The notes under the pieces were generated by a model. That model was given only the letters and a program-made list of their open reading frames with translations, did not search any database and was not told the DNA's origin. DNA of 64,000 nt from Hyphomicrobium facile (GTDB taxonomy: Bacteria > Pseudomonadota > Alphaproteobacteria > Rhizobiales > Hyphomicrobiaceae): the NCBI RefSeq assembly GCF_900116175.1, contig NZ_FPCH01000003.1, positions 868,001-932,000 on the forward strand. The letters run 5' to 3'. Position numbers and translations under genes: made by a program. Below, piece after piece: positions 1 through 64,000 of this stretch (positions within the stretch are counted from its first letter, which is position 1; each line of letters opens with the position of its first letter).

Positions 1-1418
1 GTTCGCGATTGTCCGGGCCAGCTATCGAGAAGGACGAGATTGCCTTGCGCTTCGCCGCCAAGGAATTGACCCTTGTCGTCCACCAGCGCCGGGCGAATGC
101 CGAAGAAGGGCTTCGTCGCTGAACCAGGTTTCAATTTTGTGGCGCCGGGAAGCGGCGTGATGAGGATGCCGCCGGTTTCGGTTTGCCACCACGTGTCGAC
201 GATGGGGCACCGGTCCTCACCGACGACGTGGTGATACCATTCCCAGGCTTCCGGATTGATCGGTTCACCTACCGAGCCGAGGAGACGCAGGGACGCCCGG
301 CTGGAGCCTTTGACGAACGAGTCGCCCGCACCCATCAAGGCGCGGATGGCAGTCGGCGCGGTATAGAAGATCGATACCTTCCACTTGTCGACCACGTCCC
401 AGCACCGCGATGCCGAGGGATAAGTCGGCACGCCTTCGAACATCAGCGTCGTCGCGCCGTTCGCAAGCGGTCCGTATACGATGTAGCTGTGTCCGGTAAC
501 CCAGCCGATATCGGCGGTGCACCAATAGATGTCGTCTTCCTTGTAGTCGAAGACGTATTGGTGCGTCATCGACGCGTAGACGAGATAGCCGCCTGTCGTG
601 TGTACGACGCCTTTCGGCTTACCCGTCGAACCCGACGTGTAGAGAATGAAAAGCGGGTCTTCGGCACGCATTTCCTGCGGCTCGCATTCGGCAGGAACGG
701 TGAGCAATTCTTCATGCAGCCAGAAATCGCGGCCATCCGTCCACGGCACGGGATTTCCGGTGCGGCGAACGACCAGCATCTTTTCGTCGCCCTTGCATCG
801 GGCGAGCGCGGCGTCAGCGTTTTTCTTCAGCGGAACGGGCTTGCCGCCGCGAAGCGCTTCATCGGCCGTTATGATGAGTTTTGAATCCGCGTCCTCGACG
901 CGGTTCTGCAAGCTGTCCGGCGAGAAGCCGCCGAATACGATCGAATGGACGGCGCCGATACGCGTGCACGCAAGCATCGCGTAGGCAGCCTCCGGAATCA
1001 TCGGCAGGTAGATCGTTACGCGGTCGCCTTTCTTGACGCCGTGCTTCTTCAACACATTGGCGAAACGCTGCACGCGCTCGTGGAGCTGGCGATATGTGAT
1101 CTGCTCGCTCTCGTTGGGATTGTCGCCCTCCCAGATGATAGCGACCTTATCGCCCCGCTTTTCGAGGTGGCGATCGACGCAGTTAGCCGAAACGTTAAGC
1201 GTGCCATCCTCGTACCAGCGGATGTCGACGTTGGCGGGGGCGAAGCTCGTGTTCTTGGCGCGCGTATACGGCTTGATCCAATTGAGCCGCTTTCCGGCGT
1301 CCGACCAGAAGCCCTCGGGGTCGGCAACCGACCGCTCGTACATCGCCTCATAGGAATCAGCGTTAACATAAGCCCGCTCCGCCCATTGGGGCGGTACGGC
1401 GTAAACTTTTTCCGACAT
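1..1418 (-). CDS. acs: Acetyl-CoA synthetase, C-terminal part missing at window edge
   Basis: The frame runs off the left edge of the window without a stop; about 472 of the roughly 650 residues usual for the family are present. The N-terminus ([19 protein letters not shown]) and the AMP-binding signature [10 protein letters not shown], followed by the family segment [20 protein letters not shown], identify an AMP-forming acetate:CoA ligase, a cytosolic enzyme that activates acetate through acetyl-adenylate. The C-terminal domain with the regulatory acetylated lysine lies outside the window. The start ATG at 1418 is preceded by a good ribosome site (GGAGGAG). It is transcribed alone here; the upstream methyltransferase ends 148 bases away on the same strand. 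Propionyl-CoA synthetase is a less likely alternative. Confidence 0.96.
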
Positions 1419-1566
1419 TAGAAGCGCTCCTCCGGTTGGCCGTCTGCGTAGCGGCCATTTCCCGTATTATGCTGTGGCCAGCGCCGCTTCACAACATGCT
1501 CGATGGTGCCCCGACGAGCCACATCAGAAAAAAATTCCGCGATTTGATACCGCACTGCCGCAAGAC

Positions 1567-2235
1567 CTATCCGCCCCACACAGTCGTGCGCTTAATGTCG
1601 TAATCCTCGAGTTCCCGGGTTACCGGGACTTGATATTCTGCGAGCGGTGTAAACCGTCCGTCCGGAAAATAGCTTCGACGTGGATCGCCGATGTACACCG
1701 AGCATCCGAGGGCCTTTGCCCGGTCGATGTATTCGACGACGCGGCCGGCCAGTTGGCGCTCATAAAAGAGGTCGCCGACGATAATCACGCTGCCTGCCGG
1801 CGGTTCTCCGGCAAGGAGATCGGCATCGGTGGTTTCGATCGAGGCGGCGTTGGCTTCGGCGTTTATGGCGCAGGCGGCGATAGCCAAGCCGTCGATATCT
1901 GCGGCGAGGACCCGGGCGGCGCCAGTCTTGGCGGCTGCGATTGCAGAAATTCCGGAGCCCGCGCCGATGTCGAGAACGGTCCGGCCCCGGCAAATCTCGG
2001 GATGATCGAGCAGGTATCGGCTGACCGCTTGGCCTCCGGCCCAGGCAAAAGCCCAAAAGGGCGGGGGTACGTTAAGCTCGCCGAGTTCGTCTTCGGTCTT
2101 TTGCCAAATCGGCAGCGACTCTTCCGCAAGCCGCAACGTGATCTCGGGGACCAGGGGTGGTGCGATGGGCTTGGTATTTTCGACGATGAACCGTTTGGCG
2201 CTTCTAGGATCAGCGGGATCGAGCCGGCCCGTCAT
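1567..2235 (-). CDS. Class I SAM-dependent methyltransferase (ETFB-lysine / nicotinamide-N methyltransferase-like)
   Basis: This 222-residue protein has a Rossmann methyltransferase core: motif I VLDIGAGSGISAIAAA, then VLAADID for the acidic ribose-binding residue and a later VGDLFYE motif. The pattern FWAFAWAGGQAVSRYLLDHP before motif I is typical of the family that includes the electron-transfer-flavoprotein beta-subunit lysine methyltransferase and Nnt1-like enzymes; the substrate cannot be read from the sequence. The reading frame is open further upstream, but the ATG at 2235 overlaps the stop of the EVE gene by four bases (ATGA), which supports that start and translational coupling. It probably forms a two-gene operon with the EVE-domain gene. 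Confidence 0.85.
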   Translation of the reverse strand: MTGRLDPADPRSAKRFIVENTKPIAPPLVPEITLRLAEESLPIWQKTEDELGELNVPPPFWAFAWAGGQAVSRYLLDHPEICRGRTVLDIGAGSGISAIAAAKTGAARVLAADIDGLAIAACAINAEANAASIETTDADLLAGEPPAGSVIIVGDLFYERQLAGRVVEYIDRAKALGCSVYIGDPRRSYFPDGRFTPLAEYQVPVTRELEDYDIKRTTVWGG

Positions 2236-2672
2236 GAGCCCTTGAGCGCTTTTAGATCGACACCGCCCATTTTGCAGATTTCCTTCCATTCTTCGGCGGA
2301 CACGGGTTGCACCGAGAGACGCGAATTGTTGACGAGCACCATGGCGGAAAGCTTGGGATTGGCTTTGACGGCATCAAGGCCGACAGGCTTCGGCACCGGT
2401 GTGACCGCTGCAACGTCGACGCACTCCCACTTGCCGGTATCGTCTTTCGCTTCGGGATGCGCGGGCGAAATGACGCGCAGGATGCCGACGATCTCCTTGC
2501 CCTCGTTCGAATGATAGAAAAATCCGAGATCGCCGACTTTCATCGCCCGCATGTTGTTGCGAGCCTGATAATTGCGAACGCCGTCCCACGCTTCGCCCTT
2601 TGGTCCGCGGGAAACCAGATCGTTCCACGAGAAGACATCGGGTTCGGATTTCAAGAGCCAGAAGGCGGTCAT
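2232..2672 (-). CDS. EVE-domain protein (PUA-like fold)
   Basis: The 146-residue product begins WLLKSEPDVFSWNDL and continues with WDGVRNYQARNNM, VGDLGFFYHSN and GILRV, the hallmarks of the single-domain EVE family (thymocyte nuclear protein 1 homologues). EVE domains have a PUA-like fold and are known or suspected to recognise modified bases in DNA or RNA; in bacteria they also occur within modification-dependent restriction enzymes, though stand-alone copies like this one are common housekeeping genes. It is the first gene of a pair with the methyltransferase, overlapping it by four bases. Transcription from its upstream side is isolated from gpsA by a strong hairpin at 2748-2778. Confidence 0.92.
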   Translation of the reverse strand: MTAFWLLKSEPDVFSWNDLVSRGPKGEAWDGVRNYQARNNMRAMKVGDLGFFYHSNEGKEIVGILRVISPAHPEAKDDTGKWECVDVAAVTPVPKPVGLDAVKANPKLSAMVLVNNSRLSVQPVSAEEWKEICKMGGVDLKALKGS

Positions 2673-2747
2673 GGGCTTGGCCTTTACGTAGGGGGCATGG
2701 TGCTAGCCCGAAACGGCGGGTTGCTCAAGCGAATGCCTGTAAAAGCA

Positions 2748-2778
2748 AAAACCCCATGCTCGGAAAGCATGGGGTTTT
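2748..2778. terminator. Bidirectional rho-independent terminator
   Basis: A perfect 13-base stem (AAAACCCCATGCT at 2748-2760, AGCATGGGGTTTT at 2766-2778) with a five-base loop. The stem has A-runs and T-runs at its ends, so it can act on either strand. It sits downstream of gpsA on the minus strand and ahead of the EVE gene, so its likely role is to end the tsaD-gpsA transcript. Bases 2779-3044 hold no gene that I can support. Confidence 0.85.
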
Positions 2779-3044
2779 AGACGCGACACGAAACTTTGGC
2801 GGCTCTGTCGAGCGGCGGGCTTGCGACCTCTTGGATCGCGTTGCCAATCTGTTTGATCGTTATGTCAGCAATGCCTTGATATTCGGTAAAGGCAGTCTGC
2901 GGGTGAGCACTCGCTTTCGGAATAATGGAAATGCTCATCGGCCCCGCAAGTGCGCCCATAGCGGATCATCGGCGCTTGCGTGGGCGCATATCGTGCACTC
3001 GTTGCAAAAGGTCGCAGAAGATTAGGAAGCCGGCGCGGGTCTGC

Positions 3045-4058
3045 TCAGTCTTCCGCCTTCAGTGGCCGCTGCATCAATGCCGTGATTGCTTCATCGACGA
3101 GAAGCCGGCCTTCAATGATCCCGTGCACGGCTTCGGCGATCGGCATCTCGACACCTTTCTCGTGTGCAAGGCGGACAAGAGCCGCGCAGGTGTAGACGCC
3201 TTCCGCCACGGATACCCTCGCGCCGAGGAACTCGCCGAGGCTGCGGCCTTCGCCGAGAGCGCGTCCGAGCGACATGTTGCGCGACTGGGCGCTGCCGCAA
3301 GTCAGGATGAGATCGCCGAGCCCGGAGAGGCCGAGAAGCGTTTCCGGTCGCGCGCCCATCGCTTCGCCGAAGCGGCGAAGCTCGGCGAAGCCGCGCGTCA
3401 CGATCGCTGCGTGAGCGCTCGCTCCGAGGCCGCGGCCCTCGACGATGCCGGCCGCGATGGCGAGGACGTTTTTCACGGCGCCGCCGAGTTCCGCGCCGAG
3501 CACGTCGCTCGACCAATAGAGACGCATTTGCCGCGAGGAAAGCGCCGCTGTCAGCGCGCGGCCGGTGGTTTCGTTGCGGCATGCGAGTGTCAGCGCCGAG
3601 GGCAAGCCGCGGGCGACATCGGCCGCGAAGCTTGGACCGGAAAGCACCGCGCGCAGTACCTGCGGTGCGGCTTCTTCGAGGACGTCGCCCATGAATCGGC
3701 CCGTCGCCTGCTCGATACCTTTCGCGCAGATGATGACCGGCGTGTTCTCCGCCAGTTGTTTGGCGAGTTTGCCCATCACGCTCCGCAAATGCTGCGCGGG
3801 GACGACGGCGAGAAGAGCGTCCGCTCTGGCTACCGCCGAAAGGTCGGTCGTCGCGCGGATCGCGGGATTGAGGCTGACGCCGGACAGGAAGGTCCGATTG
3901 ACGTGCCGCTCGTTGATGTCATCGACGACCTCGGGCTCGCGCGCCCAAAGCGTAACTTTGATGCCGCCATGCGCCAACGTCTGTGCCAACGCCGTGCCCC
4001 ACGCGCCGCCGCCGACAATGCTCACCGAATTTATTTGCAAGCGTGCCCCCGAGATCAA
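3045..4058 (-). CDS. gpsA: Glycerol-3-phosphate dehydrogenase [NAD(P)+]
   Basis: The 337-residue protein has the N-terminal dinucleotide-binding motif GGGAWGTALAQTLA, the segment ICAKGIE, the motif LSGPSFAADVARGLPSA and the catalytic region GAVKNVLAIAAGI with its lysine, all classic for GpsA. It reduces dihydroxyacetone phosphate to sn-glycerol-3-phosphate for phospholipid synthesis in the cytosol. The gene lies 41 bases downstream of tsaD on the same strand, an arrangement common in Hyphomicrobiales, and the two are probably one transcript ending at the hairpin at 2748-2778. The ATG at 4058 gives a short N-terminal extension; a TTG seven codons in would place the fold at the usual start. Confidence 0.97.
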   Translation of the reverse strand: MISGARLQINSVSIVGGGAWGTALAQTLAHGGIKVTLWAREPEVVDDINERHVNRTFLSGVSLNPAIRATTDLSAVARADALLAVVPAQHLRSVMGKLAKQLAENTPVIICAKGIEQATGRFMGDVLEEAAPQVLRAVLSGPSFAADVARGLPSALTLACRNETTGRALTAALSSRQMRLYWSSDVLGAELGGAVKNVLAIAAGIVEGRGLGASAHAAIVTRGFAELRRFGEAMGARPETLLGLSGLGDLILTCGSAQSRNMSLGRALGEGRSLGEFLGARVSVAEGVYTCAALVRLAHEKGVEMPIAEAVHGIIEGRLLVDEAITALMQRPLKAED

Positions 4059-4099
4059 ATCCGCTTCAGCTTAGCACGCAATTCTGACGGCCGCTGCCG

Positions 4100-5203
4100 C
4101 TAGGCTTTTACGCCGGCTCCTGCTGCTTTCGCTGCGTCGGGATCAAGCGGCCAGCGCGGCTTGACGGGGGAGTCTAGCCCGTCGACGAGCCCAAGCGCCA
4201 GGCGTTCCGCTCCGGCCCAGGCAATCATCGCGCCGTTGTCAGTGCAGAGTTCGAGAGGCGGCGCGCGGAAGGCGAAACCGAACTCATCCGAAATCCCGAC
4301 GAGGGTTGATCGCAACGCCTTGTTGGCTGCGACGCCGCCTGCGGCGACGAAGTTTCGCGGCGTTCCCTCGGGCAACAGCGGAAGGACGGAACGTATCGCC
4401 AATCTCACCCGGTCGGCGACGCTGTCACAAACGGCTGCCTGGAACGATGCGCAGAGGTCGGCAATATCCTGCTCGGAGAGGGGTGAGATTTTTGCGGCGG
4501 CATGGCGGACCGCGGTCTTGAGGCCGGCAAACGAGAAATGCGGGTCTTCGCGTCCGATCATCGGGCGGGGGAGGTTGAAGCGTCGCGGATTGCCGTTGAG
4601 AGCTGCCTTCTCGACGGACGGACCTCCGGGCATGGGGAGGCCCAGCAACTTAGCCGTTTTGTCGAAAGCCTCGCCGAGCGCATCGTCAATCGTCGTCGCC
4701 AGCCGGCGATAGCGGCCGACACCCTCGACCCACAGGATCTGCGTATGTCCGCCCGATACCAAAAGCATCAGGTACGGAGGGCGGATGGCGTCGGTCAGGC
4801 CGGCCGTCAGCGCATGGGCCTCGAGATGGTTGATGGCGAGAAAGGGTATGCCGGTGGCGAGCGCCAGGGCTTTGCCGCTGGTCGCGCCGACGATCAGGCC
4901 GCCGATGAGGCCGGGTCCAGCCGATGCCGCGACGGCCGAAAGATCGGTTAGGGAAACGCCCGCTTCGTCGAGGGCCTTCTGAACCAGGAGATCAAGGCAT
5001 TCGGTGTGCGCGCGGGCGGCTATTTCCGGTACGACGCCGCCATAAATGGCGTGGCTGTCGAATTGGGACAGCACGACATTGGATAGAATGCGGCCAGCGC
5101 CTTCCGCATTGCGCGCGACGACCGCGGCGGCGGTCTCGTCGCAGCTCGTCTCTATGCCCAGTACGAGCAGGGCAGAGGGAGCAAAATCGGGAAGCTCTAC
5201 CAT
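4100..5203 (-). CDS. tsaD: tRNA N6-adenosine threonylcarbamoyltransferase
   Basis: A 367-residue member of the Kae1/TsaD family. It starts with the ASKHA nucleotide-binding motif [15 protein letters not shown], has the metal-binding HLEAH motif (His126, His130), then [23 protein letters not shown] and [14 protein letters not shown]. It transfers the threonylcarbamoyl group to A37 of ANN-decoding tRNAs together with TsaB and TsaE, which are not in this window. It is divergent from hemC, with 126 bases between them that must contain both promoters; this tsaD-hemC divergence is conserved in many alphaproteobacteria. Confidence 0.97.
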
Positions 5204-5329
5204 ATATCAGGAACTTGCCGCCGCGAGGTTGGAATTCGCGCGCCTTTGGAGCATTAGTATCGCCCGAATACCGGCACTCATCCCAGCACCCGGGTAGGAG
5301 CGCCCCGCCTAGCATCCGGAGAAACCTTT

Positions 5330-6262
5330 TTGCAAGCGACCCGCATACGCATCGGGACTAGAGGCTCGCCTCTAGCCCTGGCCCAGGCACACGAAGTGCA
5401 AGCGCGCCTTACCGCCGCGCATGGCCTGCCGGAAGGCGCCGTGACGATCCACGTCATCAAGACGACGGGCGACCGTGTGCTCGACCGGCCGTTGTCTGAG
5501 GTCGGCGGCAAGGGGCTCTTTACCAAAGAAATCGAAGAGGCGCTTCTCTCGAACGAAGTGGATGTCGGCGTCCATTCGATGAAAGACATGCAGACGGTGC
5601 TTCCCGATGGGTTGATCATCGGTGGCGTGCTGCCGCGCGAAGATCCGCGCGATGCTTTCATTTCGTTGCGGCATGCCGACCTCAGCGCTCTTCCTGTCAA
5701 TGCGATCGTCGGAACGTCGTCGTTGCGACGGAAGGCACAGGTTCTCAATGTCCGCCCCGACCTTCGCGTCGTCGAATTTCGCGGCAACGTGCAGACGCGA
5801 CTTCGCAAGCTCGAGGAAGGCAAGGCCGAAGCGACGTTTCTCGCGGTGGCCGGTCTGAAGAGACTTGGCATGGAGGACCGGATCACGGCGCCGGTTTCAA
5901 TGGACGTGATGTTGCCTGCGGTGGCGCAGGCTGCGATCGGGCTTGAAGTTCGCGAAGGGGACGAGGCGACAGCCGCGCTGATTGCCGCTTTGAACGATCC
6001 GATGACTGCCCTGGCGGTTACCGCCGAGCGGACATTTCTCGCCCGCCTGGAAGGTTCTTGCCGGACGCCTATCGCTGGTCACGCCGTAATCGCAGATGGC
6101 ACCATGGTCTTTCGTGGGCAGATTCTTACGCCCGATGGTCAGCAGGTCTATGATGTTTCGCGAACCGGCGCGCCGGAGGAGGCTTCCAAACTCGGCCTTG
6201 CCGCGGCCGATGAAATCCTGGCTGAGGCAGATCCCGCACTTCTTATCCGATCGAGCGCCTGA
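5330..6262 (+). CDS. hemC: Hydroxymethylbilane synthase (porphobilinogen deaminase)
   Basis: The 310-residue protein carries IGTRGSPLALAQA, HSMKDMQT, GTSSLRRKAQ and the cofactor-binding loop EGSCRTPIAGHA, in which Cys244 attaches the dipyrromethane cofactor. It joins four porphobilinogen molecules to hydroxymethylbilane in the cytosol. The start is a TTG at 5330 preceded by GGAGA at the proper distance; no in-frame ATG lies nearby before the conserved N-terminus. The stop overlaps the first base of the hemD ATG, so the two are coupled. The operon continues through the mitofilin-like gene and hemY. Confidence 0.97.
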   Translation: MQATRIRIGTRGSPLALAQAHEVQARLTAAHGLPEGAVTIHVIKTTGDRVLDRPLSEVGGKGLFTKEIEEALLSNEVDVGVHSMKDMQTVLPDGLIIGGVLPREDPRDAFISLRHADLSALPVNAIVGTSSLRRKAQVLNVRPDLRVVEFRGNVQTRLRKLEEGKAEATFLAVAGLKRLGMEDRITAPVSMDVMLPAVAQAAIGLEVREGDEATAALIAALNDPMTALAVTAERTFLARLEGSCRTPIAGHAVIADGTMVFRGQILTPDGQQVYDVSRTGAPEEASKLGLAAADEILAEADPALLIRSSA

Positions 6263-6987
6263 TGCACGTCATCGTCACGCGACCGGTTGGCGATGCCGAA
6301 CCTCTCAAGTCAACCATTGAAGCGCTGGGCTGGCGGGTCACGCTCGCGCCGCTGATCGATATCGTGTCGAACGACATACCGGCTGACGCGCTCCGCGATG
6401 CGACGTCGCTGATCGCGACGAGCCGCAATGCGTTGACGCCAGCCTTGGGGTCCCTGATCGACCTGCCGTTTTTTGCGGTCGGTCCCGGTACGGGAGCCGT
6501 TGCTAGGGGCATAGGTTTCACGAAGGTCGTCGAAGGTCCGGGGACCGGGGCGGAACTCGTGCCCATAATCGCTTCGCGGCGGGCGGAGCTGGGTGAACGC
6601 CCAGTGTATCTTCGAGGTGACGTTGTTGCATTCGATGTCGAGGGCGCGCTGGGAGAAGCCGGCATTAAGGTCAAGGCGGTGAACGCCTATCGGTCAGTAG
6701 CGGCCGAAGCGTTGGATCCGCCAATGATCAAGGCACTCCGAAACGGCGATATCGATGCGGTTACACTGATGTCGCCGCGCACTGCCAAAACCTGGGCGAG
6801 GCTCGTCGGGGCGTTATCGCCGCCGGTACAACTTTCCGGCGTAACCCATCTCTGTCTTTCCGATCGCGTCGTCGAGGCCTTGGGCCAAACGGAAAAAGAC
6901 TTTAAGGTTCTGGTGGCTTTACATCCTAATCTCGAAGAAATGATTGCCCTCGTAAAACGTCTCGCGGCAAATTCGAAAGCGGAGTAA
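6262..6987 (+). CDS. hemD: Uroporphyrinogen-III synthase
   Basis: HemD is poorly conserved, but position directly after hemC (one-base overlap), length (241 residues) and the pattern VTRPVGDAEPLKSTIEALGW, FFAVGPGTGAVARGIGF, YLRGDVVAFDVEGAL and VTLMSPRTAKTWARLV identify it. It cyclises hydroxymethylbilane with inversion of ring D to give uroporphyrinogen III, the branch point to haem, sirohaem and cobalamin. Two half-domains are visible, residues about 1-40 and 165-235 forming one and the middle the other, as in known structures. Confidence 0.93.
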   Translation: MHVIVTRPVGDAEPLKSTIEALGWRVTLAPLIDIVSNDIPADALRDATSLIATSRNALTPALGSLIDLPFFAVGPGTGAVARGIGFTKVVEGPGTGAELVPIIASRRAELGERPVYLRGDVVAFDVEGALGEAGIKVKAVNAYRSVAAEALDPPMIKALRNGDIDAVTLMSPRTAKTWARLVGALSPPVQLSGVTHLCLSDRVVEALGQTEKDFKVLVALHPNLEEMIALVKRLAANSKAE

Positions 6988-7119
6988 TAAGCGCGTATCG
7001 CCGGTTAGATGTCCCGGCAACTGAGCCATCTCAACCAGACAAAATTTTTGCTTGAATGCCCGGCTACGAACCGGGATCAGGTGGCGTTACGCGAGTTCCG
7101 TGTGGAGGCTAAAGCTTCA

Positions 7120-8850
7120 ATGGCAGACGACAAATCGAATGCAGGACCAGGTAGCAAGCGGCCTTATGCGACGCTCGACCTCAAGGCGACCGAGGTTGAA
7201 ATCACCCCGGTGAAGGTTGGTGCTTCGTCGGCCGGGGCAAAAGCTTCCGCGGCCAGTGTGCCCCTTCCCGCGGCGGCACGATCGTACGCCGAAAAGCCAT
7301 CTGACGCTGCGACGGCGAGTGCCGCTCAATCGCAGGCCGATGCCAAGGCCGATGTCAGGGCTGACGCGATGCCGGAGTTCCTCAAGAAGGACAACGCGAA
7401 AGCGGAAGCCACGTCGTCGGCTTCTTCCGCTTCCAGCCGTGCTCGAGACAGCGACGACGAGGCCGTCGTCCGGAAGGGTGGCGGGTTTTTCAGTCACCTC
7501 GCGGCCGGCGTTGCCGGCGGCGTTCTCGCGCTTTCAGCTTATCAATGGGCGCTTCCGCAGCTGGGGCTGCGCGGTTCCAACGATGAAACCGCCGCGCTTT
7601 CGGAGCGCTTGGCAGCCGTTGAGAAAAAACAAAGTATCGCTGCTCCCGCTCCGGATTTGAGCAGCATCGAATTCCGTCTCTCAGATCTCGAGACGGCGAC
7701 GAAGAAAATCCCGGCCATCACGGAAAGCCAAAACCGCCTCGTTGCGGAAACCAAGGCCGCGCTCGCGTCGGCGGCCTCGGATGCGGGCTCGCCGCAGCTC
7801 ATCGAGCGTATCGGCAAAGTCGAGGATAAGTTCAAGGCGCTCGCGGATGCGGGCGTCAACGATCCCAATGCCAACCGCATCGAACAACTCGCGGCGCTGA
7901 CCGGTAAGGTCTCCGATCTCGAAACCAGTCTTGCGACACAGCTTACGGCGTTGCGCGTCAGCGTCGCCAAAGACGTCGAGGGACGTGTGCAAGCAGCGAC
8001 GGAAGCCAGTGAAGCCGCGCGGGCTGGAACTCAGCGGATCGATAAGGATGTCGCCGGTTTGAAGACCGACGGCGTGCGTATCGAAGCTGAAATCGCGGCG
8101 GTGAAAACTGCGAACGACCACGTCGCCGCCGATCTGAAGGTTGCCCAAGACGAGACGCAGAGCCTCAAAACTGCGTTCGAGGGATTGAAAACAGCTGCCG
8201 CCAAGCCGGCAGACATCGTGGCTGCCGTTCAGCCTCTCTCCGATCGTACGGCCGCTCTCGAGAAGAGCGTGCAGGACGTCGTTCAGGGAGACGCCGTTCG
8301 GAAGCAAAGTGCCGAGCGCGTCGTGCTCGCACTCGAGCTGCAAAATTTGCGGCGTGCGCTCGATAGCGGGCAGAACTTTGCGAGCCAGCTCGCGGACGTC
8401 AAGAAAGTCGCGGGCAATACCATCGATCTATCGGCTCTCGAAGCTTTGAAGGAAACCGGCGTTCCATCTCTCGCGGAACTCAACAAGGATTTCAGATCTG
8501 CCGCCGATCGCGCCATCGATGCCGACGCCGAGCCTGAGAATGCGGGTGTCGTCGATCGTCTATGGGCCGGCGCAAAGTCAATCGTTCGCGTTCGCCGCGT
8601 CGATCTCAAACCCGAGGACAAGAGCACAGAAGCGACTGTCGGGCGTATGCAGGTTGCATTGAATGACGGGCGTCTGCCGGATGTGCTCGAGGCTGCCAAG
8701 GATCTTTCGCCGAAAGCGCAGGATGCGGCGCGGCCGTTCCTCGATAAGGTTTCCGCGCGCGTCAGCGTGGATATCGCGCTTGCCAACCTCGAAGCTCAAC
8801 TCAAGTCATCTATTGCGACCGGCTCTCAGCAAACGTCGAAGTCGCCTTAA
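7120..8850 (+). CDS. Mitofilin / Mic60-like inner-membrane protein
   Basis: A 576-residue protein with a polar Ala/Lys-rich N-terminal region, one membrane segment (about residues 124-145, FFSHLAAGVAGGVLALSAY), a long predicted coiled-coil periplasmic region and a C-terminal segment (VDRLWAGAKSIVRVRRVD onward) that matches the bacterial mitofilin region. The frame is open from 7009, but the ATG at 7120 has a GGAGG site eleven bases upstream. Alphaproteobacterial Mic60 genes are known to sit in the hem cluster exactly as here, between hemD and hemY. Mitochondrial Mic60 shapes cristae junctions; bacterial members deform membranes and are linked to intracytoplasmic membranes. The role in this strain is inference. 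Confidence 0.85.
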   Translation: MADDKSNAGPGSKRPYATLDLKATEVEITPVKVGASSAGAKASAASVPLPAAARSYAEKPSDAATASAAQSQADAKADVRADAMPEFLKKDNAKAEATSSASSASSRARDSDDEAVVRKGGGFFSHLAAGVAGGVLALSAYQWALPQLGLRGSNDETAALSERLAAVEKKQSIAAPAPDLSSIEFRLSDLETATKKIPAITESQNRLVAETKAALASAASDAGSPQLIERIGKVEDKFKALADAGVNDPNANRIEQLAALTGKVSDLETSLATQLTALRVSVAKDVEGRVQAATEASEAARAGTQRIDKDVAGLKTDGVRIEAEIAAVKTANDHVAADLKVAQDETQSLKTAFEGLKTAAAKPADIVAAVQPLSDRTAALEKSVQDVVQGDAVRKQSAERVVLALELQNLRRALDSGQNFASQLADVKKVAGNTIDLSALEALKETGVPSLAELNKDFRSAADRAIDADAEPENAGVVDRLWAGAKSIVRVRRVDLKPEDKSTEATVGRMQVALNDGRLPDVLEAAKDLSPKAQDAARPFLDKVSARVSVDIALANLEAQLKSSIATGSQQTSKSP

Positions 8851-8870
8851 TCTTTCAAGGGGTTTGCGTC

Positions 8871-10601
8871 ATGGTGCGCCTCGTTATCTATTTGGTCACG
8901 ATCGCTCTCATCGCGTCCGGTCTTGCCTGGCTTGCCGACCGGCCAGGAACGCTGCAGATCGCCTGGCAGGGCTACGATATCGAGACGTCAGTTTTCCGCG
9001 CAGTCGTCATCCTGGCGGCGGCGGTGGCGACGCTCGTGTTCTTGTGGTCCATCTTTCGCGCGCTCTGGAATAGCCCGGCGGCCATCGGCCATCGTTTGCT
9101 GCGGCAACGGCAGAAGAAGGGGCTCGATGCTCTTTCCGGCGGTTTGATTGCGATCGGGGCGGGCGACAGTGCGCTCGCTTCGCGCTATGCGCTGCAGGCC
9201 CGCAAGACATTGCCGCATGAGCCGTTGACGCATCTCTTGCGTGCGCAGTCGGCTGAACTTGCCGGCGATCGCGCCGCGGCGCGTCGCATATACGAAGCAA
9301 TGCTCGCGTCGCCCGAAACGGAGCAGCTCGGCCTTCGTGGGCTTTTCCTCGAAGCACAGCGTGAGGGCGCAGGCGAAGCGGCCCGGCAGTTTGCCGATCG
9401 GGCGCTCAAAGCCAATCCCAAGCTCGGATGGTCGTCGACGGCGCTCTTCGAGCAGCAGTGCAAGCAGAAGGATTGGTCAGGCGCACTGGCAACGCTGGAT
9501 CACGCCAAAAAGAGCGGCCACATCACGAAGGCCGTCGCCGATCGCAAGCGCGCCGTTCTCCTTACGGCGAAGGCTACCGCCATCGAGGACGATGCGCCGG
9601 ACAAGGCGCTCGCTTGGTCGCTCGAAGCGCACGGGCTCGCGCCGGACCTCGTACCCGCAGCGGTCATCGCCGGGCGTATCCTCGCGTCACGCGGCAATAC
9701 CGCCAAGGCTGCGAAGGTGCTTCAGAAGACGTGGACGAAATCTCCGCATCCGGATCTTGCGGCGACCTATGCCTACGCCCGTATCGGCGACAGCACGCGC
9801 GATCGTCTCGACCGCGTGCGCCAGCTTGCGGCCCTCAATCCGCATTCGATCGAAAGCCCCATTGCTGTTGCCACCACGGCGACGGAAGCGCGGCTGTACG
9901 ACGAAGCCCGCCGGGCTCTCGAGCCGCTTCTTGCCGATCGACTCACGCAGCGTGTCGCGATGCTGATGGCGCGCATCGAAGCCGGTGAGAACGGCGAGAA
10001 GGGGCGCGTGCGCGAATGGCTGGCGCGGGCGATGAACGCGGCTCGCGATCCGGCCTGGATGGCCGACGGCGTCATTTCCAATCATTGGGAGCCGACATCG
10101 CCGGTCGACGGCCGTCTCGATGCCTTCCAATGGCGCGTGCCGGTTGAGACGACGGACGGCAAGGGAAGTGAAATTCTTGCCAGCAAGATCGACGAGCTTA
10201 TCGCGATCGCGCCGGTTGCGACGAAGGACGGTGCCGAGCGTTCCGAAGCCGGGCGCCCCGACAATCCGGATGACGTTGAAAGCAAGCTGGCTCAGACTGA
10301 CGGTGGCGACATCGTCGAGGCTGAACCCGTGACCGTTACGGTCAAGCCGAACGGAGCGGGAGGCGAGCCGAAAGCTCAGTTTCCAGAAGCGTCAGTCAAC
10401 GGTATCGCTCGTCCTCTGCCAGCGGCGGAGGACGCGATCACCGCGGCCCGGCGGATGGCGACTCCGGATCGGGCCCCGGCCGCGAAGCCCGAACCGCAGG
10501 TCTATGTCACGCCCCGCGCGCCGGACGATCCGGGAACGGATACCATCGAGCCAGAACTCGAACAGCCCGTGGCGCGTCGAAACTTTCGCACGGTCAACTA
10601 A
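8871..10601 (+). CDS. hemY: HemY-domain protein with TPR repeats
   Basis: The 576-residue product has two N-terminal membrane segments (about residues 3-19 and 42-63), the HemY_N pattern ADRPGTLQIAWQGYDIETS, and then TPR-like helical pairs (residues about 100-400). A low-complexity acidic and Pro-rich tail follows. In proteobacteria this HemY is an inner-membrane protein of the haem operon whose role is in haem or porphyrin handling; it is not the protoporphyrinogen oxidase called HemY in Gram-positives. It follows the Mic60-like gene by 20 bases and is the last gene before a hairpin at 10616-10633. Confidence 0.9.
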   Translation: MVRLVIYLVTIALIASGLAWLADRPGTLQIAWQGYDIETSVFRAVVILAAAVATLVFLWSIFRALWNSPAAIGHRLLRQRQKKGLDALSGGLIAIGAGDSALASRYALQARKTLPHEPLTHLLRAQSAELAGDRAAARRIYEAMLASPETEQLGLRGLFLEAQREGAGEAARQFADRALKANPKLGWSSTALFEQQCKQKDWSGALATLDHAKKSGHITKAVADRKRAVLLTAKATAIEDDAPDKALAWSLEAHGLAPDLVPAAVIAGRILASRGNTAKAAKVLQKTWTKSPHPDLAATYAYARIGDSTRDRLDRVRQLAALNPHSIESPIAVATTATEARLYDEARRALEPLLADRLTQRVAMLMARIEAGENGEKGRVREWLARAMNAARDPAWMADGVISNHWEPTSPVDGRLDAFQWRVPVETTDGKGSEILASKIDELIAIAPVATKDGAERSEAGRPDNPDDVESKLAQTDGGDIVEAEPVTVTVKPNGAGGEPKAQFPEASVNGIARPLPAAEDAITAARRMATPDRAPAAKPEPQVYVTPRAPDDPGTDTIEPELEQPVARRNFRTVN

Positions 10602-10615
10602 CGACTATTCGACAA

Positions 10616-10633
10616 GGCGGCCTGTTGGCCGCC
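10616..10633 (+). terminator. Hairpin at the end of the hem operon
   Basis: GGCGGCC (10616-10622), loop TGTT, GGCCGCC (10627-10633): a perfect seven-base GC stem 15 bases after hemY, without a clear T-run (CGGTTTGG follows). Position between the ends of hemY and the convergent outer-membrane gene suggests a transcription end. Confidence 0.5.
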
Positions 10634-10708
10634 CGGTTTGGCCGCGCTCGCAGATCATTGCGAGCTGCGGCCTGTATCTGGCGCTGGTCCCGCTTCGAGC
10701 GGCGCAAA

Positions 10709-11443
10709 TTACTTGAATGGGACGGGCTCGGGCTCCCACTCGTTGCTGTACCCGCCAAACTTGTAACTGATTGCAACGCGCAGCGTGTCGATCGGTCCGA
10801 GGCTCGTTGCTATGTCGGAGCCGCCGTTGAGTGCGGGAACATCGGCGATGAACCTGTCCTTGTTGAAATCGAAATGCAGATATTCGGCGGTCAGGACGAT
10901 GTTGTAGGCGAAGAGCAATTCGAAGCCGCCGCCATAGACCGCTCCCATATCGTTAGAGTGGAATTTGATCCTTCCCGAGATCTCGTCGGCATCTCGAAAG
11001 GTGTATTCGGCGTTGCCCCAGCCGATGCCGGCGGTGCCGAAAACCATCATGTTGTCGAAGATTGTGTAGCCTAGGCGTCCGCGAACGGTGCCGAGGCTGT
11101 CAAGCCGGGCGCTGGCGCTATCGATGCCCGGGCCGCCGTCGTCGAGAATGGCGGTTTCGTTTTTGCCCGATCCCCACTGCCAATCGCCCTCGACACCAAC
11201 GACGTATCGATCGAACTGAAAATTGTACCCACCCTTCACTCCGTAGGTCGGATGTTCTCTGCTGCCGGAATGAAGCGGCGGATCTCCGCCAACGTGATCG
11301 TCAAAGAGCGTGGCACTCGGACTGTCGAAAACCGCGCTTGCGATGCCGCCGATGTAGAACCCCTCGAATTGGCCGGGTTGGGCGACTGCCGTTCCCCCGG
11401 TAAAAATCACTGCGATTGCTGCAATACCAAAGACTTTCACCAT
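10709..11443 (-). CDS. Outer-membrane beta-barrel protein (Omp25/RopB-like)
   Basis: The 244-residue protein has a signal peptide (cleavage likely near TAVAQ, residue 22), the starting motif FEGFYIGGIASAVF, and alternating strands including YGVKGGYNFQFDRYVVGVEGD, GTVRGRLGYTIFDNMMVFGTAGIGWG and TAEYLHFDF, ending in DTLRVAISYKFG. This is the eight-stranded OmpA-type barrel family abundant in Hyphomicrobiales. Usually the chain ends at the terminal aromatic of the last strand; here 14 further residues (GYSNEWEPEPVPFK) follow, an unusual polar tail. A structural or surface-adhesion role is inferred from family knowledge. It stands alone and converges on the hem operon. Confidence 0.85.
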   Translation of the reverse strand: MVKVFGIAAIAVIFTGGTAVAQPGQFEGFYIGGIASAVFDSPSATLFDDHVGGDPPLHSGSREHPTYGVKGGYNFQFDRYVVGVEGDWQWGSGKNETAILDDGGPGIDSASARLDSLGTVRGRLGYTIFDNMMVFGTAGIGWGNAEYTFRDADEISGRIKFHSNDMGAVYGGGFELLFAYNIVLTAEYLHFDFNKDRFIADVPALNGGSDIATSLGPIDTLRVAISYKFGGYSNEWEPEPVPFK

Positions 11444-12069
11444 GACTAGAAATCCCTCACGCCAATAAAAGACGCCAAATACTGGAGCTAAGGGGTGCCT
11501 CGGGATTGATCCGTCTACAACTCAAACTGCGGTCAGCGCGCAACATTTCTGTGCATTGGTTGTGGAGCCAACGTCGAGAGCGTTCAAAACGCGTGTTTGG
11601 CGGATGGACGAGTGGACGAAAGGCAACAACCGCGCGAATGCGATTCGCGCGACGTTCGACGGGGGCTCAGCCAGGCGCGAAGCTCAACACGGTTGCCATG
11701 TGGTCCCGTTCGCGATCCGGGCGGCCATCCTGGGACACATTCAGGCCGAAGGACCAGGCGGCCCGAACCGGCCGCTTCCCGTGCCCTCCGTGCGGCGTTT
11801 TTGCCGGCATCGCCGCAATAAGCCGCTTTCAGAACAGCAGATTAGGGCTCTGCGGCCCTCACTGCCCCGGCGACAGCGTTTGCATCTTGCGATGTTGGAG
11901 TTGGTGCGCTAGGACGCTCGAACTCGATGCGCGATGCGCCGACTTCCGAGGTTCACCCGGGCCGATTTGCCGGGAACCAAGGACAACGGCGCATTATGTG
12001 CTTGGAGGGTGCCGAAGCATTTTCGTGCACAGGATATCGACAAGCATCGACCGGCTTTGTCGATTTTAT
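11444..12069. other. Gene-free stretch before the tRNA
   Basis: About 630 bases with no coding region that I can support; the open frames here show no family motif and no ribosome site. A hairpin with stem ATCGACAA (12036-12043) and TTGTCGAT (12057-12064) followed by TTTT ends two bases before the tRNA; it resembles a terminator or a processing element. Confidence 0.5.
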
Positions 12070-12145
12070 GCCGCTTTAGCTCAGCCGGTAGAGCACGTCA
12101 TTCGTAATGACGGGGTCGCGTGTTCGAGTCACGCAAGCGGCACCA
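12070..12145 (+). tRNA. tRNA-Thr (anticodon CGT)
   Basis: A complete cloverleaf can be drawn: acceptor stem GCCGCTT/AAGCGGC, D-arm with AGCTCAGCCGGTAGAGC, anticodon stem CGTCA/TGACG with loop TTCGTAA (anticodon CGT at 12103-12105), T-arm GCGTG-TTCGAGT-CACGC, discriminator A, and an encoded CCA end. It reads ACG threonine codons. It stands alone; no integrase gene is adjacent although tRNA-Thr genes are common integration sites. Confidence 0.96.
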
Positions 12146-12326
12146 TTGTTTTCAAAGGTCTCCAGTCAAATTCCGGACCATCGTATGAGCGGTCGCTGAA
12201 CCAAAGAGTTCGCGGACGACGAGAGGCACGTTCCTCCCCGTTAAGTGCGTCTCTGACACTTCTATCAACGTGACAATCGGCAAGCGGGTTTTGGGAATGC
12301 TCGCTGTGCAGTTGGGGGACGCCATA

Positions 12327-12938
12327 ATGCGGAAAACATTTCATCAAGCCGTAAGTTTGGGCAATAGCTGCCAAGTGATCTACCAGCTTCGCGAGCATTT
12401 AGGCGCCGAGTTCTGTTCGTCTGGCGTCTTCGATATGCAGGTCACGCCGCCATCGGCCCTAATCGAATACTTGCAACGTGACTTTCGCGAAATGTTCGAG
12501 AGAGCCGACCTTTCTGAAGAAAACGGGATCGTCTTCAATCGACGCTTTTTGACAGAACATCTGCATGAGTTTCCGAACGGCCTTGAACGAAGCTACGAGG
12601 ACGCCCGCTCGCGGCATGATTACCTCTGTCAAAAGCTTCGGTCGGTGATCGACGGCCGCACGCCGACGCTGTTCGCGCTACGTCATTGCCCATCGGTCAT
12701 CGACCTAGACCAACGCGTCCGATCTATTCTGCGTGAGCGGAACCGGCGGCTGCCGTTCAAAATCGTAACGGTTCATATCGGCTCAAAACCAACGCGTCCG
12801 CACCCAAATGATTGGGAAGGGAACGATGACGAGTGGGCCAATCGGCTTTCGCCGTTCCGCGTCTGCCACCCCTGGGAGTCTCGCGCGCGAAAGCAGGCGA
12901 AGCGATTTATGGGGCACGTTATGCGAGCGAAATTTTAG
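12327..12938 (+). CDS. DUF1796 protein (putative papain-like cysteine peptidase fold)
   Basis: A 203-residue protein with the family's opening HQAVSLGNSCQVIYQLRE, then SSGVFDMQVTP, ENGIVFNRRF, and a late TVHIGSKP with DWEGNDDEW. The Cys in LGNSCQ and later His/Asp positions are the basis for the cysteine-peptidase suggestion made for DUF1796 (PF08795); activity is unproven, and related proteins are often found beside glycosyl- and methyltransferases. The ATG at 12327 is chosen because a GGGGG site lies about ten bases upstream and the family motif follows closely; the frame is open from 12270. Neighbours give no operon context. Bases 12939-13213 hold nothing convincing. Confidence 0.65.
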   Translation: MRKTFHQAVSLGNSCQVIYQLREHLGAEFCSSGVFDMQVTPPSALIEYLQRDFREMFERADLSEENGIVFNRRFLTEHLHEFPNGLERSYEDARSRHDYLCQKLRSVIDGRTPTLFALRHCPSVIDLDQRVRSILRERNRRLPFKIVTVHIGSKPTRPHPNDWEGNDDEWANRLSPFRVCHPWESRARKQAKRFMGHVMRAKF

Positions 12939-13213
12939 GTCACGCTTCCGCATCTGGGACGGGGGCCCCAAATATTTCTGCCCGTCCCAAATATCTCCGA
13001 TATTCCCGCCGTTCGGCCCAACGACTTGTCCATCGGGCGGCGTCCACTCCGCATCAGGAAATTGCAGGCAGCCGGGTTCGAAGCTTACCCATGGCCTCAA
13101 TTCAGAGGTGCTCATCAACTGCCGTCCGAATATTCGGACACGTGGCGGCTCGCTTATTGTCACGCACTAACCTATCAGTTTAAGTTGCGCTGAGCATTTC
13201 GGTGGGGGAAGTG

Positions 13214-14068
13214 ATGACGACCGTTGTTCTTTCGATTCTAGCTATTTGCCTTTTCGTCATCTTTCTTAGTTTGAAGATCGTTCCCCAAACGGAAAATTGG
13301 CTTGTCGAACGCATGGGACGGTATAGCCGAACCCTCAGTGCCGGCGTTCACATCGTTACGCCGTTTATCGATCGCATCGCGCACAAGGAGAACATTCTCG
13401 AACGTCAGTTGCCGGTCAAATCGGTGCCGAGCATCACCAAAGATAACGTTCAGATCGAAATCAAACTCGCCATTCTATATCGCGTGACGGATGCCTCCAG
13501 GGCCTGGTACCGAATCAAAAATATTGACCAGGCAATCGAGACAATCATCACTGGCATTGTTCGAAGCACGATCGGTAATTCGGACCTCGACGATGTTCAG
13601 TCGAACCGTCGCGTTCTGTCAGATACGATCGAGGCCGAGATCCAGCACGTCACTGAGGAATGGGGTATCGTTCTTACGCGCGTCGAGATTCTAGACGTTG
13701 AAGTCGATGCCGAAACAAGAACGGCAATGCAGCTGCAGTTGAATGCCGAACGCACGCGTCGAGCTCTCGTTCGCGAGGCCGAGGGCAAGAAGCAAGCCGC
13801 CAATCTCAATGCTGATGCGGAGCTGTATACGGCGCAACAACAGGCGCAAGCGCAACGCGTTCTGGCCGATGCGCAAGCCTATACGGTCAAGACCATCGCA
13901 GAAGCCATTAACAATGGCGGGGAAGCGGCGATAAACTTCGACATCAAGAAAATCCAAGCCGAGGCCGTAAAAACTTTAGGGTCGCAGCCTTCGACGAAGG
14001 TGATCCTCCTTCCGTCAGACCTGCTCGAGACGCTGTCTTCCGTCGCAAGCAAATTGGTTTTGAAATAA
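13214..14068 (+). CDS. SPFH/stomatin-family membrane protein (QmcA/paraslipin-like)
   Basis: The 284-residue protein has an N-terminal membrane segment (about residues 3-25), then the stomatin-like pattern VPQTENWLVERMGRYSRTL, GVHIVTPFIDRI, TKDNVQIEIKLAILYRV, a coiled-coil stretch rich in Ala/Glu/Gln, and ends LSSVASKLVLK. Stomatin-like proteins form large oligomeric assemblies at the inner membrane and partner NfeD proteins; QmcA-type members interact with the FtsH protease system. The ATG at 13214 follows GGTGGGGG by about five bases. It overlaps the NfeD-like gene by one base, giving the classic SPFH-NfeD pair. Confidence 0.92.
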   Translation: MTTVVLSILAICLFVIFLSLKIVPQTENWLVERMGRYSRTLSAGVHIVTPFIDRIAHKENILERQLPVKSVPSITKDNVQIEIKLAILYRVTDASRAWYRIKNIDQAIETIITGIVRSTIGNSDLDDVQSNRRVLSDTIEAEIQHVTEEWGIVLTRVEILDVEVDAETRTAMQLQLNAERTRRALVREAEGKKQAANLNADAELYTAQQQAQAQRVLADAQAYTVKTIAEAINNGGEAAINFDIKKIQAEAVKTLGSQPSTKVILLPSDLLETLSSVASKLVLK

Positions 14069-14337
14069 TGATGGATCTCCAGCCTTACGAAATGGCTCTC
14101 ATCTTAGGCGTCGTGATCTTGGCGCTGGAGATGATAACCGGCGTGTTTATCTGCCTCAGTCTCGCGATCGGTTTATTCAGCGTCGCGCTGATCGAATTTC
14201 TATCTCAGAATTTCCACTTGGAGCGAGACGTCCTAATCTTTGCAGTCGTCGCAATGGGCGCCTTTATCGGACTGCGTTTGACATTTCGATCGAAGGGCGA
14301 CGTGAAAACAGCCCGCGAGGACGTGAACGATTATTGA
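14068..14337 (+). CDS. NfeD-like short membrane protein
   Basis: The 89-residue product has two to three membrane segments (about residues 8-33, 35-45 and 53-69) followed by a short polar tail LTFRSKGDVKTAREDVNDY. It lacks the C-terminal OB-fold that longer NfeD proteins carry, so it is the membrane-only form. Its ATG overlaps the stop of the SPFH gene, and SPFH/NfeD pairs are known to act together at the membrane. A second ATG at 14071 is equally possible as the start. The assignment rests chiefly on this context. Confidence 0.75.
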   Translation: MMDLQPYEMALILGVVILALEMITGVFICLSLAIGLFSVALIEFLSQNFHLERDVLIFAVVAMGAFIGLRLTFRSKGDVKTAREDVNDY

Positions 14338-14458
14338 CGCCCGAAAATGTGGTTAGCTGTCTCGCATTTTCTTTCAAGGGAGCGGAACGACCTCGCTCAT
14401 CCGCCTCGCAGGAATGTAACGAGAATCCTACGCAATTTCGTAGTGTCCGATAAGCACC

Positions 14459-14540
14459 TCAGGCAGCGCGCCAGTGGTGCAACTCAATGCTCTCCATTGG
14501 CGCCTCGGGCACAACCCAACCTCTGAGCACGGCTTGACGT
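14459..14540 (-). pseudogene. C-terminal remnant of the small gene found intact at 15626-15871
   Basis: Reading the minus strand, the stretch encodes RQAVLRGWVVPEAPMESIELHHWRAA in two parts (RQAVLRGWVVPEA, then PMESIELHHWRAA) and a stop, matching the last 26 residues of the intact 81-residue protein with only a few changes. DNA similarity continues a little beyond 14540 with a six-base gap and then fades; no start codon or N-terminal half is present. It therefore is a decayed copy or the residue of a duplication; the methyltransferase gene at 14699 lies between the two copies. The rest of 14338-14698 shows nothing else. Confidence 0.8.
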
Positions 14541-14698
14541 TCTCGCCCGCCGCGAAAGTCATGCCCTGACACTTAGACGGATCGGCCAAGGCAGAACGTA
14601 ATGCCGGCCTCTAGTATTAGAACTATTATCCGAATAATGATTTTCAGCAGTCGGATGGAGATGTCTGCGGCGCTCAAATCGCGATAGGGGGGTCGACC

Positions 14699-15535
14699 AT
14701 GAACTTAGCCAAGTTCTTTCGCGGTGGGGGGCTCCGGGAGTCTGGAGCAATCGAAGCCGACATATCGCCGGTCGAATTGCCGCCGACTGACGTCCTCCTT
14801 GCCGCGCTTCATGCGCTGGCCGAAAAGCGCGACCCGGTTTCCCGATACCTTGATGCATTCAATACGGGAACGTTCAAACATCCCGACGGCCGGAGCGATG
14901 AACTGGGCGTCGTCAAGGTGGAGCCCGAAGCGGTTGCCCTTCTTTCCTATCTCATCAAAAAAAGCCCGACGCCGTTGAGTATTGAGGTTGGGTTCGGAAT
15001 GGGCACGTCGTGCGCGGTTCTTCTCAGCACACTTGCCGACACCCGGCGCGATTTCGAACACGTCGTTTTCGACCCCTTTGGGCTCGGGGGCGGCCGCGGG
15101 ACAGTCGTCGAGGCTTATCTGAAGGAGAGGTTTGGGCGGAAGTTCCGCCGCGTCCGTCAGCGGTCGGAGATCGGCTTAGCCCAACTTTACGCGCAGCGCG
15201 GGGCGGGCGCAGCGGGCTTTGTGTTCATAGATGGCTCGCATCTTTTCGAGAACGTCGTGGCCGACTTCGTTCTAGCGGATCTGCTTTGCGCTCGAGGCGG
15301 CTTCATTGCGTTCGATGACAGCTGCTATCCCGCGATCGAAGCCGTGGTGAATTACATTGCCGCTAACCGGCCGGACTACACGGTCATGCGTTTAGCGGCG
15401 CGCAACCTTTCGGTAATCCAAAAAATACACGGCGATAAGCGCGAGTGGTTCAGCTTCAACCCGTTTGAAGTCCCGAACCGCAGAGACTGGACGCCGGCCG
15501 ACGCGGCGCAAATCGTTCCTTCTCGGCTGGATTGA
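14699..15535 (+). CDS. Class I SAM-dependent methyltransferase (Methyltransf_24-like)
   Basis: The 278-residue protein contains SIEVGFGMGTSCAVLLSTL (motif I, SAM binding), HVVFDPFG, and FVFIDGSHLFENVVADFVLADLL followed by GGFIAFDDSCYPAIEAVV, the arrangement of the Methyltransf_24 / cephalosporin-hydroxylase-like families that modify sugars or small molecules. The D-G-S-H motif and the following FDDS likely hold the metal or substrate. It has no signal peptide. It is flanked by an intact and a truncated copy of the same small gene, suggesting that it came in with, or was bracketed by, a duplication. Substrate unknown. Confidence 0.75.
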   Translation: MNLAKFFRGGGLRESGAIEADISPVELPPTDVLLAALHALAEKRDPVSRYLDAFNTGTFKHPDGRSDELGVVKVEPEAVALLSYLIKKSPTPLSIEVGFGMGTSCAVLLSTLADTRRDFEHVVFDPFGLGGGRGTVVEAYLKERFGRKFRRVRQRSEIGLAQLYAQRGAGAAGFVFIDGSHLFENVVADFVLADLLCARGGFIAFDDSCYPAIEAVVNYIAANRPDYTVMRLAARNLSVIQKIHGDKREWFSFNPFEVPNRRDWTPADAAQIVPSRLD

Positions 15536-15625
15536 GCGGAAGCCCGAGCGGCGTGGGTGAATTCGCCCCGCTCGGCGTGCACGGTGTCGAGGTCAATTGC
15601 CGGAGATGTTGTATAGGGCGCTACC

Positions 15626-15871
15626 TCAGGCGGCGCGCCAGTGGTGCAACTCTATGGTCTCCGTTAGCGCCTCGGGTGCAACCCAACCTCTGAGCACGGC
15701 TTGGCGTAGACGTTCTGGCTCGCGAATGCCTGTGTCGGCCGCTTCGAACAGCCGGTGGATCATATCGTAGACGGTGATCTGCAATTCACGGTCGGCAACC
15801 TCCGTCACAAGCCGATCGAGAACGCCATAAAACGAGTGAAGCTCTTCCGTTGTATAGCCGTACATGCGCAT
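15626..15871 (-). CDS. Small hypothetical protein, 81 residues
   Basis: I do not recognise the family. The product (starting MRMYGYTTEELHSFYGVLD, ending IELHHWRAA) is predicted all-helical, acidic in the first half and without signal or membrane segment. It is judged real because its C-terminal third is conserved at amino-acid level in the remnant at 14459-14540, with several silent or conservative changes. The start ATG at 15871 is preceded by GAGGG nearby on the minus strand. It is separated from the convergent methyltransferase by 90 bases. Confidence 0.65.
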   Translation of the reverse strand: MRMYGYTTEELHSFYGVLDRLVTEVADRELQITVYDMIHRLFEAADTGIREPERLRQAVLRGWVAPEALTETIELHHWRAA

Positions 15872-16306
15872 TCAATTCCCTCACCGCGATGACCCGGCAC
15901 GCCCCCCGTTCCGAATCACGCCAACGAATGTGACGGAATCAGAATCGGATTCCTGGCGCTGTACTCTTTCGGACTCTCCCACAGGGAACGCACGGTTTCT
16001 TAACAGCTTTTCCTCGGAGCCCGAATTTTAGCGGCGCTCATGATTTGGAAAGGTTTTCAAGCCATTAGTCCCCTCATTGTTTTGCGTACCCAAACAAGAG
16101 GCGGCCATCTTCGGGTGGCCGCCTTTTTTGTTTCGGATCAGGTGGTCGCCGGGTGCGCAGGATCTGACGCTCTTGCCAAGACCAGCTCAGTGCTGGCGCT
16201 TAGCGTGCATCTCGCTAGCGCTATGCTGGGACGGGTGTGAGGCTTCGCCCGCGGACGGTGTCACGAAGCGGCGTCAGCGCGCCATCGGCTCTAGCTTGCG
16301 CTTCGG
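15872..16306. other. Gene-free stretch with an orphan terminator
   Basis: No coding region is supported here. The only clear element is the plus-strand hairpin and T-run at 16099-16129, described separately, which has no gene upstream on its strand for more than 500 bases. Confidence 0.5.
16099..16129 (+). terminator. Rho-independent terminator without an upstream gene
   Basis: Perfect nine-base stem AGGCGGCCA (16099-16107) / TGGCCGCCT (16116-16124), loop TCTTCGGG, then six T residues (16124-16129). It is oriented for the plus strand. The nearest plus-strand gene upstream ends at 15535 and the gene between is on the minus strand, so a small non-coding transcript ending here is possible. Confidence 0.8.
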
Positions 16307-16492
16307 CTAGTACTCATCGTCTTCTTCGACGCGGTAATTGTAGGGCATGTTCCCGCAATATTCGGTTGCTGCCCTTTGCGCGTCGTCCCAAGTCTCAAAT
16401 GCGCTGCCTATCGTCTCCGAGCCGCCGCCGAAGCATCCTTCGACGTCGTTTCGGCAATTCTCACACCACACGACGACTTTGAATTTCTGCAT
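16307..16492 (-). CDS. Small CxxC-containing hypothetical protein, 61 residues
   Basis: The product starts MQKFKVVVWCENCRNDVEG and contains a CxxC pair plus two later Cys residues, an aromatic-rich middle and an acidic tail ending EEDDEY. It resembles small zinc-ribbon-like cytosolic proteins, but no named family is recognised. A good ribosome site (GGGGAGAA) precedes the ATG at 16492. It lies alone between two gene-free stretches. Confidence 0.65.
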   Translation of the reverse strand: MQKFKVVVWCENCRNDVEGCFGGGSETIGSAFETWDDAQRAATEYCGNMPYNYRVEEDDEY

Positions 16493-16849
16493 GTTGGCTT
16501 CTCCCCGTTAGAAAAGCCCCACGGCGCTGCTCCCAATTTGCGCGCAAGTTTTGCAGTCTGAAACGCGAGAAATCTTTGTCGCCCGACGGCAACTTATAAT
16601 ACTGGTTTGCGCGCACTTTCCTCGCGTTACGTCCGATGACAGACTCGGATTGAGGCTACCATTTGGCGAGGAGACTAAACGTGACCGGGCCGTAACACTT
16701 CGCGCGAAAAGCGAGGCGGCTCTTCGACAGTCGTTGCAGAGATGCGCATAAAGTCACATCAGCCGGCGGCGAACTCCGCACGCCACAATCTGTCTGTTAC
16801 GATCTGTTGCTGCGCTGGCGGCAACATCTGCTTGGGGGAGCCAAACGCC
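16493..16849. other. Intergenic stretch, nothing recognised
   Basis: About 360 bases between the divergent small CxxC gene and the exported protein at 16850. Open frames here have no ribosome site and no family motif; it presumably contains both promoters. Confidence 0.5.
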
Positions 16850-17350
16850 GTGAATTTCAGATCGATTGCTGTTCTTCTTGCCTTGGGTGTCGTCTCTGTC
16901 CATGGCGGCGCTGAGGCCTGCACGCTCAACGAGATACAGAAAGCGGACATGAGGCTCGGCCTTTGCAGGCAGCACGTCGGCATAGCGACCGGTTACGCGT
17001 GCACGACGCTCGTCATGCGATCGCAAGTTGCCGACCAATTCCAACAGATCGATTTGGCGCGACGCTGCGGTTTCAACGCAGAAGCCGAGAAGCTCGAGAA
17101 GTACTACAACCAGACGACACCGCTGGTCGCCAAACTGTATGAGTGCATCGATACGGCAATCGATCGTCCGACCGTCGAGAAGCAGGCGAAGGAAGAGGTC
17201 GACAAGGCGTTGTCGAAACTCGCGCCCGGCTGCCCGAGCGAGTTGAAAGAGAAGATGGCGAAGCGGCTGCCAACGCTCATCGAGATCGATCAGAAATCTC
17301 TTCACGAGATTCAATCGATCGCTTCGCAAATAGGGTTGACGCCCAATTAA
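16850..17350 (+). CDS. Exported hypothetical protein with helical C-terminal half
   Basis: Starting at the GTG at 16850 (site GGGGGAG ten bases upstream) the 166-residue product has a signal peptide (VNFRSIAVLLALGVVSVHG, cleavage near GGAEA), then an all-helical body with five Cys residues (ACTLNE, GLCRQH, YACTT, RRCGF and YECID) and a charged region. No family is recognised. The frame is open upstream to 16742, but that extension lacks a ribosome site and would bury the signal peptide. Probably periplasmic with disulfides. Confidence 0.65.
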   Translation: MNFRSIAVLLALGVVSVHGGAEACTLNEIQKADMRLGLCRQHVGIATGYACTTLVMRSQVADQFQQIDLARRCGFNAEAEKLEKYYNQTTPLVAKLYECIDTAIDRPTVEKQAKEEVDKALSKLAPGCPSELKEKMAKRLPTLIEIDQKSLHEIQSIASQIGLTPN

Positions 17351-17498
17351 CGGAGCTGGATGAGAGGTTCTCGCGCTCGCTCAGACGCGGGCGCTCAAGA
17401 GTTTGTTGACCTTACTTTTGCTCGGGTCGCCGCAAATTAACGGCGTCTTCTAAGCTCCTCCCTTAATGCAGGTCGTGAGTGCATCTGGGAGAGCCCCC

Positions 17499-17834
17499 TT
17501 GTCCTACAGAACGTATGCCGCCGCGCTGCTCGCGGCCTTGAGTTTTGCCGTCGCCACGTCGGCTGAGGCACGCCATCGCCGATGCGATTTCGATCCCTAC
17601 GGGTACCGCGCGCCAAGCCGCTGGTGCGGTCGTGAGGGCTGGGGTTTCTATCCGGCTTACGGCTTCTATCCTGCCGGTAGCTATTACGCGCTGCCGCGCT
17701 ATCCCGTTTATGCCGTTCCGGTTCCGGTTCCGGTGCCTGTTCCGGTTCGGGTTCGCGCGTATCCAACGACCTTCTGCTACTTCGACAACGGATACGATTT
17801 CCGTCCGCGCCGGGTCTGCGTGCCGGCCTGGTGA
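17499..17834 (+). CDS. Small exported Pro/Tyr/Arg-rich protein
   Basis: From a TTG at 17499 with GGGAGAG five bases before it, the product is 111 residues: a signal peptide (SYRTYAAALLAALSFAVATS, cleavage near AEA), then RHRRCDFDPYGY, aromatic/Gly-rich stretches and a run of seven Pro-Val dipeptides (VPVPVPVPVPV). Four Cys could form disulfides. This composition is typical of small envelope proteins of Hyphomicrobiales; no named domain. An ATG at 17466 would add eleven residues but has a poor ribosome site. It converges on a similarly composed gene at 17893. Confidence 0.6.
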   Translation: MSYRTYAAALLAALSFAVATSAEARHRRCDFDPYGYRAPSRWCGREGWGFYPAYGFYPAGSYYALPRYPVYAVPVPVPVPVPVRVRAYPTTFCYFDNGYDFRPRRVCVPAW

Positions 17835-17892
17835 GCCCGGCCGGGCACGTTTTTCTTATCGCTTTGCTTGATCGGCATGGCCTGAGCGGGGC

Positions 17893-18171
17893 TTAGCGGA
17901 AGCGCAGCCATTCGAGTGGGCGGGGCCCGCGGCAGAAGCTGCGATGGTGCAGATAGTAGCAGCGGCGGCCATCGTAATAATCATCTCGAGCGAATGGGTC
18001 GCCCGCGTAGGTGTAGAATCCGAAGTGCGGGCCGTAGGGCGGTCCGTACCTGTGGTAGCCGAGGCGGAAGGGCTGGCATCCGTCGCACCGGTGCCGGAAA
18101 TGAGCATCGGCGGACGGCACAAGCGTCGCCAGACCCAATACAAAGCTTGCGACGCCCAGAAACTTCAACAT
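17893..18171 (-). CDS. Small exported His/Tyr/Arg-rich protein
   Basis: A 92-residue product with a signal peptide (MLKFLGVASFVLGLATLVP, cleavage near ADA), then HFRHRCDGCQPFRLGYHRYG, aromatic and Gly/Pro-rich segments and CYYLHHRSFC. The start ATG at 18171 has GAGAGG close upstream. Composition and the RHRC-D opening of the mature part resemble the convergent neighbour at 17499, suggesting the same broad class of envelope proteins. No named family. Confidence 0.6.
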   Translation of the reverse strand: MLKFLGVASFVLGLATLVPSADAHFRHRCDGCQPFRLGYHRYGPPYGPHFGFYTYAGDPFARDDYYDGRRCYYLHHRSFCRGPRPLEWLRFR

Positions 18172-18319
18172 CGTTGCCTCTCATTCGTCGGTCTACACCC
18201 TTTTTTTAGTCGCCGGTTTCCGATGGGGATGCAACGGCGACCGCGGGAATTGGCAAACGGCGCAACGCAAAGGTCGTCTTCATTTGATTAAACCGTGAAT
18301 CTCGCGGCCGTTCACAGGC

Positions 18320-18643
18320 TCACTGCAAGCCTGGGGCCGACGGGTCATGGGGCGGCGCCGTGCCTTCGGGGCCGCTGCCTTGTTCGCCGGAGCTCGCTCC
18401 ACCGCCTGAGTCCGCTGGCAAGCTTATGTCGGGGGGCGGCTGTTTCTCGATGGGAACGTCCGGCGAGGTCGGAGAAATCTCGGCATTCTTTTCGCTGCCC
18501 GGGCCAACTTTGCCGGGCTCAATGCTTTGAGCACCGCCTGGCGCATTTGCAGGGATATTGTTCGCCGACGGCTCCGCACGCAGCGGCGAATTCAGGACGA
18601 TCGCGGCCACCAGGGCGGTGCCGGCAAGAATTCTCACCCTCAT
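18320..18643 (-). CDS. Small exported hypothetical protein of the RND operon
   Basis: From ATG 18643 (AAGGA upstream) the product is 107 residues: signal peptide MRVRILAGTALVAAIVLNSP (cleavage near RAE), then a disordered, Pro/Gly/Ser-rich mature part without recognisable domain. It follows the membrane-fusion protein of the efflux pump on the same strand. An alternative GTG at 18733 would overlap the stop of that gene by four bases and add 30 residues before the signal peptide, which is less likely. It may be a periplasmic accessory of the pump, but this is only from position. Confidence 0.5.
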   Translation of the reverse strand: MRVRILAGTALVAAIVLNSPLRAEPSANNIPANAPGGAQSIEPGKVGPGSEKNAEISPTSPDVPIEKQPPPDISLPADSGGGASSGEQGSGPEGTAPPHDPSAPGLQ

Positions 18644-18729
18644 GAGGAAATGATCCTTCCGTTGTTCCATGGGCGTGAAACGCCTGGCCCAACTCGCGTG
18701 TTCCCCACTATTCGAGGTCTCGTGATCAG

Positions 18730-20019
18730 TCACCCCTTGTTGGGTGGCGTGGGCCCGTTCGACGATGACGGTGCTGTCGAGGAATTCGGCCGTTCCTTGA
18801 TGTTGACGCGGTCGCCATCGACGATGCCGTCGGGAACGCTTTCGATCACGCGGTCTTCCGGAGCGAGGCCGGACGCAACCTCGATCGTCGCCCCCAAGTC
18901 ACGGCCAATCGTGATCGGCTTGAGGAGCACCTTATCGTCGGTGCCAACCGTCGCGACACGTAAACCCGCTTTATCGAACAGGACGGCGCTGGCCGGGATG
19001 ACCAAAACGTCGTGCTTGTTGCCAACCGTCAAATGAACGCTGGCATAGGCGCCCGGCATCAGCTCACCAGCGGTGTTGTCGACAACGAGCTGCATACGCG
19101 TCGTGCCGGACGCGACATCGACGGCGCCAGAGGAGGCCTCGACCTTCGCTTCATACTTCTTGCCGGGCCGCTCGGGGACTGTCAGCACGCCGATCGTGCC
19201 GTTCGGAATCATCGGCACGTACACCTGGGGCACGTTCACATAAAGCCGCAGTTTGTGGACGTCGGCGACCACGAACATTTCCGAGCCGGTGGAGCTGCCG
19301 ACATTGATCAAATTTCCAACGTCGGTATTGCGCACGGTCACGATACCGTCGAACGGCGCGACGATGCTTTTGTATTGAGTGAGCGCCTTCAGCCGATCTA
19401 CGTTGGCCTGCGCCGACTTCACCAACGCGTTCTTCGATTCGAGGTCGGCCAGCTTTTCATCGGCCTGCTGATGGGTGACGTAGCTGTTCGGGAGAAGCGC
19501 CTGGAAGCGTTGGTTGGTGACGGCGGCGAGGGCGGCGTTGGCCTTCGCGTTGTTCAGGTCGTACTCCGCCTGAGAGAGCTGCTGATCGAGATCGGGTGCA
19601 TCGATCGTCGCGAGCACATCTCCCGTTTTTACGTGTGTGCCGATGTCGGCGTTGCGGCTCGCCACGTAGCCGCTCACGCGCGCAAAAAGCGCGGCCTGAT
19701 AGTAGGCATCCAAGCGGCCCGGCAGGTCGAGCAGGCCTATGCTCGGCTGGACGGCGGGTGTCGAAACGGCGACCGTCGGAATGGCGCGCGTGGCAGACTT
19801 GTTCTTCAATTGGGCGATGCTCTCTTCGCGGCCTGTGATGCCGGTAAAGGCGAGCAAGGCTGCGCCGCCGATGAACAGGAGGGCGAGCAGGGGCATCTTC
19901 CAGCGGGATCGCCGAGGCCTCTCAATTGGATTTCCAGCCAGACTTCCTGGCGGGCTCGCTGACGGGTTCTCCGGCCGTTGCCGGTTCTCTGGTGGCTTCA
20001 CCAAGGGCTCATGCTGCAT
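18730..20019 (-). CDS. RND efflux periplasmic adaptor (membrane-fusion protein)
   Basis: The 429-residue protein has a Pro-rich cytoplasmic N-terminus, one membrane anchor (about residues 42-61), then the barrel-sandwich half GRLDAYYQAALFARVSGYVASRNADIG, a helical hairpin, the second lipoyl half SIVAPFDGIVTVRNTDVGNLI, and beta-barrel/membrane-proximal domains. This is the HlyD/AcrA adaptor family that links an RND pump to an outer-membrane channel. The start at 20019 has AGGAG seven bases upstream and overlaps the end of the pump gene by eleven bases. No outer-membrane factor gene is present, so a TolC-like protein elsewhere must be used. Confidence 0.93.
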   Translation of the reverse strand: MQHEPLVKPPENRQRPENPSASPPGSLAGNPIERPRRSRWKMPLLALLFIGGAALLAFTGITGREESIAQLKNKSATRAIPTVAVSTPAVQPSIGLLDLPGRLDAYYQAALFARVSGYVASRNADIGTHVKTGDVLATIDAPDLDQQLSQAEYDLNNAKANAALAAVTNQRFQALLPNSYVTHQQADEKLADLESKNALVKSAQANVDRLKALTQYKSIVAPFDGIVTVRNTDVGNLINVGSSTGSEMFVVADVHKLRLYVNVPQVYVPMIPNGTIGVLTVPERPGKKYEAKVEASSGAVDVASGTTRMQLVVDNTAGELMPGAYASVHLTVGNKHDVLVIPASAVLFDKAGLRVATVGTDDKVLLKPITIGRDLGATIEVASGLAPEDRVIESVPDGIVDGDRVNIKERPNSSTAPSSSNGPTPPNKG

Positions 20020-23000
20020 GAAATTCTCCTGGGATTGCACCTTGCGGCGATGATGAGCTTGCGGACTTCCGCCGGTGCATCAGGCTAAAAATAATCGGTA
20101 CAATGAATAACGTTGCAGCCGTCGCGAACAAGAGGCCACCGATCACCGCGCGGCCAAGCGGGGCATTCTGTTCGCCACCTTCCCCAAGACCCAATGCCAT
20201 CGGCGCCATGCCGATAACCATGGCAAGCGCCGTCATCAGAACGGGACGGATGCGGACGAAGCCCGATTCAAGCGCGGCCTGGATGGGATCGCCGTGTTCC
20301 GCCAGCCGCTCCCGCGCAAAGGTGACCACCAAAACGGCGTTCGCGGTCGCGACGCCCATGCACATAATGGCTCCCGTCAATGCGGGCACCGACAGTGTGG
20401 TTCCGGTGACGAATAGCATCCAGACGATGCCGACGAGGGCCGCGGGGAGCGCCATGATGATCACGAGCGGATCGCCCCAGGATTGAAAATTCACGACAAT
20501 GAGCAGGTATATAAGCACGATGGCGCCGAGGAGTCCGAACAACATTCCAGTATAGGCACTGTTCATTGTGCGCACTTGACCGAGGAGCACCGCGGTCGCG
20601 CCTTTCGGAAGATCGGCCTTGGTGGCATCGACGATCTTCTGGATGTCGGCTGCAACGGCACCGAGATCACGGCCTTCGGTCGTCGTCAGGATCTGCACCA
20701 TCGACTGGATATCGTATTGCGACACGACGGCATTGCTCGTCATGCGATCGACACTGGCGACGGCTCCGAGAATTTGGGGCGCGGGCGCGCCGTCGGCGGT
20801 GATCGGCAAGTTCTCCAGAGACGTCAGCGAGTCGAGCTTGTACTGCGGTGTCTGGATGACGATCGGATAGGTGACGCCGTTCGCCTTGTTGAGCCAGTAA
20901 ACGGGATTGACCTGACTCGTGCCGGCGAGGCTCGTGCTCAAACTCGCAGTAACGTCGCGCTCGGTCACGCCGACGTATTGCGCGCGCGAGCGATCTACGT
21001 TCACCTTGAAGCCTGGGTTCTCTCGCGATTGCTGAATGCGCGCATCGGCGACCCCCGGGATCAGTTTGATTTGCCGTAAAATCTTCTCGGCATAGTCGAA
21101 GTTCGGGCCGAGCTTCGGTCCTCGGATCTGGAGATCGATGGGCGTCGGCGCGCCGAAGTTCAAAATCTGACTGACGATATCGGCGGGCAGGAACGAGAAG
21201 GTCGCTCCGGGGAAGCGCTTCGGCAGTTCGTCGCGCAGTTCCTTGACATATTCGGCCGTCGGGCGATGGTCCGGATTGAGCGCAACTTGGATATCGCCAT
21301 CCTGCGGCCCGATCACACCGGTGTTGTTATATGACATGTTGATGCCGCTGACCGGAATGCCGATGTTATCGACCATAGCGCCGAGGTCTTTCGGCTCGAT
21401 GATTTCACGAATGGCATCTTGAATTTGCGCAAACGTTCGCGCGCTCTCCTCGACACGCGTGCCGATATCGAGCCGCACGTGCATCAGAATTTGACCGGAA
21501 TCGACCCGAGGAAAGAAGTTGCGGCCGAGATAGGGTACCAGCAAAAACGATGCGCCGATAAATCCGAACGAGAAGATCAGAACGAGCGTTCGATGTGAAA
21601 GCGCGCTTTCGAGAAGGCCATGATAGCCGTTACGCATTCTCTCGAAGCGATGTTCGAATGCGCGCTGAAAGAGAAGGAATGGATTGCGGGTTGGTCTGCT
21701 ATGCCCGTCAGGATCGTGCATCTTCAGCAGGTACTTCGCCATCGTCGGCACGAGGGTGCGAGAGAGTGTGAAGGACGCGACCATAGCGAACACGACGGCT
21801 TCCGCCATCGGTACGAATAGAAAGCGAGCAACGCCTTCGAGGAAGAACATGGGGACGAAAACGATACATATGCAGAGCATCGAAACAAATGCGGGCGTCG
21901 CGATCTGATCGGCTCCGTCGAGGATGGCGGTCTCGACGTCCTTTCCTTGCTCCAGATGGTAGTTGATGTTTTCGATCGTCACCGTCGCTTCGTCGACGAG
22001 AATACCGACGGCCAGCGCCAAGCCGCCGAGTGTCATGACGTTCAAGGTTTCGCCGAGCGCCGACAGCATCGCTACCGATGCCAACACGGCTAGCGGAATC
22101 GAGGTTGCGATGATGACCGTCGAACGGACGCTACCCAAGAAGAGAAGGATCATAATGCTCGTCAAAGCGGCGGCGAGAACGCCTTCGTGAATGACGTTTT
22201 GCACGGCTGCGCGGACGAAGATCGATTGATCTCCGAGGAGCGATATCGTCAGCGCATCGGGAAGCCCCGGTTTGATCTCCTGGATCTTGTCTTTGACGCC
22301 TTGGATAATCGCGAGCGTGGAAACTGCGCCGTTTTTCAAGACCGACAGCAGAACGGAGCGGTTGCCGTTGACGTGCACGATATTCTGTTGCGGAGGGTTT
22401 CCATCGCGGATGTGGGCAACATCGCGGATGTAGACCATCGCGCCGTTGACGGCCTTGATCGGCAAGTCGCCCAAGGCGCTGATGTCGGACGGCGCATTGT
22501 TCAGCTGCATCGTATATTCGGTGCCGCCGATTTTCTGGGTGCCGACCGGATTTATGAGGTTCTGGGCGCCGAATGCGTTCGAAACATCCTGTGCGGAAAG
22601 GCCCTTCGCATGGAGCGCCGTATCATCGAGATCAATCTGGATCTGGCGCGTCTTGCCGCCGAAGGGATAGGGAACGGCGGCACCGGGCACCGTCACGAGC
22701 CGCGTGCGGATGTTGTTCAGGGCGAGGTCGGACAGGTTCTGTTCGGTCAAGCCGTCGCCGCCGAGTGCGAGCTGCACTATCGGCACGGTCGAGGCGCTGT
22801 AGTTCAAGATGAGCGGCGGTGTCGCACCGGGCGGCAACTGCTTCAGGATAGTCTGCGATACAGCTGTCACCTGCGCGTTGGCGGTGCGGATATCGGCGCC
22901 CGGCTGGAAGAAGATCTTGACGATACCGATGCCGTTATACGAGTTCGCCTCGATATGTTCGATATCGTTGACGGTCGTCGTTAGGACGCGCTCGAACGGC

Positions 23001-23197
23001 GAAACCACTCGACCAGCCATCTCATCCGGAGGCAGCCCCGTATACTGCCAGACCGTTGCGATGACGGGGATGCGAATTTCGGGGAATATGTCGATCGGCG
23101 TGCGGAATGCCGCCAAGGTACCAGTAAGAAGAATGAGCAGCGCCAACACGACGAATGTGTACGGCGACCGCAGCGCTATACGCACCAATGCAGCCAT
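20009..23197 (-). CDS. RND-family inner-membrane efflux transporter
   Basis: A 1062-residue transporter with the twelve-helix RND plan: first membrane helix at the N-terminus (TFVVLALLILLTGTLAAF), a periplasmic porter domain, helices 2-6 including the proton-relay motif GILVDEATVTIENI in helix 4, and the second half with GAIMCMGVATANAVLVV in helix 10. The pair of acidic residues in helix 4 is DE rather than the AcrB-type DD, as in several related pumps. It exports drugs or other small molecules from periplasm or membrane. It heads the operon with the adaptor and is divergent from the LysR gene, the likely regulator. Substrate unknown. Confidence 0.95.
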   Translation of the reverse strand: MAALVRIALRSPYTFVVLALLILLTGTLAAFRTPIDIFPEIRIPVIATVWQYTGLPPDEMAGRVVSPFERVLTTTVNDIEHIEANSYNGIGIVKIFFQPGADIRTANAQVTAVSQTILKQLPPGATPPLILNYSASTVPIVQLALGGDGLTEQNLSDLALNNIRTRLVTVPGAAVPYPFGGKTRQIQIDLDDTALHAKGLSAQDVSNAFGAQNLINPVGTQKIGGTEYTMQLNNAPSDISALGDLPIKAVNGAMVYIRDVAHIRDGNPPQQNIVHVNGNRSVLLSVLKNGAVSTLAIIQGVKDKIQEIKPGLPDALTISLLGDQSIFVRAAVQNVIHEGVLAAALTSIMILLFLGSVRSTVIIATSIPLAVLASVAMLSALGETLNVMTLGGLALAVGILVDEATVTIENINYHLEQGKDVETAILDGADQIATPAFVSMLCICIVFVPMFFLEGVARFLFVPMAEAVVFAMVASFTLSRTLVPTMAKYLLKMHDPDGHSRPTRNPFLLFQRAFEHRFERMRNGYHGLLESALSHRTLVLIFSFGFIGASFLLVPYLGRNFFPRVDSGQILMHVRLDIGTRVEESARTFAQIQDAIREIIEPKDLGAMVDNIGIPVSGINMSYNNTGVIGPQDGDIQVALNPDHRPTAEYVKELRDELPKRFPGATFSFLPADIVSQILNFGAPTPIDLQIRGPKLGPNFDYAEKILRQIKLIPGVADARIQQSRENPGFKVNVDRSRAQYVGVTERDVTASLSTSLAGTSQVNPVYWLNKANGVTYPIVIQTPQYKLDSLTSLENLPITADGAPAPQILGAVASVDRMTSNAVVSQYDIQSMVQILTTTEGRDLGAVAADIQKIVDATKADLPKGATAVLLGQVRTMNSAYTGMLFGLLGAIVLIYLLIVVNFQSWGDPLVIIMALPAALVGIVWMLFVTGTTLSVPALTGAIMCMGVATANAVLVVTFARERLAEHGDPIQAALESGFVRIRPVLMTALAMVIGMAPMALGLGEGGEQNAPLGRAVIGGLLFATAATLFIVPIIFSLMHRRKSASSSSPQGAIPGEFHAA

Positions 23198-23428
23198 GCT
23201 TCAGAAATCTCCACATCGCCGGCTAGAAATTCGGAACCATCTGACGCGTCAGCTACAAAACAGGATGAGGCTTCGGTTCCGTCTGTTGACGCGCATTACT
23301 TATCGGCGATGAAGGGCGCGCTTCAATTATACCTTCATCTACTCTCGTTAACGGAGATACAAATCAATCACCCGACCGGCAGAAATGGGGGTCTACGGCT
23401 CATCTGTCCAATAGTATGTAGGGATGTT

Positions 23429-23451
23429 ATTATTCTGATTTGCAGATTAAT
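23429..23451. promoter_or_regulatory. Palindromic operator candidate for the LysR regulator
   Basis: ATTATTCTG (23429-23437), spacer ATTTG, CAGATTAAT (23443-23451): an inverted repeat with eight of nine matching pairs, containing the T-N11-A arrangement of LysR boxes. It ends 12 bases before the LysR start at 23464 and lies in the divergent region with the RND operon, consistent with autoregulation and control of the pump. Confidence 0.6.
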
Positions 23452-23463
23452 CGGACGCACCGG

Positions 23464-24387
23464 ATGGATCTCAAGCAGCTTAAACATTTCGTCGCTGCCG
23501 CAGAAGAGCAGCACTTCACCCGAGCTGCACGCAAAATGAATATCGTTCAGTCGGGGCTTTCGGCTTCAATTCGGGCGCTCGAGCAGGAAATGGGCGCACC
23601 GCTGTTTGTCCGCACTACGCGGCGGGTGGAGCTGACGGTTGCCGGCCAGGTGCTCTACGAGAGGGCTCTGCTGATCATTGCGGGCGTCAGAGACGCGCGT
23701 CGCGCGGTCGCGGCTATCAGCGGTTTGGAGCGGGGTTCACTGAGCATCGGGACGTGCGCCAGCCTCAATGCTTTTTTCGATCTTCCGCTCTTGCTCGGAG
23801 AGTTCCACGCGCTGCACCCGGATGTCGAAATTCGCCTCTGCCACAGTACGGCAGCGAAGCTGATGGACAAGGTGAAGGATAGCAGCATCGATTTGGCGTT
23901 CTTGCCGCTCTACGAAAAGAGCCGGGAAATCGTATCGATGCCGATCGCATCCGATCGTCTGGTCGTTGCCCACCCTTTGGGTCATCCGCTCGAGGGACGC
24001 GAAAGCGTTTCGCTCCACAGCCTCGCGGGCGAGACGTTTGTCGACTTTCAGCTCGATCAGGGAACGCGGCGGATCGTCGACCGGGCATTCGCCGCCATCA
24101 ACGTCTCTCGCAAGACGGCGCTCGAGGTTGGCGATGTGCAGGTGCTGCTCGATCTCGTCGCGCGGGGCTTCGGCATCGCTCTCGTACCCTACACGTTCGT
24201 CATGGCGCGGGCCGCGCAATCGACGACGCCCAAGATCGGCATCACGTCACTCCGAAAGCCCGGGATCCGGTGGGAGCTCGTCGCTGCCTTCAGCGGCCGC
24301 GCGGGGGCGGCGCAATCGCGCAATCCGGCTGTCGCGGCCTTCACCGGGGTCTTGGACAGGGTTCGCTCGGAGAAGAAACTTTTCTGA
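23464..24387 (+). CDS. LysR-family transcriptional regulator
   Basis: A 307-residue regulator with an N-terminal winged helix-turn-helix (DLKQLKHFVAAAEEQHFTRAA, then QSGLSASIRALEQEMGAPLF) and a periplasmic-binding-type effector domain (residues about 90-295). The ATG at 23464 gives the usual LysR N-terminus; an upstream TTG at 23440 would lie inside the operator palindrome. It is divergent from the RND efflux operon and convergent with the channel-fusion gene, 23 bases from its end. Most likely it controls the pump in response to a small molecule; control of the channel gene is possible but unproven. Confidence 0.93.
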   Translation: MDLKQLKHFVAAAEEQHFTRAARKMNIVQSGLSASIRALEQEMGAPLFVRTTRRVELTVAGQVLYERALLIIAGVRDARRAVAAISGLERGSLSIGTCASLNAFFDLPLLLGEFHALHPDVEIRLCHSTAAKLMDKVKDSSIDLAFLPLYEKSREIVSMPIASDRLVVAHPLGHPLEGRESVSLHSLAGETFVDFQLDQGTRRIVDRAFAAINVSRKTALEVGDVQVLLDLVARGFGIALVPYTFVMARAAQSTTPKIGITSLRKPGIRWELVAAFSGRAGAAQSRNPAVAAFTGVLDRVRSEKKLF

Positions 24388-24410
24388 GCGCATGACCGGC
24401 ACCGGAGGCT

Positions 24411-26711
24411 CTACGCAGAACTTGCGAGATAGACGTAGTAGGCCATCCCGGCGACCATTGCGGGAACCGCTACGATGTGAAGGAAGACCAGGCTCGTTTT
24501 CAGCCAGCGGATCGGTTCGACCCTCTTGTTCTCACGCGCAATCGTGATGGCGATGATCACGCTCAACATGAAATAGGTGAACAGGAACATTCGATCGGAG
24601 AGCGTTTCGATATTGGCGTCGATCTTCGGTAGCGCGAGATACAACGCGACGGCGGACAGCAATGCCGTGACCTGTATCGTCACGATGGCCTCGAAGTGAT
24701 GCGTCGAGATGAAGATCGACAAATAGGCGATGATCAGGATGAAGGCCAACGGCACGACGACCCTGAGAAAATAGTCCGTCGTTTCGCGTTTCATCAGCCA
24801 TGCGAAGCTGGCTTTATAAAATGGAAATACACTCGGCTCGAGTGTTTGTGCGTCCACTGTGCGAACGAAGTCGACGTCGTATCCAACATACTGGTCTCTC
24901 GCGTCCCAGCCATCCACCTTCACCACATGGTCTCGCACCTGCTGCGGCGGCGGCTGAACGATGAACGGTGTGTTGCCGGGCTTCGGCCGCAGGTCGATCG
25001 AAAAGCGCTGCGTATCGAACGGATAATTTCTGAGATCCGGCGCGTATACGAATTTGCCCGTCACCTGATAGATTTTCATGTGGTCGGGATAGGCGGCGCT
25101 TTGGCCGCCGTCGTGAATGGCGCGGACGGTGATCTGACGTTCGTTGGAGCCGGGCTCGAGATAGGCGTTGGCGAATTCGATCTGCTCGATCGAGGCGCCG
25201 CTCCGGTCATTCATCGATAGATAGAAGTCTGCGAAGAAGGTCTTTTCGGAGTCGTCGATACGTTCGGCATGGATGAGATCTATGTCGGCGTAAAGCGTAT
25301 CGATCCGTTGCAGGCTCTGATCGCGCAGGTGAAGGAACTGTATCGGTGCAAGCTGCGCACGGCTGCGGCCGCGGGGCAGCATGACGATCAGCGGTGTCCG
25401 GGCTGCGGCGCGTGATGCCGGCTGGAACGACCAGTTATCGAAGCGTCCCTTGAATATCCCGCGGCCAGAGGCGTAACCGGTTTTCAGCTGGTCGACGATC
25501 AGGTTGCGAACATCGGGTATCTCAGCGGTGATTTCCGCCGAGCGTGCCGCTTCAGCGATCAGGCTGACGACATCGGCGTATTGTGCGCCAACCGACAACG
25601 CACGCATGTTGGGAATATCGAGAACGTTGAGGGGAATGTCCTCGTCTCGCGGCTTGCACGTTCCGTCCTTCCAGCCGGGCGCGCTGGAATTTTTCGCGCC
25701 CTCGAAAATCCATTGGCTCGGATATGGCGTGCTCGAAATAAGCGCGCGCAGTCTCTCGCTATAGCCGTCGGGAAGCTCGTTCCAGGCAAGCTGATAGACG
25801 TCGTTCGCGTAGGCATCAGCGCCTTGGTTCGTGACTGAATCGACGCGGCCGGCGACGAATAGCGGCGGCGTGAAGCCTGCGTCCTGAAACTGCTTTACGA
25901 CGTCCTTCATCCGGTCGCCGCCGACTGCGAGAAAGACGATCCCGACATTTTTCGCCTTGAGGTCAGCGACAGCGGCTGCGAGCGCAGCCGGATCGAGCTT
26001 GTCGGCCGTGAGTTGCAGCCGATGGTCGGCGACAAGGCCTCCACTCAGAAACTCTTTAAGGCTGTCACTGAAATTGGTGCTTCCAAGCAAGGACTGGATG
26101 CCGATGAAAGCAGGCCGCTCGAAATGAGCCAGTTTCACAAACTCGGCGATGACCGGCATGCGCTCCTCGTCCTCGGACGCGCGAGTCGTGAAAACGTTGG
26201 GGTAATCCTTGATGAGGTCGGTAACCGATATGTCGGACATGAACGGAATGCCGCTCGCCTTCAAATCCTTGCCGTTCGCATCGAGTGCCGCCTGGGCGCG
26301 AGTTGCGTTCGATATGCCAATCATCGCGATCGTCTGGGGATCCGAGATGGCGGCCGCCATATTCTCGATCGTGCTCTGCGGCAGACGCTGATCGTCGAGA
26401 ATGTTCACTACGACCTTGCGTCCGGCAATTCCGCCATCCTGATTGATGCGGTGTTGGGCCAGCGTTGTGAGGCGTTTGATGGCCTTCAGCTGGCCGCTGT
26501 CATAGCAGTCGTCGTTTCTCGATGTGACGAAGACCTGCATGATGAGTGGAGGGCGCGCCGCTGCTTCCGCTTTGTCCATTGCGTGCGCAATTGATGGAGC
26601 GAGGGCGCTCGCAACCAACGAGGTTCCGAAAGCGGCAACGGCATGAGCGACTGACGCACGGCGAAGCACGTTCGCGCAAAATTCAGACAAAACTGATCTC
26701 ACGTTTCCCAC
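24411..26711 (-). CDS. Periplasmic-binding-protein domain fused to a pentameric ligand-gated ion channel
   Basis: The 766-residue protein joins two known folds. After a signal peptide (cleavage near residue 44, AHA) residues about 55-425 are a type-I periplasmic binding domain like branched-chain amino-acid receptors (HRINQDGGIAGRKVVVNILDD, IAMIGISNA, AFIGIQS). Residues about 465-645 are a Cys-loop-type extracellular domain with the Pro-loop LRNYPFDTQRFSIDL. Then come four membrane helices: M1 646-668, M2 672-696, M3 706-726, M4 738-762. M2 (FEAIVTIQVTALLSAVALY) aligns with the GLIC pore: Glu674 at position -2', Thr at 2' and 6', Leu685 at 9', which predicts a cation-selective pore. Such fusions exist in bacteria but are rare and hardly studied. 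It is monocistronic, convergent with LysR. Ligand unknown. Confidence 0.93.
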   Translation of the reverse strand: MGNVRSVLSEFCANVLRRASVAHAVAAFGTSLVASALAPSIAHAMDKAEAAARPPLIMQVFVTSRNDDCYDSGQLKAIKRLTTLAQHRINQDGGIAGRKVVVNILDDQRLPQSTIENMAAAISDPQTIAMIGISNATRAQAALDANGKDLKASGIPFMSDISVTDLIKDYPNVFTTRASEDEERMPVIAEFVKLAHFERPAFIGIQSLLGSTNFSDSLKEFLSGGLVADHRLQLTADKLDPAALAAAVADLKAKNVGIVFLAVGGDRMKDVVKQFQDAGFTPPLFVAGRVDSVTNQGADAYANDVYQLAWNELPDGYSERLRALISSTPYPSQWIFEGAKNSSAPGWKDGTCKPRDEDIPLNVLDIPNMRALSVGAQYADVVSLIAEAARSAEITAEIPDVRNLIVDQLKTGYASGRGIFKGRFDNWSFQPASRAAARTPLIVMLPRGRSRAQLAPIQFLHLRDQSLQRIDTLYADIDLIHAERIDDSEKTFFADFYLSMNDRSGASIEQIEFANAYLEPGSNERQITVRAIHDGGQSAAYPDHMKIYQVTGKFVYAPDLRNYPFDTQRFSIDLRPKPGNTPFIVQPPPQQVRDHVVKVDGWDARDQYVGYDVDFVRTVDAQTLEPSVFPFYKASFAWLMKRETTDYFLRVVVPLAFILIIAYLSIFISTHHFEAIVTIQVTALLSAVALYLALPKIDANIETLSDRMFLFTYFMLSVIIAITIARENKRVEPIRWLKTSLVFLHIVAVPAMVAGMAYYVYLASSA

Positions 26712-27025
26712 CCGCTACTGATTTGGGCACCCGGCACCACCGGACCGTCCCGTTTCCCCGTCTGCTGCGCTTTGGTGCGCTCCCCGCGCCAAAACGCTTA
26801 TAAAGCGCTTATAATCGTTCGAGGCAGAGAGGGGTAAGAATTTGGTTTGTGTGGGGCGTATTCGGGGTCAGCCGCCGCAATTGCGGAAATTGTCATCGGC
26901 TTGTCTTGACGAAAGACGTCAAGGATCCCCCGGGGGTGTCAGGGGTTATTCGCCTTGCGGGCAGGCAGGGGTTTCCCTACGCTCGGGTCCGCACAATTGG
27001 AAGCACTACGGGTCCGACTTAACAG
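26712..27025. promoter_or_regulatory. Divergent promoter region of the channel gene and the SDR gene
   Basis: About 310 bases without a gene. At 26795-26815 an eleven-base unit CGCTTATAA(AG/TC) occurs twice in tandem, and the same bases form a near-palindrome centred on AAGCGCTT (TTATAAAGC / GCTTATAA, 26798-26814). It lies about 85-100 bases upstream of the channel start and could be an operator. AT-rich sequence stands out from the GC-rich surroundings. Confidence 0.45.
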
Positions 27026-27910
27026 ATGCAGAACAGTTCGGCGTCATGGCGTTCACTGCTTTGGCCATGGCGCTCACCCGCTGATCCGGACGACGTCCGG
27101 GAGGCGCGCAAAGCCGTCGCGCACTTAAAGCCGGCAGTCGTCATTACGGGCGGGGCGAGCGGGATCGGACTGGCTCTTGCGCAGCGTTTCATCGAGGCTG
27201 GGCATGAAACGGCCATTGCCGGGCGGACCCAGTCCAAGCTCGAAGCGGCGGCCGAGCATCTCAAGTCGCGCACTGGTTCATCGGTCACGACGATCCTTTG
27301 CGATGTCAGTCAGTGCGATGCGCTGGACAAGATAACCGCGGGCCTCGGAGGGGCCGGGCTTTATCTCGACGTGCTCGTCAATAACGCCGGGATGGGCCTC
27401 GCCGGACCATTTCTCAGCCATTCGCAGGCTGATCTTTCGCGCCTCATCGCAATTAATATCGAGACCGTGACGCGTCTATCGCGGGCGGTGCTGCCCGACA
27501 TGCTAGCCCGTCAACGCGGTGGTGTTTTGAACGTCGCGTCGCTGGGAGCAGATGTCCCCGGCCCGAACCAGGCAGCTTACTATGCAAGCAAATCATATGT
27601 CGTTTCACTGACGGAGGCGATTGCGAGCGAATACTCCGGGCAGGGGGTCAGGATTTCCGCTCTGCTGCCCGGGCCGGTCGATACGGCCTTTCATCAAGAG
27701 ATGGGTGCTGAACAGTCGCTCTATCGTTGGGTGTTGCCGTCGATGTCGGCCGATCGCGTCGCGCGGAGCGCTTACCGCGGCTTCATGTTCGGCAATCGCG
27801 TGATTGTGCCGGGCATATCCAATATTTTCTTCTACGTCGCGCTCAAGGTGTTGCCGCACACACTCACGGTACCCCTTGTTTACTGGCTTTTGCGACGGCC
27901 CAATATTTAA
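27026..27910 (+). CDS. Short-chain dehydrogenase/reductase
   Basis: A 294-residue classical SDR: cofactor motif VVITGGASGIGLALAQRF, AGRTQSKLE after the second strand (favouring NADP), NNAGMG, and the catalytic VASLGADVPG...YYASKS with Ser, Tyr and Lys in register. A hydrophobic C-terminal stretch (ISNIFFYVALKVLPHTL) may anchor it at the membrane, as in acyl-reductase-like SDRs. The first 36 residues precede the SDR fold and lack a clear ribosome site, so the true start may be further in. Substrate unknown; a lipid or alcohol is a guess from the tail. Confidence 0.88.
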   Translation: MQNSSASWRSLLWPWRSPADPDDVREARKAVAHLKPAVVITGGASGIGLALAQRFIEAGHETAIAGRTQSKLEAAAEHLKSRTGSSVTTILCDVSQCDALDKITAGLGGAGLYLDVLVNNAGMGLAGPFLSHSQADLSRLIAINIETVTRLSRAVLPDMLARQRGGVLNVASLGADVPGPNQAAYYASKSYVVSLTEAIASEYSGQGVRISALLPGPVDTAFHQEMGAEQSLYRWVLPSMSADRVARSAYRGFMFGNRVIVPGISNIFFYVALKVLPHTLTVPLVYWLLRRPNI

Positions 27911-27933
27911 GACCGCATTAAGATGGGCGCAGG

Positions 27934-27957
27934 ACGTCGCAATAATTGCGGACGTTT
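27934..27957 (+). terminator. Possible terminator after the SDR gene
   Basis: ACGTCGCAAT (27934-27943) can pair with ATTGCGGACGT (27945-27955) with one bulged base, followed by TTT. The loop is very short as drawn, so confidence is low. The remainder of 27911-28160 shows nothing else. Confidence 0.3.
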
Positions 27958-28160
27958 GTATTATAGCAACTAATTTCGCGCTAAGTGTATATGGGCTCTG
28001 GAATGAGGTTTCGCGTATCCAGGGTTTCCCGACGCGGCTGCGCTCAGCGGGTTGAACGGGCTCCTTTGAGCTCGATGTGACCGGCCGCGTGGCCGCGCTG
28101 CATTCGACGTGACGATGGCGCAGCGTGTAAACGCATTTTGCTACCGTCACGCTGCCTCGA

Positions 28161-29060
28161 TCATGCCGCTGCCATAGCTTCAGTATCACGAGCGACTGTC
28201 GCGCCGATGCTCTCTGCAATGCGCGCGACGAAAGAGCGGGTCTTTTCGACCACCACATGACGCTCCTTGTCGAGCGTGACCATGTGATAGCTATCCTCCA
28301 GCACGACGAGATCGACCGGTGCCGCCAGATTGGCCTGCACGTAAGTGGCATTGTTCAGGTCTGCGTAGTCGTCCTGGCGCGAATGGACTATGAGTGCCGG
28401 CTGGTCAATTCGGCCAAGAAGCTTCTTTGCGGCCGAGACGAGGCGGCGATGCTCAAGCAGCATGGCGCCGGGCGTGCCGACCGTTCCGAGATCCGAGCCA
28501 TCGGACGCAGCAAGCGCGGCACGAACGAACTCACGCACGCGCGGGCATTTGATGCCGAGCGAGGCCGCGTCGGGAAACTCCATCAAGTTTGCCATCCAGC
28601 GGGTGCGGACGAGCGAGAAGAACTTCGTGTACCAGGGCATCGCCCAGCCGTTGATCCATAGGGTCGGCGAGAAGAGCGCAACGCCCTGAACCTTGTCGCG
28701 GTTGTTGGCTGCAAGATGAAGGCCGATGATGCTGCCGAGGCAAAGGCCGCCGACGATCACCGTATCGCAGTCTTTTCGCAGTTCATCGAGCGCGGCTTCG
28801 GCGCTCTGATACCAATCCTGCCATGTGGTGTTGACGATGTCCTGACGGGTGCCGCCGTGGCCGGCGAGCGTTGGGCAATGCACCGTGTACCCCGCGCGGG
28901 CGAGGCCCATTGCGACGAAGCGCATTTCAGCGGGTGTGCCGCAGAGACCGTGGATCAGCAATACGCCGACTTTTCCGCCCGCGATGCGATACGTCGTATC
29001 CTTGGCAGCCGCGGGGGTTAGCGAGGCGGCGGCAGTCAACTTGGTGATTTCGGCGGACAT
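28161..29060 (-). CDS. Alpha/beta hydrolase (Est30-like carboxylesterase) with Cys at the nucleophile position
   Basis: A 299-residue alpha/beta hydrolase: oxyanion segment LLIHGLCGTPAEM, nucleophile elbow VGGLCLGSIIG, acid HSRQDDYADLNN (Asp229 or Asp230) and SYHMVTLD with His258. The order and lid region match Est30-type carboxylesterases and monoacylglycerol lipases. The elbow residue is Cys106 where the family has Ser, which would give a Cys-His-Asp triad like dienelactone hydrolase or an altered activity. No signal peptide. The ATG at 29060 has GGGAG nine bases upstream. The gene is divergent from the FabH-like gene. Confidence 0.88.
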   Translation of the reverse strand: MSAEITKLTAAASLTPAAAKDTTYRIAGGKVGVLLIHGLCGTPAEMRFVAMGLARAGYTVHCPTLAGHGGTRQDIVNTTWQDWYQSAEAALDELRKDCDTVIVGGLCLGSIIGLHLAANNRDKVQGVALFSPTLWINGWAMPWYTKFFSLVRTRWMANLMEFPDAASLGIKCPRVREFVRAALAASDGSDLGTVGTPGAMLLEHRRLVSAAKKLLGRIDQPALIVHSRQDDYADLNNATYVQANLAAPVDLVVLEDSYHMVTLDKERHVVVEKTRSFVARIAESIGATVARDTEAMAAA

Positions 29061-29385
29061 GGGCTCGTCTCCCTGTGGTCTTCGGGACGAGCTTTAGGTT
29101 CGGGGTGGACGGCGGTCTGTTCCGCTGGCGACAAGCCGATGAGGCCCAAAGGAAAATCGTGCGCGATGAGTTCCCGCGGGAACAGGAGAGGTCTCGCGGC
29201 TTGCCGGCAGCATCGACAAACGGCAAATCTGATGGCAGAGGGAGCGCGCGCGGCTGAGCGGGGGGAACCGTTAACAACCGTCTTTAAAGTTAAAGCGCCG
29301 TCATGGCGTGCGCTGGCGCCAAGCGCGGCATGCTAATGACATCCAAACGACAACAAAAAATTGGGCTCTGCTAGAAGCCCATCAA
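29061..29385. other. Divergent intergenic region, nothing recognised
   Basis: About 325 bases between the hydrolase and the ketoacyl synthase. It should contain both promoters. No repeat, hairpin or small gene stood out. If the synthase starts at an upstream in-frame codon, part of the right end would be coding. Confidence 0.4.
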
Positions 29386-30519
29386 GTGAAACTGGAAACG
29401 CACGTGCATCAACCTGTCATCGCCGCGACCGGGATCTACGTCCCGCCACACAGCATTTCGAACGACGAACTCGTTACGGCCTTCAACGCCTATGTCAGCG
29501 AGTTCAACTCTGTTAACGCGGCGGCCATTGCTGCCGGAGACGTCGCGCAGCTGTTGCCGTCGTCGTCGGAGTTCATCGAGAAGGCATCAGGCATCAAGTC
29601 CCGACACGTCGTGGACAGGGATGGAATACTCGATCCTGCGATCATGCGCCCGCATATACCCGAGCGGCCGAACGAACAGCTTTCGGTCCTTGCGGAGATG
29701 GCGGTTCATGCCGCGCGCGACGCAATCGCAAATTGGGGCGGCGATATTCGTGACATCGGCGCCGTGATTTGTGCGGCGTCGAACATGCAGCGGCCTTACC
29801 CGGCTATGGCGGTCGAAGTTCAGAACGCGCTCGGGATCGGCGGCTTCGCTTTCGACATGAACGTCGCTTGCTCGTCTGCAACGTTCGGTATCAAGACCGC
29901 GACAGACTTCATTCGCGGCGGCTCTCCGAAGGCTGTCCTCGTCGTCAATCCCGAGATCTGCTCGGGCCACCTCAATTTCAGGGATCGCGATAGCCACTTC
30001 ATCTTCGGCGATGTCGCGACAGCCGTGATCGTTACGGACGCCGCTTTAGCCAAGGGCGGATGGACTATCCTCGGTACGCGCCTCAAGACGCAGTTTTCGA
30101 ACAACATCCGCAACAATTTCGGATTTCTGAACCGCTGTGCTCCGGAAGGAATTGGCGCGGCGGACAAACTTTTCGTCCAGGAAGGACGGAAGGTTTATCG
30201 CGAAGTGGTGCCGATGGTCATCGAAATGATCATCGAACACGCGCGCGATATTGGCGTCGATCACAAAGCTCTGAAGCGGCTGTGGCTGCATCAGGCGAAC
30301 ATCAACATGAACGAGATGATCGGCCGAAAGGTTCTGGAGCGCGAGCCGATGCCCGGAGAGAACGTCATCATTCTCGATACCTTCGCCAATACGAGTTCGG
30401 CGGGGTCGATGATCGCGTTTCACACTGCGAGCGGCGATCTCGTTCGCGGCGACACCGGGCTCATTTGCTCTTTCGGGGCGGGTTATTCCGCCGGCACCGT
30501 TTTCGTCGAGAAGCTCTAG
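29386..30519 (+). CDS. Beta-ketoacyl-ACP synthase III family protein (PA3286-like)
   Basis: A 377-residue FabH homologue of the longer type seen in Pseudomonas (PA3286), which uses acyl-CoA from beta-oxidation to prime fatty-acid synthesis. Motifs: PERPNEQLSVLAEMA, catalytic Cys162 in MNVACSSATFG, His302 in LWLHQANINMN, Asn335 in DTFANTSSAG, and the family segment SGHLNFRDRDSHFIFGD. The usual N-terminus VIAATGIYVPP fits the GTG at 29386; a weak AGAAG lies upstream. It faces DUF1345 with 26 bases between stops. Role in condensing an acyl-CoA with malonyl-ACP is family knowledge; chain length is unknown. Confidence 0.9.
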   Translation: MKLETHVHQPVIAATGIYVPPHSISNDELVTAFNAYVSEFNSVNAAAIAAGDVAQLLPSSSEFIEKASGIKSRHVVDRDGILDPAIMRPHIPERPNEQLSVLAEMAVHAARDAIANWGGDIRDIGAVICAASNMQRPYPAMAVEVQNALGIGGFAFDMNVACSSATFGIKTATDFIRGGSPKAVLVVNPEICSGHLNFRDRDSHFIFGDVATAVIVTDAALAKGGWTILGTRLKTQFSNNIRNNFGFLNRCAPEGIGAADKLFVQEGRKVYREVVPMVIEMIIEHARDIGVDHKALKRLWLHQANINMNEMIGRKVLEREPMPGENVIILDTFANTSSAGSMIAFHTASGDLVRGDTGLICSFGAGYSAGTVFVEKL

Positions 30520-30545
30520 TCGAAGGTGGCTCTCGCAGCAGCGCG

Positions 30546-31262
30546 TTAAGCCAAGCTCGCCGCGAGATTGATCGTAAGGGCGAGTATCATCGTGTTGAAG
30601 AAGAAAGAGACGATGGCATGGAGGATCGTCAAACGCCGGATCTCCTTGCTGTTGATGATCACGTCCGATGTCTGTGACGCCGCTCCAAATGACGTGGCGA
30701 AATAGAAGAAATCCCAATAATCCGGCGTCGTATCGGCCGGGAACGTCAATGGGTTGATGCCCTTTGCACCCTGTTCGGAGAAATGGTTGGGGGCGTAGTA
30801 CTCGTGCGCGTAGTGCAGAGTGAAACTCACCTGTGTCACGAGCCACGAAATGACGATCGTTGCGGCGGCGAGGCCGACAAGGAGAACCTTGCCTTCGTTC
30901 GACGCTGCCTTGGCTGCGGAGATCAAACCGAAAATCGCAGCGAAACTCGAAAATATTGCGAGAAGTACAAGCACCAAAATGACGACGCCGCTATCATCCT
31001 GACGTGCTGCTCGGGTGCGGATCTTGTCGGAATGGCATTGGCGCATGACCGTGAATGTCATCACGAGGTAGCTCGCGCCGCTCAGACACCAGGCCATGGC
31101 CTCGCGAACGGAAGCGTGAAGCGAAGACGGCAATAGGCTGAGAGCAAGCACGCCGACGGCTGCGGCTATCAAAATTCTCGGCCTCAGGATCAGGGAACGG
31201 CCGATTGATCGGGGGCTGTACCAATTCGCTCGCTTGCGAGCCGTCCTGATGGGGTCGTTCAT
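30546..31262 (-). CDS. DUF1345 integral membrane protein
   Basis: The 238-residue product has five membrane segments (about residues 29-48, 54-72, 92-118, 126-147 and 212-233) and the family landmarks SFTLHYAHEYYAP and TPDYWDFFYFATSFGAASQTSDV, which define DUF1345. Function is unknown for the whole family; the LHYA and DFxYF motifs recall ion-channel-like or sensor membrane proteins. It stands alone, convergent with the FabH-like gene and divergent from the lone receiver gene at 31512. Confidence 0.85.
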   Translation of the reverse strand: MNDPIRTARKRANWYSPRSIGRSLILRPRILIAAAVGVLALSLLPSSLHASVREAMAWCLSGASYLVMTFTVMRQCHSDKIRTRAARQDDSGVVILVLVLLAIFSSFAAIFGLISAAKAASNEGKVLLVGLAAATIVISWLVTQVSFTLHYAHEYYAPNHFSEQGAKGINPLTFPADTTPDYWDFFYFATSFGAASQTSDVIINSKEIRRLTILHAIVSFFFNTMILALTINLAASLA

Positions 31263-31511
31263 GCCGGGGATCGCGAACTTCTCTGGAAAGGACGCCTAAG
31301 CCGCAAGGACGGGGCGCGCCCCGGATATGATAGGGATTGATCCGGTTCGTTCAACGTACATTACGCTTAATTGAAGCGGATTCTTCGCGCTCCGGCTACC
31401 GCTCTCAATGCCTAGTCCGACAAGCCTAGAGCCTCACGCTGACTATGCCTTAATTCAAAAAACGCCTCTGATTGCGTGGTGAGACCGGCAAAAACGGAAG
31501 GAGGCCGCGTG

Positions 31512-31943
31512 ATGTCCACCACTAGGCCAGCGACGGCCATTGGTTGTGCTCCGCTGGCGTCGGCCGGGCTGTCCACGCGCCCGCTGATCGCGGTTATCGA
31601 AGACGACTATCGCTCGTCAATGGCGTTGAGCATGCTGATCGATGACTGGGGGTACTCCTGCATCGCCGCCCGCTCGTGCCTCGAGGCCGTCCAGACTTTG
31701 GGGCATCGGCTGACCAATGTTTCGGCAATCATTACGGACATCGAGATTGAGGGCGAGATGCGGGGCGTCAATGATGCGCTCGCCCTCGCCACGATGATCG
31801 GACATCCGGTGCCAACGATCATCACGACCGGTCATTCCGACGTCGTTTGGGTCACATCGCCATTCCCGGTCGTCGGGAAGCCATTCGATCCCGACATTCT
31901 GCATCGATGGCTGCTTCACAATCTCGGGCCTTCGCTGCAGTAA
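31512..31943 (+). CDS. Stand-alone response-regulator receiver domain
   Basis: A 143-residue single receiver domain: acidic pair in IAVIEDDYRSSMALSMLI, phospho-acceptor Asp in AIITDIEIEGEM, Thr in IITTGHSD and Lys in VVGKPFDP. There is no output domain, so it would act as a phosphorelay intermediate or by protein contact, like CheY or DivK. An N-terminal stretch of about 25 residues precedes the fold. ATG 31512 has GGAGG nine bases upstream. Its end faces the hybrid-kinase/NarL operon (31 bases), suggesting that it takes phosphate from that kinase. Confidence 0.88.
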   Translation: MSTTRPATAIGCAPLASAGLSTRPLIAVIEDDYRSSMALSMLIDDWGYSCIAARSCLEAVQTLGHRLTNVSAIITDIEIEGEMRGVNDALALATMIGHPVPTIITTGHSDVVWVTSPFPVVGKPFDPDILHRWLLHNLGPSLQ

Positions 31944-31974
31944 AAAATAGGCCCGCGTTATTCTTGTTGCGAGC

Positions 31975-32685
31975 TTAGCTCCGCGTGGCGAGTTCGGTGC
32001 GGTTGCGAGCTCCAAAATGCGAAAAGAGAGCCGCAAGGTGGATTTTTACCGTGCCTTCGGCGATGTCGAGTTCGCGTGCGATTTCTTTGTTCGAAAGGCC
32101 CCGGCGGACACAATCCAGGACGTCGCGTTGCCGCGGTGAAATGGCTTTGTTGGTGGCTCCACCGCCGGGGTCCCGCTTTGCGGCAGGCGTATCGGAGCTT
32201 GCGAGCTTTGCTCTGTGTTCGGCATTGCCCGACGTCATGAACCGCGGCACGAAAACGCGGCCATCCAGAATGTCATTCAGCGCGCCGACGATCTCGTCGT
32301 CCGCCAGTGATTTGGGCACATATCCGTTGAGGCCCATGGCAACGGCCTTGACGACGTCGTTGCGTTCTTCCGATCCCGAGACAATCGCAACTCGAATGCT
32401 GGGATAGGCCTCTTTCACCACGCGCAGGCCCTCGGGTCCCGAAATCCCCGGCATCGCCAGATCGAACAGCGCGAGCTCGACGTTTGGTGTTTCTGCAAGA
32501 CGATCGAGCGCAGCGTCGAACGACGACGCTTCGATGACAGAACGAAATCCCATTCGATCGCGAAGCAAAAAGCTGAATCCGGACCTGTAAAGTCCATGGT
32601 CGTCGGCCACCAGAACCGTATCCCGCTCTGCGACCGGCATCGCCTTTTCTACGTTGGTCTTTTCCAAATTAGCTGGCACTTGCAT
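31975..32685 (-). CDS. NarL/FixJ-family response regulator
   Basis: The product (236 residues from ATG 32685) has a receiver domain (VLVADDHGLYRSG; phospho-Asp75 in LALFDLAMPGISG; Lys in GYVPKSL) and a LuxR-type helix-turn-helix (ISPRQRDVLDCVRRGLSNKE, then VKIHLAALFSHFGARNRTEL). It overlaps the 3' end of the hybrid kinase gene and is clearly its partner. GGAG precedes 32685 closely; starts at 32703 or 32640 cannot be excluded. It should bind DNA as a dimer after phosphorylation; targets unknown. Confidence 0.92.
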   Translation of the reverse strand: MQVPANLEKTNVEKAMPVAERDTVLVADDHGLYRSGFSFLLRDRMGFRSVIEASSFDAALDRLAETPNVELALFDLAMPGISGPEGLRVVKEAYPSIRVAIVSGSEERNDVVKAVAMGLNGYVPKSLADDEIVGALNDILDGRVFVPRFMTSGNAEHRAKLASSDTPAAKRDPGGGATNKAISPRQRDVLDCVRRGLSNKEIARELDIAEGTVKIHLAALFSHFGARNRTELATRS

Positions 32686-35032
32686 TGGCTCCGTACTCGG
32701 CATTGAAGCTATTCAGCGAAACTTTATGAGCATTGAGAATTGCACTCAGCGTGGCAGCGATAAGCTCGGGATCTGCCGGCTTGGTAAGCCATGGCCTCCC
32801 TGATTTTGCCAGTATCGCCAGAGTAGCAGAATCAGTGCCGCCGGAAAGGATCACGGCGGGAATATCCGTGTTCGTTCTAGCTGCCATGCGTTTGATGAAT
32901 TCCAGGCCCGTTTCCGATCCTCTCAGATCGAAATCAAGCACGGCTGCATCGATCGCGAGCCCCTTGCTGAGGCCTTTCTCGGCTTCGGCCGCCGTTTGGT
33001 AGCCGAAAGCGAGATTGCCGCGATCTTCGAGATCGCGCATCAGGGCTGCGACGATGAGGGGATCGTCGTCCAGAACGAGTATTCTCATGCCGTAGATGGC
33101 CGTCTCGGACTTGGGCGACGGTTCTGGCCGGCGCGCGCCTTCGAGGATGCTGCTCTTCGGTAGTACAATCGTAAATCGCGAGCCGCGTCCGCGCCGGGAG
33201 GTGACGAGGATCTTCATGCCGAGCAGCTCGGCGTAGCGGCGCGCGATCGAAAGGCCGAGGCCAAGTCCGTCATTCACGCCATAGGCGCGCTGATCGGCGC
33301 GCGAAAATTCTTCGAATATCTTTTCGCGGCGTTCGATGGGAAATCCGGGGCCGGTGTCGAAAACGTCGATCACGCGTTCGCCGTCTCGTTCGCGCGCAGC
33401 AAGTATGACGCCGCCGTACTTCGTGAATTTCAAGGCATTCGAGACGAGATTGCGGATAATGGTTTCGAGCAGGGCGGCATCCGTTTCGATGATCCAGTCG
33501 CGTGAGCGGCTGAGAAACTTCAAGCCGTTCTGCTCGGCTTCGACTTTCGAGCCAACCGAAATCCGTTCGATGATCTCGCTGACCGATACAGAGGTTTTCG
33601 CCGGATCGATCAGCTTGGCGTCTAGGCGCGAGATGTTGAGAAGCGCATCGAACATGCCCTTCAATCCGCGCAAGCCTTCCTCCATCTGCGCAACGAGCGT
33701 CGTCGCTTCGTTGCCGCTGACACGGCGCGCAAGCGCACGCGCGAATAATGTCAGTGCGTGCAGAGGCTGACGGAGATCATGGCTGGCCGCCGCGAGAAAG
33801 CGGGACTTGGCTTCGGTCGCGAGTTCCGCTTCGGCCTTTGCGCGCTCGAGGCCGATGTTTTGCTCAGCGAGTCGCTGCGTTCGTTCCTGGACCTGTGTTT
33901 CAAGGGATTGGTTTGCGGCCGCAAGGGAAGCTCTTTGGGCGTCGAGCTCCTTGACGAGGGATCTGAGGGATTTTGACAGGACCCGTGCTTCTTCGTAGCC
34001 GCCAACCTGCGGGAACTCGAGCTTCTGCCCGCGCCGCAGGCCTTCCGCCGTATCGGCGAGCTGGAGCAGCGGTTGCGAGAGCTTGCCGGCGAGTATCCAA
34101 GCCAAAAGAGCGGCGAGGGCCGCGACGATGCCGCCGCATATCAGAATTGTTGTCTGCAAGCTTCGCACGGGTGCGAACGCGAGTTTCTGATCCTCCCGCA
34201 CGAGAACGATCCAGTGCAAGCCGGGATAAGACCGGTAGCCATCGCTTTTTGAAAATCCCGTCACGTAAGACATGGCGTCCGGCCACTGTTCGACGGCAAA
34301 ACCGGCATCGCCTGGACGGGCGGCTCTGATGCTCGGCAGATCCAATGTTTTTCCGGTTATGTCGTCCGGACCAAAAAGGACCTGCCTCGCTTCGTCGAGC
34401 ACAATGACGTCGGCAGGAATTGCATCTTTCATGCTGCCGAGAAGGGTGTCGCGAACTTCTTCCGCCCAATCGGCGCTCAAGGTCGCGCCAAGGACACCGA
34501 ACGTGGACTCCGAGTCCGAGATCGGGACCGCGAGATCAATAAAATCCGATGTCGTGTGACCGTCTCGCGGGGGCGGACCGTGATCGGGCCGGGCCGGAAG
34601 CTTGACGTCGCCCACATATGGTTCGTGTAGACCCTTCTTGAACCAGACTTGATTGCTGACGTTCTGTCCTTCGTATTCGCCGCGAGTCGAGCTCAGGATT
34701 TTGCCATTATGATCGGCAAACCCGATCCAGGAATAATCGGAGTATGCGCTTTGAAATCTCTCAAGCGAGGCGCGTAACGCGTCCGGCGTGTCGGTCTTTT
34801 GCAAGATCTTGCCGATGGCCGCCATGTTGTCGAGGGATTGGAGGCGCTCGAACATGGCGCGGTCGAGCTTGTCTTGCATTTCATCCGCCAGCAACGCCAG
34901 CGATTGACCAATCTCTTGTTCAAGGCGGCTCACGGCATCGCGCCCGATCACGTAGGACACGGCAATCGTCAACAAAAGTGAGACTAGGGAGATCGCCGCC
35001 GCAATCAGGACTTTTAACGAAACGCGCCGCAT
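32669..35032 (-). CDS. Hybrid sensor histidine kinase with Cache-type sensor and receiver domain
   Basis: The 787-residue protein starts with a membrane helix (about 5-29), a large periplasmic Cache-like sensor (30-290), a second helix (293-316), a HAMP-like and coiled-coil linker, the phospho-acceptor His418 in ASHDLRQPLHAL, an ATPase domain (NLVSNALKF, DTGPGFP, GLGLGLSIARRY) and a C-terminal receiver with Asp700 in VLDFDLRG and Lys751 in LTKPAD. The H-box sequence SHDLRQPL is that of HPK families paired with NarL-type regulators. ATG 35032 gives the usual short N-terminus; an open extension upstream lacks support. It reads into the overlapping regulator gene. Confidence 0.92.
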   Translation of the reverse strand: MRRVSLKVLIAAAISLVSLLLTIAVSYVIGRDAVSRLEQEIGQSLALLADEMQDKLDRAMFERLQSLDNMAAIGKILQKTDTPDALRASLERFQSAYSDYSWIGFADHNGKILSSTRGEYEGQNVSNQVWFKKGLHEPYVGDVKLPARPDHGPPPRDGHTTSDFIDLAVPISDSESTFGVLGATLSADWAEEVRDTLLGSMKDAIPADVIVLDEARQVLFGPDDITGKTLDLPSIRAARPGDAGFAVEQWPDAMSYVTGFSKSDGYRSYPGLHWIVLVREDQKLAFAPVRSLQTTILICGGIVAALAALLAWILAGKLSQPLLQLADTAEGLRRGQKLEFPQVGGYEEARVLSKSLRSLVKELDAQRASLAAANQSLETQVQERTQRLAEQNIGLERAKAEAELATEAKSRFLAAASHDLRQPLHALTLFARALARRVSGNEATTLVAQMEEGLRGLKGMFDALLNISRLDAKLIDPAKTSVSVSEIIERISVGSKVEAEQNGLKFLSRSRDWIIETDAALLETIIRNLVSNALKFTKYGGVILAARERDGERVIDVFDTGPGFPIERREKIFEEFSRADQRAYGVNDGLGLGLSIARRYAELLGMKILVTSRRGRGSRFTIVLPKSSILEGARRPEPSPKSETAIYGMRILVLDDDPLIVAALMRDLEDRGNLAFGYQTAAEAEKGLSKGLAIDAAVLDFDLRGSETGLEFIKRMAARTNTDIPAVILSGGTDSATLAILAKSGRPWLTKPADPELIAATLSAILNAHKVSLNSFNAEYGANASAS

Positions 35033-35575
35033 CGGATCTCTATCTTCTTTCCGCAAGCTGAAGTTAGCCTCGAACCTAATCAAGGCGAAGATCAAGCGGG
35101 ATTTGCGACGCGCCCCCCGGGGATGCGGAACACCGCAGCCCTCGCCGCAAAGGCGGTTGCTTGGCAATAGACCATCCGGCCTAGCAAATGTTCATTGACC
35201 TAGACCGCCGGGCTGAGTGGTGCCGGCAATTCATCCGGAACAAACATAATTTGCCAAGCGGATCCATAGCCCTATCGGTATTGGTCTCTCACGTTAGGCG
35301 GATCCGCTTTTTCGCGAGCGAGCGCCGTCCCTCACCCCCCACCCAAAGCGCCGCTTTCGATAGCAGGGGCCCGGCTTTTCCCCCAAGCCGGGCCCCGTAA
35401 TTTACGCCCGTTCGTAATTCCTTAATTCGTCGTAAGCTGGCGCTGCCGGGACTTTCAGTGCCGGTTGCACAACACTGCCCGCCGAAGTGGATTTTCGCCG
35501 AACGCCTCGATCGGATTAATGCAAAATAAGTCTAAAAGCGGTTAGGGCCGTCATCGACAAACGCGGGGAAACAAA
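35033..35575. other. Divergent intergenic region with two inverted repeats
   Basis: About 540 bases between the kinase and the deaminase. Repeat one: AAGCGGATCC (35256-35265) and GGATCCGCTT (35300-35309) followed by TTT on the plus strand, enclosing 34 bases. Repeat two: GGGGCCCGGCTT (35366-35377) and AAGCCGGGCCCC (35385-35396), a perfect 12-base stem with loop TTCCCCC. No coding gene is supported. These could be terminators of small transcripts or leader structures. Confidence 0.55.
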
Positions 35576-36100
35576 ATGCATCGGCGAACCGTGCTCCAAG
35601 GTGGAATGACGCTCATCGCAACCGCGATGGCTGGCTCGGGCAAAGCAGGTGCACGCCAGACGGCCGTCCTGCCCGACGATGAAGTTTTCATGAAGCTCGC
35701 GATCGAGGAGGCGGCGAAAGCGGAGTTTCCTTTCGGCGCGGTGATCGTCAAAAATGGGGAGGTCATGGCGCGTGGCCACAACCGGACGCGCGCCGATAAA
35801 GATCCGACCGCACACGGCGAGATGGTGGCGATCCGGGCTTTTCTCTCGGCTCACGGCCCGGATGCGCTGGAGGGGAATACGACACTCTACACCTCGGGCG
35901 AACCCTGCTGCATGTGCATGGGCGCGATCCTGTGGTGCGGCATCGGACGGCTCGTTTATGCCGCGTCGGTCGAACAACTTTCGACGAAGATAGGGCAGAT
36001 CATGCTGTCGGCCGAGGACGTCGCGTCCAAGGCGCCCTTCGTTTCGATCGACATCGCCGGACCCGTGCTCGAGGAGGATGCGATGAAGTTGTTCAAGTAG
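35576..36100 (+). CDS. Nucleoside/guanine deaminase-family protein with a Tat-like leader
   Basis: The 174-residue product has the zinc-dependent deaminase motifs TAHGEMVAIRA (His80, catalytic Glu82) and SGEPCCMCMGAI (Cys111, Cys114), with EFPFGAVIVKNGEV before them, placing it among guanine/cytosine deaminases and TadA-like proteins. Unlike ordinary cytosolic members it begins with MHRRTVLQGGMTLIATAMAG, an RR-containing hydrophobic leader like a Tat signal, so export to the periplasm is predicted. The start at 35576 is the only ATG before the leader. It follows a gene-free region and stands alone. Substrate not determinable by eye. Confidence 0.82.
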   Translation: MHRRTVLQGGMTLIATAMAGSGKAGARQTAVLPDDEVFMKLAIEEAAKAEFPFGAVIVKNGEVMARGHNRTRADKDPTAHGEMVAIRAFLSAHGPDALEGNTTLYTSGEPCCMCMGAILWCGIGRLVYAASVEQLSTKIGQIMLSAEDVASKAPFVSIDIAGPVLEEDAMKLFK

Positions 36101-36109
36101 AGCCGGCTT

Positions 36110-36780
36110 CTAAGACAGACGCTTGCCAAGTTTGCGATCGGCGACGGTCGTACCGAACAGCGTCATCGTTACGAATTCGCGGGTTGCCCGCAGAAGCCGC
36201 CTTCGGACATTCTTGGCTTTCGCTTTTGCCCGGGCGCTATCATGGACGATTGCGGAATTCGCCGGGGCCTTCGACCATTCCAGGCCGCGATGCGTGTCGG
36301 GAAGCGCCTGAAGGGATGTGCCGACCGTTCTGGCGATAGCAATCATGAGCAGAATTTCGTCGTTGTTCACTTCGGCTCGCCGGCAAAGCTCCGACCAATT
36401 ATCCAGGAGCTTGGTTGCTCCGGCTGTCGGGCTCCACACCGTCACTCTGGACGTGGGGTATAGCCGCGCCGTGCGCTCTCGTATTTCATTGAAGGCCAAA
36501 CCGACGTCGGCGCTGATTGCGAGCCCTGACGCTAATGGGTTCTTTGATGCTACAATCGACGCCCATGCTGACGATTGTCTTTCCGGGGTAATCCGACCTC
36601 GCGCGCAGGTTTAAGCAAGGTCGCTGCGTGCCACTCCGCAGCCGTTGTCGCGTAGAGATGGTGGGGAATATCGAACTTCGACAAATCGTCGGCGAGGCGC
36701 GCAGCCAGCGGCCGATAGTCCGGCGTGAAAAATCCGATCACAACGTAACTGTCATTCGTCCCGCCGATGATGTCGGTCAT
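36110..36780 (-). pseudogene. Frameshifted nucleotide-diphospho-sugar-transferase-like gene
   Basis: Three frames must be joined to read one protein. Frame A from ATG 36780 (TDIIGGTNDSYVVIGFFTPD, later EWHAATLLKPA) covers the N-terminal part of this glycosyltransferase-like family. It then shifts near 36595 to YPGKTIVSMGVDCSIKEPIS, and near 36525 to LAISADVGLAFNEIRERTAR, followed by TAGATKLLDNWSEL and NNDEILLMIAIART, the usual C-terminal motifs, ending at 36110. Length and order match a single intact gene with two indels. The segment usually carrying the metal-binding DxD reads GVDC. It is convergent with the deaminase gene. Sequencing error is an alternative explanation. Confidence 0.75.
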
Positions 36781-37089
36781 GACCTGCCCCCGGCTCCGAT
36801 TCCCCCATGCGTGCCAGCCTGAGCAGCGCGACGCATTCGCGACCGGGATATCGGTCGCCGATGCGCACCGCAATTCGCCTTATGGCCTATCTCTTCGGCT
36901 GGTTGCCGATCCTGAAAAATCGGGGTCTCGGCACCGATCTTCGGCGTCGAGTCAAATTTGCAAATGCATTTTTACAATTTGTTTCGCGCGTTCCGCGCCT
37001 CTTCTCCCATCACGGCGTAGGCGTCGCGGGACGATGCTACAGTCGGGATTGTGCCGGTGCGACGGATCTCATCGCTGAAGAGGTGTGCT
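36781..37089. other. Intergenic region, nothing recognised
   Basis: Roughly 310 bases upstream of the pseudogene (minus) and the membrane protein (plus). No gene, repeat or hairpin is convincing. Confidence 0.4.
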
Positions 37090-37479
37090 GTGGGCGATAT
37101 AACGACTGTGAGCTTGCTGGTCGTCCTCGGCATTGGCACGGCCGTCGGAGCTTTCGCCGGGATGGTGTTCGGTAACGCGATGGATCCCAACGCGCTCCTT
37201 GCGGTCCTTTCCGGACTGACAGGTACGGTGGCTGCAGCGGTGTCGCGCAATGCGCTGGTCGAATTGGGTTTCGGCGTCGGCGAGTTCGAGCAGGCGTTGC
37301 CAATGCCCGTCTTTATCTTCGCCATCATTGCCTCGATCGCCGGAAGTCTTGCGGGTTTTGAAGTTGCGGCGCTCTCGAGCGCTCTTTTGCCCGTTTACAT
37401 TGGCGCACTCGCGGGCTTGTTTTCGTCGATCCTGACGGCGCTGCTGGTTATCTCCTATCATATGCCGGGACAAAAATAG
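37090..37479 (+). CDS. Small integral membrane protein, function unknown
   Basis: From GTG 37090 (AAGAGG upstream) the 129-residue product has four membrane segments (about 5-27, 31-50, 68-88 and 95-120) rich in Ala/Gly/Leu (TTVSLLVVLGIGTAVGAFAG, LPMPVFIFAIIASIAGSLAG). No family is recognised. A start at 37051 would add 13 polar residues and has no ribosome site. It faces the carboxylesterase gene across a GC hairpin. Confidence 0.65.
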   Translation: MGDITTVSLLVVLGIGTAVGAFAGMVFGNAMDPNALLAVLSGLTGTVAAAVSRNALVELGFGVGEFEQALPMPVFIFAIIASIAGSLAGFEVAALSSALLPVYIGALAGLFSSILTALLVISYHMPGQK

Positions 37480-37500
37480 GGCCGCGGTGAAGCGGCCCTA
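37477..37500. terminator. GC hairpin between convergent genes
   Basis: TAGGGCCGC (37477-37485), loop GGTGAA, GCGGCCCTA (37492-37500): a perfect nine-base stem beginning within the stop codon of the membrane protein, with A-run on one side (reads as T-run on the minus strand). It suits termination of the carboxylesterase transcript from the minus strand and possibly of both. Confidence 0.65.
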
Positions 37501-37520
37501 AGGTTGCTCGGGACCTTAAA

Positions 37521-39266
37521 TTACTGCAGCGGATACAGCAAAACCGTATCCCAGAAATCGCACTTGTACGTAGCGCGGTAGCTCGAGCGGCCATTCGTCG
37601 AGAGAGGAATGTCCTGAACGAGGTAGCTCGCGTTGCCGCCTGCGTATTTCGGCCAAGGCGAGTTCCCCGAACCGTTCGGATTGCCCGTTGCGGCGAAGTT
37701 GGTCCACGCGGCAACCAGCTGATCGGAGAGTTTGCTTTCCGTCTGATTGAGATCGCGAGGCATTCCGGTCGTTTGGTCGAGGTTCACGCCGAGCTGACCG
37801 CCATGCCAGTTGTTGAAGAGGAACTGGATGTCGATCGTATGCGCGGCGTTCGGTTTGAAGCCCGGCATTTTCGGGAAGTAGTAGGGCGCGTCGGAGTAGG
37901 TGAAGTCATATCCGTATGTGGATATCTGTGGCGCCCAAAGATTGAGTACGTGATCTGCCTGACATTTCTGCGCGTCCGTCGTCACCCTGTTGTAGGCTTT
38001 CACCGGATCGTTTCCGTATGCAGACAACGGATACTGATTGAGCACCGCCGTTGCAGTTCCAGCCGGGTAGGCTGGTGGCGCGCCGCCAGGACCAGCGTTG
38101 CCGGAATAAGTTCTCGTCACCGCGGCCGTGAATTGGTCCGCAGTCATCGGTACTTGAGGCGGTCCGGAGAAGTACTCGGTAATGCTGATGCCGAAATTCC
38201 CTTCGTCGCGGACGCGGCCGCCCATGGTCGGCATCTTGTTGTACTTTCCGGTAGTCCACGCCTTTTCGGGCGTAATTGGAATGACTGTGCCGTCAACGAA
38301 CGGCCCCGTAATGTACGGCCCGTTGGCGTTCGGCGTGCCCTGGAGCTGCAGAATTCTTGCGGCGGTCAGATCTCTGAGACAGGCTGCTGCCGGCTTGCCC
38401 GAAGTTGTGGGGCATCCCGCTGCGGCAGCAAAGTTCTGCCCGTTTGTTTGGGCCGTGGCCGCTGCAGGGAGATTTGGCAGAGGTCCGCTCTCATAAATGG
38501 CCCGGTTGAAGAGATTGGCGGCCAAAGGAGAGAGAACGTTCGCGCCGGTGTCTGTCGCGCCGGCCGATTGGCCTCCAACAGCCACTTTATTCGGATCGCC
38601 TCCGAACGCCGCGATGTTGCGTTGGACCCAGCGAAGCACGGCTTGAATATCCATGATGCCGTAGTTGCCCCACAGATGTCCTTCGCTGTTCAGTGCCGGA
38701 TGCGAGAGATATCCGAACAGTCCCATGCGGTAATTCAGAGTGACGACGACGGTCTCTTTTCCATCCGGGCCGCCTTGGGCAAGTTTCGTCCCGTCGTAGT
38801 CATTCGATTCACCGTCGACGTTGCCGCCGCCGTGGATCCAGACGATGACGCCTTTCTTTTTACTGCTGTTGCCGCTCGTGAAAACGTTCAGGTAGAGGCA
38901 GTCTTCAGTGGTGCTCGTCGGACCCGCGAACGCACCGAGTTCCGTGACTTGCGGGCAGGTGTTGGCGAACTGCGTCGCGTCGAGCGTTCCTTTCCATTTG
39001 CCTACAGGCTGCGGCGGCTGCCACCGAAGCTTTCCGACGGGCGGCGCAGCGTAGGGAATACCCAAGAAAACATTGACGCCATTCTTCGTGTATCCCTGCA
39101 CCTTCCCGTCACTGATGGAGACCGTGGGGCCGCCCTTTTTGTTGCCGTCGGAATCGTCGTTGTGCGCGAGTGCCGGCGTGCATGCAATACCAGCAGCGGC
39201 TAGCGAAAGCGCAAAGGCGCTTCTGCTCCATGCGCTGCGGCAACGCGGAATATAAGATCTACTCAT
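37521..39266 (-). CDS. Secreted type-B carboxylesterase (paralogue A)
   Basis: A 581-residue type-B carboxylesterase with a signal peptide (SAFALSLAAAGIACTPALA, cleavage near residue 34). Landmarks: GKVQGYTKNGVNVFLGIPYA, EDCLYLNVFT, VIVWIHGGGNVDGE and the nucleophile GGQSAG with Ser234 (Gln replaces the more usual Glu). The catalytic His is probably in the segment FNNWHGG near the C-terminus. Two Cys pairs fit the family disulfides. It hydrolyses esters outside the cytoplasm; substrate unknown. It is divergent from a close paralogue at 39638, and their products match over nearly the whole length. Confidence 0.94.
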   Translation of the reverse strand: MSRSYIPRCRSAWSRSAFALSLAAAGIACTPALAHNDDSDGNKKGGPTVSISDGKVQGYTKNGVNVFLGIPYAAPPVGKLRWQPPQPVGKWKGTLDATQFANTCPQVTELGAFAGPTSTTEDCLYLNVFTSGNSSKKKGVIVWIHGGGNVDGESNDYDGTKLAQGGPDGKETVVVTLNYRMGLFGYLSHPALNSEGHLWGNYGIMDIQAVLRWVQRNIAAFGGDPNKVAVGGQSAGATDTGANVLSPLAANLFNRAIYESGPLPNLPAAATAQTNGQNFAAAAGCPTTSGKPAAACLRDLTAARILQLQGTPNANGPYITGPFVDGTVIPITPEKAWTTGKYNKMPTMGGRVRDEGNFGISITEYFSGPPQVPMTADQFTAAVTRTYSGNAGPGGAPPAYPAGTATAVLNQYPLSAYGNDPVKAYNRVTTDAQKCQADHVLNLWAPQISTYGYDFTYSDAPYYFPKMPGFKPNAAHTIDIQFLFNNWHGGQLGVNLDQTTGMPRDLNQTESKLSDQLVAAWTNFAATGNPNGSGNSPWPKYAGGNASYLVQDIPLSTNGRSSYRATYKCDFWDTVLLYPLQ

Positions 39267-39474
39267 ATCTCTGCTCCTTGGCGTTTTTTATTCTCCGAGT
39301 GTGTTCGTTCGCGCTCGCCGACCGATATTTTCGGCGAGCAGGAGCAGCGAAGCGCGCTTTCAAAATCATTGCTCGGTGTGAGGTGCACTGAATCTCTCGG
39401 AGAGCGCACAGCCGCGCAAAAATTTGCGAGACGCGCCGCTCGCTCTTCTTTGAGAGCGACTTGATGGGTCAAGC

Positions 39475-39492
39475 ATGAGTGCGTGCACTCAT
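39475..39492. promoter_or_regulatory. Perfect palindrome between the two esterase genes
   Basis: ATGAGTGC (39475-39482), GT, GCACTCAT (39485-39492): an 18-base perfect inverted repeat typical of TetR/MarR operators. A second smaller one, CTTGA-TGGG-TCAAG (39460-39473), directly precedes it. Both lie in the 371-base divergent region (39267-39637) 150-210 bases from either start codon, which otherwise holds nothing recognisable. No regulator gene of those families is adjacent. Confidence 0.6.
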
Positions 39493-39637
39493 TGACGAGA
39501 TCGGTACGCTCTCAGCGTAGCAGCGATTTTCATTTCATCGGAAAACTGATCGGCCCGCATGCGGGCACATGATCCAGCGCCGACGCCCTAGTGCCGGCGC
39601 CGCGCTATTGGCTGCGATCAACAAAAGAAATTTTTGA

Positions 39638-41332
39638 ATGGGAGTAATTGCCTTGATCAAGTCTTCCGATTATCGGGGGCGCTGGCCCCTTTCGTCGCCT
39701 CTCTCTTTATTTGTGCGAGGCATTTGCGTGGCGTCCTTCGCGGCTGTGGCGTTTGCCGGAGCCGCACTGGCGGACAATGATGGACCAACGGTCAGCACCG
39801 GCGATGGAAACGTTCGCGGGTTCAGCAAGAACGGCGTCAATATTTTCCTGGGCATTCCCTACGCCGCGCCGCCGGTCGGAAAGCTTCGGTGGCAGCCGCC
39901 CCAACCGATCAGCAAATGGAAGGGCGTGCTAGACGCTGCGCAGTTTGCCAATACGTGTCCGCAGGTGACAGAACTCGGCGCCTTCGCCGGTCCGTCTAGC
40001 ACGACCGAGGATTGCCTCTATTTAAATGTCTTCACGACAGGGAGCAGTCACAATGGGAAGAAGAAGCCGGTCATCGTGTGGATCCACGGTGGCGGCAATA
40101 TCGACGGGGAGACTGTCGATTACGATGCAAGCAAACTTGCGCAAGGTGGACCTGACGGCGTCGCGTCGGTCGTCGTGACGATCAATTATCGCCTAGGCGT
40201 GTTCGGTTTCTTCTCGCATCCCGCAATCAATGGCGAAGGCCATCTCTGGGGTAATTACGGCGCTCTCGATCAGCAAGCTGCGCTTCGTTGGGTTCAGCGC
40301 AACATCGCGTCGTTCGGCGGAGATCCGAACCGAGTCGCACTCGGTGGCCAGTCCGCCGGTGCGGTCGACACGGGAGTAAACCAAGTGTCGCCCTTGGCCC
40401 GCGGGCTCTTCAACAGAGCGATCTATCAAAGCTCGCCAGGCTTTTTCTCGACGCTTCCGTCTGCGAGCGATGCGCTGACGAAGGGGAAGAATTTCGGGAC
40501 CGCCGCAGGATGCTCGGGATCGAACGCGGCTGCTGCAAATTGTCTGCGCGGATTGACGGCCGCTCGTATTCTTCAGCTTCAGGGCACGCCGAACGCTGAC
40601 GGACAATATACGTCAGGTCCTTTTGTCGACGGAACGATCATTCCCTTGACGCCGCAACAGGCATTTTCGAGCGGCAAGTTCAACAAGATGCCGATCATGG
40701 GTGGCGCGGTGAAGGACGAGTTCACGTTCATAACCGGCATTACGGAATACTTCTCGGGGCCGCCGCAAGCTCCGATGACAGCAGCGCAGTATGCGTCGGC
40801 CGTCACCGGCGCCGCCGCGGCTCAGTATCCGCTCTCGGCATACGGCGGCGATCCGATGCTCGCTTACGAACGGTTCTTGACCGATCCCACCAAGTGTCGC
40901 GAGCTTCACGTCGTGCAACTATGGGCGCCTCAGGTGCCGACGTACGCCTATGATTTCACCTATCAGAATGCGCCGTATTACTTTCCAAAAATGCCCGGTT
41001 TCAAACCGCTCGCCGCACATACGATCGATATTCAGTTCGTCTTCAATAACTGGCACGGCGGGAATTTGGGCGTGAACCTCGACCAGAATTCCGGTCAGCC
41101 GCGAGAGATCAATCAACAAGAGACAGTCTTGTCCGACCAAATCGTTGCGGCTTGGACGAACTTCGCGGATACCGGCAATCCCAACGGGTCTGGAAATTCG
41201 CCGTGGCCGAAATTCGAAGGCGGAAGCGGCGCCAGATATTTCGTCCAGGACATACCGCTCTCGACAACGTCGATTGCGAATTTCAGAGCCGCGTACAAGT
41301 GCGATTTCTGGGATACGCAGTTGAGCTATTGA
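39638..41332 (+). CDS. Secreted type-B carboxylesterase (paralogue B)
   Basis: A 564-residue paralogue of the divergent gene with the same landmarks: signal peptide (CVASFAAVAFAGAALA), GFSKNGVNIFLGIPYAAPP, EDCLYLNVFTT, VIVWIHGGGNIDGE, nucleophile Ser239 in GGQSAG and FNNWHGGNLGVNLDQ. It lacks about 17 residues in the region after AAVTG compared with paralogue A. The start at 39638 leaves a somewhat long n-region (about 28 residues) before the hydrophobic core; GTG 39712 or a nearby codon could be the real start. It ends before a long-stem hairpin at 41341-41381. Confidence 0.94.
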   Translation: MGVIALIKSSDYRGRWPLSSPLSLFVRGICVASFAAVAFAGAALADNDGPTVSTGDGNVRGFSKNGVNIFLGIPYAAPPVGKLRWQPPQPISKWKGVLDAAQFANTCPQVTELGAFAGPSSTTEDCLYLNVFTTGSSHNGKKKPVIVWIHGGGNIDGETVDYDASKLAQGGPDGVASVVVTINYRLGVFGFFSHPAINGEGHLWGNYGALDQQAALRWVQRNIASFGGDPNRVALGGQSAGAVDTGVNQVSPLARGLFNRAIYQSSPGFFSTLPSASDALTKGKNFGTAAGCSGSNAAAANCLRGLTAARILQLQGTPNADGQYTSGPFVDGTIIPLTPQQAFSSGKFNKMPIMGGAVKDEFTFITGITEYFSGPPQAPMTAAQYASAVTGAAAAQYPLSAYGGDPMLAYERFLTDPTKCRELHVVQLWAPQVPTYAYDFTYQNAPYYFPKMPGFKPLAAHTIDIQFVFNNWHGGNLGVNLDQNSGQPREINQQETVLSDQIVAAWTNFADTGNPNGSGNSPWPKFEGGSGARYFVQDIPLSTTSIANFRAAYKCDFWDTQLSY

Positions 41333-41340
41333 TGATGTGC

Positions 41341-41381
41341 GCCGATGCAATGGTTGGTGGGGGCACTGACATTGCATCGGC
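41341..41381. terminator. Long hairpin between convergent genes
   Basis: GCCGATGCAATG (41341-41352) and CATTGCATCGGC (41370-41381) form a perfect 12-base stem with a 17-base loop. There is no T-run. It starts eight bases after the esterase stop, and the response regulator ends 54 bases further, so it probably ends transcription from one or both sides. Confidence 0.6.
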
Positions 41382-41434
41382 TCCTATGCGGTCCGCGCGG
41401 CTGCAAGAGCTGAAGCTCGTGAGGCAATGCCAAT

Positions 41435-42103
41435 CTACGACGGCTGAATTTCAAATCTCGCGTCGTTGATGGTGACGAGACCGGCACTCACAGCAAGCCA
41501 GACAAGATGCGCATCGTTTTGCGCTCCGATCTTGCCTTTGATTGCGTAGTGATGGTTGCGCACTGTTTTCGTGCTGAGATTGAGCATCTCTGCGATGGCT
41601 TCGCTCGTCAGCCCTGAGGCCAGAAGCCGAAGAATTTCGGTTTCGCGAGGGCCAAGCTGGTCGATAACGCGCTCGGGTCCCGCAAGGCGATCGGCTGCGA
41701 TCGCTCGCGAAATGTCTTCGCTCAAGAAGCGGCCGCCAGCCGCGACGGCCTTCACGGCCTTCACCAATTCTCCCGGCGCGCTGCTCTTCGTTACGTAGCC
41801 GGAAGCGCCGGCTTCGAAAGCCTTAAGGGCGAATGCGACGCCCAAGTGCATCGTGAAGATCAGGATCTTGGCGTCTTTGTCCCACTGGCGAATGTGGCGC
41901 ACGCCTTCGAGACCGCTTGCGCCCGGCAGCGTGAGGTCCATGACAACGACGTCCGGCCGGTGTTCCTTATAGGCGCGATAAGCTTGCTCGGCGTCATCGG
42001 CCTCAGCGCAAACGTGAAGCCCATCCTGGCGTTCGAGCAGCCGATGGTAGCCTTCGCGGACGATCGGGTGATCGTCCACGAGAAGGATCGTGACCGCACT
42101 CAT
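41435..42103 (-). CDS. NarL-family response regulator partner of the MoxY-like kinase
   Basis: The 222-residue regulator has a receiver domain (ILLVDDHPIVREGYHRLLE; Asp56 in VVVMDLTLPGASG; Lys in GYVTKSS) and a C-terminal LuxR helix-turn-helix (LGPRETEILRLLASGLTSEA, KTVRNHHYAIKGKIGAQ). Its ATG overlaps the kinase stop by four bases. MoxX/FlhR regulators of methylotrophs, which control methanol or formaldehyde oxidation, have this architecture and pairing, but so do many NarL-type systems; no methanol dehydrogenase gene lies in the window. Confidence 0.9.
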   Translation of the reverse strand: MSAVTILLVDDHPIVREGYHRLLERQDGLHVCAEADDAEQAYRAYKEHRPDVVVMDLTLPGASGLEGVRHIRQWDKDAKILIFTMHLGVAFALKAFEAGASGYVTKSSAPGELVKAVKAVAAGGRFLSEDISRAIAADRLAGPERVIDQLGPRETEILRLLASGLTSEAIAEMLNLSTKTVRNHHYAIKGKIGAQNDAHLVWLAVSAGLVTINDARFEIQPS

Positions 42104-43500
42104 GCGGTCGCCTCACCGAACGCCAGGCCATTGGGAGGCCCGAGCACCGGAATGATGGCTGCTACGCGTATTCCCTTCGCGGCTTTGGCGATGTGCAGGC
42201 TGCCGCCAAGCGCCGCTATGCGCTCGCGCATTCCGAGAATGCCATGCCCATTGCCGCGGCTGATGTTGGTGGCGTCGCCGCCGCCGTCGTCTTCCACGGT
42301 CAGGCTGATCGTGTCGCGTGCGGCGCCGACATGCTCCACCCTCAGCCGTACCTCCGTCGGCGACCCATGCTTCATCGCATTGGTCAGGCACTCCTGAGCG
42401 ACGCGGTAAATGTCGATCGCTACCTGCTTGGGCAGCGCAGTCATCTTGCCGATGACGTTCAGGCGGACAACGGCCCGGGACGCGGACTGCGTGTTGTGGT
42501 CCGATACAAGCTGGCGAAGGCTGGCTTCGAGCCCGATCTCATCGATATTCTGTGAACGCAGACGCACGAGCGCGCCCCGAAGATTTTCCATCATGCGCTG
42601 TTGGGCTCGGGTGATGGCGCGCGCATCTTCGACGAGATCCTGGCGGTCGGACGGGGCTCCCGCTTCGATGCTGGCCGCAAGGGCGGCCGTTGCCGTCAAG
42701 CACTGGCCGAACTCGTCGTGGAGGTCACGTGCGAGCGCGCGACGCTCTTCCTCCTGGACTTGAAACAGCCGTGTCGTCAGTGCTGTGCGCGCCGAGTTCG
42801 TGCGCTCGAGCTCTTCGGACAGGTCGTTGACGGCACGGGCGATCAGATTGAATTCGGTCGTACGGAACCGCGGCAGCCGCCACCCGAGGTCGCCTTGCTG
42901 CAATTTTCGCAATCCCTCGATGATGGTTCGCGCCGGGATCAATGCATGCCCGATCATTAGCGTCGAGAGGATGGTTATTGCTGCCGCCATCGCAACAGCG
43001 ACGGCAACGACGATCGAGACTTGATGCCAGGAGAGGCGCAGCGCGGCTTCCGGCTGAGCGGCGGACAGGACGTATCCCGCGTCCTTGTCGCGGACGGAAA
43101 GATAGCGCTTTTGCTCGATCTGCGGACCGAAGAGGAAATCATACGTTGCCGCGAACCAGGCAGGGGCGGGTTCGCCGAGCGCTTCGATTTGACTGCAGAG
43201 TTGACGAGGATCGACGCCGGGCGGTTTGACCGTCACACAAATTCCCGGCGAAACGATGCTTGCTGTGGCCAACGTTTCCCACTCGGGCATCGGCAGCAGC
43301 GTCTCCCTGCTTACGCCGTTGCGCCATACAAGTTTTTGCCAGTAGAGCCCTGTGAGACGCTGGCTGACGCGGTCCGCGGTCGCCGTTGTTTGGGCGTCGA
43401 TCGACCGATGGGCATCGATCATAACCCAACCGATTGCGCCAGCCAGGCACAACAGCACAACGGCCAAAAGGCGTCCTACGAGGCGGACCATCAAACTCAC
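42100..43500 (-). CDS. Sensor histidine kinase, LapD/MoxY N-terminal type
   Basis: A 466-residue kinase: membrane helix 7-28, a periplasmic domain (30-158) of the LapD/MoxY type with the stretch MIDAHRSIDAQTTATADRVSQ, second helix about 160-185, HAMP (PARTIIEGLRKLQQGDLGW), HisKA_3 with His261 in RALARDLHDEFGQ, and an ATPase domain (DDGGG, GNGHGILGMRERIAALGG). It is the class that phosphorylates NarL-type regulators; the gene for one follows with a four-base overlap. In methylotrophs MoxY/FlhS-type kinases regulate C1 oxidation, so a similar role is possible. It is divergent from the TolQ-like operon. Confidence 0.9.
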   Translation of the reverse strand: MSLMVRLVGRLLAVVLLCLAGAIGWVMIDAHRSIDAQTTATADRVSQRLTGLYWQKLVWRNGVSRETLLPMPEWETLATASIVSPGICVTVKPPGVDPRQLCSQIEALGEPAPAWFAATYDFLFGPQIEQKRYLSVRDKDAGYVLSAAQPEAALRLSWHQVSIVVAVAVAMAAAITILSTLMIGHALIPARTIIEGLRKLQQGDLGWRLPRFRTTEFNLIARAVNDLSEELERTNSARTALTTRLFQVQEEERRALARDLHDEFGQCLTATAALAASIEAGAPSDRQDLVEDARAITRAQQRMMENLRGALVRLRSQNIDEIGLEASLRQLVSDHNTQSASRAVVRLNVIGKMTALPKQVAIDIYRVAQECLTNAMKHGSPTEVRLRVEHVGAARDTISLTVEDDGGGDATNISRGNGHGILGMRERIAALGGSLHIAKAAKGIRVAAIIPVLGPPNGLAFGEATA

Positions 43501-43607
43501 GGCTTAGCTCCCCATGTTCTGCGCCGGATGATTTGGCACCGACAACAGCCCTATTGGCAATAGCCTAACCCATTGTCGGGCATTTTGCCCAACGTCTTGC
43601 GTGGCCT

Positions 43608-44483
43608 GTGCCCTTTTCCAAAACGTCGTATTGGCCTCAGTTCTCGACCTCGGATGGGGCTTTAACCGGCGTGGGAAATGTGAACTTGGAATATCGTGGG
43701 GAATTTCGAAAGATTCTTGGGGGCGACCCTCGGACTGAGACGCCGGCATTGCTGCGCCGCACGCCGCTGCTGCACTGGATGATCTTCACTGGTGTGACCC
43801 TGTTTGCAGCGGTTCTGCTCTGGCACTTCGGCCTGATCCAGCAGATGGTCGTCAGCGACCGCACGCACATCTCTTCGTTGATCGGGGTGCTCTATATCGG
43901 GGCGTCCTTGCACTGCCTCTGGCGGACCATCATCATCTCCCGCGAAGACGATGCGGCCCGGCGAGCAGGACAACTGGTGGCGGCAGACAGCCGCCTTCTC
44001 GCTTTTCACGAGAGCGCAGCGGGCGTCGCCAATGAACTCCCGAAGGGCCTCGTCACGGCGCATATTCGCAATCTGGCGACGAAGGCCGGTCTGCAGGGAG
44101 GCGGTCGCCTCGATCAGACGCTCCTTCTGCGGGGGCTGGCGGGGCAGTTGCGGGGATCCAACCACTTCGGCTCGTTCGCAAGCGACACGCTGATGAAGCT
44201 CGGACTGCTCGGAACGATCGTCGGCTTCATCATGATGTTGGCGCCCATCGCCGGACTCGATGCTGAAAATCGCGTGGCGCTCAAGTCATCCATGACGCTC
44301 ATGGGCGACGGCATGGCGGTCGCCATGTACACCACGCTTGCGGGTCTCGTCGGGTCGATCCTGATCAAAATTCAGTACTACATGCTCGATGACGCCACGA
44401 ACCGGCTCTTCAATCACGCAGTCGGTATGACCGAGGTTCATGTCGTCTCGGCCCTCGAACGGCAATCGGCGGGAAGCAAATGA
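43608..44483 (+). CDS. MotA/TolQ/ExbB-family proton-channel protein
   Basis: The 291-residue protein has four membrane segments (about 54-77, 87-105, 195-216 and 232-254) with a large cytoplasmic domain between the second and third. The last two carry the family signature: LGLLGTIVGFIMMLAPIAGL with Thr203 and GDGMAVAMYTTLAGLVGSIL with Thr242/Thr243, equal to the pore-lining threonines of TolQ/ExbB. Such proteins form pentamers that use the proton gradient for mechanical work on a partner with one membrane helix. The start is uncertain: GTG 43608 or GTG 43671. It overlaps the next gene by four bases, and no tolA, tolB or tonB gene is present. Confidence 0.88.
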   Translation: MPFSKTSYWPQFSTSDGALTGVGNVNLEYRGEFRKILGGDPRTETPALLRRTPLLHWMIFTGVTLFAAVLLWHFGLIQQMVVSDRTHISSLIGVLYIGASLHCLWRTIIISREDDAARRAGQLVAADSRLLAFHESAAGVANELPKGLVTAHIRNLATKAGLQGGGRLDQTLLLRGLAGQLRGSNHFGSFASDTLMKLGLLGTIVGFIMMLAPIAGLDAENRVALKSSMTLMGDGMAVAMYTTLAGLVGSILIKIQYYMLDDATNRLFNHAVGMTEVHVVSALERQSAGSK

Positions 44484-45145
44484 TCGACGAGTTTGATCTC
44501 GCTTCGCGCGACGAGCCGTTCGATCCGTTCGGCGTGATGCTGTTCAAGGCGCTTCAGGTCATCGCCTTTCTGTTCTTCATCACGCTTCTGATGGTGGCGC
44601 CGGACGCGAAGAGCGGCAAGGTCGACACCAAGGCCGAATTTCTCATCACCATTTCGTGGCCGGATAACCATCCAGACGACGTCGATCTCTTCGTGCAAGA
44701 CCCGCTCGGAAACATCGCTTTCTATCGCCGGCGCGAGGCGGGATTCCTGGTTCTCGACCGCGACGATCGCGGCGGCGCGAACGATTTCATCCTTGTCGGA
44801 GACACCAAGGTCAATTCGCCGATCCGGCAGGAAATCGTGAGCATTCGCGGCATCGTTCAGGGCGAATACACGGTGAATGTCTACCACTTCACGGCGACCT
44901 CCGGAAAACCCGTTCCGGTCTCGGTGAAGGTCGAGAGGCTCAATCCCACAGTGCAGGTCGTGCACTATGACACGATCGAGCTCAACGATAGCGGCGAAGA
45001 AAAAACGGCCGTTCGCTTCACGATGGATAAAGAAGGCCAAGTTACGAAGGTCAATCGCGAGCAGAAGTCGCTGTTGCGCCAGCTCGCCTCTTTCAATGGC
45101 ACGGTGTGGACCGGCATGGGCATGGACAAGGGCGACGGCAAATGA
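44480..45145 (+). CDS. Single-span membrane protein in ExbD/TolR position
   Basis: The 221-residue product has one N-terminal membrane helix (about residues 19-41, VMLFKALQVIAFLFFITLLM) and a periplasmic beta-rich domain (FLITISWPDNHPDDVDLFVQ, GEYTVNVYHFTATSG, PVSVKVERLNP). Topology and position match TolR/ExbD, but the periplasmic part is of a different, unrecognised type, and the helix lacks a clear counterpart of the essential membrane Asp of ExbD: the stretch is FDPFGVMLFKA. A Lys is in the helix. The beta domain looks like one binding extracellular ligand or peptidoglycan, but that is a guess. It overlaps both neighbours by four bases. Confidence 0.7.
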   Translation: MIDEFDLASRDEPFDPFGVMLFKALQVIAFLFFITLLMVAPDAKSGKVDTKAEFLITISWPDNHPDDVDLFVQDPLGNIAFYRRREAGFLVLDRDDRGGANDFILVGDTKVNSPIRQEIVSIRGIVQGEYTVNVYHFTATSGKPVPVSVKVERLNPTVQVVHYDTIELNDSGEEKTAVRFTMDKEGQVTKVNREQKSLLRQLASFNGTVWTGMGMDKGDGK

Positions 45146-45741
45146 GCCTGCAGAGCGAAATTCTTGGCCTCACCATTGCGTATGCGGCGCTCGGCGTTCT
45201 GCTGTTGATCGTGCTGGCGCGAACCAATCTGCCGGTGCGCGCCAAAGCAGGCGCGATCGTTGCGACGAGCGCTCTGTACATCGTCGTCTTCTTCAAACTG
45301 CAAGGACTTCTCGGTTGGTCGGCCTACGAAGCCATGCCGCCGAAATTTGAACTGCTGTGGGCGCGGGTCGTCGAAAGCAATATCGTCAACAACGAACCCG
45401 GCTCCATTCATCTTTGGGTCGAGGAACTGGACGAAAAAAATCGGCCGAGCCAGGTACCGCGCGCGTTCGTACTCCCCTATTCGGCGGCGCTCGCGCAAAA
45501 AGTCGAAGCAGCCAAAAACGAGCTCAAGCTCGGTCACCACCTCTGGGGCAAACCTAAGGATTTCGGCTCCGGAGACGGAGACGACGATCCTCACGGCGCG
45601 GAGGTTCGCATAGGCGGCGGTATCGGTGGAGATCCACCCGGCGGCGGACTTCTCGATACAAAGTTTCTCAGCGGGGGCGGCCCTTCTTTCGAATTCTTGC
45701 CTTTGCCTCCGCCGACTTTGCCGCCCAAGGATGATCCATGA
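45142..45741 (+). CDS. Third membrane protein of the TolQ-like operon
   Basis: The 199-residue product has two membrane helices at the N-terminus (about 8-27 and 35-55), a domain of about 100 residues (PPKFELLWARVVE, GSIHLWVEELDEKNRPSQV) and a Gly/Pro/Asp-rich disordered tail (GGGIGGDPPGGG, PPPTLPPKDDP). No family is recognised. Its ATG at 45142 overlaps the stop of the previous gene (ATGA), so the three genes are translationally coupled. It presumably is a component of the same energised envelope complex, with the tail reaching other envelope parts. Confidence 0.7.
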   Translation: MSLQSEILGLTIAYAALGVLLLIVLARTNLPVRAKAGAIVATSALYIVVFFKLQGLLGWSAYEAMPPKFELLWARVVESNIVNNEPGSIHLWVEELDEKNRPSQVPRAFVLPYSAALAQKVEAAKNELKLGHHLWGKPKDFGSGDGDDDPHGAEVRIGGGIGGDPPGGGLLDTKFLSGGGPSFEFLPLPPPTLPPKDDP

Positions 45742-45816
45742 TGCCTGAGGCTGCATCAGCTGCAGCTTTCACAATGAAGAAGTGCGCATAAAAATAACAA
45801 TGAGGGGATGCTCGCA

Positions 45817-46053
45817 GTGTCCGACGACGGCAATACCAATCCCAGCAGACATGCGCCATGGATCATAGGATGGTTCATTCTCGATGCGATCGTCGCGCTC
45901 GCTCCACCGATTTATTGGGCTGTTGACGGCAACAGAACCGCGATCCTCGGCCTGCCGGCCGTCGTGACCTACTTCGTTGCCGTAGCCGTCTTCATAACGG
46001 CGAGCATCGTTGTGGCTTATGTGGCCGAAGCCCGCTCAGGGGAGGCCGGCTGA
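45817..46053 (+). CDS. DUF3311-type small membrane subunit of a symporter
   Basis: A 78-residue protein with two membrane helices (about 17-34 and 46-68). It lies one base before the sodium:solute symporter gene, overlapping its start (TGATG). Small two-helix proteins of this type (DUF3311) regularly precede SSS-family transporters of pantothenate/monocarboxylate type and probably assist them. GTG 45817 is preferred because AGGGG lies nine bases upstream; ATG 45808 sits too close to that site. Confidence 0.75.
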   Translation: MSDDGNTNPSRHAPWIIGWFILDAIVALAPPIYWAVDGNRTAILGLPAVVTYFVAVAVFITASIVVAYVAEARSGEAG

Positions 46054-47561
46054 TGCTCATCACATTCGGCGCCATCGCAATATTCTTTGCGGTCATTATC
46101 GTCGTTCTGCAGCTCAGCGGGATCAAGGATCGTGATTTCACAGATTACGCTGTGGGCGGGCGCTCTTTCGGCGCGCGCTATCAGGCGATGTCGTTCCTCA
46201 ACACGTGGTATCCGGGTGCGATGTTCACGGCGTTCGGCGGCATGGCCGCGGGCGCGGGCGTGATCTCGTTCTACGTTCTTTCCTACAGTCTGCTCACCGT
46301 CGTCCTCATGTACTTGATGGCGAAGCCCGTATGGATTTGGGGGAAGACTTTCAATCTTCGCACGCAGCCCGATCTTCTGGCGTTGCGTTTCGGCTCGCGT
46401 CATATCCGGACGATCGCGGCCGTGGTTGGCATCATTTCCGGCGTGCCCTGGCTCGTGCTCGGCATGCAGGCGCTCGGTACGCTTTTCCAGCATATGTCGC
46501 TCGGGACGCTGTCGTTTGCCGAGGCCGTCATGCTTGGCGTGGCCGTCATCGCGCTCCGGCAGGTGTGGACGGTGCGCATGGGAATGCGCGGCGTCGTGAT
46601 CTCCGATATGGCGCAGGGCATCGTCGCCTACATCGTCGGTAGCGCGGTGCTGATCGGCCTTATCGTGTGGATGGTCATTGCACGCGGCATCACGTTCGAC
46701 GCGCTCGATCAGAAGATGTTCGCCATACCGTCCATCGGTTCGACAGAGGGCCCGCTATATCTCTTCAGCCTGATCCTGACGGGCGCGATCGGCGGATGGT
46801 GCTGGCCGTATATCTTCGTCCGGCTCTTCACCGCCGATGGTGTGGAAAGCCTGAAAAAATCCGCCGCACTCGCTGTTCCGCTGTCGCTCGTCTTCGGCGT
46901 TGCGCTGCTGATATTCGGAATGCTGGGATCGCAAATTCCGGGAGTCGCGGCGCATCCCAACGACGTATGGTTCATCGTCAGCAAGGAAGCCGGAGGGCTT
47001 TGGCTGCTCGGACTCGCGGGCGTGATCGTGCTCGCGGCTTCCATGGGGCACACGGACGGCAACATCCAAGCGACGGGCGCGCAGTTCGCCAACGATCTCG
47101 TCGGCAACTACTGGCAGCTCGGCGAGCGCGAGCTGATCGTCATCGCCAAACTCGGCATGCTCGCATTGACGATCCTGTCGTCGTGGCTCGCTTGTCTGGA
47201 GTTGCCAGCGCTCTTCTCGCTCGCCGTCCTTGCCTATCAGGGGATCATCCAACTTGCCGTTCCGCAGTTCCTCGGCATCTTCTGGAAGCGGGGCAACAAG
47301 TACGGTGCGATCGCCGGCATGGTCGCTGGGTTCATCGTTGCGGTCGTTCTTGAGCTTGGGTATCCGGGTTACCTGCCATGGGCATACGGGCTCACCTCGG
47401 GAGCCGTCGCGCTCGTCGTCAATCTGACGATATACGTCGCGATGGCCTACCTGCTTCCTCAATCTCAGGCCGAGCGACGGCGGGTCGAAGAGCTGTTCGA
47501 TTTGATCGAAGGGAAGCGTTCGGCTGCGTCGCTTTCGAAAGGCGTGCGAGAGCCGGCATGA
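46053..47561 (+). CDS. Sodium:solute symporter (SSS family)
   Basis: A 502-residue transporter with thirteen predicted helices and the SSS core: GGRSFGARYQAMSFLNTWYPG near the start, RTQPDLLALRFGSR, and AASMGHTDGNIQATGAQFANDL with the sodium-binding region. It resembles the pantothenate/monocarboxylate branch; PanF-like permeases pair with a DUF3311 protein as here. The substrate is most likely an organic acid, carried with sodium across the inner membrane, but this is family-based inference. It converges on DoxX with four bases between stops. Confidence 0.9.
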   Translation: MLITFGAIAIFFAVIIVVLQLSGIKDRDFTDYAVGGRSFGARYQAMSFLNTWYPGAMFTAFGGMAAGAGVISFYVLSYSLLTVVLMYLMAKPVWIWGKTFNLRTQPDLLALRFGSRHIRTIAAVVGIISGVPWLVLGMQALGTLFQHMSLGTLSFAEAVMLGVAVIALRQVWTVRMGMRGVVISDMAQGIVAYIVGSAVLIGLIVWMVIARGITFDALDQKMFAIPSIGSTEGPLYLFSLILTGAIGGWCWPYIFVRLFTADGVESLKKSAALAVPLSLVFGVALLIFGMLGSQIPGVAAHPNDVWFIVSKEAGGLWLLGLAGVIVLAASMGHTDGNIQATGAQFANDLVGNYWQLGERELIVIAKLGMLALTILSSWLACLELPALFSLAVLAYQGIIQLAVPQFLGIFWKRGNKYGAIAGMVAGFIVAVVLELGYPGYLPWAYGLTSGAVALVVNLTIYVAMAYLLPQSQAERRRVEELFDLIEGKRSAASLSKGVREPA

Positions 47562-47565
47562 GGTC

Positions 47566-48066
47566 CTAAAGTATTCCCGCTGCCCGGCCCGGCACGTCGA
47601 CGTCGACGTCGTCTCTCGCATTCGTTCGATATGCGTCGACGGAGATAGGGCCGGGTCCTCCCATTGCGAGCGCCGCCAGGCAGGCAAGATACAAAAGATC
47701 GCATTCGATGCCGGGCTGGCCGAACTGCGCTCCGGCAGGTGTTATCGCTTGCAGTCTGATCGAGCTAAAGCCGTACTGCCAGTGCACGGTGAACATGGCG
47801 ACGAGCAGAACGATCGCCATCGGGATGCTCGCCAAGCTGACGAACGCTCCGGCCAGAATCATCGCTCCGCCCAGAATTTCGACGGCAATCGTTGCTAACG
47901 ACATGACGTAGGGCAGCGGCACTCCGAGCGCATTCAGAATATCCGCGAAGTGCTCCGGGCCGCGTCCCAATTTGGCGAGGCCGTGCACCATGAAGCCATA
48001 ACCGACGATGAGGCGTAGCGGTATCGGCGCCCAGATCGCCGGGGCGTTCTTAAGGAAACTGATCAA
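47566..48066 (-). CDS. DoxX-family membrane protein
   Basis: The 166-residue protein has four membrane segments and the family pattern LRLIVGYGFMVHGLAKL and VEILGGAMILAGAFVS. DoxX relatives act with redox systems, for example thiosulfate:quinone oxidoreductase, or in membrane sulfur and thiol metabolism. It follows the molybdopterin oxidoreductase by 25 bases on the same strand, so a shared operon is likely. The start is a TTG at 48066 with AGCGGAG upstream; no nearby ATG. Confidence 0.88.
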   Translation of the reverse strand: MISFLKNAPAIWAPIPLRLIVGYGFMVHGLAKLGRGPEHFADILNALGVPLPYVMSLATIAVEILGGAMILAGAFVSLASIPMAIVLLVAMFTVHWQYGFSSIRLQAITPAGAQFGQPGIECDLLYLACLAALAMGGPGPISVDAYRTNARDDVDVDVPGRAAGIL

Positions 48067-48091
48067 AGCGAACTCCGCTCATGGCCGGTTG

Positions 48092-48880
48092 TTAGATGCC
48101 CGCGTACCAATCGTATCCGAGGTCTTCCCAGAACCCGCCCTTGCCGCGGCCCATATGGGCGAAGCTATCTACGAGTTCGATGGTGTGAACATACTTGGGC
48201 TGCTTGTAGCCGAGCGCGCGCTCGATGCGGACGCGGATCGGTGCGCCGTTGGCGACAGGCAGACTTTCGCCGTTCAGCCCGTACGCCAAGATCGTCTGCG
48301 GATGGCGTGCGTCGACGAGATCGCAGCTCTCGTAGTAAGGGACCGCACCGGCGTTGTCGTCGTACTTGTCATAGCAATGAAAGACGACGAAGCGCGCATT
48401 CGGCTTCAAGCCGACTTCGTCAAGAATGCGAGAGAGCGGCGTACCGGTCCATTTGGCAATGCAACTCCATCCCTCGACGCAATCGTGCCGGGTGATTTGA
48501 GTTCGCGACGGCATGTTCCGCAGCTCGCTTAGCGAATAATTTCGCGGCCGCTCGACGAGTCCGGTTACCGAGAGGCGGTAATCGGCAAACCCGTTGTCCT
48601 TGAGCGTCAAATACTCGTTCGTTTGCGGATCGGTCGATCCGTTGGGGCGTTGGCCCTGGCGAATCTCGGTTTCGGAATATTCCGTTGCGAGCGCGCCATT
48701 GCGGATCAAAAGCCGCTGGGCGTGGTAGGTGAGATCGTTTGCCTTTTCGAGAACGGCCCGAGCGGCGCTATCGTTCTGGCTCAGGAAATCGAACGTATCG
48801 CAGCCACCGAGAACCAGCGATGAAGCCCCGGCGGCGCCCGTAACCAAGAGTTTGCGGCGGGTCAGCATGATCTTGCTCAT
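48092..48880 (-). CDS. YedY/MsrP- or sulfite-oxidase-type molybdopterin oxidoreductase, Tat lipoprotein
   Basis: The 262-residue enzyme starts with a Tat signal (LTRRKLLVTGAAGASSLVLG) directly followed by a lipobox (LGGC, Cys27), so it is predicted to be exported folded and anchored as lipoprotein. The molybdenum ligand Cys134 lies in RHDCVEGWSCIAKWTGTPLS, which resembles MsrP (YedY). Other family segments: VVFHCYDKYDD, LAYGLNGESLPVANGAPIRV and RALGYKQPKYVHTIEL. Family members repair oxidised methionine or oxidise sulfite. It overlaps the cytochrome b gene by four bases, the likely electron partner. Confidence 0.92.
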   Translation of the reverse strand: MSKIMLTRRKLLVTGAAGASSLVLGGCDTFDFLSQNDSAARAVLEKANDLTYHAQRLLIRNGALATEYSETEIRQGQRPNGSTDPQTNEYLTLKDNGFADYRLSVTGLVERPRNYSLSELRNMPSRTQITRHDCVEGWSCIAKWTGTPLSRILDEVGLKPNARFVVFHCYDKYDDNAGAVPYYESCDLVDARHPQTILAYGLNGESLPVANGAPIRVRIERALGYKQPKYVHTIELVDSFAHMGRGKGGFWEDLGYDWYAGI

Positions 48881-49725
48881 GGCTTTTCCTCTTCACTCGC
48901 GTTCTTGTCGGGGCTTGTGCGATACCACCCAGTTATCATCGAGCGCAGTTCGTTGAAGGGGCCCGCTAACAAAACCATCATCACGTGGACGACGAAAAAT
49001 AGGACGAGCAGGAACATCGCGAGGAAGTGGAGCGTGCGCGCCGTCTGGCGTCCGCCAAACACTTCGACCAGCCAGGGAAATCCCGCGTCGATGCCTGGGC
49101 TCATCGTCAGTCCGGTTGCGATGATCAACGGAAACAAGACGAAAAGAACGGCGCAGTAGCTCAGTTTCTGGAGGACGTTGTAGCTATTGCCGTGATGAAA
49201 GCGGAAGCGCACGTGGTCTCTGACGTCACTCGGAAAATTTTCCAGATCTCTGCGCGTCGGTGTGAGGTCGCGGCGCAGGTGGCCGTTGGCGAAACTCGCT
49301 GTCAGCCAAATGATCAGGGTGGCCACGAGCAGCCATGCAAAGAAGAAATGCACGACACGTCCCGTTGCGAGATCCCGATAAGAAGGAATTGTGAGCGCTG
49401 CCGGAATGCCGCGATAGCTCGGGTCGTCCGCGGAACCGCTGACGCCGAAGACACCGGTCGTGTTGAATTCGTGTCCGAGAATAGTCGTGCGTCCCTCGGC
49501 GCCATGAGGTGTGTCGACGGCGCGCATGCTCAGGACGGCATTATCGAATCCGAAGCCGCTCTGATTGCCTATGTAGAGCGTCGGATGCGCATTGAAGATC
49601 TGCAGCCCCGACAACAGCAGAAAGAACAAGCAAACGGCCCACGTCCAGTGAGTGAGCCGCGTTATGAGGGCCTGGCGGTAGATGAGCGGTCCTTGCGAGG
49701 CCGCGCTTTCATGAGCGATGGACAT
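48877..49725 (-). CDS. Cytochrome b (di-haem, hydrogenase/formate-dehydrogenase type)
   Basis: The 282-residue protein has four membrane helices with candidate haem ligands: His in TRLTHWTWAVC, GRVVHFFFAW, and TLHFLAMFLLVLFFVVHVMM. It is the membrane electron carrier of the molybdopterin oxidoreductase encoded next, with which it overlaps by four bases. A large loop (residues 60-125) is periplasmic. ATG 49725 is preferred because GGAGAG lies before it; the frame is open to 49776. It replaces the MsrQ type of partner, a notable difference from the standard MsrPQ pair. Confidence 0.88.
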   Translation of the reverse strand: MSIAHESAASQGPLIYRQALITRLTHWTWAVCLFFLLLSGLQIFNAHPTLYIGNQSGFGFDNAVLSMRAVDTPHGAEGRTTILGHEFNTTGVFGVSGSADDPSYRGIPAALTIPSYRDLATGRVVHFFFAWLLVATLIIWLTASFANGHLRRDLTPTRRDLENFPSDVRDHVRFRFHHGNSYNVLQKLSYCAVLFVLFPLIIATGLTMSPGIDAGFPWLVEVFGGRQTARTLHFLAMFLLVLFFVVHVMMVLLAGPFNELRSMITGWYRTSPDKNASEEEKP

Positions 49726-49815
49726 TTGCTCTCCGCATTTTATTAGGGCGGCCACGATCCGGGTTCCGCGCTTCACCCCGAGGAGGGAAGCGCGGAGCGG
49801 CTATTCTCCGGAACC

Positions 49816-50109
49816 TTACTTCTTTTCCGGAGCCATCGAGTCATGAGCCGTCTGGCCCATGGCGTCAGACCCCATACTGTCCTTCTTCATCGCGCCTGAA
49901 CCCATGGCATCTTTACCCATGCTGTCTTTGTTCATCGCGTCGGGCGCCATACTATCCTTTTTCATTGCGGCGGGATCCTTGGTCATGCCGGCGCTCTGCA
50001 TGGTATTGCCGGATTTGCTCGTGGAATCATCGGCAAAAACGGGGCTCGCCAGCGAGCCTGCAGCGGCTAAAGCGACTGCGAGAGAGATACTGCGAATGGG
50101 TAGGGCCAT
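49816..50109 (-). CDS. Pentapeptide MXKDX repeat protein, exported
   Basis: The 97-residue product has a signal peptide (PIRSISLAVALAAAGSLASP, cleavage near FAD) and then tandem five-residue units such as MKKDS, MAPDA, MNKDS, MGKDA and MGSGA. This is the penta-MXKDX family of small exported Met/Lys/Asp-rich proteins; function is unknown, with metal binding through Met and Asp a possibility. ATG 50109 has GGAGA upstream. It lies close to the cytochrome b gene (90 bases) on the same strand. Confidence 0.85.
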   Translation of the reverse strand: MALPIRSISLAVALAAAGSLASPVFADDSTSKSGNTMQSAGMTKDPAAMKKDSMAPDAMNKDSMGKDAMGSGAMKKDSMGSDAMGQTAHDSMAPEKK

Positions 50110-50337
50110 GCCAAATTCTCCGGACCGGCGTGACCACCCGGACCCCATGGCCGGCATGCACGCTGCTCTTCGTTGTTCGATGGCGGCGTGGCGATGGTTA
50201 CATCGGGGAATAAAAAAATCGGGCGGGTCGAACTCTCGGAAATCCTGGGATAGTTAAGGCGAAGGCAGGCATTTCATGTCGGGCTTAGACCTGCTTTCCT
50301 CTCATGGGGAGAATCATCGAATGCAGGGAACTAGCCA

Positions 50338-50835
50338 ATGCTCATAACGCGGTATGCCAAGATCATAATGTGTTCAGCACTTGGCGCGGTTTGCCTGTTG
50401 ATCGCCTTCAACAACATCACAGACTACGGGACGAACTACCTGTTCGTGCAGCACGTGCTCAGCATGGACAGCACGTTGCCCGACAGCAACCTCAAGTACC
50501 GCGCGATCTCAAACCCTGTCCTATGGGAAGTGGCATACGCCGCGATCATAACGGCGGAGGCTCTGACAGGCATTTTGTTCATTAGCGGAGCGGCATCACT
50601 TTGGCGCACGAGGCGCGCGCCGGCCGAGGTCTTCAATCGTGCAAAGGGGTATGCGATTGCTGGGGGTACGCTTGCGTTCCTCGTCTGGTTCTTCGGCTTC
50701 ATGGGGATAGGTGGCGAATGGTTCGCAATGTGGGAATCGCGAACGTGGAACGGCCAACAGGCGGCTTTCCGATTCTATATGACCATGCTTGCGGTGTTGG
50801 TTTTTCTAAATCAGCCCGATGCCGATTTGGAGTGA
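50338..50835 (+). CDS. DUF2165 small integral membrane protein
   Basis: The 165-residue product has four membrane segments and the family pattern FNNITDYGTNYLFVQHVLSMD, RAISNPVLWEVAYAAIITAE, GTLAFLVWFFGFMGIGGEWF and MWESRTWNGQQAAFRF. DUF2165 has no known function. It is divergent from the MXKDX gene and 33 bases from the convergent TPR regulator. GGAA-type site upstream is weak. Confidence 0.88.
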   Translation: MLITRYAKIIMCSALGAVCLLIAFNNITDYGTNYLFVQHVLSMDSTLPDSNLKYRAISNPVLWEVAYAAIITAEALTGILFISGAASLWRTRRAPAEVFNRAKGYAIAGGTLAFLVWFFGFMGIGGEWFAMWESRTWNGQQAAFRFYMTMLAVLVFLNQPDADLE

Positions 50836-50868
50836 CGACGACGATGCTCTTGCCCGCTCTCTTAAACG

Positions 50869-52083
50869 TTAGGCGACAATCAAGCCGGCATTTTTTTTGC
50901 CGGTTCCGGAGATCGATTCCAACGGTTCCGATAAGAAGAAATTCTTGGACACATTGGGCCAGTCGGCCTTGACGATCGCCGCCTCTTCTCGCGCGGCCGT
51001 CGACAAGCCGCTTACGCCATATGTAATCGCCAGAGTGTAATGGTTCGGCATGAACGACGGGTTGATTTCGATGCCCTGAAGAAATGCTTCGATTGCGCTT
51101 TCATATTCCGCCAGTGCGAAGTGACACAAGCCGAGCGCATAATAATAAAAGCTCGACGGATGCGGCTGCAGCAGCATCGCCGTTTCCATGTTGCGCATTG
51201 CGGCTTCTCCATCGCCATGCGCCGCGAGGGCTAGGGCCAAGAAGAGCCGTCCATCGGGGAAGTTGGGCTCGAGCGAACACGCGCGCCGCGCGGCGGTCAG
51301 CGCATCGACGCCGTCTTTCGTGTGAAGCAACGTCCAACCTAGAACGGCCTGGGCCATCGGCGATTGTCCGTCGAGCGTCACGGCACGATTGGAATGCTCG
51401 TAAGCGAGACCGAGTGCAGATACGTGGCTGCTTTCCCACCCCATGCTGTGTTCGAAGACCAACGCGCGTGCGAGCCAAGCATGAGCCGCGGCGTATTTCT
51501 TATCGAGCGTGATCGCACGCGAGAAATGCTCTTGCGCCTCAAAGCAAGATTGACGCGTGTACCGCCAAAATGCCGATAATCCGCGAAGTAATGCATCGCG
51601 GGCTTCGGGGGAGGGAGGGCCATCCGGTCGCTTGTGCGATGTGTTCGAGAGATTCAACTCCTTAAGGCGGGGCGAAACGGTAGAAAAATGGGTGTCCGAT
51701 CGTTCCCGTTCCGGTCGATTGAGCGGCTCCCGGCGGATCTCAATTCTCGGCTCATAGCCACCCCTCGGCAGCTCGACGACGATGGTATCAAATCGCCCAA
51801 TCGACTGGTAATAGTCGCGGAGCTTGTCGCGCAGACGCCCGGCTTCCATTCGGACGATCGGATTGACGAGCGGATCGAACGAGGCGGGGCGATCAAAAAC
51901 ATCAAGCGCAATCGTATAGCCTTTGAGGCGTTCGGCGCGGCCCGCAAGCGCTTCGCCGACGATGTAGGCGAGAAATCGTCGTCGTCGCTCGGACTGCTTG
52001 AAAAACTCACTGCTCAAGATGCGGTCGAGCTGCCCAACGATGGCTTTCCTGTCTGACTCGCTCCAATCCATTGGCTTCGTCAC
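50869..52083 (-). CDS. TPR-repeat regulator-like protein
   Basis: The 404-residue protein begins with a domain (residues 1-120) of the type that precedes TPR-containing adenylate-cyclase-like or regulator proteins in rhizobia: RRRRFLAYIVGEALAGRAER, YTIALDVFDRPASFDP, RMEAGRLRDKLRDYY, and VVELPRGGYEP. A linker follows, then TPR-like helical pairs (about 160-370: AAAHAWLARAL, GWTLLHTKDGVDAL, YYALGLCHFALAEYE). No cyclase domain is present. It likely acts in signalling or gene control through protein contacts; this is inference. No operon partner. Confidence 0.78.
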   Translation of the reverse strand: MTKPMDWSESDRKAIVGQLDRILSSEFFKQSERRRRFLAYIVGEALAGRAERLKGYTIALDVFDRPASFDPLVNPIVRMEAGRLRDKLRDYYQSIGRFDTIVVELPRGGYEPRIEIRREPLNRPERERSDTHFSTVSPRLKELNLSNTSHKRPDGPPSPEARDALLRGLSAFWRYTRQSCFEAQEHFSRAITLDKKYAAAHAWLARALVFEHSMGWESSHVSALGLAYEHSNRAVTLDGQSPMAQAVLGWTLLHTKDGVDALTAARRACSLEPNFPDGRLFLALALAAHGDGEAAMRNMETAMLLQPHPSSFYYYALGLCHFALAEYESAIEAFLQGIEINPSFMPNHYTLAITYGVSGLSTAAREEAAIVKADWPNVSKNFFLSEPLESISGTGKKNAGLIVA

Positions 52084-52332
52084 GTCAGGCCTCGTCCCTG
52101 CCCTCTGTTCGCCGGTTGTTACTGTAACATCCTATCGTAGAGACTTTCTCCTGGCATTATTCCTCCGCAGACGGAAACAAGAAAGCCGGTGGGTCTGGAT
52201 TTTGAAATATCGTGCGGCCAAGAACACTCAATTGCGCTTCGGCTGAGCGATAGCGAGCATCAAATAATAACTCCGTTCAGAAATTCAGGATCGTCCGGCG
52301 TCAGCAGAATTGAATTTAAATGGAGCATTGAA

Positions 52333-52806
52333 ATGAACGTCCAAAAGCTCGTTGTCGCCCTTCCCGTGGCGCTCCTCTTTGCCGGCACTGGACAGGTGCA
52401 GGCCGGCCCGACGATCGAGGAGGCATTCGCGCTCGCATGCGTGACCGATAAGTGGGACGTTAAGGAGCCCGAAAAGGGGCACAAGCTGGTCGACTACGCT
52501 GGCCGATGCATCGACGTTCCCGACGATAAGAGCGAAGCACTCACTTCGGAGGATTGCGTCGGCAAGTACGAATACATGCCAGATGGAAGTTGGAAGGGCT
52601 CCGGCACCTGTACTCGGAACCTCAAAGGTGGTGACCACATCACCGACACGTGGGAGGAAGGATCACACCTTAAAGTCAACGTCTACAAGACGACCGGTGG
52701 AACAGGTAAATACCAAGGTGCAACCGGCGGCGGCACGTACACGATGGACAGCATCACGGATACTCTCGGTGGCGGCAGACTCAAGGGCAAGATCTCGCTG
52801 CCCTGA
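52333..52806 (+). CDS. Exported hypothetical protein with disulfide cysteines
   Basis: From ATG 52333 (GGAG upstream) a 157-residue protein: signal peptide MNVQKLVVALPVALLFAGTG (cleavage near VQA), then a beta-rich mature part with four Cys (ALACVT, GRCIDV, EDCVGK, GTCTRN) and Gly/Thr repeats GGTGKYQGATGGGTYTMDS. The last segment recalls allene-oxide-cyclase-like or lipocalin-like barrels, in which a similar GGTGKYxGATGxGTY motif occurs. Function unknown. The frame is open to 52189 upstream but lacks other support. Confidence 0.7.
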   Translation: MNVQKLVVALPVALLFAGTGQVQAGPTIEEAFALACVTDKWDVKEPEKGHKLVDYAGRCIDVPDDKSEALTSEDCVGKYEYMPDGSWKGSGTCTRNLKGGDHITDTWEEGSHLKVNVYKTTGGTGKYQGATGGGTYTMDSITDTLGGGRLKGKISLP

Positions 52807-52929
52807 GATGATGTCCTTCAGACGCAAATGCTCGGTGATGGCGGAGCGGGCGCCTCATCTCGGCGTATCGCTGCCGGAGCGTTCTGATCGGCAGTCGGGT
52901 TGAGCATCGATAGGGGCAGCTAGCGGCCC

Positions 52930-53223
52930 ATGACCATTAATCCCGACGAGATCCGAGAAGAGATGAAGCGAGGCATCGACTCTCTTCTCGATCTCGTCTT
53001 TGCGCAAAGCACATCCGAGACGCCGTTGTATTCAAGAAGCGAGGCCTTCGAGCTGATCCACGCCGCGTTACGGGTTTGCAGCGTGAGCGCGGAGAGCACG
53101 CTTGCGGCCTATGCGACGACAACCATCCTGGACATGCTGGGGCTGAAGTTTTGGACCTTCGACGAGTACGAGGCTCAGGTCTGCCGCCGGGCCATTCGGC
53201 CGATCAACCTCGATGAGGAATAG
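52930..53223 (+). CDS. Small helical hypothetical protein, 97 residues
   Basis: The product is predicted all-helical and acidic (NPDEIREEMKRGIDSLLDL, SEAFELIHAALRVC, ALRPI-like end RAIRPINLDEE), without signal peptide or membrane segment. No family is recognised. The coding look (codon use, acidic tail, start ATG 52930) is reasonable but there is no homology that I can recall. It lies on the same strand upstream of the ABC transporter, 157 bases away. Confidence 0.5.
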   Translation: MTINPDEIREEMKRGIDSLLDLVFAQSTSETPLYSRSEAFELIHAALRVCSVSAESTLAAYATTTILDMLGLKFWTFDEYEAQVCRRAIRPINLDEE

Positions 53224-53379
53224 GACCGAGACTCCCGCGAGCACGGCTAAACTCTCCAAATGCGCGCCAGGCGGCGATCCGTTTCGATCTCGGAATATCG
53301 TCATCACTTCTTCTTCGTTAAGTCTCGCTCGCTGACCCCTTATGAACTCTGCTCGGGTTGTTCAAAGGGGTACGACAAG

Positions 53380-54354
53380 ATGAAATTTTGGGACCGGGCC
53401 CGGGCATCGCTAGCCCTCGGCATCGCGCTTATCTTGTCTTCGGCCGCGCAGGCTGCGGATAAGATCACGGAGATCAGGATCGATTGGGCGACGTACAATC
53501 CCGTTTCCCTGGCGCTCAAGGACAACGGGATTCTCGAAAAGGAATTCGAGAAGGATGGGATCGCGATCCGCTGGGTTCAGTCCCTCGGCTCCAACAAGGC
53601 ACTCGAGTTCTTGAACGCAAGTTCTCTCGACTTCGGCTCGACTGCAGGTGCCGCCGCACTCGTCGGAAAGATCAACGGCAACCCAATCAAATCGATTTAC
53701 GTTTATTCGCGACCGGAATGGACGGCACTCGTTACGCGGCCGGATACCGGGATAACCAAGGTTGCCGATCTCAAGGGTAAGCGCATTGCAGCGACACGCG
53801 GCACCGATCCGCACATCTTTCTCGTTCGATCCCTGCAGGAAGTAGGTCTGACGGAGAAGGACGTAACCGTTGTTGTTCTCCAGCATGGTGACGGCAAAGC
53901 CGCTCTCCTTCGTGGCGACGTCGACGCTTGGGCGGGCCTCGATCCGCTCATGGCTTCCGCCGAGATCGAGAATGGCGCGAAGCTCTTCCATAGAAACCGC
54001 GAAGCCAACAGCTGGGGTGTGCTCAACGTTCGGGAAGCCTTCGCCAACGAACATCCGGATGTCGTCAAGCGCGTGCTCGCAGCTTACGAAAAAGCGCGCG
54101 AATGGTCGCTTGCCCATCCGGCCGAGCTGCAAAAATCGCTCGTAACGGCAACCAAGCTTCCGGACGCGGTCATTGCCAAGCAGCTCGGCGAACGCACCGA
54201 TCTCACGTTTTCCAAGATCGGGCCGTTGCAGCGGGACACGATATTGGCCGCCGGGCTCGCGCTTCAGAAGGCCGAGGTGATCAAACCGGACGTCGATGTC
54301 GCTGCTACCGTCGACGCGCTGATTGACGCCAAGTTCTCGACCGCTTCCAACTAG
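53380..54354 (+). CDS. ABC transporter substrate-binding protein, aliphatic sulfonate type
   Basis: The 324-residue protein has a signal peptide (cleavage near AAQA, residue 24) and the SsuA/TauA fold: EIRIDWATYNPVSLALKDNG, SLGSNKALEFLNASSLDFGS, ADLKGKRIAATRGTDPHIFL, LRGDVDAWAGLDP. ATG 53380 follows AAAGGGG at the right distance. It begins an SBP-permease-ATPase operon; the next gene starts six bases after its stop. Family members bind alkanesulfonates, taurine or nitrilotriacetate-like ligands; the exact substrate is unknown, and no sulfonatase (ssuD or tauD) gene is beside it. Confidence 0.9.
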   Translation: MKFWDRARASLALGIALILSSAAQAADKITEIRIDWATYNPVSLALKDNGILEKEFEKDGIAIRWVQSLGSNKALEFLNASSLDFGSTAGAAALVGKINGNPIKSIYVYSRPEWTALVTRPDTGITKVADLKGKRIAATRGTDPHIFLVRSLQEVGLTEKDVTVVVLQHGDGKAALLRGDVDAWAGLDPLMASAEIENGAKLFHRNREANSWGVLNVREAFANEHPDVVKRVLAAYEKAREWSLAHPAELQKSLVTATKLPDAVIAKQLGERTDLTFSKIGPLQRDTILAAGLALQKAEVIKPDVDVAATVDALIDAKFSTASN

Positions 54355-54360
54355 AGTCCA

Positions 54361-55203
54361 ATGGGCATTGCAGAGCAAGCCGGCTTTTCGATTGCCGAAA
54401 AGCCTGGCACCAAAGCCCGCCATCCGAAAAGGATGCGCGGGCTTGCCCCTATTTTCGCCGGCTTCATTTTGCCGATCACGCTCGGGCTCGGATGGGAAAT
54501 TGCCGTCCGCACCGGCGTCGCCGACGGACGTCTCGTACCGCCGCCGTCGCGGATTTTCGAAACGGTGGTTGAACTCGCCCAATCCGGCGAACTGTTGCTG
54601 CACATCAAGGCCACGTGTCTGCGCGTTCTCGCCGGCTTCAGTGGCGGAACGCTCGCCGGCACGCTACTCGGCGCCATCGCCGGCTATTCGTTGCTCACGC
54701 GCCGGCTCGTCGATCCGACGCTTCAAGCTTTGAGAGCGGTTCCATCGATTGCGTGGGTTCCGCTTTTCATTCTCTGGTTCGGAATTTTCGAGACTTCGAA
54801 GATCACTCTTATCGCTGTGGGGGTCCTCTTTCCCGTGTATCTCGGTGTTCTGGGAGCCATTCTGTCGGTCGATCGTAAAATCGTCGAGGTTGGGCGTGTC
54901 TTCCGGCTGTCGCCGTTCGCGCTTACACGGCGCGTGCTGTTACCCTCCATCCTTCCGGCCTATGTCGTCGCGCTCCGTGGCGGTCTTGGCCTCGGCTGGA
55001 TGTTTGTCGTGGCGGCAGAGTTCATGGGCGCCTCCGAAGGACTTGGCTATCTTTTGGTCGACGGCCAGCAGCTTGGAAAGCCACAACAGATCGTAACGGC
55101 CATACTGATATTCGCCATTCTCGGCCAAGCTTCCGATTGGCTGCTGTCCACCGCCGCGGCGCCATTCCTTCGCTGGCAAGACTCCTTCTCGACCAGCGAT
55201 TGA
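54361..55203 (+). CDS. ABC transporter permease, sulfonate type
   Basis: The 280-residue protein has six membrane segments and the permease motif FVVAAEFMGASEGLGYLLVDG (EAA-like loop) with DPTLQALRAVPSIAWVPLFI, as in SsuC/TauC. It forms the homodimeric channel that pairs with the ATPase encoded six bases downstream. No other domain. The start ATG 54361 lies directly after the substrate-binding gene. Confidence 0.92.
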   Translation: MGIAEQAGFSIAEKPGTKARHPKRMRGLAPIFAGFILPITLGLGWEIAVRTGVADGRLVPPPSRIFETVVELAQSGELLLHIKATCLRVLAGFSGGTLAGTLLGAIAGYSLLTRRLVDPTLQALRAVPSIAWVPLFILWFGIFETSKITLIAVGVLFPVYLGVLGAILSVDRKIVEVGRVFRLSPFALTRRVLLPSILPAYVVALRGGLGLGWMFVVAAEFMGASEGLGYLLVDGQQLGKPQQIVTAILIFAILGQASDWLLSTAAAPFLRWQDSFSTSD

Positions 55204-55209
55204 AGACCG

Positions 55210-55965
55210 ATGCTCGAAGCGCACCAGATCAGAAAAACGTATCCGAACGGAACAGTCGCGCTCCATGACGTTTCGTTGAATGTGACGGCAGGTGAGATTG
55301 TTGTGATCGTCGGCGGCTCGGGATGCGGAAAGAGCACCTTGCTGCGTGTGCTGTCGGGCCTTGAAAGACCATCAGCGGGTTGGGTCTCGGTCGACGGTGC
55401 GCGGATCGAAGAACCTCATCCTGCGGTCGGCATGATCTTTCAAGAACCGCGGCTGATGCCTTGGCTGACTGTTCGGCAAAATGTCGGGTTCGGACTGTCT
55501 CACCTCCCAAAGGCTGAGAGGCTGGCGCGGGTCGACGAGGTTCTCGCGCGGGTTGGACTTGCCGATTACGGCCGCCGCTGGCCGCGCGAACTCTCGGGTG
55601 GTCAAAGTCAGAGGGTATCGATTGCGCGCGCGCTCGTCACACAGCCGAGCGTTCTCCTGCTCGATGAACCGTTTTCGGCACTCGACGCCTTTACGCGCAT
55701 CGAGCTTCAGGATCATCTGCTCGAACTCTGGGCGGGCAGCCGGCAGACACTGGTGCTGGTTACCCACGACATCGAAGAAGCGGTGGCGCTTGCAACGCGG
55801 CTTGTCGTGCTGAAGCCGGCCCCGGGCCGAATAGCGACGACGTTCGACGTGCAACTCGGTCAGCCGCGCAGCCGCCTCTCGATCGCTTTCGGAGACGAGA
55901 AGAGGCGGCTTCTCGCGGCGCTTGATCATTCCCTGTCCGAATTTCGCGCGCAGGTTTCCGGCTAG
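55210..55965 (+). CDS. ABC transporter ATP-binding protein, sulfonate type
   Basis: The 251-residue ATPase has Walker A GGSGCGKST (residues 35-43), Q-loop IFQEPRLMPWLTV, signature ELSGGQSQRVSIARAL, Walker B VLLLDEPFSALD and the switch His in VLVTHDIEEAV. It energises the permease encoded just upstream (SsuB/TauB type). A short C-terminal extension (about residues 200-251) is typical of this branch. It is the last gene of the operon; a 173-base gap follows. Confidence 0.95.
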   Translation: MLEAHQIRKTYPNGTVALHDVSLNVTAGEIVVIVGGSGCGKSTLLRVLSGLERPSAGWVSVDGARIEEPHPAVGMIFQEPRLMPWLTVRQNVGFGLSHLPKAERLARVDEVLARVGLADYGRRWPRELSGGQSQRVSIARALVTQPSVLLLDEPFSALDAFTRIELQDHLLELWAGSRQTLVLVTHDIEEAVALATRLVVLKPAPGRIATTFDVQLGQPRSRLSIAFGDEKRRLLAALDHSLSEFRAQVSG

Positions 55966-56138
55966 CTTGCAGGGGGGCCCGGCGGTTGGGCGCGCTTTGG
56001 TTCACGCTGTTGCGCTGGAATTCTAAAAGGGAGTGTCGCTCTAATCTTAGCCATCAACCCGATGGACAGAACGCTCCGTATCGGTAAGCTCGGGTCCTTG
56101 TCGCTCAACAAAAACCCTAGAAATCAATCGAGCCAGCA

Positions 56139-56540
56139 ATGCCATCCTTTTCCCGCTTTCTGTTCATGATACTCCTTCTCACTTCCGCCTCTCCACTCGC
56201 TGCCCAGGAGTTGAAACTCATGGACACGAGCGGCGTCCATCCGGAGATGCTCAACGATATCTATGGCGAATGGGAGGTGAGCGACAACACGGGCGGCAAG
56301 CGCTGTCAGGTGACGCTGAAGAAGGAGGCGACGATCGGCGGCAACGAGATCGAGATTGCGGAGGGCTGCGCCGAGACGTTCCCTGTGATGGGCGAAATCA
56401 CGGCGTGGCGGCTTTACGAGGGCTGGGGCATTGGCTTTGCCGACGCCACTCGCAAGCTGCGCATTCATTTCTTCACCCCGGACGAGCGCTATGTCGCCGA
56501 GCCCGAGGTGGATGGCATCAACACCATCGTCAAGAAGTAG
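56139..56540 (+). CDS. AprI/Inh-type metalloprotease inhibitor
   Basis: A 133-residue exported protein: signal peptide (FLFMILLLTSASPLAAQ), then a small beta-barrel with the AprI/Inh pattern IYGEWEVSDNTGGKRCQVTL, IEIAEGCAETFPVMGEITAWRLYEG. Two Cys (in KRCQV and EGCAE) form the family disulfide. Inh proteins plug the active site of secreted serralysin-type proteases and usually sit by the protease gene. No protease or type-I secretion gene is in this window. Standalone family members occur; a role in protecting the periplasm is inference. Confidence 0.8.
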   Translation: MPSFSRFLFMILLLTSASPLAAQELKLMDTSGVHPEMLNDIYGEWEVSDNTGGKRCQVTLKKEATIGGNEIEIAEGCAETFPVMGEITAWRLYEGWGIGFADATRKLRIHFFTPDERYVAEPEVDGINTIVKK

Positions 56541-56658
56541 CCCGTCTGGCCGCGCAGGGTCTGGCCGCGCAGGAATGCCATCGTGGTGGCAGACTGTTGG
56601 CGCGGCGCTTGTCGCCGCTTCCAGCATCGGCATTGAAGAGGGATCGCATCCTCAAGCG

Positions 56659-57441
56659 TCAGGTGCGATGGCCGAAATCCGTGAGAACCCTACTGAGTGC
56701 TTCGCTATCGATATGCACGGGTCCGGTGAAGGGATGATCGATTGAAATGATCACGAGGAGGCCCATAAAGACGATTGTCGATAGGATGCCTGTCATCAAA
56801 ACTTGAGCGCTAAGATTTTCGGTTCCAAAGAAGAAGGTGAATCCAACCGTGAGGAACGCGCCAAAAACTAAAACGAGCCACAGTACGCTCGGCACGACGC
56901 CGGCGGCGAGCTGAATTCTCGTTCGCCGAGATTGGGTAAGGGTGTCGAGCTGTTTGAAGATCTCGCTATATACCGCCGATGACCCGCTGTTCGCGTTGCT
57001 TGCGCGAATTGCCGCCAGGTAAAGATCATCGAGTGCTTTTCGCACATCGTCGCTCGCGTCCTCTCCGGCCATTCGCGGCCAGTCTTTCTCAATCGCGAGA
57101 CCCAAGTAGTTGCTAAGCGCGTTCCGTATCGCAACGGCGTCAGGGACGGGGCCTGGGGAGAGTCGATAAATCGTTGCGGATGCCCCCGCTTCTTGGAGGA
57201 CAGCGGTTTCGGCATCGCTGAAGCGCTCCCAAACGACGATTACCGCGAATGCCAAAAGAACCGCGTAGATGACGCCAACGGTCGCGAATTTGAAGCCGGC
57301 GATTTCATTGTTCGACGTCAAACGCTCCAGTCCGACTCTGCGTCGGACGAATACTGTGCCGATCATCGCGGCTGCCGTGGGAACGATGACGACCAGGAGC
57401 GTCCCGAGCCTAAGAGGAAGTGAGGACAGGTAATGCGACAT
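56659..57441 (-). CDS. DUF4239-like membrane protein
   Basis: From ATG 57441 (GGGGGAAAG upstream) the 260-residue protein has membrane segments at about 12-32, 48-70, 180-198 and 205-235 and the family segment NEIAGFKFATVGVIYAVLLAFAVIVVWERF, split here as NEIAGFKFATVGVIYAVLLA and FAVIVVWERF. DUF4239 has no known function. A long open frame upstream to 57642 lacks a ribosome site and is ignored. It is convergent with the Inh-type gene. Confidence 0.82.
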   Translation of the reverse strand: MSHYLSSLPLRLGTLLVVIVPTAAAMIGTVFVRRRVGLERLTSNNEIAGFKFATVGVIYAVLLAFAVIVVWERFSDAETAVLQEAGASATIYRLSPGPVPDAVAIRNALSNYLGLAIEKDWPRMAGEDASDDVRKALDDLYLAAIRASNANSGSSAVYSEIFKQLDTLTQSRRTRIQLAAGVVPSVLWLVLVFGAFLTVGFTFFFGTENLSAQVLMTGILSTIVFMGLLVIISIDHPFTGPVHIDSEALSRVLTDFGHRT

Positions 57442-57778
57442 GACTGCTTTCCCCCGACTGGCGCTGTCGAGGACAATAAGCACGGTCACGCGAAATGCGC
57501 ATCTACTCCGCGTGCTGATCGGTGGTTTGGGGGCCATCTTTGGATGGGAACGGAAACGTGGATGCGCGTGCACAGCACTTTCGCGGCGGGACTCGCTTTC
57601 GGCCGAGCGCCCGCCAGACGAATTCTGCGGACGCTGAAACATAGCTAAGCTATTGATTTAGCTCGCGCGCTGGAGATGATGAAGACGAGAACCTGCATCG
57701 TCATTAAGGTTGATTGACAGCGCAGCGTGCCCTGCGTCTTCCAATGTCCGTCTTTCAAGCTACCAGCAAAATAGGCTC
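57442..57778. other. Intergenic stretch, nothing recognised
   Basis: About 340 bases between DUF4239 (upstream side) and the end of the YeeE/YedE pair. Open frames have no motif or ribosome site. Confidence 0.45.
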
Positions 57779-58210
57779 TTACGCTTCCTTGATTTCCGAT
57801 GGTCGCTTGCGGACAAGGCTGGCTGCCACGATTCCGATCAGCATCGTTGGTACGAACACAAGTGTACCTGTCGCGGCGAGCCCGAGCGACGTAACCGCAG
57901 GACCCGGGCAGAAGCCGAAGAGGCCCCAACCAAGTCCGAAGATCGCAGACCCGATGACGAGCGGTCGATCGATGTTATTCTGGACAGGCAAATGAAAGCC
58001 CGAGTCAAGAAGAGGCTTTGGCCGCCGAAGCACAAAATGATAGCCCGTGGCTGTTACGGCGATCGCGCCGAGCATCACGAAAGCCAAACTGGGATCCCAG
58101 CTTCCCGCGACGTCCAGAAAATTCAGCACTTTTGCAGGATTGGCCATTCCGGAAATGACAAGTCCGATGCCGAAAATCAGCCCTGCAGCAAGGTTGACGA
58201 CGAGGCTCAT
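57779..58210 (-). CDS. YeeE/YedE-family transporter, second half (DUF6691 type)
   Basis: The 143-residue protein has four membrane helices and the half-site motifs MANPAKVLNFLDVAGSWDPSL, GLFGFCPGPAVTSLG with its Cys. It overlaps the first half gene by four bases (ATGA at 58210), which fixes the start at 58210 rather than at upstream codons. Together they form a split YeeE/YedE transporter, known to import thiosulfate or polysulfide-like sulfur. In many proteobacteria this pair is controlled by BigR with a Blh hydrolase; neither is next to it here. Confidence 0.88.
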   Translation of the reverse strand: MSLVVNLAAGLIFGIGLVISGMANPAKVLNFLDVAGSWDPSLAFVMLGAIAVTATGYHFVLRRPKPLLDSGFHLPVQNNIDRPLVIGSAIFGLGWGLFGFCPGPAVTSLGLAATGTLVFVPTMLIGIVAASLVRKRPSEIKEA

Positions 58211-58650
58211 GGGCCACCTCCGATGATGTGGCGGACGACGAACACGGTGAGTACAGCCACTGCCATGAATATGATTGTCGCCGCGAGGGAGCGCTTCGAG
58301 AAACGTGAAAGTCCGCAGACGCCGTGACCGCTTGTGCAACCTCCACCCAGGACAGCACCGAATCCGACAAGCAGTCCGGCAATCGCCGCGAGCGGAATAT
58401 TTGTCGATACCGATTGTGTGACGGCATGGCCGGTCACGGCTGTCCAGACGAAGGGGGCGGAGATCAGTCCTATGATGAAGGCCAAGGCTTGCGCGGGCTT
58501 GCTGTCGGCTGCCGGCGCGATCAGCCTTTTCACGATGCCGCTTATGCCTGCGATGCGCCCGTTGGAATAGAGGAGGAGAACCGCAGAAACGCCGATCAGC
58601 GCGCCGCCCACACTTGACGCCAGAGCCGTAAATTCAGTCGCTACAGCCAA
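58207..58650 (-). CDS. YeeE/YedE-family transporter, first half
   Basis: The 147-residue protein has four membrane helices and the hallmark AVLGGGCTSGHGVCGLSRFS with two Cys that guide sulfur species through the channel. It is the first of two coupled genes for a split transporter (PmpA/PmpB-like). A start at 58650 gives the typical N-terminus TALASSVGGALIGVSAV. Upstream 58651-58996 holds its promoter. Confidence 0.9.
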   Translation of the reverse strand: MAVATEFTALASSVGGALIGVSAVLLLYSNGRIAGISGIVKRLIAPAADSKPAQALAFIIGLISAPFVWTAVTGHAVTQSVSTNIPLAAIAGLLVGFGAVLGGGCTSGHGVCGLSRFSKRSLAATIIFMAVAVLTVFVVRHIIGGGP

Positions 58651-58996
58651 CTTCGAAGCCTCTCGTGCTCGTTCTCGACAATCAGCAACGCGATCCTACA
58701 AAGGACGCGCCAACTCCATGCCAACGCGTCGAGATCGACGTCAACGCGATTGCTGCTACGTCGTGAAACAAGGGCTTTTTTCACGCAGCCTTGAGATAAA
58801 ACGAACATTCTCGCCCACCGCAGTCCCTTTCCCGCGCCAGACCTTGATGTCTGCTTCTGTATACGACTGCCGGAAACCTCGCAGCTGAGCCCATTGGCCG
58901 CTGTGACCGGTACCGGTCGTTCAGTCTCTCAGACGCTACGAGCCAGAATCGGAATTTGGTTGGTACGTAGCTCACACTCGAATGGAACGTCAGGCG
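58651..58996. other. Intergenic stretch, nothing recognised
   Basis: About 345 bases between the kinase gene end and the YeeE start, both on the minus strand. One 64-residue open frame on the minus strand (58781-58975) looks non-coding. No hairpin stood out. Confidence 0.45.
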
Positions 58997-60331
58997 TTAG
59001 AATACGGCTCGGAGTCCGCCGAAGCTCGACGTCTCAAGCGTCAGTTTCCGCCCGTAGGCGTCGAGAACCTCTTGGACGATGGCCAAACCTAGGCCCGAGC
59101 CGTCACCCTTTTCGTCGAGGCGCTTACCGCGTTCAATGGCATTGGCGCGGTCAGCTTCTGCTATGCCCTGGCCATCATCTTCCACGTATATCATCCCATC
59201 GCCACGGCATCCGATACGAACGCGAGATCGTGCATGCCGTCCCGCGTTCTCGATGAGATTGCCCAATACCTCTGCCAGATCAGTCTTGTCGATTCTGACG
59301 CTCGGCTCGCCGCTAAAGTCCGTTTCAAATGAGAGCGATCTGCTGTCGACGGAACGTCGTTGGATCGAAAGCAGCGATTCGACGAGGGGCCGGATAGGCG
59401 TCGGACTGATGCCGCCCAGGCCACGGGAGCCGCGAATACGAGCACGGGCCAATTCACGGTCGACGTGCCGGCCCATCGCTTCACTGACTTCCATCAATCG
59501 GGCTGCGATTTCGCGATCGCCTTTTTCCTGAAGAACCCTCGCATCTGCGGCCAGCGCCGCGAGCGGGGTTTTTAGGCCGTGTGCCAGATCGGCAGCGCGT
59601 CCGCGCGCGCGCTCGACTTCGAGCGTCCGCGCAGTGAGCAAACCATTGATCTCGTCGACCAATGGTTCAATCTCACTCGGAACCGGTCCTTCCAATTGCG
59701 CGGACCGGCCTTGGCGCACGGCAGCAATCCGGTCGCGCAGGCGCTCCAAGGGCTTGAGACCCAAGCCGATCTGAATCCAGGTTGCTGCACCGAGAACAAG
59801 GCCGAGCAATGCGAGCGCCGGGACGAGATCGCCGACAAACGCGCGACGAGCCTCGGCAATACCTGCCGTATCGGCCGCAAATATAAGCCGCACGGGAGTC
59901 GGAGTATTATTCATGCTCACGACGACGGCGCGCTCGACCGCGATCAAGTCGGCGTTCCTGGGGCCAATTACGCGATGATAATGAACGTCACCGGGGGCCA
60001 GGGCATCATGGGGAAGTGGCAGCTTGGAATCCCATAGCGACCGCGATCTCGTCATCCCGCCAGCGGCAGTACTGATTTGCCAATAGAGGCCAGACAGCGG
60101 CTCCGAAAAACGCGGGTCGGATGGCTGGCGTTTCAGCAGAGGTTGACCGGCAGGGTCGATTTCCAAGGACCCGATCGCCTGGCGCAAATCGACTTCAAGA
60201 TCGTTCGTGAGGGATCGTGTGACATGGCGCTCGAAAAGCAGCGCCAATCCGATGCCGGCAACAACCAGCGCCACGATAATAGCCGCTGCCCCTCCAGCGA
60301 TAAGACGAAGCTGTAGCGATCCGGCAGTCAT
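58997..60331 (-). CDS. PhoQ-like sensor histidine kinase
   Basis: The 444-residue kinase has two membrane helices (about 8-32 and 168-191) around a periplasmic sensor of 135 residues, a HAMP segment, the phospho-acceptor His251 in LAHGLKTPLAALAAD, and an ATPase domain (LGNLIENAGRHARSRV, EDDGQGI, GSGLGLAIVQEVLDAYG). It pairs with the OmpR-type regulator encoded before it (four-base overlap). PhoQ/QseC-like kinases respond to cations, peptides or metals; the PepSY gene heading the same operon points to an envelope or metal signal. Confidence 0.92.
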   Translation of the reverse strand: MTAGSLQLRLIAGGAAAIIVALVVAGIGLALLFERHVTRSLTNDLEVDLRQAIGSLEIDPAGQPLLKRQPSDPRFSEPLSGLYWQISTAAGGMTRSRSLWDSKLPLPHDALAPGDVHYHRVIGPRNADLIAVERAVVVSMNNTPTPVRLIFAADTAGIAEARRAFVGDLVPALALLGLVLGAATWIQIGLGLKPLERLRDRIAAVRQGRSAQLEGPVPSEIEPLVDEINGLLTARTLEVERARGRAADLAHGLKTPLAALAADARVLQEKGDREIAARLMEVSEAMGRHVDRELARARIRGSRGLGGISPTPIRPLVESLLSIQRRSVDSRSLSFETDFSGEPSVRIDKTDLAEVLGNLIENAGRHARSRVRIGCRGDGMIYVEDDGQGIAEADRANAIERGKRLDEKGDGSGLGLAIVQEVLDAYGRKLTLETSSFGGLRAVF

Positions 60332-60996
60332 GAACCTGGCTCAGCGATGATGTAGCCGAAACCGCGCCGGGTCTTGATCACATCACCGTCAATCTTGCGC
60401 CTCACACGAGCGATCAGGGCTTCGATCGCATTCGAATCATAAGCATCTTCCGACCCGTGAATGTGCTCGCTCAATTCTGCTTGCGAGACCACGCGCCCCT
60501 GATTGTGCATGAGATAGGCAATGGCTCGGTATTCCAGCGGCGCGAGATCGACTGGAACGCCTGCCAAGCTTACCCGCATTTGCCGCTCATCAAGAGACAG
60601 GTCACCGACAGTGAGGAGCGGAGACCCATGCCCCGCGGACCGCCGGACCAGAGCGCGCAAGCGGGCGACGAGCTCCTCCATGCGAAACGGCTTCGGGAGG
60701 TAGTCGTCGGCGCCAGCATCGATGCCTTCGACCCGTTCCATCCAGCTCCCGCGAGCGGTGAGCGCGATCACTGGCAGGTTCCGTTTAGCCTCCCGCCATT
60801 TCTTGAGCACCGTCAAGCCGTCCATATGCGGAAGCCCGAGATCAAGAACGACGGCATCGTAATCCTCGGTGTCTCCGAGAAACCAGGCATTCTCGCCATC
60901 GGACGCCGTCTCGGTGACGTAGCCGGCAGCCCGCAGCGCCTTGCACACGTCGGCTGCGATCCGAGCGTCATCCTCAACAACCAGCACCCGCATCAT
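60328..60996 (-). CDS. PhoP-like OmpR-family response regulator
   Basis: A 222-residue regulator with receiver domain (RVLVVEDDARIAADV; phospho-Asp52 in AVVLDLGLPHMDG; Lys in YLPKPFRMEEL) and an OmpR-type winged helix (LAPLEYRAIAYLMHNQGRVV, IEALIARVRRKIDGDVIKT, RGFGYII). It overlaps the PepSY gene and the kinase gene by four bases each. Together with those it is a three-gene operon; the targets likely include the divergent metal-transport genes, by position only. Confidence 0.94.
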   Translation of the reverse strand: MMRVLVVEDDARIAADVCKALRAAGYVTETASDGENAWFLGDTEDYDAVVLDLGLPHMDGLTVLKKWREAKRNLPVIALTARGSWMERVEGIDAGADDYLPKPFRMEELVARLRALVRRSAGHGSPLLTVGDLSLDERQMRVSLAGVPVDLAPLEYRAIAYLMHNQGRVVSQAELSEHIHGSEDAYDSNAIEALIARVRRKIDGDVIKTRRGFGYIIAEPGS

Positions 60997-61325
60997 TTCT
61001 CCTTAGTCTTCAGGATTTGAGCGGTCGCAGCGTCAACGTAGACGTCGAACAGGCGGCCCTTCTCGCCGGCGACGCGAAACTCGTATATCCAAACTCCGTC
61101 TTCGCGCTCGATCTCGATCCCGACGACCTCGCCTGGAAGTTTCGGCAGCACCGCCTGCAGCACCACGGAAAGCGGCTTCAGTTCGCCCCGTTCGACGGCT
61201 GCTCGCACCGCCTCGTGCTCGCTTCGCTCGGTCTCGCTCTCGTGGTCGTCGTCGCCCATCGCGCGTGTCGCAGCACCGACCACCATAAGAGCGACCATAA
61301 AGATTTTAATGGGATGCAGGGTCAT
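60993..61325 (-). CDS. PepSY-domain periplasmic protein
   Basis: The 110-residue protein has a signal peptide (IKIFMVALMVVGAATRAMG), an acidic His-rich linker (DDDHESETERSEHEAV) and one PepSY domain (LKPLSVVLQAVLPKLPGEVV, VWIYEFRVAGEKGRLFDVYV, DAATAQIL). PepSY domains are small periplasmic modules that often inhibit proteases or accompany two-component systems. It is the first gene of the operon with the regulator and kinase, so it probably takes part in signal input. The linker could bind metals. Confidence 0.88.
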   Translation of the reverse strand: MTLHPIKIFMVALMVVGAATRAMGDDDHESETERSEHEAVRAAVERGELKPLSVVLQAVLPKLPGEVVGIEIEREDGVWIYEFRVAGEKGRLFDVYVDAATAQILKTKEK

Positions 61326-61486
61326 CGGTATTGATCTCGCGCAAAAATCCCAGGGCCGGGCAGGATATAACCGGCAAGATGATGGGATGCTGACATCAGC
61401 CGTCAGCGTTAACTCACTTCAATTCCTGCAGAGTGCACTCATGGCGCCGAATTGTCCGGTGCCACAAATACTCTGAGGAGAGAACC

Positions 61487-61759
61487 ATGCGCACCCTATT
61501 TCTTGCAGCCCTTCTGCCCGTGCTGGTCGTCGGCCCTGCCGCCTACGCCAAGGACGACGAACCCTGCACGCGTGCCCCAAAGGAGCAATGGCTGACTACC
61601 GAACAGCTCAAGACCAAGCTCACCGAACAAGGGTTCACGGTCTCCAAAATTGAGATCGAGGAGGGCTGCGCGGAGGTCGATGTCAGGGGCAAGGACGGCA
61701 AGGAGTCCGAGCTTCATCTCGATCCTGCGACCGGGAACGTCGTCGAGATTGACGATTAG
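61487..61759 (+). CDS. Small exported PepSY-like protein 1
   Basis: From ATG 61487 (GAGGAGAG upstream) 90 residues: signal peptide MRTLFLAALLPVLVVGPAA, then CTRAPKEQWLTTEQLKTKLT, EEGCAEVDVRG and LHLDPATGNVVEI. This is the short PepSY_2 type with two Cys that can pair. A close paralogue is the next gene. It is divergent from the PepSY-regulator-kinase operon, 161 bases away. Function inferred: periplasmic modulator of the system. Confidence 0.85.
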   Translation: MRTLFLAALLPVLVVGPAAYAKDDEPCTRAPKEQWLTTEQLKTKLTEQGFTVSKIEIEEGCAEVDVRGKDGKESELHLDPATGNVVEIDD

Positions 61760-61878
61760 GCGCCTGACGAGACGCTGACACCAAGCATCAGGATGCCATC
61801 ATCGCGAATGGTGCAAAATTCGGATCGTTGGTGCCTGATGTTTGGCCGAACATCCAACAACTTACGAAGGAAGCCAAA

Positions 61879-62175
61879 ATGAAAACGCTGCTTATCACCA
61901 CCGCTCTGCTGGTTGGATTAGCATCGAATGCCATGGCGGGAAGCTATGGCAAACTGTGCACGACCGAGCCCAAAGAGAAGTGGATGACGATCGAGGCAAT
62001 TGAGAAATTGGTCAAAGACCATGGCTACGAGGTCGCCAAGTCCAAGATGAAGGGAACATGTGCTGAGGTTTACGCTCGCGACACGAAGCAAGGTGCGCGA
62101 ATCGAATTCTTCATCGATCCTGCAACGGGCAATCCTGTCGGGACGGACTGGAAGAATCAGAAGAGCAATGGGTGA
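61879..62175 (+). CDS. Small exported PepSY-like protein 2
   Basis: From ATG 61879 (GGAAG upstream) 98 residues: signal peptide MKTLLITTALLVGLASNAMA, then LCTTEPKEKWMTIEAIEKLV, GTCAEVYARD and EFFIDPATGNPVGTDW. It is a tandem paralogue of the preceding protein with the same two Cys and the DPATGN motif. It is followed closely by cytochrome b561 (five bases between stop and start), so they are likely co-transcribed. The two may respond to the same signal. Confidence 0.85.
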   Translation: MKTLLITTALLVGLASNAMAGSYGKLCTTEPKEKWMTIEAIEKLVKDHGYEVAKSKMKGTCAEVYARDTKQGARIEFFIDPATGNPVGTDWKNQKSNG

Positions 62176-62180
62176 GATCC

Positions 62181-62744
62181 ATGAGTCACTCTGACAGTCT
62201 GCAGGAGGCCGGCGGCTATTCTCCGCCGGCCAACGTGAAGGTCTGGGATCCTTTCATCCGCGTTTTCCATTGGAGCCTTGTCCTCCTATTTGCCGTCGCC
62301 TTCCTGACGGGGGATGAGATCGAGTGGATGCACTTGTGGGCCGGATATGCCATCGCGGCGCTTGTCGCGTTGAGGATCCTTTGGGGGTTCATCGGGTCTC
62401 GTCACGCCCGTTTTTCAGATTTCGTGAAAGGGCCGAGCACGGTTTTCCAGTATCTCAAACAGAGCACGCGGCTGGAAGCGCCGAGATATGTCGGCCACAA
62501 TCCCGCAGGCGGGGCGATGATCGTTCTGCTGATCGTCATGCTCGTCGGGCTGTCGATCACCGGATACCTGATGACCACCGATGCCTTCTGGGGTTCTAAA
62601 CCGATGGAGGAGGTTCACGAAGCCTTAGCAAACGTCACGCTTGGTCTTGTGGTGTTGCATGTTCTTGGAGTTGTCATTTCGAGCCTTGAGCACGGCGAGA
62701 ACCTCGTGAAGGCTATGATCACGGGACGAAAGCGCCTGCCTTGA
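62181..62744 (+). CDS. Cytochrome b561-type membrane protein
   Basis: The 187-residue protein has four membrane helices with candidate haem His residues in VFHWSLVLLFAVAFL, WMHLWAGYAIAAL, HEALANVTLGLVVLHVLGVV and the ligand-like region ITGYLMTTDAFWG. Prokaryotic cytochrome b561 transfers electrons between quinol and periplasmic or metal acceptors. It follows the PepSY-like genes and precedes the VIT1/CCC1-type gene. The ATG at 62181 is used; a GTG at 62172 overlaps the previous stop and is possible. Confidence 0.88.
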   Translation: MSHSDSLQEAGGYSPPANVKVWDPFIRVFHWSLVLLFAVAFLTGDEIEWMHLWAGYAIAALVALRILWGFIGSRHARFSDFVKGPSTVFQYLKQSTRLEAPRYVGHNPAGGAMIVLLIVMLVGLSITGYLMTTDAFWGSKPMEEVHEALANVTLGLVVLHVLGVVISSLEHGENLVKAMITGRKRLP

Positions 62745-62788
62745 TGCGTTCTGACTGTCCCCAGGAGCACAAACGAAAGAAAACAAAA

Positions 62789-63490
62789 ATGAGCAGACTC
62801 CACATCCACCCCGAAAGCCACCTGGTCGATCGGATCGGGTGGCTGCGCGCCGCAGTGCTCGGAGCCAACGACGGCATTGTCTCGACGGCGAGCCTCATCG
62901 TCGGCGTGGCGGCTGCTTCGGCCAAGCCCAGCGATATTCTCGTCGCCGGCGTCGCGGGGCTAGTTGCGGGCGCAATGTCGATGGCGGCCGGGGAATATGT
63001 CTCGGTCAGCTCGCAGTCGGACACCGAGCAAGCGGATCTCGCGCGCGAACGTCAGGAACTACGTGATAACATCGACTTCGAGAGGGAGGAGCTGGCCCAA
63101 ATCTACGTCAAACGCGGCGTCGAACACGAACTGGCCGTGAAAGTTGCCGACCAGCTGATGGCCAAAGACGCGTTGGGCGCGCACGCTCGTGACGAGCTTG
63201 GAATTTCTGAGATCAGCACGGCGCGTCCCGTGCAAGCTGCGCTGACCTCGGCGGCAACCTTTGCCGTCGGTGCCTCGATGCCGTTGTTGATGGTTCTGAT
63301 CTCCCCGTCGGACAAGCTCGTGCCCATTGTTTCTGTCGCCTCTCTAGGTTTCCTCGCCCTCCTTGGGGCCGTCGGCGCTAAGGCCGGCGGTGCGGATATC
63401 GTGAAGGCGACGGCCCGCGTGACATTCTGGGGAGCGCTGGCGATGGCTTTAACGGCTGGGATCGGGAGACTTTTCGGGACGGTCGTTTAA
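62789..63490 (+). CDS. VIT1/CCC1-family iron/manganese transporter
   Basis: The 233-residue protein opens HIHPESHLVDRIGWLRAAVL, GANDGIVSTASLIVGVAAAS, then GLVAGAMSMAAGEYVSVSSQ, the hallmark of the VIT family. A helical cytosolic domain follows (residues about 80-150), with QADLARERQEL and acidic residues for metal binding, then three further membrane helices. It probably exports iron or manganese. Start at 62789 rather than 62741/62744 because the family N-terminus begins there. It is followed 39 bases later by the P-type ATPase. Confidence 0.93.
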   Translation: MSRLHIHPESHLVDRIGWLRAAVLGANDGIVSTASLIVGVAAASAKPSDILVAGVAGLVAGAMSMAAGEYVSVSSQSDTEQADLARERQELRDNIDFEREELAQIYVKRGVEHELAVKVADQLMAKDALGAHARDELGISEISTARPVQAALTSAATFAVGASMPLLMVLISPSDKLVPIVSVASLGFLALLGAVGAKAGGADIVKATARVTFWGALAMALTAGIGRLFGTVV

Positions 63491-63529
63491 GATCACCGGC
63501 CATCATTCCGGATTTTGCGAGGCTCAACT

Positions 63530-64000
63530 GTGCCTATTGCTTTTACGGAACGACTGCAACGCAGAGCCCTGATCGCCGTTGCACTGTCCGGATTGACCGT
63601 CGGCGGCCTGCTTTACACGGCGGGCTATCCTCATGCGGCGAGATGGTCTTGGGCGGCCGGGACGGTGCCGGTCGTCATCGGGCTGTTCGTGTCCATGGTT
63701 CGCGACCTCATGGCCGGCCGTATGGGTGTCGATGCAGTTGCATTCATCTCAATGTCGGCGGCGCTAGTGCTGGGTCAGCCTCTTGCCGGTGTCGTTGTGG
63801 CGGTCATGTATGCGGGCGGGAATCTTCTCGAAGATTTCGCTGTCGCGCGCGCCGAACGCGATCTCAAGTCCCTGACCGACCGCGCGCCGCGCATCGCTCA
63901 TCGGCGCCGCGGAGACTCGTTGGAAGACGTCGCGATCGAAGACGTCGCCGTCGGCGATACCGTATTGGTGCGCGCAGGCGAAGTCATTCCCATTGATGGC
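63530..64000 (+). CDS. P-type metal-translocating ATPase, N-terminal part
   Basis: The frame continues to the window edge, giving 157 residues. It starts at GTG 63530 (GAGG upstream) without an N-terminal metal-binding HMA domain: four membrane helices (about 12-30, 38-54, 69-85 and 86-98) including GRMGVDAVAFISMSAALVLG, then EDFAVARAERDLKSLTDRAP and the actuator region VAVGDTVLVRAGEVIPIDG that is typical of P1B ATPases. The phosphorylation loop and the metal-selective CPx motif lie outside the window, so the ion (zinc, manganese, iron or other) cannot be read. Confidence 0.9.
   Translation, partial: MPIAFTERLQRRALIAVALSGLTVGGLLYTAGYPHAARWSWAAGTVPVVIGLFVSMVRDLMAGRMGVDAVAFISMSAALVLGQPLAGVVVAVMYAGGNLLEDFAVARAERDLKSLTDRAPRIAHRRRGDSLEDVAIEDVAVGDTVLVRAGEVIPIDG

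Follow-up and report, generated by a model that had tools for sequence, protein, structure and literature searches.

A periplasmic-binding domain fused to a predicted pentameric ligand-gated ion channel in Hyphomicrobium facile

What would a periplasmic-binding protein (PBP) domain do when it is joined, in one gene, to a pentameric ligand-gated ion channel (pLGIC)? The question is raised by an open reading frame in a 64,000-nucleotide stretch of a Hyphomicrobium facile contig, referred to here as the window. The domain architecture itself is already known. Fusions of type I PBP domains to channels of this kind (ART-LGICs) in Bradyrhizobium japonicum and Magnetospirillum magnetotacticum, which are like the window protein by their published description, were reported in 2004-05 by Tasneem et al., who proposed that they are chemotaxis receptors (PMC549065), and a 2022 review again likens many of the additional N-terminal domains found in prokaryotic pLGICs to periplasmic binding proteins (PMC9221113). 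The chemoreceptor idea is already that of Tasneem et al. Listings of the open-access literature yielded no work on the function or structure of a pLGIC fused to a PBP domain, in agreement with the original statement that ligand, assembly, and role are undescribed. As of 2016, a biological role was known for no pLGIC of unicellular organisms (PMC4795631).

One continuous gene under selection

The frame begins with a GTG at 26711 and ends with a stop at 24411, giving 766 codons without an interior stop; translation could equally well begin at a second GTG, codon 4 (26702). A search of the H. facile genome (4.4 Mb) found the gene intact and in a single copy. Its neighbors are a LysR gene in convergent orientation and a short-chain dehydrogenase/reductase (SDR) gene in divergent orientation, and promoter and terminator scans returned no signals above those of shuffled sequences. 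The features of the gene are as follows.

24411..26711, minus strand: whole gene, PBP-pLGIC fusion of 766 amino acids; open frame, intact in its own genome, dN/dS of 0.08 to 0.11 against the two closest relatives
26580..26711, minus strand: signal peptide, approximately residues 1 to 44; hydrophobic residues 19 to 42 followed by AHA, with a predicted cleavage site; codon 4 (26702) as alternative start
25371..26564, minus strand: type I periplasmic-binding domain, residues 50 to 447; Peripla_BP_6, profile match to leucine/isoleucine/valine-binding proteins, hhalign to LivJ
26505..26507, minus strand: Cys69, probable disulfide partner of Cys352; paired cysteine occurrence
25656..25658, minus strand: Cys352, probable disulfide partner of Cys69; paired cysteine occurrence
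25410..25466, minus strand: conserved junction, residues 416 to 434 (G416, G422, W427, F429, and R434), each invariant in 42/42 sequences; putative coupling role
24792..25370, minus strand: Pro-loop receptor ectodomain, residues 448 to 640; profile A2 alignment with GLIC, hhalign to the distant clade
25008..25040, minus strand: Pro-loop PDLRNYPFDTQ, residues 558 to 568; Pro564 and Asp566 invariant in 42/42
24786..24788, minus strand: pre-M1 Arg642, expected charge partner of Asp566; invariant in 42/42
24414..24791, minus strand: four-helix transmembrane domain, residues 641 to 766; hydropathy, GLIC/DeCLIC alignment
24624..24692, minus strand: M2 pore helix, residues 674 to 696 (-2' to 20'); ungapped GLIC alignment, predicted pore lining

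Against the two closest relatives, dN/dS was 0.08 and 0.11 for the whole gene, 0.06 to 0.11 for the PBP domain, 0 to 0.014 for the ectodomain, and 0.07 to 0.10 for the membrane part. Whole-gene values over nine pairs ranged from 0.08 to 0.17, with the farther pairs unreliable (dS near or above 1). Both halves are jointly under purifying selection. The exact frame, the profile matches described below, and a dN/dS near 0.1 bear out the claim that a signal peptide, a PBP domain, a Pro-loop ectodomain, and a four-helix pore are encoded by one gene.

A stop or frameshift separating the two domains in other strains had been named as evidence that would count against this claim. In 54 of the 65 family genomes with a match, one stretch without a stop covered 640 or more query residues, and to that extent the claim stood; it did not hold for three copies with breaks near the domain junction. 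These were an in-frame TAG exactly at the PBP/ectodomain boundary in G078 (L077), a frame change at residues 408/414 in G084 (L105), and a frame change between residues 458 and 477, with two TAA codons in the PBP part, in one of the two copies in G100 (L119/L204), the other copy of which is a single 932-amino-acid frame. Breaks elsewhere were a frame change at residues 272/290 in G025 (L085) and at least two interruptions in a Pontibacter copy (L115). The four broken Hyphomicrobiaceae-type copies (G078, G084, G100, and G025) come from multicontig draft genomes. Inspected by eye, the downstream frames of the three junction breaks had no evident signal peptide at their start.

The channel half and the periplasmic domain

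The channel half is of the pLGIC type, its fold being read from sequence profiles. A single-sequence phmmer search matched 4yeu, named as a combination of a Cys-loop channel and a proton-gated channel (1.3e-7). With a 24-sequence channel profile, 9ftg (1.3e-7) and DeCLIC 6v4a (1.4e-7) were matched over an identical stretch, profile positions 112 to 314, from the Pro-loop onward, and GLIC entries were matched over ectodomain and membrane domain, positions 26 to 310 of 317 (3eam, 5.3e-6), although the GLIC alignment that includes the ectodomain, with its putative beta-sandwich fold, is weak, at approximately 29 to 30 bits over the chain. No Pfam Neur_chan family was matched at an E value of 0.01 by any of the 42 members of the alignment, the window protein included; the NCBIfam LIC model gave 0.0026 and 16.5 bits against a cut-off of 280, and a Pfam Neur_chan_LBD probe found no match in the H. 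facile genome or in any of 14 control genomes, which makes that probe uninformative. The Neur_chan nonmatch is a limit of recognition rather than the loss of a defining trait. The superfamily traits were found, namely the Pro-loop proline, which is the sole absolutely conserved pLGIC residue (PMC4795631), an acidic loop residue and a basic pre-M1 residue, which are paired in the superfamily (PMC549065), and four transmembrane helices. Hydropathy showed the signal peptide and membrane segments at approximately residues 643 to 764 that fit four helices, with M1 and M2 partly merged.

Conservation was read from an alignment of 42 sequences of the Hyphomicrobium type, in which the window protein is counted as one. 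The motif residues Pro564 and Asp566 (within NYPFDTQ, residues 562 to 568), Arg642, Asp646, and Pro654 occur in 42/42; the gating pair and the M1 proline are among these invariant residues. The ungapped alignment with GLIC places Glu674 at -2', Thr678 at 2', Thr682 at 6', and Leu685 at 9', as had been claimed, and these positions are largely fixed, with Glu at -2' in 41/42, Ile at 0' in 37/42, Thr at 2' in 37/42, and both Thr at 6' and Leu at 9' in 42/42. The glutamates at -2' correspond to the acidic intermediate ring typical of cation-selective pLGICs, and from this filter the pore is predicted to be of the cation type, as originally proposed. At 0', a basic residue is present in 79% of the pLGICs surveyed (PMC4795631); the aligned GLIC sequence has Asn there, and most of the window clade has Ile.

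Two solved channels serve as points of comparison. GLIC, the proton-gated channel of Gloeobacter, is alignable over ectodomain and pore and shares the M2 register with Glu at -2' but has no PBP domain. DeCLIC, the best profile match among solved channels (6v4a and 9ftg), resembles the window protein in being a bacterial channel of this type that carries an additional N-terminal part in the periplasm; the difference is that this additional part is described as two jelly-roll lobes and not a PBP domain (PMC9897478 and PMC12664993).

The N-terminal half matched Pfam Peripla_BP_6 over residues 85 to 310 (4.2e-16, 60 bits against a cut-off of 31.7), as did 42/42 aligned sequences at an E value of 0.01. 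A profile of this half (A3) matched putative leucine/isoleucine/valine-binding proteins (best, 6.6e-13) and the LIV-binding entries 2liv (1e-7) and 1z15 (2.4e-7), and hhalign gave 95% with Escherichia coli LivJ and 94% with LivK, both type I PBPs, with homology over approximately 190 columns. None of these matches extends past the first two thirds; the remaining C-terminal third drew no match of its own in Pfam or PDB-profile searches. Unlike LivJ and LivK, the PBP domain of the window protein has an additional conserved segment and probably a disulfide bond. Outside the signal peptide, the sole cysteines are Cys69 and Cys352, and cysteines of both regions co-occur in 39/42 sequences and are both missing in 3/42, a paired presence and absence that suggests a probable Cys69-Cys352 bond.

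Positions of the LivJ amino-acid pocket, to which Glu226 belongs, were mapped onto the relatives by MAFFT. A docking study names Ser79 and Thr102 as polar contacts of the LivJ ligand (PMC6983066). The equivalents of Ser79, Thr102, and Glu226 in the window protein are Ala136, Val163, and Gly288, respectively. Across the Hyphomicrobium-type set, the Ser79 equivalent is S in 32, A in 9, and P in 1; the Thr102 equivalent is V in 35/42 and T in one; and the Glu226 equivalent is G in 40/42. The amino-acid clamp of LivJ is lost, and a LivJ-type amino-acid receptor, and with it the amino-acid-like ligand suggested originally, was rejected at the residue level for this clade. The pocket-rim region is conserved (R138 in 39/42, S162 in 39/42, and R289 in 32/42), and position 289 either coincides with LivJ Glu226 or adjoins it, in a register that is perhaps off by one. 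In a distant PBP-pLGIC clade, the LivJ pocket is retained, with S in 11, T in 11, Tyr150 as Y in 11, and E in 10 of 12 rows. The residue counts of the two clades point to an amino-acid-type pocket in the wider family that is absent from the Hyphomicrobium-type clade. The pocket of the latter appears to be conserved but re-specified, and its putative ligand probably lies outside the ordinary alpha-amino acids.

Relatives, neighbors, and fusions to another pore

Relatives were detected at 1e-10 in 65/103 genomes of the family (45/76 in the high-quality subset) and in 21/22 genomes of the genus, counting H. facile itself and one genome (G058) with a fragment only; the exception, G057, is 71% complete. 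Matches were found in 22/397 sampled genomes of the order and, with the channel profile, in 17/397 of the phylum. Given these counts and the earlier publications, the description of such fusions as rare was not upheld. Two peptide patterns run over named genomes, a scan and not a census, recovered 76 loci. Most belonged to Hyphomicrobium, Filomicrobium, Hyphomicrobiaceae, or other Alphaproteobacteria, and five to Bacteroidota (four Pontibacter and one Adhaeribacter); the same domain order recurs in Bacteroidota and in the distant clade. Among 72,556 plasmid records, there were 0 matches. An unfused channel paralogue of 371 amino acids is present in G079.

LysR, RND pump, membrane-fusion protein, SDR, and hydrolase neighbors each occurred at 7 to 9 of the 76 loci, chiefly the closest ones. 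With the commonest neighbor family at 9/76 loci, a conserved operon or partner gene was rejected, and no neighbor family was kept across clades at the 76 loci when clusters were inspected by eye; such absences are soft, because the ORF-based gene calling was crude and numerous loci span little sequence. None of the seven window neighbors scanned with Pfam was a chemotaxis gene. Elsewhere in the H. facile genome, there were three MCP-signal and three CheW-domain matches, and a chemotactic role without gene linkage may still apply.

The distant clade was found with the channel profile and is represented by 12 rows in which a single ORF spans both domains. It does not take in L133 and L137, where just the channel part is present, the MscS-type L140, or the unfused L142. 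With 11 of the 12 rows (L136 was left out, as its start pattern was not found), hhalign matched the ectodomain and membrane domain of the window clade with those of the distant clade at 99.5% over 288 columns (reversed control, 0.1%). Among the distant-clade rows whose M2 was inspected, most have Ser/Ala/Thr-Ser/Thr-Arg at -2' to 0', compared with Glu-Ala-Ile in the window clade (register by eye; L130 differs), and ion selectivity may therefore differ between the two.

Proteins from another bacterial class (L140, L144, and relatives), approximately 1,000 amino acids in length, contain Peripla_BP_6, a middle domain, and an MscS beta-domain, the last identified as Pfam MS_channel_2nd in 6/6 proteins tested. 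An MscS-type pore is canonically of another symmetry than a pLGIC pore. The middle domain (8 rows) matched the ectodomain of the distant PBP-pLGICs at 99.1% (E value, 1.6e-18; reversed control, 0.2%) and its window-clade counterpart at 96.2% (2.7e-9; reversed control, 1.0%); in the middle domain, the Pro-Phe-Asp of the Pro-loop is degraded. Of 48 genomes searched from the bacterial class in question, 23 matched one of these proteins at 1e-40, although not all matches are full length and some are PBP-pLGICs or fragments. No description of a fusion of PBP, Cys-loop ectodomain, and MscS pore was found among the open-access papers listed. The occurrence of the same order on an MscS pore in another class supports a sensing role for the PBP domain and ectodomain and suggests that together they are a portable sensor.

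A tree was built from 43 rows, comprising 13 of the 42 close, 11 of the 12 distant, 5 of 6 other, and 6 MscS-type sequences with 8 other PBPs; L179, L174, L186, and some near-duplicates were not included. The 35 fused rows fell on one side and the 8 other PBPs on the other (support, 82/86), which neither establishes nor rejects a single origin of the fusion.

A proposed mechanism and its alternatives

The reading that we favor, with reasonable though limited confidence, is that of a homopentameric cation channel of the inner membrane that would be gated or tuned by a ligand at the PBP domain. The gene product would be one subunit of this Pro-loop channel, and its LivJ-like Venus-flytrap domain would sit in the periplasm atop the channel ectodomain. 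A periplasmic small molecule would close the flytrap; the closing motion would pass through the invariant junction (G416...W427-x-F429...R434) to strand 1 of the ectodomain and then through the Asp566-Arg642 gating pair to M1 and M2, and the cation pore with its Glu -2' filter would be opened or tuned. The pore of NMDA/AMPA-type glutamate receptors is tetrameric and unrelated to the pLGIC pore. These receptors are like the window protein in carrying a PBP-type domain on a ligand-gated channel, a works-like analogy only, and an additional PBP-II domain is their own (PMC549065). In other ligand-gated channels, PBP-type domains act as ligand-binding or modulatory parts (PMC549065 and PMC12664993).

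The PBP domain need not be the agonist site, given that calcium acts on DeCLIC at the ectodomain, whereas the additional N-terminal domain of that channel has an influence on gating (PMC9897478). An agonist, or protons, might instead act at the ordinary ectodomain site, with the PBP domain as an allosteric modulator or a local concentrator of ligand. Besides the DeCLIC precedent, this would accord with the proposal of Tasneem et al. that the PBP domain concentrates or senses ligand for the channel's own site (PMC549065) and with unfused pLGICs, which function without such domains and include the G079 paralogue; however, the junction residues are fixed in 42/42, and it is the pair of PBP domain and ectodomain, not the ectodomain alone, that was transferred to the MscS pore. 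We regard this alternative as a serious one that is nevertheless rather unlikely.

It is improbable that the PBP domain is ligand free and serves as a structural cap, periplasmic spacer, or docking surface. Loss of the LivJ clamp (Thr102 to V in 35/42 and Glu226 to G in 40/42) and the Ala in place of Ser79 in the window protein would be expected of such a cap, and a conserved pocket region is no proof of binding, but the rim residues R138, S162, and R289 are re-fixed rather than drifting and the dN/dS of the PBP domain is low against both closest relatives. That the fusion is accidental or easily undone, with halves that can work apart, has very little in its favor beyond the frame breaks in draft genomes, near the junction in three and elsewhere in others, and is already contradicted for most copies by the intact frame in H. 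facile, the long stop-free stretches in 54/65 genomes, the same domain order in Bacteroidota and the distant clade, and the fragments that follow the three junction breaks, which by eye have no evident signal peptide.

Returning to a channel controlled from its PBP domain, a broader picture can be put forward, tentatively and with the balance somewhat against its holding in every part. The PBP domain and Cys-loop ectodomain would form a portable two-story sensor cassette that bacteria have placed on two or more unrelated pores, the pentameric pLGIC and the MscS type; the Hyphomicrobium-type pocket would have shifted its specificity away from amino acids toward a different small molecule, perhaps an acidic one, given the common Arg at 289; and the protein would serve nearly the whole genus as an electrical chemosensor encoded by one gene. 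If confirmed, the MscS-fused relatives would show that a Cys-loop-type ectodomain can pair with a pore of another fold and, canonically, another symmetry, and would let the way in which ectodomain motion opens a channel be tested directly. For the family, different ligands are predicted for the same channel plan, in a clade that keeps the LivJ pocket and in one that lost it. For Hyphomicrobium, the presence of the gene in nearly every genome makes the genus a natural place to look for the physiological ligand and for a knockout phenotype.

Genomic surroundings of the channel gene

Two features lie near the fused channel gene in the window:

18730-24387, efflux pump of the RND type with a membrane-fusion protein, adjoining a LysR gene
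31975-32703, response regulator-like gene, recognized by eye from the sequence of a relative

The RND pump, membrane-fusion protein, and LysR region was retained beside the channel gene chiefly in its closest relatives, and the response regulator-like gene, located approximately 5 kb from the channel gene, was retained in 4 of the 76 named-genome loci. Besides the fused domain, a single further Peripla_BP_6 match at 1e-8 was found in the same genome (G000:C4:480222-481262), which is a low number for an alphaproteobacterium.

Distant clade and interrupted frames

The LivJ amino acid pocket residues were retained in a distant clade of periplasmic-binding domain (PBP)-fused pentameric ligand-gated ion channels (PBP-pLGICs; 12 rows, loci L127 to L132, L134 to L136, L138, L139, and L141), in most of which M2 had Arg at 0' and was without Glu at -2'. 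In three draft genomes (loci L077, L105, and L119/L204), a stop codon or a shift of frame interrupted the open frame at or near the PBP/ectodomain junction, which may reflect gene fission, decay, or an error of sequencing.

Other arrangements and hosts

Adhaeribacter terrigena (locus L117) carried two PBP-pLGIC genes in tandem, possibly encoding a heteromeric channel:

5800-7959, first gene of the pair
7994-10159, second gene of the pair

One genome (G079) contained an unfused pLGIC of 371 aa (L142, G079:C10) alongside a PBP-fused one. Another PBP-pLGIC occurred in a record titled Akkermansia muciniphila (L110), which is possibly a mislabelled metagenome bin.

Fusions to MscS-type pores

An MscS-type mechanosensitive channel pore was joined to a PBP-I domain and a Cys-loop-type ectodomain at L140/L144 (G513:C27), L145, L146, L149, L163, L164, and further loci. 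These fusions were spread over several families within another class of the same phylum, and their ectodomain was homologous to that of the distant PBP-pLGIC clade (hhalign, 99.1%; reversed control, 0.2%).
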